DNA of 35,102 nucleotides from contig CAMBUH010000006.1 of NCBI GenBank assembly GCA_945870985.1, positions 1-35,102 on the forward strand, written 5' to 3'. The notes below the pieces were generated by a model that worked only from the letters and a program-made list of their open reading frames with translations, did not search any database and was not told the origin of the DNA. Within the stretch, counting starts at the first letter, position 1, and every line of letters starts with the position of its first letter. Of the stretch, positions 1-35,102 are shown piece by piece. This DNA is from Chitinophaga pinensis (GTDB lineage Bacteria; Bacteroidota; Bacteroidia; Chitinophagales; Chitinophagaceae). The position numbers and the translations under genes were made by a program.

Positions 1-59
1 AAATTAAGTGTAAAACCACTTATCATACCGAAATAAGCAAGGAATTAGCGCCGAAATAT

Positions 60-67
60 TACTTTTG
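60..67 (+). promoter_or_regulatory. Bacteroidetes-type -7 element (TACTTTTG) for the tRNA
   Basis: Exact match to TAnnTTTG, 7 nt upstream of the tRNA 5' end; no clear -33 TTG at the ideal distance. Confidence 0.5.
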
Positions 68-74
68 CACCCCC

Positions 75-146
75 GGCCTCGTAGTACAATGGATAGTATA
101 AGAGTTTCCGAAGCTCCAGATCCAAGTTCGATTCTTGGCGAGGCCA
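75..146 (+). tRNA. tRNA-Arg (anticodon CCG)
   Basis: Cloverleaf folds by hand: acceptor GGCCTCG(75-81)/CGAGGCC(139-145), D stem GTAC/GTAT, anticodon loop TTCCGAA with CCG at 108-110, T stem CCAAG/CTTGG with loop TTCGATT, discriminator A146. Confidence 0.93.
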
Positions 147-284
147 CATATTACAGCGTGAGAGTGATGATGAGTGTGCTTTATTTGAGGACTTACTATT
201 TTGTTATCACCCATTTTTGAGGTGGTTGATTACTGATTCCCTGCATGCCAGCAAGAATTCCATTCGTGGCCACCACCTGATTTT

Positions 285-1625
285 TTACTGGCTCACAACC
301 AACGCCATTCCCTTTTGCTCCTCATCAAATACCCCCAGCTCATATACCAAATGTCCATTCACTAAAGTATGGGTTACTTGGGTATTAAAAAGCGTTCCCT
401 CCAGTGGCGACCAGCCACATTTGTATAGAATATTTTCTTTACTTACCGTCCACGGTGCATCCATATCTACCAACACTAAATCGGCATAATACCCTTCGCG
501 AATAAATCCTCTTTTCTCAATATGATACAGTATCGCAGGGTTGTGACACATTTTTTCTACAATCTTCTCTAGAGAAATTTTGCCCTGTTTATAAAATTCC
601 AGCATCACATTTAGGGAATGCTGCACCATGGGTGCCCCCGACATGGACTGGAAATAGGGTTGTTGTTTTTCCTCCATGGTATGTGGGGCATGGTCGGTGG
701 TTACCAGATCAATGCGGTCGTCTATCAATGCTTGCAGTAATCCTTCCTTGTCTTTCTGCGTTTTGATAGCTGGATTCCACTTAATAAGCATGCCCAGGCG
801 CTGATAATCTTTATCAGAAAACCAAAGATGGTGCACAGAAACCTCTGTAGTAATTTTTTTCTGCTGGAGTGGGATGTCATTGCGAAACAGATGGGTTTCT
901 GCTTCGGTAGTTAAGTGAAGTATATGCAGCCGGGCTCCATATTCATTCGCCAGTCGAATGGCCCTTTCCGTTGCCTCATAACAGGCCTGTTCGCTTCTAA
1001 TAAGTGGGTGACAGGAGGCAGGAATATTTTCTCCCCATTTCTCCCTGTATAATGCTTCATTGGCTTCAATCAACTGTTCTTTCTCCGAATGGATGGCGAT
1101 AATTGAATGGCAATGGGCGAAAAGCTTTTCCAGCGTTGCGGGGTTATCGGCCAGCAGATTGCCCTTTTTTGTAAAGTAAAGGCCATCGTCTGAAACTGCC
1201 AGCAATCCGGAAGTATCCAACTGAATCACTTCATCAATATTATCGTCGTTCACACCTAGAAAAAATCCATAATTTGCTAATGATTTTTCGGCGGCAATGC
1301 GATACTTCTCCTGTAGAATTTCCAGAGAAAGCACGTTAGGTTTGGTGTTGGGCATATCAATATACGAAGTTACCCCGCCCGCAACCGCAGCCCGACTCTC
1401 CGAATGAATATCGCCCTTGTGGGTAAGTCCGGGATCACGAAAATGTACCTGCCCGTCAATAATTCCCGGCAATAGATATTTGCCTGTGCCATCTATTTCA
1501 ATAGCACCCATAACATTATCAATGGAACCTATTTGATGTATGATAGTATCCCTGATTAGGATATCAGCTACTTTTATTTCCCCTTCGTTTACAAGGGTAC
1601 AATTTTTAATTAGTATGTTTTTCAT
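285..1625 (-). CDS. pyrC: Dihydroorotase (amidohydrolase superfamily)
   Basis: 446 aa; GIIDGQVHFRDPGLTHKGD metal-binding motif, YIDMPNTKPN, HILHLTTEAE and TTDHAPHT are typical of class I dihydroorotase. Confidence 0.88.
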   Translation of the reverse strand: MKNILIKNCTLVNEGEIKVADILIRDTIIHQIGSIDNVMGAIEIDGTGKYLLPGIIDGQVHFRDPGLTHKGDIHSESRAAVAGGVTSYIDMPNTKPNVLSLEILQEKYRIAAEKSLANYGFFLGVNDDNIDEVIQLDTSGLLAVSDDGLYFTKKGNLLADNPATLEKLFAHCHSIIAIHSEKEQLIEANEALYREKWGENIPASCHPLIRSEQACYEATERAIRLANEYGARLHILHLTTEAETHLFRNDIPLQQKKITTEVSVHHLWFSDKDYQRLGMLIKWNPAIKTQKDKEGLLQALIDDRIDLVTTDHAPHTMEEKQQPYFQSMSGAPMVQHSLNVMLEFYKQGKISLEKIVEKMCHNPAILYHIEKRGFIREGYYADLVLVDMDAPWTVSKENILYKCGWSPLEGTLFNTQVTHTLVNGHLVYELGVFDEEQKGMALVVSQ

Positions 1626-1663
1626 CAGTTACTTATCTGTTGGATACATGATTGCTGTAAATC

Positions 1664-1671
1664 CAAAATTA
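1664..1671 (-). promoter_or_regulatory. Candidate -7 element (TAATTTTG) for pyrC
   Basis: Minus-strand TAATTTTG matches TAnnTTTG about 38 nt upstream of the pyrC start; no clear -33 TTG. Confidence 0.35.
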
Positions 1672-1744
1672 AATGTAAATATCACTTACTAGTTATGCCA
1701 CAGTAGATTTTTGCGCAGCTATGTTAAAAGAATAGAGTAATTCT

Positions 1745-2779
1745 TTACACCCGCTTCAACTTATACGGATACACTTTTCCCGAAGCCCATTGAGCCACAT
1801 AGATATTGTCATCCTCATCAACACAAACATCATGGGGGTGTTTAAAAATCGGATCTGCCTGTGCAAGGGGCTGTAATTTTCCATTTTCATATATCGGTTC
1901 TGTTCCGCCAATATTGGATACTACCCGATTTTTTTCATTCAGAATGGTTACAAAACCGGAATTCTCTTTATCCAGGTTGGGAGATCGTAATACGGCTGCG
2001 TACAAAAAATTTCCCTTGATAACGGGACGACAAACCGCTGCACCGGGTATATGAATAATCTCGAGCAATTTGCCTTCCAGCGAAAATCGTTTAAAGCAGG
2101 CACGGGTTCTATCCGTTATTAATAGGGTAGGGCTTCCCGAACGGCTGTCTAGGGTGATGCCATGGGCATTATCCAGATGATAATCTTCCTTCCCCCGACC
2201 ACCGAAATAGTTTTTCAGTTTACCATTCGCATCGTAATGTAAAATATACTGCGCCCCATATCCATCAGCCACATAAAACTCTCCATTTTCTAATACTGTG
2301 GTTTCGGTAGGTACAAATTCTTCTTTGTTTTTATAAATACCCGCCTCAAGGGGCACATCAATAGTTAATAGCTTCTTGCCTTTATTAGTCGTTTTATATA
2401 CTTGGTGCAACTGCGTATCGGTGATAAATAAAAAATCTTCCCGTCCATTTTTTTGAATCGTTAATCCATGTGCCCCCGGATATTCCGTACCCCAGTAACT
2501 GAGCAATTTGCCCGATTTACTATAGATCAATATATTATTCTTTGTTTCATTCGTGAGCAATACAATTCTGCCCCGGCTATCCTGTACCATTTCGTGACAA
2601 TCATTTACCGGATGTACATTCATATCCAGTTGTCCCCATTTTTCATCTAATCGATAGGTAATATTATTATGCCCAAAAACTTTCCCTTTTTCCCGTGCCA
2701 GACTGTCTTTCAACAACAACAAACCACCTGTTGACACTATACTTTGTTTGATAAATGCTTTCCGTTTCATAAGAATCAA
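1745..2779 (-). CDS. NHL-repeat / 6-bladed beta-propeller exported protein
   Basis: 344 aa ORF (probable start MKRKAF at 2767); signal-like N-terminus KRKAFIKQSIVSTGGLLLL and repeated propeller motifs (HGLTI, AHGITLD, HPHDVCVDEDDNIYVAQW). Confidence 0.7.
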   Translation of the reverse strand: MILMKRKAFIKQSIVSTGGLLLLKDSLAREKGKVFGHNNITYRLDEKWGQLDMNVHPVNDCHEMVQDSRGRIVLLTNETKNNILIYSKSGKLLSYWGTEYPGAHGLTIQKNGREDFLFITDTQLHQVYKTTNKGKKLLTIDVPLEAGIYKNKEEFVPTETTVLENGEFYVADGYGAQYILHYDANGKLKNYFGGRGKEDYHLDNAHGITLDSRSGSPTLLITDRTRACFKRFSLEGKLLEIIHIPGAAVCRPVIKGNFLYAAVLRSPNLDKENSGFVTILNEKNRVVSNIGGTEPIYENGKLQPLAQADPIFKHPHDVCVDEDDNIYVAQWASGKVYPYKLKRV

Positions 2780-2809
2780 TAGGTTAAAAACTGAATCTGT
2801 ATTTGTACA

Positions 2810-3571
2810 CTATTTCTTAGGTATTCTTTCAAATCCAGCTTGTAAATAGGGTGTTAGTGTTTTCCAGTCCAACAAAATCTCCGGTGTTTGCGAAGAACCC
2901 GGGCCTACCACATACTTTCCAAAAACAAAACCAATCCCTTCATTACGAATTACATAACACTGTAAATTCGAACCAAAGAAAAATGCATCGCATTTGCATT
3001 TGGCTGTATCTAGCGATATTCCATCTTTTTTTAGAAAGTTCAAACCAAAACTTTCATTCAACATAGCTGCACTGAATGTATTCGTGTCGGAAGCAGCTTT
3101 GGCAGCCAGCAATTTGGTTAACTGTAAGTCGTTACCATTCGAAAAATTTAAAATGCCCTGGATATCCATTAATTGGTTATTCCTGAAAGAAAAGCTGGTT
3201 ACTTTTTGATTACCACTCGCACCGCCCGTATTTTCATATTCATTCATCAGATAGCTCACGGTTTGGGAAGAATCAGATTGTACAACTGAATAATTGATCT
3301 GATATTCATTTCGAGGCGCGGTAAGATTTTTCCATTCAAACTTTTTATCACTCAGCTTCAGGTCTACCCATTTTTTCATCACTTCTTCTTTGTCTTGCGG
3401 CTCAGCAGGATAGTTTACTTTAATTAGATAATTAGCAGTTGAATCTACTACCTGCTTACTAACTGGTTTGTCGGCAGCCTCTTGTTTAGACATATTGATA
3501 CAACCCTGCAGGAATAAAAAGACTGCTGAAAAAAGGAAGACGCATAATTTGCGAGTAATGATGTTGCGCAT
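2810..3571 (-). CDS. Lipoprotein with DUF3298/RsiV-like domain
   Basis: 253 aa; lipobox-like FLQGC; NEYENTGGASGNQ..TSFSFRNNQLMDIQGIL resembles DUF4163/DUF3298 proteins. Confidence 0.6.
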   Translation of the reverse strand: MRNIITRKLCVFLFSAVFLFLQGCINMSKQEAADKPVSKQVVDSTANYLIKVNYPAEPQDKEEVMKKWVDLKLSDKKFEWKNLTAPRNEYQINYSVVQSDSSQTVSYLMNEYENTGGASGNQKVTSFSFRNNQLMDIQGILNFSNGNDLQLTKLLAAKAASDTNTFSAAMLNESFGLNFLKKDGISLDTAKCKCDAFFFGSNLQCYVIRNEGIGFVFGKYVVGPGSSQTPEILLDWKTLTPYLQAGFERIPKK

Positions 3572-3682
3572 ATACTTTGTTTATGGTTAAAGGTGTTTTA
3601 TCTGGGATTCACCCAGTAGTTTCCTATCAAATATCTTTAATTTGAAAGAATTTTGCTAATTTGTTTATCTCCATTTTACTCT

Positions 3683-4846
3683 ATGGCAACGTATACTACT
3701 GTACCCATCCGAACTGCCGCCCGCAGCTGTGAAGTTGCCTGGTTCGACGATTTATGTGGGGGTGATACCGAATTTTTGGGCGTTCTGGATGAAAGCCGGC
3801 GAAGTAATGCTGCCCATTGCAGTTCAATTGCCCAACTGGCTGATCAACTGGGGTTTAAGAATTTGTTGTTGCCAACCTCCTATATGGTTGGGCAAGAGGG
3901 AATTCCCTTTGCGGCGGCCATGGCTGGAAGTACCCATCAAATGAATTTGCTGCTCGCCATCAGAACCGGAGAAATTCATCCTCCCATGCTGGCAAGGCAT
4001 ATTGCCACCCTCGACCATTTGTTGAAGGGGCGACTCACGATTAATATCATCAATTCTGATTTACCCGGGTTGCGCGAAGATCCTGCGTTCAGATACCAAC
4101 GTTGTGCCGAAGTGATTGAAATTCTGCAACAGGCATGGAGGAAAGACGCCATTCACCATCAAGGGAAAGTATATACCGATTTACAGCTTTCAACCGACCC
4201 CGTAAAGCCCTATCAGCAAAATGGCGGACCGCTGCTCTACTTTGGCGGAACTTCTCCCGGATCACGTGATTTATGTGCCCGCTATTGTGATGTGTTTTTG
4301 ATGTGGCCCGAAACAGAAGAAAGTATCTATGCAACCATGCAGGATATGAGCCAGCGGGCAGCTGCTGAAAACAGGACAATCGATTTTGGATTACGCATAC
4401 ATATTATCGTAAGAGAAACTGAACAGGAAGCCCGTGCACATGCGCGCCACATCATGAGTCGCTTTGATGCGAATACACTCAACCTAAAAACCCGGGCGCA
4501 GGATGCCCAATCGGAGGGAGTAAAGCGACAAGATGCACTCCGAAATGATAAAGCCGATGCCGATGATTTTGTTGAGCCCAATCTCTGGATGGGCATTGGT
4601 CGTGCCCGCAGCGGGTGTGGTGGCGCATTGGTAGGAACCCCTGCCCAAATTGTGGCTAAACTCAATCGATACATGGATATGGGTATTCGTTCCTTTATTC
4701 TATCAGGATATCCGCTGATGGAGGAAGCCCGTTTGGTTGCCGAACATATTTTGCCTCAACTCTCTTTGGCACAACTGAATGTGCTGCAGGGAAGAAAACC
4801 TTCCTCTACTCCCATAACGCCACTCACCACCGCTTCCCTTCGCTAA
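3683..4846 (+). CDS. LLM-class flavin-dependent monooxygenase (alkanesulfonate monooxygenase/SsuD-like)
   Basis: The ORF track starts at 3653, but the internal Met MATYTT (3683) is the more likely start. CEVAWFDDL, GFKNLLLPTSYMVGQE, NIINSD and YFGGTSPGSRDLCARYCDVFLMWPE are typical of the SsuD-like luciferase-like family. Confidence 0.82.
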   Translation: MATYTTVPIRTAARSCEVAWFDDLCGGDTEFLGVLDESRRSNAAHCSSIAQLADQLGFKNLLLPTSYMVGQEGIPFAAAMAGSTHQMNLLLAIRTGEIHPPMLARHIATLDHLLKGRLTINIINSDLPGLREDPAFRYQRCAEVIEILQQAWRKDAIHHQGKVYTDLQLSTDPVKPYQQNGGPLLYFGGTSPGSRDLCARYCDVFLMWPETEESIYATMQDMSQRAAAENRTIDFGLRIHIIVRETEQEARAHARHIMSRFDANTLNLKTRAQDAQSEGVKRQDALRNDKADADDFVEPNLWMGIGRARSGCGGALVGTPAQIVAKLNRYMDMGIRSFILSGYPLMEEARLVAEHILPQLSLAQLNVLQGRKPSSTPITPLTTASLR

Positions 4847-4856
4847 TATTAACTAC

Positions 4857-6677
4857 ATGCTACAATTGCTGGGCTATACTGATTGGTTGGTTTTTGCAGT
4901 TCTAACCCTTTATTTAGTCGGTTCCGGTATCTGGGCAGGCAGAAAAAAGAAAAATGCGGAAGATTACTTTATGGCCGGCAGAACCCTACGCTGGTGGTCG
5001 GTAGCAGGTTCTATTTATGGAGCCAATGTGAGCCTGTCTCAAATTATTGGCATGCTGGGTATTGGCTATTCTATTGGATTCGCGCAAAGTCATTACGAGA
5101 TACTGGCCATCCCCGCTATTATTTTTCTCTGCTATGTATTTATTCCGGTTTACCGACAGCGAGGCGTATTTACCCTATCCGCTTATCTGGAACATCGGTA
5201 TAATTCCGGTGCTAGATTGATTTACAGTATCTGCATCATTGGCATCATACTTATCTTATTAGTGGGTGGTTTATATATTGGCAGTCGCCAACTGGGATTG
5301 TTGTTTACAGTGGGCAACTTCACTTTCTCTTACCTGCAGGGGATTCTCTGTATCGCTGTGATATCCTGTTGCCTGATTTGCTGGGGCGGAATGCAATCGC
5401 TGGTTGTTTCGGAAAATATGATTACTGTTTTGATGGTAACTTCATTGGTAATAGTGGGTTGGCTAACGCTGAGTAGATCAGAAATTGGTGGCTTGTCGGG
5501 CTTACTGCATCTTGATGCTAGTGCAGTGGGGCAACACAAGATGAAATTGTATCTGCCAACTAATCATCCCGACCTTCCCTGGACCGGGGTATTTAGCGGA
5601 CTCTTGGTACTACAGGGATTTTTCTGGACCACCAATCAGTTTGAAGTGCAGCGGGTACTTTCTGCCAAAACCAATCGCGATGCACAACTGGGAGCGATTG
5701 TTGCGGGATTTTTAAAACTTACCATTCCCTTTTTCTCCATTGCTGCAGGAGTGGCTGCTGCTTATCTTTTTAAATATACCTGGCATTTAGAGGGGGTGCA
5801 ACCCGATGATGCATTTCTGGTATTAATGAGTAAAGTGGTTCCGGCAGGATATGGTTTATTTGGTTGGATATTGGCCGGATTAACAGCTGCTATTTTTTCG
5901 AGTATTTATTCTATGCTCAATGCAGCTTCTACTTTATTAACGGTAGATATTTATCAGCAATACTTTCATCGAACTGCTACCGACCGACAATTGGTACTAG
6001 CAGGAAGATGGTTTGTGGTAATATTAACTGCTTTGGCTGCAGTACTTGCATTTGTTACATTCACCCCCACATCGGGCGGCAATTTTTTTCTGGTGCTCTC
6101 TAAAAATAGTTCCTATCTAAAGCCGGGTATTGTTACGGTGTTTTTTATGGGCGTATGTTTTAAAAAAATACATCCCTCCTCGGCAGTGGCTGTATTAATC
6201 ATCTCTCCTTTATTAAGCTGGGCAGTTGAATATAGTTACGATCACTATTTTTCATCCTTCCCCCTCCTGCACAGTTATTTAGGTGAGCATATTAATTTTT
6301 TACACCGGGTAATGATTGTGTTTATTGGATGTATTTTAATTCAATCCATCCTTTCTTATTGGCTAAACAAAAAAAAGCCTGCAAACATTCCGGTAAATGA
6401 TATGGATGTGATGGGTTCAGCAAAAAAAATGGTGCTGCCAATTTCATTTTTTGTTGGCGGACATCTTTTCTTCGGCTGTTTGATATATGCTGGATTTACT
6501 GCTGTTTCCTTAGCCTGGCCGGCAGCACTGTATACTGCAGCGTTATTTGCCGGACTCCGCTATTTTTCACCTCCTGCCAAAACAGAAATACAAAGGCAAC
6601 CCTTTTTGTATTCAACTGATTTTTATACCGCCTTGCTGGCAGGGGTTACTATTTGGATTTTATATTATTTTTCGTAA
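4857..6677 (+). CDS. Sodium:solute symporter family (SSS/SGLT-like) transporter
   Basis: 606 aa polytopic protein; AEDYFMAGRTLRWWSVAGSIYGANVS and DPxDAFLVLMSKVVPAGYGLFGWILAGLTAAIFSS-like segments are characteristic of SSS symporters. Confidence 0.85.
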   Translation: MLQLLGYTDWLVFAVLTLYLVGSGIWAGRKKKNAEDYFMAGRTLRWWSVAGSIYGANVSLSQIIGMLGIGYSIGFAQSHYEILAIPAIIFLCYVFIPVYRQRGVFTLSAYLEHRYNSGARLIYSICIIGIILILLVGGLYIGSRQLGLLFTVGNFTFSYLQGILCIAVISCCLICWGGMQSLVVSENMITVLMVTSLVIVGWLTLSRSEIGGLSGLLHLDASAVGQHKMKLYLPTNHPDLPWTGVFSGLLVLQGFFWTTNQFEVQRVLSAKTNRDAQLGAIVAGFLKLTIPFFSIAAGVAAAYLFKYTWHLEGVQPDDAFLVLMSKVVPAGYGLFGWILAGLTAAIFSSIYSMLNAASTLLTVDIYQQYFHRTATDRQLVLAGRWFVVILTALAAVLAFVTFTPTSGGNFFLVLSKNSSYLKPGIVTVFFMGVCFKKIHPSSAVAVLIISPLLSWAVEYSYDHYFSSFPLLHSYLGEHINFLHRVMIVFIGCILIQSILSYWLNKKKPANIPVNDMDVMGSAKKMVLPISFFVGGHLFFGCLIYAGFTAVSLAWPAALYTAALFAGLRYFSPPAKTEIQRQPFLYSTDFYTALLAGVTIWILYYFS

Positions 6678-6735
6678 GAGGGGCTGTTTTATGCTAAAAA
6701 CGTATCTTGACAACTGAACACTTTAAAATACCGAC

Positions 6736-8688
6736 ATGACTAAATATGGTTGTTTATTTTTTTTCACCTTGTTGATCTCTTTTGCCGGAAAGGCACAGCT
6801 TCGTTTGCCAGCTATGGTGAGTGATAGCATGATTTTACAAAGAGACAAGCCCGTAAATATTTGGGGCTGGTGGAATGGAGCCGGACCGGTAACGGTTAGC
6901 TTTAATGGAAAAGAATATAGAGCCATGGCAGATGCACAACAACGTTGGCAATTACAACTGCCCGCAACCCCTGCGGGAGGCCCGTATACACTAACCATTC
7001 AGGCAGGTAAGGAAACCAAAACCATTCGTGAAATTTTAATGGGAGATGTGTGGCTTTGTTCCGGACAGTCGAACATGGAATTTATCATGGGTAAGTTGAC
7101 AGAAAAATATCCGGATGAAATTGCTGCTTCCAATAATCCCATGATTCGGGAATTTCAGGTAACGCAGCAATATGCTTTACATCCCAACCAAGTACTAAAT
7201 GGAAAGTGGCGAGTAGCTAATCAGGCTAATATTGGCAATTTTTCGGCGGTTGCTTATTTTATGGTAAAGGCTTTGTATGAAAAATATAAAGTACCTATGG
7301 CAGTTATCAAGAGTACTTGGGGCGGAACCCCAGCTGAATCTTGGATTAGTGAAGAGGGCTTGCGCGATTTTTCTGGTTATCTCGAGCGCTATCATTATTA
7401 TCAGGATTCAGTAAACATGAAAGCAGCTATAAATCGGGAACGAACGGTAACCAATCAATGGCAAAAAAACGCAAAGGAAGGCGATAAGGGTAGGCTGCTA
7501 GAAAATAATTGGAAAATGAACGATTTCCCAACTAGTAGTATCGGTAGCATGCAGGTACCGGGGTTTTGGGAAAAATATGGATTAAAAGATGCGGATGGCG
7601 TAGTATGGTGTAAGAAGAAAATTACTGTAACTGCACTACAGGCAAGTGCAGATGCCTGGTTAGAATTGGGTATGATTGATGATGCGGATTCTACTTTTGT
7701 TAATGGGGTGTTGGTAGGGTATAGCACCAACCGTTATGTGGCTAGGAAATATAAAGTACCCGCAGGTATTTTAAAGGAGGGTAACAACACGATTACTGTG
7801 CGTATTGTAGATACCGATGGGAATGGGGGATTTATTGCTGAAAAAAAATATCGGTTGCTCTGGAAAGATAGTGAGGTAAGTTTGGCCGGAAACTGGGAGT
7901 ATGCCGCGGGTAACCTGGTAGCACCCTTACCCGTTGCCAGTTTTATTAAAATGTCTACGCAGCCTATTACTTTGTTTAATGCCATGATACATCCTTTAAT
8001 TCCTTATACCATCAAAGGCGCAGCTTGGTATCAGGGAGAATCCAATGGGGGAAGGGCGGGTGATTACCGGCAACTTTTAACTGCCCTTATTAAGGATTGG
8101 CGCGGGCGTTGGCAGCAGGGAGATTTTCCTTTTCTAATTGTGCAACTTGCCAATTATATGGAAATAGTAAAAGAGCCAGGAGAAAGTGGCTGGGCGAATC
8201 TTCGCGAAGCACAGCAGCAGGTAACAAAGGATTTGCCCAATGTAGGTTTGGCAGTAACCATTGATATAGGAGAAGCCTACGATGTGCATCCACTGAATAA
8301 AAAAGAAGTGGGAGAACGCCTTTCACTGGCAGCAAGAAAATTAGCCTATAACGACAAAAAATTGGTTTACTCCGGTCCGGAATTATTGTCTTATGTAAAA
8401 AAGGGAAAAGCAATTGAGTTAACTTTTCAACAGGTTGGATCGGGATTGATGGCCATGGGAGATAAGCCACTAGAGCAATTTGCGATTGCAGGGGCCGATA
8501 AAAAATTTGTTTGGGCTACCGCTAAGATAATCGGTAAAAATAAAGTACGAGTAGAAAGCGATGCAATATCAGAACCCATAGCAGTTCGCTATGCATGGGC
8601 CAATAATCCCAAAGGATGTAATCTTTATAACAAGGAAGGAATACCGGCTTCCCCTTTTCGAACAGACGATTGGGTAAAGAAACCGTAA
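6736..8688 (+). CDS. Sialate O-acetylesterase family (SASA/SGNH) protein with inserted beta-sandwich domain
   Basis: 650 aa, signal peptide; CSGQSNMEF catalytic Ser block, KSTWGGTPAESW, AAWYQGESN and DVHPLNK Asp-His block. Confidence 0.85.
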   Translation: MTKYGCLFFFTLLISFAGKAQLRLPAMVSDSMILQRDKPVNIWGWWNGAGPVTVSFNGKEYRAMADAQQRWQLQLPATPAGGPYTLTIQAGKETKTIREILMGDVWLCSGQSNMEFIMGKLTEKYPDEIAASNNPMIREFQVTQQYALHPNQVLNGKWRVANQANIGNFSAVAYFMVKALYEKYKVPMAVIKSTWGGTPAESWISEEGLRDFSGYLERYHYYQDSVNMKAAINRERTVTNQWQKNAKEGDKGRLLENNWKMNDFPTSSIGSMQVPGFWEKYGLKDADGVVWCKKKITVTALQASADAWLELGMIDDADSTFVNGVLVGYSTNRYVARKYKVPAGILKEGNNTITVRIVDTDGNGGFIAEKKYRLLWKDSEVSLAGNWEYAAGNLVAPLPVASFIKMSTQPITLFNAMIHPLIPYTIKGAAWYQGESNGGRAGDYRQLLTALIKDWRGRWQQGDFPFLIVQLANYMEIVKEPGESGWANLREAQQQVTKDLPNVGLAVTIDIGEAYDVHPLNKKEVGERLSLAARKLAYNDKKLVYSGPELLSYVKKGKAIELTFQQVGSGLMAMGDKPLEQFAIAGADKKFVWATAKIIGKNKVRVESDAISEPIAVRYAWANNPKGCNLYNKEGIPASPFRTDDWVKKP

Positions 8689-8692
8689 ATCA

Positions 8693-9271
8693 TTATTTTC
8701 CAAATTTGGCAATATTACTGCTGAATAGTTTAACGGCTATTGCCAGCAGAATTACGCCAAAAAATTTTCGAACTGCCATTAAACCGGCTTTTCCTAATAC
8801 TCGTTCAATAAATTTTAGTGAAGTAAGCACGATATAAACCACTACCAGGTTTATCAAAATACCACTTAATATATACACCTCGTTAAAATTCGCTTTCAGC
8901 GACATGATGGTTGTAAGGGTTCCGCTTCCGGCAATGATGGGAAATGCGATTGGAACCAGTGAGCCTGATTTGATATCCTGATCACCCTTGAATATTTCGT
9001 GGCCTAAAACCATTTCTAATCCAAGTAAAAAAATTACCACCGATCCACCTACCGCAAATGAATAGATATCTAAACCCAAAATGCGCAAAAATGGTTCGCC
9101 TGCATATAAAAATAAAATCATTAAAGCCCCGGAAATTAAGGTCGCCTGAATAGAACGAATCCCTCCCATTTTTTCTTTCAGCGAAATCAATAATGGAACT
9201 GATCCTACAATATCTATTACTGCAAATAAGGTAAAACTAACCGTTATCAATTCATTGATAGATATATTCAT
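8693..9271 (-). CDS. MarC family integral membrane protein
   Basis: 192 aa polytopic; FAVIDIVGSVPLLISL, FAVGGSVVIFLLGLEMVLG and PIAFPIIAGSGTLTTIMSL are MarC signatures. Confidence 0.85.
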   Translation of the reverse strand: MNISINELITVSFTLFAVIDIVGSVPLLISLKEKMGGIRSIQATLISGALMILFLYAGEPFLRILGLDIYSFAVGGSVVIFLLGLEMVLGHEIFKGDQDIKSGSLVPIAFPIIAGSGTLTTIMSLKANFNEVYILSGILINLVVVYIVLTSLKFIERVLGKAGLMAVRKFFGVILLAIAVKLFSSNIAKFGK

Positions 9272-9411
9272 AAACAGTTGAGGGATTTATTGGGAATATG
9301 AAGGTAGCAATATTTCAATAGCTACCCAATTAACCTCGATTTATACGATACTTTCAGGGGAAAGGAAGGGTTTCAGATAAGTGTCTTATATTTAACACAC
9401 ACTTTTTTATA

Positions 9412-10758
9412 ATGGTAGCAAAACAGCAATTGAATTTATTTAGTTTCACCATGATTGTGGTGGGATTGGTGATTGGCATGGGTATATTCCGTTCGGCTGC
9501 TACCAGCGCCAGTTTCGCCATTACCCCCTCTGTTTATTTTGCTGCCTGGATTTTGGGTGGAATCATTGCTTTATGTGGCGCACTCACGTATGCAGAAATT
9601 GGCAGTAGGTATCCGGTTACCGGCGGATATTATAAAATATTTTCGTATGCCTATCATCCCAGTATTGCATTTGGTATCAATTGCATTATTTTAATCAGCA
9701 ATGCTGCCAGCCTGAGCGGGGTAGCTTTGATTGGAAGTGGATACATTACAAAATTATTTCCTGGAATTGCCTGGACGGATATTGACAAAGCTTTAATCAG
9801 TTGTGCAGCCATCATCCTGTTTTATTTTATCAATTTGCGGGGATTGTCTTTGAGTTCGCGGGCACAAAATATCTTGATGATTATTAAGATTAGTATGATT
9901 GGGGTATTGATACTGGCGCTTCTATTCCCTCACCAAGGAGCGGCGATACCAACTGCAACCCTATCAGCTTCCAATGAAGTTGAAGTGGGATGGATGCCTT
10001 GGATAAAAAGTTTAGGGGCCAGTATGATTGCGGTTTGTTTTACTTACGGAGGATATCAGCAAACCATTAATTTTGGCAGTGAAGTAAAAAACCCCGCACA
10101 GAATATTCCTAAGGGGATATTTATCGGCATTGCCATAATCATTGCCTTATACCTGTTAGCGAATTTTAGTTATTATCAAATTGTAGGCTTCGAACAAATG
10201 AAGGGAGAAAAAGAAATAGCCTATGTGCTGATGATGAAAACCTTTGGTAAGTCTGGAGCAGATATTTTCTCCTTTTTCTTATTCTTTGGGGTTTTGGCCT
10301 ATGTAAATGCTTTATTGATGAGCAATCCCCGTGTGATGTTTGCCATGAGCGAAGAAGGTGTTTTGCCAGCCCTATTTGCCAAAAAATCCGATAAAAATGA
10401 TGTTTTGGTAGCTTCATTAACCGTATTTGCCGGAATTTGCATCGTAATTTTGTTTTTTGCCCAAACCTTTGAGAAGATACTCAACTTTACTATATTTCTC
10501 GATTGTTTTGGGATGGTAGCCTCCAGCGCAACCATTTTTATCTTACGAAAGCGAACCGCCCATCTGGATGGAACCGGCATTTTTAAGATGAAATTATTTC
10601 CCCTCCTCCCCTTGGTATTTATGGCGGCTTATTGCTTTGTGGGGGTAAGTATTTTTATGCAAACTCCCGTAACGGCCCTGATAGGTTTGGGCGTGCTGGC
10701 TGCTTTTATTGGCCTATTTTTTATTACCCGGTTATTACGCAAAGCCCCCGAAGCCTAA
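9412..10758 (+). CDS. APC family amino acid permease
   Basis: 448 aa, about 12 TM; GLVIGMGIFRSAATSA, GGIIALCGALTYAEIGSRYPVTGGYYK and YGGYQQTINFGSEVKNPAQNIPKG are APC superfamily motifs. Confidence 0.87.
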   Translation: MVAKQQLNLFSFTMIVVGLVIGMGIFRSAATSASFAITPSVYFAAWILGGIIALCGALTYAEIGSRYPVTGGYYKIFSYAYHPSIAFGINCIILISNAASLSGVALIGSGYITKLFPGIAWTDIDKALISCAAIILFYFINLRGLSLSSRAQNILMIIKISMIGVLILALLFPHQGAAIPTATLSASNEVEVGWMPWIKSLGASMIAVCFTYGGYQQTINFGSEVKNPAQNIPKGIFIGIAIIIALYLLANFSYYQIVGFEQMKGEKEIAYVLMMKTFGKSGADIFSFFLFFGVLAYVNALLMSNPRVMFAMSEEGVLPALFAKKSDKNDVLVASLTVFAGICIVILFFAQTFEKILNFTIFLDCFGMVASSATIFILRKRTAHLDGTGIFKMKLFPLLPLVFMAAYCFVGVSIFMQTPVTALIGLGVLAAFIGLFFITRLLRKAPEA

Positions 10759-10874
10759 TTTCCTCAACTTACCGGTTATCCCACCCCAAAAACCTTTCAT
10801 AACAGAAATGATACCATTGTATGGCTATTGTTTCCGTTGATAGAAGTTTTTACTTCTAAAGGAATCCATTCGGC

Positions 10875-10882
10875 TAAATTTG
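10875..10882 (+). promoter_or_regulatory. Candidate -7 element (TAAATTTG) for the tolC-like gene
   Basis: Exact TAnnTTTG match ending 5 nt before the probable ATG (10888). Confidence 0.4.
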
Positions 10883-10887
10883 CAGTC

Positions 10888-12348
10888 ATGAAGCATTTAT
10901 TCATCCTTGGCTGCATCTTCGCCCCTTTTTTAGGAAAGGCCCAAACCCCTCAAGTATGGGATTTGAAACAATGTATTGATTATGCCGTGGCACACAATAT
11001 CTCGGTAAAACAAGCCGATATTAACGCCCGCATAGCCCAGTTACAAGCCGATCAGGCGAAGTATAACATTTTGCCGAATGTTTCGGCCAATTCCGGAACT
11101 GGTATGCGTTTTGGTCGTTCTATCGATCCTACTACCAACTCATTTGCCACTACCCAGTTCTTATACCAAAATTTTGGTTTGAATGTAGGCATGCAGGTTT
11201 ATAACTTCGGCCGACTGAAAAATAGCGAACAAGCTGCCATCTTTAATGCCAAAGCTGCATTACAGGATGTGGAAAGAACGGCCTACGACATTTCATTCAC
11301 CGTAGCAACTTTCTACCTACAAATTTTGGCTTCCCGCGAGCAACTAAATATCAGCAAAGTTCAGATTAGTCAAAGTTTATCGCAGCAAGACATTACTCGC
11401 AAGCGGGTAGAAGCCGGCGTATTGCCCGAACTAAGTCTGGCAGAAGTAGAAGCGCAACTGGCTTCCGACAGCAGTAACTACTTTTCGGCGGTGGCTACAG
11501 AGCAACAAAATTTGCTCAATATGATGGGTGTACTCAACCTCGATCCCGGAACCCCCTTCAATGTTGTTACGCCTTCTGTAGATAAAATCCCTCTCGAATC
11601 ATTTGCTGAATTGCAACCCGAACTGGTATATCAGCAGGGACTCGAAGCTCAGCCCTTGCAAAAAGTAAATGCCCTGCGGATTAAAGCTGCAGAAAAAAAT
11701 GTGCTGGTAGCCAAAGCCCAAGCCTATCCTACACTAACCGTAGGAGGAAACTTGAGCACTAACTTTTCTAATTCCGTAAAGTATATCAGCGGCGCCAACT
11801 TTAGCGGATATAATCCCATATCAGGATTCGAACCCATTGTGGCTATTGGCCCGAATAATTATTTTGTTCAAAATCCCATTTATAAACCAGTCCAGTCGAG
11901 CCGCTCATTTGGTCAACTCTGGAATGGTTGGGGGTCTCAGATAGATAATAACTTGGGTCAAAATATCGGCTTCAATTTAAGTATACCCATTTTTGCCAAT
12001 CACCAGGCCCGCACTTCAGTAAAACAGTCGCAGTTAAACGTAAAATCGGCAGAATTGCAAAAAGAATCCGCCGACATCAAGTTAAAACAGGATATCTACC
12101 TCGCCTACACAAATGCCGTAACCTCATTGCAGCGGTATAATGCAAGTAAAAAAAGCGTAGAAACGGCTCAGAAAGCCTACGACTTCTCTGTGAAAAGATA
12201 TGAAATTGGATTGTTGGGTTCTTTAGATCTGATAACTAATCAGAACAGCTTATTAAGAGCCAAAATACAATTGCTCACGAATCAGTTCGATTACGTGTTT
12301 AAGATGAAATTATTAGAGTTTTATAAAGGAAAAGGAATCAAATTATAG
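10888..12348 (+). CDS. TolC family outer membrane efflux protein
   Basis: The ORF track starts at 10828; MKHLFILGCIFAPFLGKAQ at 10888 is the signal-peptide start. VWDLKQCIDYAVAHNISVKQADINARIA and KRYEIGLLGSLDLITNQNSLL match Bacteroidetes TolC proteins. Confidence 0.87.
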   Translation: MKHLFILGCIFAPFLGKAQTPQVWDLKQCIDYAVAHNISVKQADINARIAQLQADQAKYNILPNVSANSGTGMRFGRSIDPTTNSFATTQFLYQNFGLNVGMQVYNFGRLKNSEQAAIFNAKAALQDVERTAYDISFTVATFYLQILASREQLNISKVQISQSLSQQDITRKRVEAGVLPELSLAEVEAQLASDSSNYFSAVATEQQNLLNMMGVLNLDPGTPFNVVTPSVDKIPLESFAELQPELVYQQGLEAQPLQKVNALRIKAAEKNVLVAKAQAYPTLTVGGNLSTNFSNSVKYISGANFSGYNPISGFEPIVAIGPNNYFVQNPIYKPVQSSRSFGQLWNGWGSQIDNNLGQNIGFNLSIPIFANHQARTSVKQSQLNVKSAELQKESADIKLKQDIYLAYTNAVTSLQRYNASKKSVETAQKAYDFSVKRYEIGLLGSLDLITNQNSLLRAKIQLLTNQFDYVFKMKLLEFYKGKGIKL

Positions 12349-12379
12349 TAACCCCTGCACGTTCGCAAAATAAATTTGT

Positions 12380-13741
12380 ATGAAAAAGAAATTAATCTGG
12401 ATAGTTGTTGCCCTTGTCGCCGCTGTAATTGTGTTGGTGATGCTGAAGAAAAGCGGCATCATTGGAAAAGAGGAGGGTATTAAGGTTACTGCTGAAAAAG
12501 CTGAGCTGAGAACCATCATTGAAACGGTGAATGCCAGCGGTAAAGTATATCCGGAAATTGAAGTGAAGGTGAGTCCAGATGTTAGTGGAGAAATTGTTGA
12601 GCTGAATGTAAATGAAGGAGACAGTGTAATAAAGGGACAAGTACTGGCCCGCATATATGCTGATATCTATATGAGTCAGCGCGATCAGGTAATGGCGGGG
12701 GTAAATCAAACCAAAGCCCAGTTAGCCAACTCTCAGGCTAGTATTACCGGATTGAAAGCACAGGTAGATAATTTAAAAGTAATTTACGATCGTCAGAAAA
12801 AATTACTTGCCGATAAAGTTATTTCAAGATCAGAATTTGAGCAGGCGGAGCAAAATTTTCTTACTGCTCAGGCTAATTACAATGCAGCACGCGAAGGACT
12901 GAAGAGCAGTGAAGCCTCTATTCAAAGCTCTCTGGCTCAATTGCAGCGGGCCGATAAGGATATTTCCAGAACAGTGATAACTGCTCCTATGAGTGGAATC
13001 ATTAGTTTGATGAATGTGAAAAAAGGAGAGCGAGTTGCTGGTAACAGCTTTAATATTGGCACCGAAATGATGCGCGTAGCCGATATGCGCAGTATTGAAG
13101 TTCGGGTAGATGTGGGTGAAAACGATATTCCAAAAGTGAAACTGGGAGATACGGCGGTGGTAGAGGTAGATGCCTATTCGAATCGTAAATTCAAAGGCTT
13201 GGTGTATAAGATTGCTAATCCAAGCGGCAACTCTTTAACCGGTGGCGCCAGCACAGAAGTTACCAGTTACAAAGTGCATATCCGCTTGTTACCGGCAAGT
13301 TATGTAGATTTAACCAAATCAACCCATGGATTTCCATTCCGTCCGGGGATGAATGCTAGTGCTGATATTCAAACAAAAACCCGCTCCAATGTTTTATCTG
13401 TTCCGCTAAATGCCGTTACCCCGCGCGATAAAAATGCGAGTGCAATGCAGGATAGTAAAGACAAAGCTGCTTCAGATGGTACCAATACAGAAAAGAAATC
13501 TGCACAGGATGATGATATAGATCTGGTGGTATTCTTATTGCAACCCAATCAGCGGGTTAAGCAGGTGAAAGTGAAAACAGCTGTACAAGATTTGAATTAT
13601 ATTGAAGTGCTCGGTGGTATTAAAGCAGGTGACCAAGTAATTACTGGTCCTTACTCTACAGTAAGTAAAACCCTGAAAGACAGTACGCTGGTTAAAGTGG
13701 TACCTAAGGAACAACTGTTTGAAGAAAAGAAATCGAACTAA
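12380..13741 (+). CDS. HlyD/MacA-like efflux periplasmic adaptor subunit
   Basis: 453 aa; N-terminal TM, GKVYPEIEVKVSPDVSGEIVELNVNEGDSVIKGQVLARI lipoyl-like motif, coiled-coil hairpin, TAPMSGIISLMNVKKGERV. Confidence 0.88.
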   Translation: MKKKLIWIVVALVAAVIVLVMLKKSGIIGKEEGIKVTAEKAELRTIIETVNASGKVYPEIEVKVSPDVSGEIVELNVNEGDSVIKGQVLARIYADIYMSQRDQVMAGVNQTKAQLANSQASITGLKAQVDNLKVIYDRQKKLLADKVISRSEFEQAEQNFLTAQANYNAAREGLKSSEASIQSSLAQLQRADKDISRTVITAPMSGIISLMNVKKGERVAGNSFNIGTEMMRVADMRSIEVRVDVGENDIPKVKLGDTAVVEVDAYSNRKFKGLVYKIANPSGNSLTGGASTEVTSYKVHIRLLPASYVDLTKSTHGFPFRPGMNASADIQTKTRSNVLSVPLNAVTPRDKNASAMQDSKDKAASDGTNTEKKSAQDDDIDLVVFLLQPNQRVKQVKVKTAVQDLNYIEVLGGIKAGDQVITGPYSTVSKTLKDSTLVKVVPKEQLFEEKKSN

Positions 13742-13759
13742 CCTTTTTGATTCAATTCG

Positions 13760-13767
13760 TATGTTTG
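13760..13767 (+). promoter_or_regulatory. Candidate -7 element (TATGTTTG) for gpsA
   Basis: Exact TAnnTTTG match 19 nt before the gpsA ATG. Confidence 0.35.
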
Positions 13768-13786
13768 CCTAAATTATTCAGGCTGC

Positions 13787-14794
13787 ATGCGAATTGGAAT
13801 CATTGGAAGTGGAAGCTGGGCAACTGCACTGGCAAAAATAGTTACCGATAACGGGCATAGTGTTCATTGGTGGATTAGAAATGAGGAAACCATTCAATAC
13901 TTTAAGAAAAGAAGGCATAACCCCCATTATCTATCCTCCGTTTATTTCGATTTATCACAAATTCATTTTTACAGTAGCTTACCCGAGTTAATTGCTTCCG
14001 CTGATTGTATCGTGTTGGCTGTGCCGGCAGCATTTATTCATAGCCTGTTAGGGGAACTTCCGGTTGATATTTTCCACGAAAAAAAAATAATTTCAGCTGT
14101 AAAAGGTATTTTGCCCGAACAGAACGAATTGTTGAATCAATACCTACAACGTGCTTTTTCGTTTCCCCTGTCGCAATATTTTACATTGTTGGGTCCTTGC
14201 CATGCCGAGGAAGTGGCGGCAGAGAAATTATCTTATCTCACCTTATCCGGAACAGACAAAACAGCAATAGAACCGCTGGCAGCTATATTCAACAATGAGT
14301 ATGTGTTCACCCATATTAATACTGATATCTGGGGGGTACAATATGCGGCAGTTTTAAAAAATATTTATGCCCTCGGTGCAGGTATTGTGCATGGGTTAGA
14401 GTATGGTGATAATTTTTTGAGCGTTTTTATTTCCAATGCTGCCAAGGAAGTTGTGCAGTTTTTGGGTGCGATAGTTAAAAGAAACGATGCGCTCACAGAT
14501 ACCCTCTCTGATTATGCAGATTCTGTTTATTTGGGAGATTTACTGGTTACCTGTTATTCTATGCACAGCAGAAACCGCACATTTGGAAATATGATTGGAA
14601 AGGGCTACTCGGTAACTGCAGCAAGGCTGGAGCTGAACATGGTGGCAGAGGGATATTATGCTGCTCGCTGTATTCATTCCCTCAATCAACAACTGAGTTG
14701 TGATATGCCCATTGCCAAAACGATTTATGAAATACTTTGGAATCAATTACCGGCAGTAAAAGGTATTCATTCTCTGGAAAACCAGTTGGTGTAG
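13787..14794 (+). CDS. gpsA: NAD(P)H-dependent glycerol-3-phosphate dehydrogenase
   Basis: 335 aa; GIIGSGSWATALAKI Rossmann motif, SAVKGI, LLGPCHAEEV, AVLKNIYALGAGI, SRNRTFG. Confidence 0.92.
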   Translation: MRIGIIGSGSWATALAKIVTDNGHSVHWWIRNEETIQYFKKRRHNPHYLSSVYFDLSQIHFYSSLPELIASADCIVLAVPAAFIHSLLGELPVDIFHEKKIISAVKGILPEQNELLNQYLQRAFSFPLSQYFTLLGPCHAEEVAAEKLSYLTLSGTDKTAIEPLAAIFNNEYVFTHINTDIWGVQYAAVLKNIYALGAGIVHGLEYGDNFLSVFISNAAKEVVQFLGAIVKRNDALTDTLSDYADSVYLGDLLVTCYSMHSRNRTFGNMIGKGYSVTAARLELNMVAEGYYAARCIHSLNQQLSCDMPIAKTIYEILWNQLPAVKGIHSLENQLV

Positions 14795-14798
14795 TATT

Positions 14799-15935
14799 TT
14801 ATAACTCCGGCTCCTCACGGAATAAATCTGCTGCAATCCGGTCGGCCATTAATTTACCTGCACGGGATAATATAAGATATTGATTCTCCAATTGCAGCAA
14901 GCCTTCCCGAATCCATGGCTTTGCATCTTGCATCATTTGCTCCGGTATCACATCACCAAAGCGATTTGCGATGTGCAGGAGTGAAATACCTTCCATCGTT
15001 CTTAGGGAGGTCATGATATACTCATTTACCTGTTGGGTGGTAGTTAATATTTCTTTCGTACTGGGAAGCATGCCTTTGCCGATGCTTTCTATATATCCAG
15101 CATTGTTACTAATATTCCATTCCCTTTCATGGCCATTGAATGAATGGGCGGAAGGGCCAATACCCAGATAAGGAACCCCTTTCCAATAGGCGCTGTTATG
15201 CCGGCTTCGTTGATGAGGAAGTGAGAAGTTTGAAATTTCATAATGCTCATATCCGGCTGCCTGCATCCACTCCATCAGTAGGATAAATTGACGGGCCTGT
15301 TGTTCGGACTGAATTTGGGGCGTATCCCCTTTCTTAATCATGTGCCAGAGTGCAGTATTGGGCTCACTGGTTAGCGCATAGCAGGATACATGCGGAACCC
15401 CCAGGGCAAATGTTTCTCGCACATCTTTTTCCCAGCTTTCGTCGGATTGGTTGGGGCATCCATAAATTAAATCCAGACTGATATTCTCGAAGCCTCCTTT
15501 TTGTAACAGGGCAATCGCTTCCACAGATTGGTTGGCATCGTGTGCCCGGTTCATCCATTGAAGCAAATGAGGGTGAAAGGATTGTACACCCACGCTCATT
15601 CGGTTAATGCCTGCCATTTTCCAAGCAGCTACTTGTTCGGCAGTAATATCATCTGGGTTGGCTTCTAAGGTAATTTCGGCGGAAGCGGAAACAGAGAAGC
15701 TTGCACGAATACATTCGAGCAAGTGATGAATAGCTGCCGGAGGAATCAGAGAGGGAGTGCCTCCACCCAGATAAATCGTTTCAATGGGTTCGGCCAAATA
15801 GTTTTTGCGAAGGGCTATTTCTGCTTCCAGCGCCTGCAATAAGGGATCTAATTGGAGTAGGGAAGTGGAAAAATGGAAATCACAGTAATGACAGGCTTTT
15901 TTACAAAACGGAATATGTATATAAATACCTGCCAT
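14799..15935 (-). CDS. hemW: Radical SAM family heme chaperone HemW
   Basis: 378 aa; MAGIYIHIPFCKKACHYCDFHFSTS (CxxxCxxC), TIYLGGGTPSL, RMSVGVQSF, YEHYEISNFSLPHQRSRHNSAYW. Confidence 0.9.
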   Translation of the reverse strand: MAGIYIHIPFCKKACHYCDFHFSTSLLQLDPLLQALEAEIALRKNYLAEPIETIYLGGGTPSLIPPAAIHHLLECIRASFSVSASAEITLEANPDDITAEQVAAWKMAGINRMSVGVQSFHPHLLQWMNRAHDANQSVEAIALLQKGGFENISLDLIYGCPNQSDESWEKDVRETFALGVPHVSCYALTSEPNTALWHMIKKGDTPQIQSEQQARQFILLMEWMQAAGYEHYEISNFSLPHQRSRHNSAYWKGVPYLGIGPSAHSFNGHEREWNISNNAGYIESIGKGMLPSTKEILTTTQQVNEYIMTSLRTMEGISLLHIANRFGDVIPEQMMQDAKPWIREGLLQLENQYLILSRAGKLMADRIAADLFREEPEL

Positions 15936-16002
15936 AAAACGGATGTAAAACTACGGGAAACCCCCGAAAACCACTGGGTACAGAATTCTTGTTTTCTATT
16001 TG

Positions 16003-16010
16003 TAGATTTG
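16003..16010 (+). promoter_or_regulatory. Candidate -7 element (TAGATTTG) for the DUF4271 gene
   Basis: Exact TAnnTTTG match ending 5 nt before the probable ATG at 16016. Confidence 0.4.
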
Positions 16011-16015
16011 TGGGT

Positions 16016-16996
16016 ATGCGGCTGCTGAAATTTAATTTGGTTATTGGCTTGCTTTGCTGGCTCCCTATGCTGGCAATGGCTCAGAATGATAGCTTGTCTG
16101 CCAAAGATTCCACTTCTATAAAAAAGATAATTGCTCAGGTGTTGCCGGCAGATAGTCAGTTACTACCACCGGTAAAAAAAGATTCATTGCTTGCAAGGGA
16201 AAGCATACGGCTGAGGGATAGTGTTTTGCTGGCAGGTTCCTATACGCCCATCTATACTAATCCTTATAAAAGGGTGTTAGAAAATCCATTTTTGCCCCTG
16301 CAGGCTCCGGCTCATCATTGGATCATTGATTTTCGGGATCCCACCGGAAAAGAAAAGCTGTTTTATCTGATTATGGGATTATTATTGTTTTTGGCACTAA
16401 TTAGGCTGGCATTCCCCCGGTATATGAAGAATCTGTTTATTTATTTTTTCCGAACCTCCCTTCGCCAAAAGCAAACCCGTGATCAGTTGCTGCAAGAACA
16501 GATTTCCTCTTTATTGATGAATCTGATGTTTTTTATGATTACCGCCACTTTTATCACACTGGCGGTTCAATATTTTAAATGGTTTACGGGTGATTTTTGG
16601 CGGTTATGGCTGGGCTCGGTTATTTTATTAATGCTGCTTTATTTGGGAAAATTTCTCTTTCTGCGGTTTGCCGGTTGGGTATTTAATAGCAGGGAAGCGG
16701 CAGGATCTTACCTTTTTATAGTATTTATGATGAATAAAATGTTGGGTGTTTTGTTAATTCCGGTTTTGTTGTTGGCAGCTTTTTCAACTCCGGACCTGGT
16801 TCAGGCAGCTTTTACAGTGGGAGGGCTACTAATTTTATTTGTTTTTGTTTATCGTTATCTGGCTTCTTTTGCTTTATTCCGTAACAAAATTGCCCTTAAT
16901 GCATTTCATTTTTTTATATATCTAATGGCAGTTGAAATCATACCCCTTTTGCTGATTTATAAATTATTGATGAAAAATTTGGCTGGTTTTCTGTAA
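16016..16996 (+). CDS. DUF4271 domain-containing membrane protein
   Basis: The ORF track starts at 15989; MRLLKFNLVIGLLCWLPMLAMAQ at 16016 is a signal-peptide start. Multi-TM C-terminal half directly upstream of hemD, as in other Bacteroidetes. Confidence 0.72.
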   Translation: MRLLKFNLVIGLLCWLPMLAMAQNDSLSAKDSTSIKKIIAQVLPADSQLLPPVKKDSLLARESIRLRDSVLLAGSYTPIYTNPYKRVLENPFLPLQAPAHHWIIDFRDPTGKEKLFYLIMGLLLFLALIRLAFPRYMKNLFIYFFRTSLRQKQTRDQLLQEQISSLLMNLMFFMITATFITLAVQYFKWFTGDFWRLWLGSVILLMLLYLGKFLFLRFAGWVFNSREAAGSYLFIVFMMNKMLGVLLIPVLLLAAFSTPDLVQAAFTVGGLLILFVFVYRYLASFALFRNKIALNAFHFFIYLMAVEIIPLLLIYKLLMKNLAGFL

Positions 16997-17023
16997 TTTT
17001 GCAATTCTTTAGCAAGCGTTGAT

Positions 17024-17824
17024 ATGACAAAAACCGGGGTTAAGCAAACGGCAAATGGCAAAGGGGTTAAGCATATTTTAATTTCACAGCCTAGGCCGGA
17101 GAGTGATAAATCTCCCTATTTTGAGTTGGAGAAGAAGTACCCGGTAAATCTGGTGTTTCATCCATTTATTAAATTAGATGGCATCCCTTCTAAAGAATTC
17201 CGCAAGCAGAAAATTGATATTCCCCAGTTTACGGCGGTGATTTTTACCAGCAGAAATGCCATCGATCATTTTTTCCGGATGGCAGATGAGATGAAAGTGT
17301 CTATCCATGCTGATACAAAATATTTCTGCATTACCGAATCAGTAGCTCTTTATTTACAGAAATTCATCTTGTATCGTAAGCGCAAGGTATTTTATGGTTC
17401 AGACGGAACCAATAAGAGTTTATTTGATGTAATCAACCGCCACAAAGCCAATGAGCGTTTTTTATATGTGTGCAGTGAAAATCAGCAGGATAATGAGATT
17501 GTGAATTGGCTGAAGCAACATGGCTGTGAATACCAGTTGGCATTTATGTACAGAACCATCAGTAATGATATCAAGGAAGTGCTCTGTTCTAGAGAATTCG
17601 ATATTATTTGCTTTTTCACCCCCAGTGGAGTAAAAAGTTTATTCGATAATCTGCCAGATTTCCATCAAAACGGAACCCATATTGGTGCTTTTGGTACCAA
17701 TACTTCCAGGGCTCTTGAAGAGCGGGGACTGGTGTTACATATTCAGGGTCCTGCCCCCAAAAAACCAAGTATGGTAGCTGCATTGGATGAATATTTGCAG
17801 CAGCAGTTGGTTAAAAAAAAATAA
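17024..17824 (+). CDS. hemD: Uroporphyrinogen-III synthase
   Basis: 266 aa; ISQPRPESDKSPYFELEKKYPVNLVFHPFIKLDGI, AVIFTSRNAIDHFF, CFFTPSGVKSLF, GAFGTNTSRALEERGL. Confidence 0.88.
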   Translation: MTKTGVKQTANGKGVKHILISQPRPESDKSPYFELEKKYPVNLVFHPFIKLDGIPSKEFRKQKIDIPQFTAVIFTSRNAIDHFFRMADEMKVSIHADTKYFCITESVALYLQKFILYRKRKVFYGSDGTNKSLFDVINRHKANERFLYVCSENQQDNEIVNWLKQHGCEYQLAFMYRTISNDIKEVLCSREFDIICFFTPSGVKSLFDNLPDFHQNGTHIGAFGTNTSRALEERGLVLHIQGPAPKKPSMVAALDEYLQQQLVKKK

Positions 17825-17889
17825 TATCCTCCAAAGGCGGATAAGTTCCGATTCTTTTATGGTTTCCTTTACCGCCAATCTTTAATAAT

Positions 17890-19926
17890 ATGGCCAATGC
17901 ACTTATTCAAGAAACTAGTCCTTACCTGCTTCAACATGCGCATAATCCGGTAAACTGGTATCCTTGGGGAGAGGAGGCTCTTAGTATAGCCCGAGATGAG
18001 AATAAGCCGATTTTGGTAAGTATTGGGTATGCCGCCTGCCATTGGTGCCATGTGATGGAAAGAGAGAGTTTTGAAGATCCGGCTACAGCCGAGTTGATGA
18101 ATCGATTTTTTGTAAACATTAAAATAGATCGGGAAGAGCGGCCAGATCTGGATCATATTTATATGGATGCAGTTCAAGCGATTACTGGCAGCGGTGGATG
18201 GCCCTTGAATGTATTTCTTTTGCCCGACTGTAGGCCTTTTTATGGGGGAACCTATTATCCTCCCAAACCTGCATTTAACCGCCCCAGCTGGCGGGAAGTG
18301 CTGATACAAATGCATCAGCTTTTTCAGCAAAAGCGGGAAGATATTTTTAAGCAGGCCGACCAGCTTACCCAGCATTTACAAAATGCCAATTCATTTGGTG
18401 CCGTGGAGGGTGTTATATCCGAATTATTGCTGCCGGCCACCCAGCAACTAATGGCAGAGCAACTATTGAAACAAGCGGATACCAGCTGGGGTGGTTTTGG
18501 AAATGCGCCCAAGTTTCCGCAGACATTTTCCTTGCGCTTTTTGTTAAGGCATTACCATTTTACCGGAAACCAGGCGGCATTAGATCAGGTGGTACTTAGC
18601 TTAGATAAAATGCTATTGGGTGGAATCTACGACCAGGTGGGTGGGGGTTTTTCGCGATACAGTACAGACATTCAGTGGCAGGCTCCGCATTTCGAAAAAA
18701 TGCTCTACGATAATGCCCTGTTGGTGATTTTGCTTTCGGAAGCCTATCAGGTTACCGGATACGATAGATATGCCCGTGTTATTGAAGAAACCTTGCAGTT
18801 TGTGGTGGATGAATTGGGAAATGGAGAGAACGGTTATTGTAGTGCCCTGGATGCCGATAGTGAAGGAGTAGAGGGAAAATATTATACCTGGACAAATGAT
18901 GAACTAGCAGATATTTTAGGGGAGGATGCGGCCTGGTTTATGGAATATTTTCAGGTAACGAAAGCTGGAAATTGGGAGGGAGTAAATATTCTTTGGTCAA
19001 GGGTGCTGCGGGATGATTATAGTATTCAACAAGGATGGGCAAAAGAAGAGGGGGAGCAGCGGTTTTCCCGATGTTTACAGAAACTGAAGGAAGTGCGGGC
19101 AAAAAGAATTCGTCCGCAATTAGACGATAAAGTGTTGCTGGGATGGAATGCCCTTATCAACCGAGCTTTTACAGCAGCCTATGCTGCTACAGGCCATGAA
19201 AAATACCGACGTTTAGCAATAGATAACCTGCAATTTTTAGAGCATGCATTTTTACAATCCGATGGATCTTGGCACCATACCTATAAGTTGGGTAAAAGCC
19301 GGATATCGGCATTTTTGGATGATTACGCCGCTTTGATTCAGGCATACATATACCTGCAAGAAGTAACCGGTGAGCAAGACTATCTGATAAAAGCCCTTGC
19401 GGTAACGGAAAGGGTAATGGAAGAATTTATGGAAGCAACCACCGGATTTTTCTTTTTCACTGGTTCCCACCAAACGGATGTGGTGATTCGAAAAAAAGAG
19501 ATTTACGATGGGGCGGTACCCAGTGGAAATGCCCTGATGGCCGCCAACCTTCAATACTTATCCGTTGTATTTGATCGGCCCGCTTACAGAGATCAGGCCC
19601 ATAGTTTATTAAATGCCCTGGCATCTTCAATAATCCGGTATCCGGGATCTTTTGGTGTTTGGGCTATCACGCTGCAAACCGAAGTGGCGGGTATTGCCGA
19701 ATGGGCCGTGGTTGGGCAGCAAGCCTTCCGTTTTTTGCCTTTCTTGCTCAAAAAATTCGTTCCCAATAAGATTCTTCAGGTTACAGAAACTAAATTGTTA
19801 AATTTTCCGTTATTAAGCGGGAAAAATTTGCCCGATGAGCCTGAAAAAGTACTCTTTTACCATTGTAAGAGCTACCAATGCGGCCAACCGGCAGATGATT
19901 GTGAGGTGTTTTTAGCAAATGTGTAA
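17890..19926 (+). CDS. Thioredoxin-fold / DUF255 protein (YyaL / SPATA20-like)
   Basis: 678 aa; [73 protein letters not shown]. Confidence 0.92.
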
Positions 19927-20040
19927 CAAAAGATTGCTGTAATTTGCCCTCATAGTTAAGCACAAAACCACCTTTTATTGTATCATATTAATAGGATTAT
20001 CTGATAAAATTTTTACTTAGTTCTCAAACATATTGTAGGT

Positions 20041-20060
20041 ATAAAAACAAATAAAAACAA
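20041..20060 (+). repeat. Tandem 10-bp direct repeat (ATAAAAACAA x2)
   Basis: Read directly: ataaaaacaa ataaaaacaa, in the gldK upstream region. Confidence 0.9.
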
Positions 20061-20062
20061 TC

Positions 20063-20075
20063 TGGCCACCGGCCA
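20063..20075. repeat. Perfect inverted repeat TGGCC-ACC-GGCCA upstream of gldK
   Basis: Read directly; 5-bp arms, 3-nt spacer, 37 nt before the gldK ATG. Confidence 0.85.
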
Positions 20076-20112
20076 TTTTGATATTTTGTAACAGTTATAA
20101 TCAATCTGTACA

Positions 20113-21390
20113 ATGAAAGGATATGTAACAAACTCGGTTTATTTTTTGATTTCACTTGCCCTAGTTTCCTGCACATTGGGCGGTAAGTCAAAAGGAAAAT
20201 TGATCAATGATGGTCAATTGCGCGGAGTAGCGGCTACTTCCCGTCCAACTATGGGGCCCCCCTTGAATATGGTATATATTCCCCCTGGAACATTTCATAT
20301 GGGTCCTAGTGATGAGGATGTTAGCTATAACTATATATCCCGCAACCGACAGGTATCTATTCCTGGATTCTGGATGGATAAAACCGAAATCTCCAACGAC
20401 CAGTACCGACAGTTTGTGAACTGGACCCGTGACTCCCTGATTTATAAAATTTTATTCGGACCCGGCATAAATAAAGCCAATGATACTTCTGCTGTGAATT
20501 GGAAAAAGATGGCAACCGTTAAATTAGACCGGAACACAATTGAAAAATTAAATGAACTCAACCTGGCTCCCGATAATCGTTTATATGGAAGACCTGAAAT
20601 TGACCCTAGCAAAATTATGTATCGGGTAGAATTTTACGATCTGGCAACGGCTGCCAAACGCGAAAATGCCGGATTATACAGAAGTAACTTTATCATTAGA
20701 AGAGATGAGCCGATTTATCCCGATACCCTCGTTTGGATGAGAGATTTCTCTTATTCTTATAACGAGCCTATGACCAAAAGATATTTTTCTCACCCCTCCT
20801 TTGGTAAATATCCGGTAGTTGGTGTAACCTGGAAGCAGGCAGTAGCTTTTTGTCACTGGAGAACGCATTATCAAAATGCATACCTCGAAACGAAAAAAAT
20901 GTTGCAAGATGCTGATTATCGGCTACCCAGCGAAAGTGAGTGGGAGTATGCCGCTCGCGGGGGCCTCACCAACTCTATGTTCCCTTGGGGCAATCCCTAT
21001 TTGAGAAATAAAAAAGGTTGTTTACTAGCTAATTTCAAGCCAGGTAGGGGTAACTATATCGAAGATGGTGGCTTTTATACTGTTCCGGTGGATGCTTATT
21101 GGGCAAACCAATATGGTTTATATAATATGTCGGGAAATGTGGCTGAGTGGACGGGCTCTTACTTCTACGAAGGCGCCTATAATCTGATGTCTGATTTAAG
21201 TCCTGATATCCGGTATGAAGCAAAAGACACCGACCGCCCACGTGAGAAGCGCAAAGTAGTGCGAGGAGGAAGCTGGAAAGACATTGCTTTTTACTTGCAA
21301 GTTAGTACCCGAAATTATGAATACCAGGATACCGCGAAATCGTATATCGGATTCAGAACTGTAATTGATCTGGCCCCTCAAAAAAAATAA
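20113..21390 (+). CDS. gldK: Gliding motility / T9SS lipoprotein GldK (PorK)
   Basis: 425 aa; lipobox LVSC, FGE-sulfatase/SUMF1 fold (MVYIPPGTFHMGPSDED, YRLPSESEWEYAARGG, NMSGNVAEWTGS, VVRGGSWKD), followed by gldLMN. Confidence 0.93.
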   Translation: MKGYVTNSVYFLISLALVSCTLGGKSKGKLINDGQLRGVAATSRPTMGPPLNMVYIPPGTFHMGPSDEDVSYNYISRNRQVSIPGFWMDKTEISNDQYRQFVNWTRDSLIYKILFGPGINKANDTSAVNWKKMATVKLDRNTIEKLNELNLAPDNRLYGRPEIDPSKIMYRVEFYDLATAAKRENAGLYRSNFIIRRDEPIYPDTLVWMRDFSYSYNEPMTKRYFSHPSFGKYPVVGVTWKQAVAFCHWRTHYQNAYLETKKMLQDADYRLPSESEWEYAARGGLTNSMFPWGNPYLRNKKGCLLANFKPGRGNYIEDGGFYTVPVDAYWANQYGLYNMSGNVAEWTGSYFYEGAYNLMSDLSPDIRYEAKDTDRPREKRKVVRGGSWKDIAFYLQVSTRNYEYQDTAKSYIGFRTVIDLAPQKK

Positions 21391-21451
21391 TTAAATAAAC
21401 GAAACCAATATCCAACCCCTTGGCGGGTTACCACTAAAAAAATCAAACACA

Positions 21452-22213
21452 ATGTCAGCAAAAATTCCAGCAAAGGTTAACAAATGGCTAGATGTATTCG
21501 TATCTCTGGCAGCAGCAGTAGTAATTTATGGAGCATTGCAAAAATTATTGCATACGCCCATTGCAGATCTAATGCTTAAAATCGGGTTAACCGTTGAAGC
21601 CCTAATTTTTTTAACCTATGGGGTATTTTATGTGATATTCCCCTATATCGATGAGCATCCCGAAGTAGAGCATGTAAAACCAGCCACCGGAAATAAGGCA
21701 CTGGCTTCCATGGAAAAAATGTTAAGCGATGCAGAAATTACGCCTGCTACCCTTTCTAAATTGGGTGCCGGATTTCAGAAATTGGAAAATTCTGTTTCTC
21801 AAATGACGGATATCAGTGATGTAGTAAAAACTACAGGCGATTTCTCTAATAAAACCAAAGAAGCAACCGTGGCATTGGCTTCCATTAAAGATGCTGCTAA
21901 CACAGCTTCTATGTCGCTGGCGGGTTTCCATGGTGCTTCCGATAGTACCAAAGAATTTCATATTCAGATGCAGTCGCTTACTAAGAATTTGAATTCCCTA
22001 AATACGGTGTATCAGTTGGAATTACAGGAAGGTAATAATAACCTCAAAGCCATGAATGAATTCTATGGTAAATTGGCCCAGGCCTCTTCCGCCATGGCCG
22101 GTAGTGCCGAAGATGCCATGAAGGCGAAGGATCAAATTGCTGCTTTATCCAGCAACCTTGGCAAGCTGAATCAATTATACGGAAACATGCTCACTGCAAT
22201 GCAAGGCCGTTAA
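21452..22213 (+). CDS. gldL: T9SS inner-membrane motor protein GldL (PorL)
   Basis: 253 aa; two N-terminal TM helices (VNKWLDVFVSLAAAVVIYGALQKLLHTPIADLMLKIGLTVEALIFLTYGVFYV), coiled-coil C-terminus, position between gldK and gldM. Confidence 0.93.
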   Translation: MSAKIPAKVNKWLDVFVSLAAAVVIYGALQKLLHTPIADLMLKIGLTVEALIFLTYGVFYVIFPYIDEHPEVEHVKPATGNKALASMEKMLSDAEITPATLSKLGAGFQKLENSVSQMTDISDVVKTTGDFSNKTKEATVALASIKDAANTASMSLAGFHGASDSTKEFHIQMQSLTKNLNSLNTVYQLELQEGNNNLKAMNEFYGKLAQASSAMAGSAEDAMKAKDQIAALSSNLGKLNQLYGNMLTAMQGR

Positions 22214-22264
22214 TCGAATTGAATGAAAAACCCATTTATCGTGACTATTAAATTATAAAGCAAC

Positions 22265-23815
22265 ATGTCACTACCTAAAGAGCCGAGGCAGAAAATGATC
22301 AACATTATGTACCTAGTGCTTACCGCACTGTTGGCACTGAATGTTTCGGCAGAAATTTTGAACGCATTTAAAACCGTAGACCATAGTCTTCAGTCTGCCA
22401 CGGGCATTATCGAAAAAAAGAATGCTGATATTTTTGCTTCCTTTAAGAGAAAGCTGGAGGATCCGGTGTCTCGAGAGAAAGCAAGTATCTGGTTTCCCCG
22501 TGCCGAGCAAGCTAAAAAGCTGGCGGATGAATTATATACTTATCTAGAGAACCTGAAGAAAGAACTCAAGCAGGAAGCAGGTTTGAAGAAGAATGAAGAA
22601 GGCGAAGAAGTGTATAAAGAAGATGATCTGGATTCTCCTACCCGTTTATTTATTTCTGCTCCACCGGAGGGAAAGGGTAAGGGTCAAGAGTTATTCAAAA
22701 AATTATCTGATTTTAAAACTCAGTTACTTGCCATTGATGATACGCTGGCATTAGAAATTGGTAAAAATCTTCCGCTGGATTTAGCTATTCCTAAAACCAA
22801 TAATAAAGCCAGAAAAGAAGATTGGGCTTTCCATTATTTTCATATGACGCCAGCCATCGCTGCTATCACCATTTTAAGTAAACTTCAGAATGATGTTAGA
22901 AATTCAGAGGCGCAGGTGGTAGAGTATTGTCATAAGGAAATTGGAGAAGTTGAAATTATCTACGACGAGTTTCAGGCTTTTGCTCAAGCCGATACCCGTT
23001 ATCTGATGCAAGGGGAAGAATTAGTAATTACAGCAGGTATAGGCGCATTTAGCAAAAATGCTCAGCCCACTATTACCATTGATGGCAGATCGGTACCTGT
23101 TAAAGACGGAGCCGGTGAATATAAGCTTACTGCTAACGAACCAGGCCTTTATAGTAAAAAAGTACGGATTGACTTCAAAAAGCCGGATGGCACTCCTTCT
23201 TCTGTTGAAAAAGAAGTAAAGTACTCTGTAGGTACCCCCAGCGGTCTAGTTGTATCCACAGATAAAACCCGTGTTTTTTATGCTGGATTAGATAATCCGT
23301 TGAGCGTTACCGGCGGTAGTGGAGATGAAAAAGTAAATGTAAGCTTTGCAGGTTCAGGCGTAAACGGAACTAAAGTAGGTGCCGGTCAATATATGGTTAA
23401 TTGCAAAGATCCCGGTGTGGCAACGGTAATTGCAACCGATGGTAAAAATACTCAAAAGTTAACCATCCCTATTAAGCGACCTCCAGATCCACTGGCAACA
23501 GTGGGCGGTAAGGCTGGCGGACCAGTTCCTGCTAACTTTTTTAAAGCGCAATTGGGTGTGGCTGCTGAATTAAAAGATTTCGTTTTTGAAGGAGTTAAAT
23601 TTAAGGTAATCGAATATACCTTGGTATTCAACGGAAAAGGGTTTCCAGAATTGGCATTTACACAAATTAAAGGCGGACCTTACTTTAATGACGAAGCCAA
23701 ACAATACCTGAAAATGTGCAGAGATGGTACCACAGTTGTTATTGATGAAATTAAAGTGTTGGGGCCTGATGGAACCCGTAAACTCGAGCAAAATATATCA
23801 TTTACGCTACAATAA
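22265..23815 (+). CDS. gldM: T9SS motor protein GldM (PorM)
   Basis: 516 aa; MSLPKEPRQKMINIMYLVLTALLALNVSAEILNAF N-terminal TM is a strong GldM signature. Confidence 0.94.
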   Translation: MSLPKEPRQKMINIMYLVLTALLALNVSAEILNAFKTVDHSLQSATGIIEKKNADIFASFKRKLEDPVSREKASIWFPRAEQAKKLADELYTYLENLKKELKQEAGLKKNEEGEEVYKEDDLDSPTRLFISAPPEGKGKGQELFKKLSDFKTQLLAIDDTLALEIGKNLPLDLAIPKTNNKARKEDWAFHYFHMTPAIAAITILSKLQNDVRNSEAQVVEYCHKEIGEVEIIYDEFQAFAQADTRYLMQGEELVITAGIGAFSKNAQPTITIDGRSVPVKDGAGEYKLTANEPGLYSKKVRIDFKKPDGTPSSVEKEVKYSVGTPSGLVVSTDKTRVFYAGLDNPLSVTGGSGDEKVNVSFAGSGVNGTKVGAGQYMVNCKDPGVATVIATDGKNTQKLTIPIKRPPDPLATVGGKAGGPVPANFFKAQLGVAAELKDFVFEGVKFKVIEYTLVFNGKGFPELAFTQIKGGPYFNDEAKQYLKMCRDGTTVVIDEIKVLGPDGTRKLEQNISFTLQ

Positions 23816-23822
23816 TATGAAT

Positions 23823-24932
23823 ATGAAAAAGCTGCTCATTGTAGGAATGGTTTTAGCCGGTATGGGAATAGGCGTTCAGTCTATTGCTCAATCGGGATAT
23901 GGTAAAAAACCTGCTACTACCCCTGCTACTACCCCGGCTGCACAGCCCCCGGCTGCTCAACCTGCCCCAAAAACACCCGCACCCGCTGCAAAGGGCGGAA
24001 CGGCAGCCAAAAATAAAAAGGGCGCTACCCAAGCCGCCGCTAACCAAGCAGTTCAGGCCGCACCAGAACCAGCACCTGTGTTGGCTGCAGCGCCTAAAGT
24101 AGATACCATCCCTGTTGAATACGACACAACCAGTGCAGTTTCAAGACCGGAAATTTCACTTAGAAACGCTTTTGCTACCGACCGGAGCCAAAACAGAGAT
24201 CGTAAGCCATTGGAGTATGAACATCTGCGAGAAGATGATAATATGTGGAGTGAATTTATCTGGCGCGAAATTGATGCCCGAGAAAAAATGAACCAATCTT
24301 TCAATTATCCCGGATCGGATGACAATGGAGACCGTCGCTTCTTTTCGATATTGGTAAATGCCATTCAATTTGATTCGGTAACTGCCTTTGGGGATGATAT
24401 GTTTACCCGACCTTATACCTCCGATAAAATTCGTTCCGTTGTAAATGGCGGTTTAGATACCGTAGATGTTCCCGATTTAGAAAATGGTGGCATTAAGAAA
24501 AAGCAAGTAACCTATAAGCCACTTTTCTCATTTGATTCTGTATATACCTTCCGAATTAAGGAGCAATTAATTTTCGATAAAGAAGCAAGTCGCCTATTCA
24601 CACGCATCATTGGTATTGCACCCATTGCCAAGCGTATGGTAGGGGGTCGTTCTGAACCTTTTACCTTATTCTGGCTCTATTATCCTGATTTACGCAAAAC
24701 CTTTGCTAAAATAGACGTGTATAACCCCAAAAATTTCTCCAGTCGTATGACTTGGGAGGAACTTTTCGAGAGTCGATATTTTAGTAGTTATATCACCAAA
24801 TCCAGTGCTAATAACCCTAAAAATATAGATTTGCTTCAGATTGCCGGAAATAGTAAACTGATGCGCTTGTATGAGGGGGAGAATATCAAGACTAGGATTT
24901 TTAACTTTGAACAAGACCTTTGGCAGTATTAA
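23823..24932 (+). CDS. gldN: T9SS ring protein GldN (PorN)
   Basis: The ORF track starts at 23724 inside gldM; the likely start is 23817 or 23823 (MNMKKLLIVGMVLAGMGIG signal peptide). DDNMWSEFIWREIDAREKMNQSF and LFTRIIGIAPIAKR..FWLYYPDLRKTFAK are GldN motifs. Confidence 0.92.
   Translation: MKKLLIVGMVLAGMGIGVQSIAQSGYGKKPATTPATTPAAQPPAAQPAPKTPAPAAKGGTAAKNKKGATQAAANQAVQAAPEPAPVLAAAPKVDTIPVEYDTTSAVSRPEISLRNAFATDRSQNRDRKPLEYEHLREDDNMWSEFIWREIDAREKMNQSFNYPGSDDNGDRRFFSILVNAIQFDSVTAFGDDMFTRPYTSDKIRSVVNGGLDTVDVPDLENGGIKKKQVTYKPLFSFDSVYTFRIKEQLIFDKEASRLFTRIIGIAPIAKRMVGGRSEPFTLFWLYYPDLRKTFAKIDVYNPKNFSSRMTWEELFESRYFSSYITKSSANNPKNIDLLQIAGNSKLMRLYEGENIKTRIFNFEQDLWQY
23910..23933 (+). repeat. In-frame tandem 12-bp repeat (CCTGCTACTACC x2) encoding PATTPATT in GldN
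   Basis: Two identical 12-bp units read directly. Confidence 0.9.
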
Positions 24933-24952
24933 AAGGTATCATATTTTCTTTT

Positions 24953-24982
24953 AAAAAGGGGGCTTGTAGCCCCCTTTTTTTT
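24953..24982 (+). terminator. Rho-independent terminator downstream of gldN
   Basis: AAAAAGGGGGCT-TGT-AGCCCCCTTTTTTTT: 7-bp G/C-rich stem (longer with A/T pairs) followed by an 8-T run, 20 nt after the gldN stop. Confidence 0.92.
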
Positions 24983-25022
24983 ATATCATAATCAATAAGT
25001 TACTAATTATTTATCTTCTTGT

Positions 25023-25052
25023 TTGAAATATCCTAATAAATTAGTATCTTCG
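25023..25052 (+). promoter_or_regulatory. Candidate Bacteroidetes promoter (TTG-N19-TATCTTCG)
   Basis: TTG at 25023-25025, 19-bp spacer, TATCTTCG at 25045-25052 (one mismatch to TAnnTTTG). Confidence 0.4.
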
Positions 25053-25086
25053 TTACGGTTTTTCATAGGATATTGGATTTTAAAAC

Positions 25087-25117
25087 GGGACTGGATTTTT
25101 ATCCTGGTCCCTTTTTT
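25087..25117. terminator. Hairpin terminator between gldN and uvrC (stronger T-run on + strand, possibly bidirectional)
   Basis: GGGACTGGAT-TTTT-ATCCTGGTCCC stem followed by TTTTTT on +; on the - strand the hairpin is followed only by GTTTTA. Confidence 0.7.
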
Positions 25118-26927
25118 ATTTATAACCCTCCCTAAAATAGTTCACTACTAAGGCAGCTTTAGATTTGCCAATAATTTTCTCCAATGATTCGGGTGATTGT
25201 AGCTGAACCTTTTTTACTGATTTAAATGCAGTTAATAATTGTTGAGCTGTTTGTGATCCAATTCCCGGAATTTTTTCTAATCCGTTGGTAAAAGTTCCCT
25301 TAGAGCGAATATTCCTGTGGAAGCTAATTCCAAAGCGATGTACTTCATCGCGGATAAATCTAATTAGTTTCAAACTGTCGCTATTCCAAGGTAGGCGAAT
25401 AGATTGCTGATCCCCTGCAAAAAATAATTCTTCCTCATTTTTCGCTAACCCAAATACCGTCATTTTACCAATCAATTGCAATGCCCGAATACTCTCTAGG
25501 GCAGCATTCAATTGTCCCTTGCCGCCATCTATAATTACTAATTGCGGCAGTGATTTTTCTTCTTCTAATAATCTTTTATACCTGCGATATACTACTTCTT
25601 TCATGGTAGCAAAATCATCAATGCCAGTTACAGTTTTTACGTGATAGTGCCGGTAATTTTCTTTGCTGGGTATGCCCTCTAAAAAACATACCATGGCCGA
25701 TACCGGATAACTGCCTTGAAAATGACTATTATCAAAACATTCTATATGTGCTGGTAAGGCGGGTAATTGCAAAAGTGCTTGCAGCTCGCTTAATACTTGC
25801 TTTTTTTCTGCGGCTGATTTACCTACTGGCTGCCATAATTTTTTTTGCTGAATTTCCTGTTGATAGTAATTCACATTCTTCAGGGATAAATCTAATAGCT
25901 TTTTCTTTTCTCCAGCTTTTGGAACCAGGATAGTAATATCTTTTTCCGGATAATTAATCGGAAACGGCACCACACATTCAGCTGCCATGCTGTTAAATTG
26001 CGCTCGCATGTTGGCAAGGGCAAAAATCAATACTTCTTCATCTGATTCTTCTAATTGAATTTCCAACTGAACAGTATGCGTTTGAACTATGGTTCCATGT
26101 TGAACCATCAGATAGTTTACATAAGCGGTAGACTGGTCTCGCAATAAAGAAAACACATCTAGGTTTCCGTGTAATTTGCCTACAATCACCGATGATGCCT
26201 GATACGCTTCCAGCGAATTGATTTTTTTTTGCCAAATAGCTGCCTCTTCAAAACGCAACAACTCGCTGCTTTCTTTTAGCTGTTTTTTAAGATAGGCAGT
26301 TACCGGCTGCAAATTCCCTTTGATGATATTTTTTACCTGCAATAGATCTTCTGAATAGGCTGCTGCTGATTGTTTTTTTTCGCAGGGACCTTTACAATTA
26401 CCCAGATGATATTCTAAGCATACTTTATATTGGCCCTTTTCAATTTTGTCGGCAGCAAGATTAAGGGTGCAGGTTCTTAGTGGAATCATTTGTTTAACCA
26501 GTTCTAACAACTGCCGCACGCTGCCAACAGATGCGAAAGGTCCGATATACTCCGACCCATCGGCATATTTTCTGCGGGTAAGGAATACACGGGGAAATGG
26601 TTCTTTTTTGATTACTATATACGGGTATGTTTTATCGTCTTTAAGCAGAATATTATACCGGGGGTGATACTGTTTAATCAGGGCATTTTCTAGCAGAAAA
26701 GCATCTTGTTCCGAATCTACAATCGTAAATTCTATCCGATCAATTCTTTTTACCAGTTCATGGGTTTTATAGGTAGTAAATGTATTGGTAAAATACGAGG
26801 ATACCCTTTTCCGGAGATCCTTTGCTTTGCCTACATACAATAACTGATTTTCCGCATTGTAATATTTGTAGATACCCGGCTCGTGCGGAAGTCCCAGGGC
26901 AATCGGGGCAAATTCTTCCTGCGTCAT
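25116..26927 (-). CDS. uvrC: Excinuclease ABC subunit C
   Basis: 603 aa; PGIYKYYNAENQLLYVGKAKDLRKRVSSYF GIY-YIG domain, ECFDNSHFQGSYPVSAMVCF, VIIDGGKGQLNAA, EKIPGIGSQTAQQLL. Confidence 0.95.
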   Translation of the reverse strand: MTQEEFAPIALGLPHEPGIYKYYNAENQLLYVGKAKDLRKRVSSYFTNTFTTYKTHELVKRIDRIEFTIVDSEQDAFLLENALIKQYHPRYNILLKDDKTYPYIVIKKEPFPRVFLTRRKYADGSEYIGPFASVGSVRQLLELVKQMIPLRTCTLNLAADKIEKGQYKVCLEYHLGNCKGPCEKKQSAAAYSEDLLQVKNIIKGNLQPVTAYLKKQLKESSELLRFEEAAIWQKKINSLEAYQASSVIVGKLHGNLDVFSLLRDQSTAYVNYLMVQHGTIVQTHTVQLEIQLEESDEEVLIFALANMRAQFNSMAAECVVPFPINYPEKDITILVPKAGEKKKLLDLSLKNVNYYQQEIQQKKLWQPVGKSAAEKKQVLSELQALLQLPALPAHIECFDNSHFQGSYPVSAMVCFLEGIPSKENYRHYHVKTVTGIDDFATMKEVVYRRYKRLLEEEKSLPQLVIIDGGKGQLNAALESIRALQLIGKMTVFGLAKNEEELFFAGDQQSIRLPWNSDSLKLIRFIRDEVHRFGISFHRNIRSKGTFTNGLEKIPGIGSQTAQQLLTAFKSVKKVQLQSPESLEKIIGKSKAALVVNYFREGYK

Positions 26928-27517
26928 AACGGGGTATTTTTTTCATGTTCCCAACTTACATCTATTATTTCTGTGTTGGCAGTTCCTGCTTTATCGGTTT
27001 TGGTTCTGCTAATTAAGAATCCTTTATTGGTTCTCCAACTCAGGTGTTCGTTAACCGAAGTGTCGGCTATTTCGTAACTACACTGTATGTTTATTCTTTT
27101 TACCAAACGGTTCTGATCGTTCAGCAGGATATCTGTATATTCAAAAGCGGCTTGTTCGGGCTTTAGTGGCTGATAGGTAAGTGTATAACTGCTGGTACTT
27201 AAATCATGTAGGATACTTTCTTTGTAGAGTTGCTTCTCTTTGGTGAATTGGGTTAGCAAACTGTCGAATAATCCGCAAAAGAGCAAAAAAGAATCTCTCC
27301 CCAGGCTATGAATGCTGGTCTGTTGATTTCTGGTATATCGAAAGGTACGGGGTAAATTACTCAAATCGGCATCTTCAATCTGCCCATGAATAAAATGTGC
27401 AATCGGATAAAAGGAGGCGGTATCTGCTAGTGCCTGCACAGAACCCACTTTCCCTGATTTTTGCTTGCATCCTGCCCACACCATTACAAATGCGATAAAT
27501 ATTATCCAGCCTTTCAT
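26924..27517 (-). CDS. Putative lipoprotein of unknown function
   Basis: 197 aa; signal peptide with lipobox-like VWAGC; stop codon overlaps the uvrC start (ATGA). Confidence 0.7.
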   Translation of the reverse strand: MKGWIIFIAFVMVWAGCKQKSGKVGSVQALADTASFYPIAHFIHGQIEDADLSNLPRTFRYTRNQQTSIHSLGRDSFLLFCGLFDSLLTQFTKEKQLYKESILHDLSTSSYTLTYQPLKPEQAAFEYTDILLNDQNRLVKRINIQCSYEIADTSVNEHLSWRTNKGFLISRTKTDKAGTANTEIIDVSWEHEKNTPL

Positions 27518-27569
27518 CCCCTAAAATTATTCAATTTTACTGAAGGCAATTACAGAAATAATCACTCGC

Positions 27570-29018
27570 TTATTTGTATGGGCGGGTAACGCTAAAACGA
27601 ATACCGTAATCAATCAGATTCTCCCGAACCGGGTAGAGGTTAGAGTAGGTAGGAAGGTTTTGATATCTCACTTGCGGACCTACTGAGAAGGTGGCTGTTC
27701 GGGTTTGATACGTTAGGTTAATGCCTGCACCGGTATTAATATTCCATTTGCGCAACAAATCCTTTCCTTCGGTATAGTGCTTGTAATCAGAAGAGATCAG
27801 CCAGGTATTGGATTGTAAAGTAAAGGTAGGTTGCACAGAAGCTTCGGCTGTTAGTCCCCATTTTTTACCATCCAGCACTTTCCATTGTATACCCACAGGA
27901 GCAGATATTTGATACATGCTGTTGCTGAGGGTAGTTGCCCGATAGCCGGCATTATTGTTATACGGGGAATAAAAACTAATCGTTTCAACTCCTCTGTTAT
28001 TAATCAGCGACATAGAAGCCAAATCTCGTGTTCGTGTTTCAAAGGTTTCAATTTCGTATCTGCGCAAATTCAGTTGTAAACCTGTGGTTAACTGAAAGCG
28101 CTTGGAAAGACTGTATAAAATGGAAAAGCCTAGTTCTAGTCCTAATGCCGGCCGATGCCGAACTACTTCATTCACACCACTATTCAAATTACTGGTTAGG
28201 GGCAGATTGGCTGCGGAGGAGCTGTTGGTAGCAGTGGTTTGAATTAATTCTTTCAGCTTATAATCAGTTAATTGGCGGAAGCTGATAGAAGGGGTTGCAT
28301 ACACTTGAAAGCCAATCCTTGAACTTTTGTGTTGAATAGGCGTGTTACCTACAAAGGGGAAATCCTTCAAATACTCATCCGTAGATTGTTGAAGATTCCC
28401 TTTTGCATTTGCCATTTTTCGCAATTCATTTGCAGGGTTGGCAGTATTTTCTTCTGCGTCGGCAGTTGAATCGTATAAGATAGATTCGGTAGTAATGGGT
28501 GTTAGAATAGTAGCCGATACCGTTTGAGATTCATTAACAGGTAATGCCAATGGAGTAGACTGCCCCAAAGTAAGGGTTGCCTGTTTTTCTGGTGTGAAAA
28601 GTTCCCTAGGTGCAACAGCCGGTTCAATAACAGCGTGGTTATAATCAACGGGAGGCTGAATAGCGGCGATGGTTGCCATAGTTAATGCTTCGGGTGCGAT
28701 ACTTTTCAGGTAATGATTATTTTTTTCATCCGGCGATAATTCATTTTGCTCGGAAGGGCTTGCTGAGGCTGAGACGGTTTGCTGACTTACGGGTGGCAGA
28801 ATCAGGATGTGGGTATTGGGTGTTCGGTTGAGCAGGGTAGAAATGGTAAGTGCTGAAATTATAAATAGAGAGATAAATGTGAGGGCTGGCCATGATTGTT
28901 TGCCGTGCAACTCTGTTCTGATCTTGTTCCACACAGGGTCAGACGGATACATCCGGTGCGATTTTACTTCCTCTTGTAAAAACTGCTCAAAATCTTCTTG
29001 TTGGTACTTGTTTTTCAT
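27570..29018 (-). CDS. Membrane-anchored anti-sigma-like protein with C-terminal outer-membrane beta-barrel-like domain
   Basis: 482 aa; N-terminal soluble segment FEQFLQEEVKSHRMYPSDPVWNKIRTELHGKQ, one TM (WPALTFISLFIISALTIST), long Ser/Thr/Ala/Pro-rich linker, then alternating beta-strand C-terminus; directly downstream of an ECF sigma gene. Confidence 0.65.
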   Translation of the reverse strand: MKNKYQQEDFEQFLQEEVKSHRMYPSDPVWNKIRTELHGKQSWPALTFISLFIISALTISTLLNRTPNTHILILPPVSQQTVSASASPSEQNELSPDEKNNHYLKSIAPEALTMATIAAIQPPVDYNHAVIEPAVAPRELFTPEKQATLTLGQSTPLALPVNESQTVSATILTPITTESILYDSTADAEENTANPANELRKMANAKGNLQQSTDEYLKDFPFVGNTPIQHKSSRIGFQVYATPSISFRQLTDYKLKELIQTTATNSSSAANLPLTSNLNSGVNEVVRHRPALGLELGFSILYSLSKRFQLTTGLQLNLRRYEIETFETRTRDLASMSLINNRGVETISFYSPYNNNAGYRATTLSNSMYQISAPVGIQWKVLDGKKWGLTAEASVQPTFTLQSNTWLISSDYKHYTEGKDLLRKWNINTGAGINLTYQTRTATFSVGPQVRYQNLPTYSNLYPVRENLIDYGIRFSVTRPYK

Positions 29019-29042
29019 ATTAATCAGACCAATCCTACTTAT

Positions 29043-29612
29043 TTATGTGGCCAGCCAAGAGAGGTCTTCCCTTGGTTGGTCAATTATTTTTTTACGTATC
29101 AACATGGTTTCCAGTAATGCCTTTGAACGGGTATACTGACTCCGGCTGGTACTCTCACCTATATCCAATAACTCACCAATTTCACGATGACTATACCCTT
29201 CAATCGCATACAGGTTTAGCACCGTTCTATACCCTACTGGTAGCAGCCGAATACATTCAATCACCTGCTTGGCCTGCATAATGGAGGGGATGGTTTCCTC
29301 TTTCACCTGCAGGATATTGGCATCGGTTAGTTCAATGCTATCATTGAACTTTTTATGTTTTTTCAGAAAATTGATACAGGTGTGTACTATGATTCTCCTG
29401 ATCCAACCCTCAAAAGAGCCTTTATTCTGAAACGTATGTATGTGGGTAAACACTTTGATGAACGCCTCCTGGAGCATGTCTTCGGCATCTTCTCTGGTAG
29501 GAGAAAACCGATAGCAAACACTGAGCATTTTGGGACTGTACTGGTTGTACAATTCCCGCTGTGCGGCAGCATCGTTTCGTAAACAGCCTGCAATGATGGC
29601 CTGCTCCGTCAT
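29043..29612 (-). CDS. ECF RNA polymerase sigma-70 factor (RpoE-like)
   Basis: Probable start MTEQAIIAG (29612; the ORF track starts at 29645). Region 2 DAEDMLQEAFIKVFTHIHTFQNKGSFEGWIRRI; region 4 LPVGYRTVLNLYAIEGYSHREIGELLDIGESTSRSQYTRSKALL. Confidence 0.92.
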   Translation of the reverse strand: MTEQAIIAGCLRNDAAAQRELYNQYSPKMLSVCYRFSPTREDAEDMLQEAFIKVFTHIHTFQNKGSFEGWIRRIIVHTCINFLKKHKKFNDSIELTDANILQVKEETIPSIMQAKQVIECIRLLPVGYRTVLNLYAIEGYSHREIGELLDIGESTSRSQYTRSKALLETMLIRKKIIDQPREDLSWLAT

Positions 29613-29775
29613 GAGGGTAAAATTGTTAACCCTAAATATAGACAATTTTTCGGTTGTTTCGCTGCATTTGGAGATGGCTCACTTGCAAATAATATATAAT
29701 ATTAATGTTTTTTTTTGGTATCAGGCAACAATAAGTAATTTTAAAGTATCTTAAACGTTAATTAGATTTAAGACT

Positions 29776-31440
29776 ATGAGCCGGCGAAAATTTATTTCGC
29801 AAATAATTAAACCAGCTTCTGTTCAGGAAGCCCCGCCTCCACCTCCCGGAGGTGGATTAACGCCTTATACGGGGGTATGGACTACCGATCAGGTAATTCA
29901 TATGCTTAAAAGAACCCAGTTTGGAGCTCGGCCTGAGGACATTCAATATTTTGCTGCCAGAACTTTTTCGCAGGCGATGGATGAAATTCTGCAACCTACG
30001 GCACCTGCACCGGCACCTCCGGTAAAAGATTATGTTCCATCTGCGAATGTTCTTAAGCCCGATACCAATGTGGCTGCCGGAACAACTTGGGTAAATGATA
30101 TTGGGGCTGATGGGGCTTTAAACGGCAACCGGATTTTATCTTTTCAAAAATGGTGGGTTGGTAACTTAATCAATCAGGATAGAAGTATTCGAGAAAAAAT
30201 GATTTTATTCTGGCACAATCATTTTGCCACCGAAGCAGACACAATCGGTAATCCAATTTATGTATATCGACATCATCAGGTTCTACGCAATAATGCCCTT
30301 GGTAATTTTAAGGCATTAACCCGCGCCATTACATTGGATCCGGGAATGCTAGTGTATTTGAATGGACAATTAAATACACTCAATGCTCCCGATGAAAATT
30401 ATGGTAGGGAATTACAAGAACTTTTTTGTTGTGGAAAAGGGCCGGAGTCAAAATATACAGAAGATGACGTAAAAGCTGCTGCCCGCGTATTAACTGGTTG
30501 GCGAATAAATGCTTCCACTGCCACCTCTTTTTTTGACATTAATCGGCACGATAAGAGTTCGAAAAAGTTTTCTTCATTTTACAACAACGCCACCATTGCT
30601 GGCCGCAGTTCCGCTACTGCAGGCGATCTGGAACTGGATGATATGCTGAATATGATTTTTGCCACGAATGAAGTAAGCAAATACATTTGCAGAAGATTGT
30701 ATCGTTGGTTTATTTATTATGATATAGATGCCACTGTAGAGGCTACCATCATCACCCCGCTTGCCAATATATTTGTTCAGAATAATTACGAAATATTGCC
30801 GGTGCTGCAAGCACTCCTGAAAAGCGAGCACTTTTTTAATTCACTCACAGTTGGATGTCAGATAAAAAGTCCTATAGACCTGATAGTAGGATTATGCCGG
30901 GAGTTTGCCATTGCACTTCCTCCTGCATCCGATTATACCACTAACTATGGTATTTATAATTATTTTTTTAACTTGGCAACCGGCATGCAGCAACGAATTG
31001 GTGATCCTCCGGATGTAAGCGGCTGGAAAGCCTACTATCAAGAACCGCAATTTTATGAGGTTTGGATAAATAGTGACACCTTACCTCGGCGCATCCAGTT
31101 TTCCGACATCATGATTGTGAATGGATATACCCTCAATGGTTTTGTTACAAAAATCAATCAAGTTGAATGGGTAAAGATGCTACCAAAGCCCGCAGATCCC
31201 AATGAATTAATCAGTGATATCACCTATCGGTTATTGCGAATAGATATTTCAGCCGCCTCTAAGCAGCAATTGAAAAGAGATATCTTACTGGGAGGACAAT
31301 CGGATGATCATTATTGGACAGATGCCTGGAACCTTTATTTGTCAACCCCGGGAAATACTAACAATACAAATACCGTTAGAAATCGGTTACGTGATTTGAT
31401 AAAGTATATTATGAATTTACCAGAATATCAATTGTGTTAA
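29776..31440 (+). CDS. DUF1800 domain-containing protein
   Basis: 554 aa; HMLKRTQFGARPEDIQYF, REKMILFWHNHFAT, NYGRELQELFCCGKG..YTEDDVKAAARVLTGW are DUF1800 hallmarks. Confidence 0.87.
   Translation: MSRRKFISQIIKPASVQEAPPPPPGGGLTPYTGVWTTDQVIHMLKRTQFGARPEDIQYFAARTFSQAMDEILQPTAPAPAPPVKDYVPSANVLKPDTNVAAGTTWVNDIGADGALNGNRILSFQKWWVGNLINQDRSIREKMILFWHNHFATEADTIGNPIYVYRHHQVLRNNALGNFKALTRAITLDPGMLVYLNGQLNTLNAPDENYGRELQELFCCGKGPESKYTEDDVKAAARVLTGWRINASTATSFFDINRHDKSSKKFSSFYNNATIAGRSSATAGDLELDDMLNMIFATNEVSKYICRRLYRWFIYYDIDATVEATIITPLANIFVQNNYEILPVLQALLKSEHFFNSLTVGCQIKSPIDLIVGLCREFAIALPPASDYTTNYGIYNYFFNLATGMQQRIGDPPDVSGWKAYYQEPQFYEVWINSDTLPRRIQFSDIMIVNGYTLNGFVTKINQVEWVKMLPKPADPNELISDITYRLLRIDISAASKQQLKRDILLGGQSDDHYWTDAWNLYLSTPGNTNNTNTVRNRLRDLIKYIMNLPEYQLC
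29838..29856. repeat. Perfect inverted repeat TCCACCTC-CCG-GAGGTGGA inside the DUF1800 gene
   Basis: 8-bp arms with 3-nt spacer, in the segment coding PPPPPGGG. Confidence 0.9.
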
Positions 31441-31462
31441 TCCAACACAGAAAATCACCTTC

Positions 31463-33031
31463 ATGAAAAGAAGATCTTTTTTACAAAAAACTTTGCCAGC
31501 CGGGGTGCTTTTGCCATCACTGCTGAATGGTTTTTCTTTTCGTGCACTTGGAATGGATTCTCCGGAATTATCTTCCTTATTACTGCCGGTTACCGAAACT
31601 GATCATGTGTTGGTAATTGTTCAGCTAAATGGAGGTAATGATGGATTAAACATGGTGGTGCCGCTCGAAAATTTCAGTAATTATGTAAATGCGCGTAGCA
31701 ATCTTTATATTCCAGATACGAAAGTATTGCCACTCAACGGCAAAGTTGGTTTACACCCGGCCATGACGGGCTTGGAAAGTTTGTATCAGGAAGGTCAGTT
31801 GAAAGTGATTCACTCCGTGGGATATCCCCAACCTAATTTTTCGCATTTTCGTGCTACGGATATCTGGATGAGTGCCAGCGACAGTTCTACCATTGTTAAC
31901 AGCGGCTGGGCCGGACGATATTTGAATTATGAATATCCCAATTTTCCGAATGGATATCCCAATGCAAGCATGACTGATCCACTGGCTATTCAAATTGGGT
32001 CTGTTACCTCGTTAACTTTTCAGGGACCGGCTGTTAGCATGGGCATGAGTATTAGCAGTGCTACCAATTTTTACAACCTTGTGAATGGGGTTACCGACCC
32101 AGCTCCCAATACTCCGGCAGGCAAGGAATTGACATATGTAAGAATGGTTTCTCAGCAAACGCAGCAATATGCTACGTCTATCAAAGCGGCAGCTGCTAAG
32201 GTAACCAAACAGGTAACCTATCCCACGGCGAATTCATTGGCCGACCAACTGAAAATAGTAGCCCGTTTAATTGCGGGTGGTTTAAAAACCAGGGTTTATA
32301 TGGTTAATTATGGGGGATTTGATACCCATGCTGTTCAGGTGAATAGCAATGACACCACTACCGGTTCTCATGCTACCCTGTTAAAAAATGTGAGTAGCGC
32401 TATTAAGGCATTTCAGGATGACTTACGTATGCTGGGTGCCGAAGATCGCGTGGTGGGTATGACGTTTTCTGAATTTGGCCGCCGGGTTAAGAGTAATGGC
32501 AGTATCGGAACAGACCATGGTTCTGCTGCCCCCTGTTTTTTGTTTGGTAAGCATGTAATGGGCGGCGTTTTAGGCGATACTCCCATTATTCCTGCTAATG
32601 CCACCGTAAATGATAACGTCCCATTCCAATACGATTTTAGAAGTGTATATGCTACCCTTTTATCTAAATGGCTTTGTGTAGAAGACCGCGATCTGCAACA
32701 AATCATGCTGAAAAATTTTCAGCAACTCCCACTAATAAATGGTATAGCCTGTAAAAAACCGGTTAATCTTTCCGGTGAACAACTTATCAGTAATTATCCC
32801 AATCCCTTTACCAGCTCAACGGTTATTACTTTTAAAACGGCGGGAGGGCATACACTTATTCAGGTGATGGATACCTCGGGTAGGGTAGTGGCAAACCTTA
32901 CCGATAAAGAATATGCCCCCGGCTCCTATACGGTTACATTCAACAGCGGGTTTATGCCCAGCGGGGTTTATTATGCAAGGCTACAGAATATGGCTACTCA
33001 GCAAGTGCGGCCGATGCTGAAAGTGCGCTAG
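31463..33031 (+). CDS. DUF1501 domain-containing protein with T9SS type A C-terminal sorting domain
   Basis: 522 aa; KRRSFLQKTLPAGVLLPSLL Tat-like leader, VLVIVQLNGGNDGLNMVVPLENF, MTFSEFGRRVKSNGSIGTDHGSAAPCFLFG; C-terminus NYPNPFTSSTVITFKTAGGHTLIQVMDTSGRVV..PSGVYYARL resembles a Por_Secre_tail. Confidence 0.9.
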   Translation: MKRRSFLQKTLPAGVLLPSLLNGFSFRALGMDSPELSSLLLPVTETDHVLVIVQLNGGNDGLNMVVPLENFSNYVNARSNLYIPDTKVLPLNGKVGLHPAMTGLESLYQEGQLKVIHSVGYPQPNFSHFRATDIWMSASDSSTIVNSGWAGRYLNYEYPNFPNGYPNASMTDPLAIQIGSVTSLTFQGPAVSMGMSISSATNFYNLVNGVTDPAPNTPAGKELTYVRMVSQQTQQYATSIKAAAAKVTKQVTYPTANSLADQLKIVARLIAGGLKTRVYMVNYGGFDTHAVQVNSNDTTTGSHATLLKNVSSAIKAFQDDLRMLGAEDRVVGMTFSEFGRRVKSNGSIGTDHGSAAPCFLFGKHVMGGVLGDTPIIPANATVNDNVPFQYDFRSVYATLLSKWLCVEDRDLQQIMLKNFQQLPLINGIACKKPVNLSGEQLISNYPNPFTSSTVITFKTAGGHTLIQVMDTSGRVVANLTDKEYAPGSYTVTFNSGFMPSGVYYARLQNMATQQVRPMLKVR

Positions 33032-33114
33032 TAAATAGCATTATGAATAGGTACGCATAAGTCCCTAATTTATTGACCTATTTATTTCCAACAGAGGCTT
33101 TTTCACAATGCATG

Positions 33115-33122
33115 TATCTTTG
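33115..33122 (+). promoter_or_regulatory. Candidate -7 element (TATCTTTG) for the DUF2721 gene
   Basis: Exact TAnnTTTG match, 17 nt before the ATG. Confidence 0.4.
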
Positions 33123-33139
33123 TTCTGTAATTATTAATT

Positions 33140-33586
33140 ATGGAATTATCAATTAATACCCCTGCCCTATTATTTCCGGCCATCAGTTTAGTAATGCTAG
33201 CCTATACGAATCGCTTTCTTTCCTTATCCAATCGCGTAAGAAATCTGCATGATAAATATGCCGCGCATGAGCAAAAGGTCATTATCCTGGGGCAGATTAA
33301 AAATTTAAAGTATCGCCTTAAACTGATCAAGCGAATGCAAACCCTGGGGGTACTAAGTTTTCTATTTTGTATTGCCTGTATGTTCTTTGTGTATCTACAA
33401 ATATTTTCATTAGCCCATGTGGTATTTGCCAGCAGTTTGCTACTGTTTGCGGCATCCCTGCTATTGTCCTTATTAGAAATACGCCTAAGTACCCGCGCTA
33501 TTGAGCTAGAGTTGAGTGATATGGAGGGGCTCGAAGATCCTTCGGTACTCGAATACCTGAAGAAAAAGCTGGAGGGCAAACCTTGA
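33140..33586 (+). CDS. DUF2721 family membrane protein
   Basis: 148 aa; TPALLFPAISLVMLAYTNRFLSLSNRVRNLHDKY, two further TM segments. Confidence 0.75.
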   Translation: MELSINTPALLFPAISLVMLAYTNRFLSLSNRVRNLHDKYAAHEQKVIILGQIKNLKYRLKLIKRMQTLGVLSFLFCIACMFFVYLQIFSLAHVVFASSLLLFAASLLLSLLEIRLSTRAIELELSDMEGLEDPSVLEYLKKKLEGKP

Positions 33587-33602
33587 TAAGGTTCAATATC
33601 CA

Positions 33603-35102
33603 TTACGCCATAACTGGAGCCATCTTTCTTTCCCCAATCTGCTGGCGCCACATGGCATAGTATAAGCCCTTTTCGGCTAATAATTCAGCATGGCTGCCAG
33701 TTTCAATGATCTGCCCTTTCTCCAGCACATAAATCCGGTCGGCATGCATTATGGTGCTGAGGCGGTGGGCAATCATTACGGTGATTTGTTGTTTTTCGGC
33801 CGATATTGCTCGAATGGTATTGGTGATTTCTTCTTCCGTTATACTATCCAATGCAGAAGTGGCTTCATCGAAAATCAGCAGCTTGGGTTTACGAATCAAT
33901 GCGCGCGCTATAGATAATCGCTGTTTTTCTCCACCACTGAGCTTTAAGCCGCCTTCCCCAATAACTGAATCGATGCCTTTTTCGGCTTTGGATAATAGTT
34001 TGTCGCAACTGGCTTTACTCAAGGCTTCTAATATGTCGGCCTCTGTAGCTTGCGGACAAACAAATAGCAGGTTTTCACGAATAGTACCGGCAAATAGTTG
34101 TGTGTCTTGCGTAACAAATCCAATTTGACTTCTCAATTCATCAAATACAATTTCCGAACTGTCAATTTGGTTGTAAGAAATGCTGCCCTGTTGGGTTTGA
34201 TACAATCCAACCAGCAGTTTCATCAGCGTACTTTTTCCGGCACCACTGGGCCCAACAAAAGCAACGGTTTCACCTCGGGCAACCTGAAAGCTTACATTCT
34301 CCAAGGCATTATATTGAGCCGTTTGATGTTTAAACGATAAATCCTTAAAAGTAAGCTGTTTAATGTCTCCTACTTTGCTCGGATGGTCGGGCTTAGGTTC
34401 TGATGGCTTCTGCATCAGGTTATGAAAATTATTTAAAGAGGCTTCCGCTTCCCGGTACGAAAGGATGATATTTCCAATTTCTTGTAGGGGTCCAAAAATG
34501 AAAAAAGAGTAAAAGGTAAGGGTCATCACTTCGCCCGCCGTTAACTTTCCCTGAAAAACCAGCCACAGCAAGGTGAACATGATTACCTGACGTAACATGT
34601 TTACAAATGTTCCCTGTATAAAGCTGAGCGAACGAATGCTCTTTACTTTTCGCAGTTCCAACCCCAAAATTTTATAAGTGTTTTTATTCAGTCGGGTAAT
34701 TTCCTGATCGGTAAGTCCCAAACTCTTCACCAATTCAATGTTACGCAAGCTTTCAGTTGTACTTCCCGCAAGCATCGTTGTTTCCTTCACAATATTTTTT
34801 TGAATCAGCTTTATTTTTTTACTCAGTAAACTGGTGAGAACAGATAGAAATACAATACCCAATGTATAAATAGGCATGATTGACCAGTGAAGTCGGAAGG
34901 AGTAGATAGAAATAAATACAATGCCTACCAGAATTCCAAATAGTACATTGATGAAAGAGATAATGAATCTTTCTGTATCGGTTCTTACCTTGGTTAATAT
35001 GGAAAGGGTTTCTCCGCTACGCTGGTCTTCAAATTCCTGATAAGGCAATTCCATAGAATGTTTCAGTCCATCCGTAAATATTTTGGCACCAAATTTTTGT
35101 AC
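33603..35102 (-). CDS. ABC exporter (fused TMD-NBD, MsbA/MdlB-like), 5' end cut by window edge
   Basis: Walker A GPSGAGKST, signature LSGGEKQRLSIARAL, Walker B LLIFDEATSALD, H-loop IAHRLST; the frame stays open upstream of the track's start (VQKFGAKIFTDGLKHSMELP) to the edge. Confidence 0.92.
   Translation of the reverse strand, partial: VQKFGAKIFTDGLKHSMELPYQEFEDQRSGETLSILTKVRTDTERFIISFINVLFGILVGIVFISIYSFRLHWSIMPIYTLGIVFLSVLTSLLSKKIKLIQKNIVKETTMLAGSTTESLRNIELVKSLGLTDQEITRLNKNTYKILGLELRKVKSIRSLSFIQGTFVNMLRQVIMFTLLWLVFQGKLTAGEVMTLTFYSFFIFGPLQEIGNIILSYREAEASLNNFHNLMQKPSEPKPDHPSKVGDIKQLTFKDLSFKHQTAQYNALENVSFQVARGETVAFVGPSGAGKSTLMKLLVGLYQTQQGSISYNQIDSSEIVFDELRSQIGFVTQDTQLFAGTIRENLLFVCPQATEADILEALSKASCDKLLSKAEKGIDSVIGEGGLKLSGGEKQRLSIARALIRKPKLLIFDEATSALDSITEEEITNTIRAISAEKQQITVMIAHRLSTIMHADRIYVLEKGQIIETGSHAELLAEKGLYYAMWRQQIGERKMAPVMA

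Follow-up and report, generated by a model that had tools for sequence, protein, structure and literature searches.

A protein predicted to span both membranes, very probably a Dma/Reo-type anti-sigma factor, encoded next to an ECF sigma factor in Chitinophaga pinensis

The window, by which we mean the whole 35,102-nucleotide stretch of Chitinophaga pinensis DNA that was analysed (contig CAMBUH010000006.1, positions 1 to 35,102), carries on its reverse strand an intact open reading frame at 27570-29018(-) that opens with ATG and encodes 482 amino acids. The gene for an ECF sigma factor ends 24 nt upstream of it, in the same direction and the same frame. In the order of transcription, the locus comprises the following features:

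29641..29665, (-) strand: GCAGC-N16-TGTC (-35/-10), predicted promoter of ECF type for the sigma-dma operon, conserved in relatives
29614..29633, (-) strand: possible leader hairpin, a predicted small stem directly before the sigma start codon
29043..29612, (-) strand: ECF sigma factor of 189 amino acids, the Das-like partner (Pfam; an orthologue lies upstream of every close homologue)
28890..29018, (-) strand: residues 1-43, cytosolic segment predicted to bind the sigma factor (conservation, profile matches, AlphaFold helices)
28827..28889, (-) strand: residues 44-64, single transmembrane helix (hydropathy and AlphaFold)
28317..28826, (-) strand: residues 65-234, disordered periplasmic tether (low pLDDT, composition, little conservation)
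27573..28316, (-) strand: residues 235-482, eight-stranded outer-membrane-type beta-barrel (PF13568, AlphaFold, Foldseek)
26924..27517, (-) strand: small putative lipoprotein of no recognised family, between dma and uvrC (start lipobox-like by eye)

A first-pass annotation had read the 482-residue protein as an anti-sigma-like segment of about 40 residues, one transmembrane helix, a linker of very roughly 170 residues and a barrel-like C-terminal half, and all four parts were recovered. The N-terminal segment is a helix-W-helix with the motif HRMYPSDxVWxxIRxELHGxxxWPAL. Hydropathy detects one hydrophobic segment only, at about residues 41-66, and an AlphaFold model of the protein alone, run with 48 natural homologues, places helices at 8-20, 27-38 and 44-64 (the last being the transmembrane helix), followed by the disordered tether and the barrel as proposed. 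The tether measures about 170 residues, 62% of which are P, S, T, N, Q, A or E, with a pLDDT below 50 at 68-95, 125-194 and 206-212. The barrel strands span residues 235 to 480, mostly at a pLDDT above 90, and number eight if 360-383 is taken as one bent strand; the model has long outer loops. Residues 280-451 match the Pfam family OMP_b-brl_2 (PF13568) at E 2.8e-8, a score above the gathering threshold. For the barrel model, Foldseek returned the outer-membrane barrels NspA, OmpA, OmpW, OprG, OmpT and OpcA, the best-covered targets being the eight-stranded NspA, OmpA, OmpW and OprG (target TM 0.49-0.57), and not the small periplasmic barrel or propeller that the annotation had set against its own idea. 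Searches of the protein with Pfam and NCBIfam gave no anti-sigma domain and the Pfam scan no FecR domain; the zinc anti-sigma site (HxxxCxxC) is absent from the chain, which contains no cysteine at all.

Conservation is distributed unevenly along the protein. The information content per column over 48 relatives is 2.69 bits for the N-terminus, 2.13 for the barrel, 1.55 for the transmembrane helix and about 0.6 for the linker; as the N-terminus is better conserved than the barrel, its conservation is more than chance. Within the otherwise variable tether, residues 99-120 (about 28659-28724) form a conserved island, at 1.04 bits per column in the same 48 relatives, with a pattern of roughly I-x-P-x-x-[LI]-T-x-x-T-[IL]-x-x-I and a predicted short helix. 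This island is a candidate protease or docking site.

The adjacent gene is that of an ECF sigma factor, as had been claimed (Sigma70_r2 1.4e-19, Sigma70_r4_2 4.1e-12), and the pairing is remarkably constant. Of 299 genomes searched within the family, 203 hold a homologue of the anti-sigma gene. In all 30 of the closest relatives the sigma orthologue is the gene immediately before it, 5-55 nt away, and the upstream orthologues of close homologues are about 60-85% identical to the sigma factor of the window. As the annotation had suggested, the N-terminal pattern recurs beside sigma genes in related genomes: an ECF sigma gene lies directly upstream in 84/84 non-redundant loci, distant class-level ones included; these loci are the best-scoring matches of the homologue search and of N-terminal profile searches in the family and the class, and weaker ones could differ. 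Furthermore, among 30 sigma reading frames taken from Bacteroides ihuae and this genome, the top four by similarity to the window sigma (E 2.7e-116 to 7.4e-41, against 4e-17 or worse for all others) were exactly the four that are followed by this N-terminus. Among the B. ihuae sigma factors examined, the Dma-linked ones (about 1e-41) are nearer to the partner than the rest (4e-17 or worse).

Around this pair, no TonB-receptor or FecR neighbour was found among the scanned genes (sigma, DUF1800/DUF1501, small protein and UvrC-like). The putative lipoprotein gene at 26924-27517, a possible operon member, shares four bases with uvrC; most close relatives have a homologue (24-37% identity) in the same position. 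The genes at 29776-33031, DUF1800 and DUF1501, are divergent, and the second has a terminal type IX secretion sorting domain; several relatives retain DUF1800 upstream of their sigma gene. A GldM-like gene (Pfam) is also present in the window, a sign of a Bacteroidota genome.

Two-membrane anti-sigma sensors were described in gut Bacteroides between 2022 and 2026. Dma2 of B. thetaiotaomicron consists of an N-terminal sigma-binding domain, a transmembrane helix, a disordered tether and a C-terminal barrel, and adjoins an ECF21 sigma factor (Dma2/Das2, BT_1558/BT_1559), which it restrains according to mutant data (PMC13088901). Dma1/Das1 of the same species belongs to the same dual membrane-spanning family, as described via PMC13088901. 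In EcfO-Reo of Bacteroides fragilis/Phocaeicola vulgatus (M0N98_03761-03760), the anti-sigma factor is predicted to cross the periplasm and to have a barrel in the outer membrane, mutants of the P. vulgatus pair show that it restrains its sigma factor, and the regulon covers nigD genes and O-antigen length (PMC9308784, PMC13114119).

The N-terminus of the window protein is homologous to that of Dma2. Dma2 orthologues were located through the published operon order BT_1555-1559, using DUF4943 (PF16301), and named Bacteroides sequences were so obtained. Alignment of the whole window family with Dma2 by hhalign was weak (E 3e-4, probability 38-41%), being in register at the N-terminus, and for this reason a broader N-terminal profile was made. 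Built from the window's family and class-level matches only, with no Bacteroides Dma2 in it, this profile recovered 13/13 Bacteroides Dma2 among 1226 reading frames at E 2e-6 to 0.02; the next unrelated reading frame stood at about E 2-3. The part of the protein which had been called anti-sigma-like is a conserved cytosolic helix-W-helix of the Dma2 type.

The same profile family includes variants of this architecture. In some Dma-like anti-sigma factors encoded beside sigma genes, the helix-W-helix motif, roughly 30 residues long, is repeated in tandem before the transmembrane helix, in two to four copies: four in L070 and L082, and two in L073, L076, L083, L087, L154, L155, L157, L158 and L160-L162. 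Such a chain may hold several sigma molecules; our literature search on tandem sigma-binding motifs in Bacteroidota anti-sigma factors returned nothing relevant. A second sigma/Dma-like pair of this genome lies on contigs G000:C30 (L134, L170) and G000:C65 (L095, L171). On the former, the anti-sigma reading frame runs off the contig with two motif copies, and the reading frame that opens the latter has three more, followed by a transmembrane helix and a barrel, which gives at least five in all; the assembly has probably split a single gene at the repeats. Conversely, short proteins of 194-277 amino acids (L065, L072, L074, L075, L084, L085, L088, L089) have the same N-terminus and transmembrane helix, apparently lack the barrel and directly follow ECF sigma genes, and so the sigma-binding module seems to exist in an inner-membrane-only form as well.

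These observations bear on the possibility that the protein is an ordinary outer-membrane protein of the PorT-like type whose unusually long signal peptide is cleaved, and that its sigma neighbour is incidental. The barrel does match a very common Pfam family, the genome holds seven other PF13568 proteins, and those of them that were read and lack this N-terminus begin with apparently ordinary signal peptides. Against this, residues 1-42 are conserved above the level of the barrel, which the n-region of a signal peptide would not need, all 84 loci have the sigma neighbour, and the same N-terminus occurs on barrel-less proteins that are also encoded beside sigma genes. We consider this explanation very improbable and rejected it on the grounds of the best-conserved N-terminus together with the constant sigma neighbour.

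Structure prediction is consistent with an interaction of the two partners. The sigma factor and residues 1-70 were modelled with AlphaFold as one read-through chain, along with natural homologues, some of which read through likewise; the chain is a device to join both partners, and no biological read-through is claimed. The result favours the pairing in part: the N-terminal helices (4-19 and 27-38 in this model) gain confidence, with a pLDDT of 86-94 compared with 71-81 in the anti-sigma protein alone, but of the five models a single one was confident (mean pLDDT 82.8), and the remaining four scored 64-71. The top Foldseek matches of the model are ECF sigma factors from sigma/anti-sigma crystals, with an rmsd of about 6 A for SigW-RsiW, CnrH-CnrY and RpoE-NepR and mostly 21-27 A for RNAP-bound sigma factors, a ranking that a compact sigma factor could produce by itself. 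Judged by its confidence values and Foldseek matches, the model is supporting, not decisive, evidence that residues 1-42 bind the sigma factor.

Binding could in principle serve to activate or deliver the sigma factor instead of restraining it. Inhibition and activation are not distinguishable from sequence, and some FecR-like anti-sigma factors show pro-sigma activity. For the homologues, genetics has given an answer. Deletion of dma2 raises the expression of das2 and its operon, with a phenotype that needs das2 (PMC13088901), and loss of the P. vulgatus homologue switches the regulon on (PMC9308784), which leaves an activating role here with very little probability. An anti-sigma factor whose barrel acts as a sensor domain in the periplasm, as the barrel-less forms beside sigma genes might suggest by showing that the module can function with no part in the outer membrane, is less probable still, given the eight strands, the long outer loops, best matches that are all outer-membrane barrels and published homologues predicted to be anchored in the outer membrane (PMC13088901, PMC9308784).

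Upstream of the pair, 47 of 52 relatives carry a site of the type GCAGC-N16/17-TGTC at a distance of 51-63 nt from the sigma ATG. The match to GCAGC..TGTC is exact in 41 of the 52, and shuffled sequences reach at most 4 for any pair. Since GCAGC-N16-TGTC has the form of an ECF promoter, its conservation before the sigma gene suggests autoregulation, in agreement with the das2 and ecfO operons, which are strongly induced (PMC13088901, PMC9308784). A search of the genome with GCAGC-N16-TGTC returned the operon's own site and five matches near control level, inside reading frames or with no convincing downstream gene, and when an extended pattern was applied to 120 relatives, it was the sigma-dma promoter that recurred, the rest being sporadic with no further recurrent target. 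The leader stem is predicted in the window and in most close relatives (z of -2.5 on average for 47 leaders, against simple mononucleotide shuffles); a sub-group of relatives lacks the hairpin and has a conserved ACAGGCAACCAAA leader instead.

Based on homology, synteny and structure prediction, all of which support the one-chain relay proposed at the outset, we conclude that the protein is very probably a dual membrane-spanning anti-sigma factor of the Dma/Reo type, and we hold it highly probable that a single chain relays a change at the outer membrane to the ECF sigma factor. In this mechanism, the N-terminal 40 residues would bind and hold the sigma factor encoded just upstream, the uncleaved transmembrane helix would anchor the chain in the inner membrane, the tether of roughly 170 residues would cross the periplasm and the eight-stranded barrel is predicted to sit in the outer membrane. 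By analogy with the homologues, the signal would be a change in the outer membrane or at the surface, the likeliest being damage to the envelope or a barrel that fails to assemble, and would travel down the same chain, probably by way of proteolysis near the inner membrane that frees the sigma factor. The freed sigma factor would then transcribe its own operon from GCAGC-N16-TGTC, and also a further set of envelope genes. The genome encodes one site-2-type protease (M50, PF02163), which does not point to this system in particular, as PF02163 is near universal. One elaboration, rather unlikely as a whole, combines two ideas: that the barrel senses its own assembly, and that the tandem motifs of relatives hold several sigma factors and so sharpen the switch. 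Once inserted into the outer membrane, the barrel would hold the tether taut and shield the anti-sigma part; should insertion fail, or the spacing of the two membranes change, the island at 99-120 would be exposed to a protease and the sigma factor freed.

The two-membrane mechanism, with which the first-pass annotation was unfamiliar, is not new, having been published for the homologous Dma1/Das1, Dma2/Das2 and EcfO-Reo (PMC13088901, PMC9308784, PMC13114119). The new details are the ECF-like promoter, the tandem sigma-binding motifs and the barrel-less members. Studies of this design have until now dealt with gut Bacteroidales; our results extend it to a distant environmental family of Bacteroidota, with an apparently conserved orthologue and a stable gene neighbourhood. 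The predicted autoregulatory promoter could serve directly as a reporter in the search for the signal. The most promising by-products are the tandem motifs and the barrel-less forms beside sigma genes, which would make the N-terminal module a general sigma-binding unit of Bacteroidota, an idea that is directly testable.

Compared with known systems, the proposed relay resembles FecI/FecR/TonB-receptor signalling in that an outer-membrane event would be carried to an ECF sigma factor; the difference is that one chain replaces the receptor and FecR, neither of which was detected as a domain or a neighbour. The predicted arrangement of the sigma factor resembles anti-sigma-bound crystals of classical ECF pairs, a class that includes SigW-RsiW, AlgU-MucA and CnrH-CnrY and has no outer-membrane part; unlike these, our protein has no Pfam anti-sigma domain and no cysteine for a zinc site. 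With Dma2/Das2 and Dma1/Das1 (the latter as far as PMC13088901 describes it) the locus shares the four-part order and the sigma-first gene order, and with Dma2/Das2 also a homologous N-terminus and, by HMM rank, probably a sigma factor of the same subgroup. The barrel and linker have diverged from those of Dma2, whose operon continues with DUF4943/DUF4858 genes (L106, L107), whereas here an unrelated small putative lipoprotein gene and then uvrC follow. EcfO-Reo, by its published description, likewise consists of an ECF sigma factor followed by an anti-sigma factor with a predicted outer-membrane barrel; its sigma operon is strongly induced on activation, and the conserved promoter of the window operon would predict the same behaviour here.
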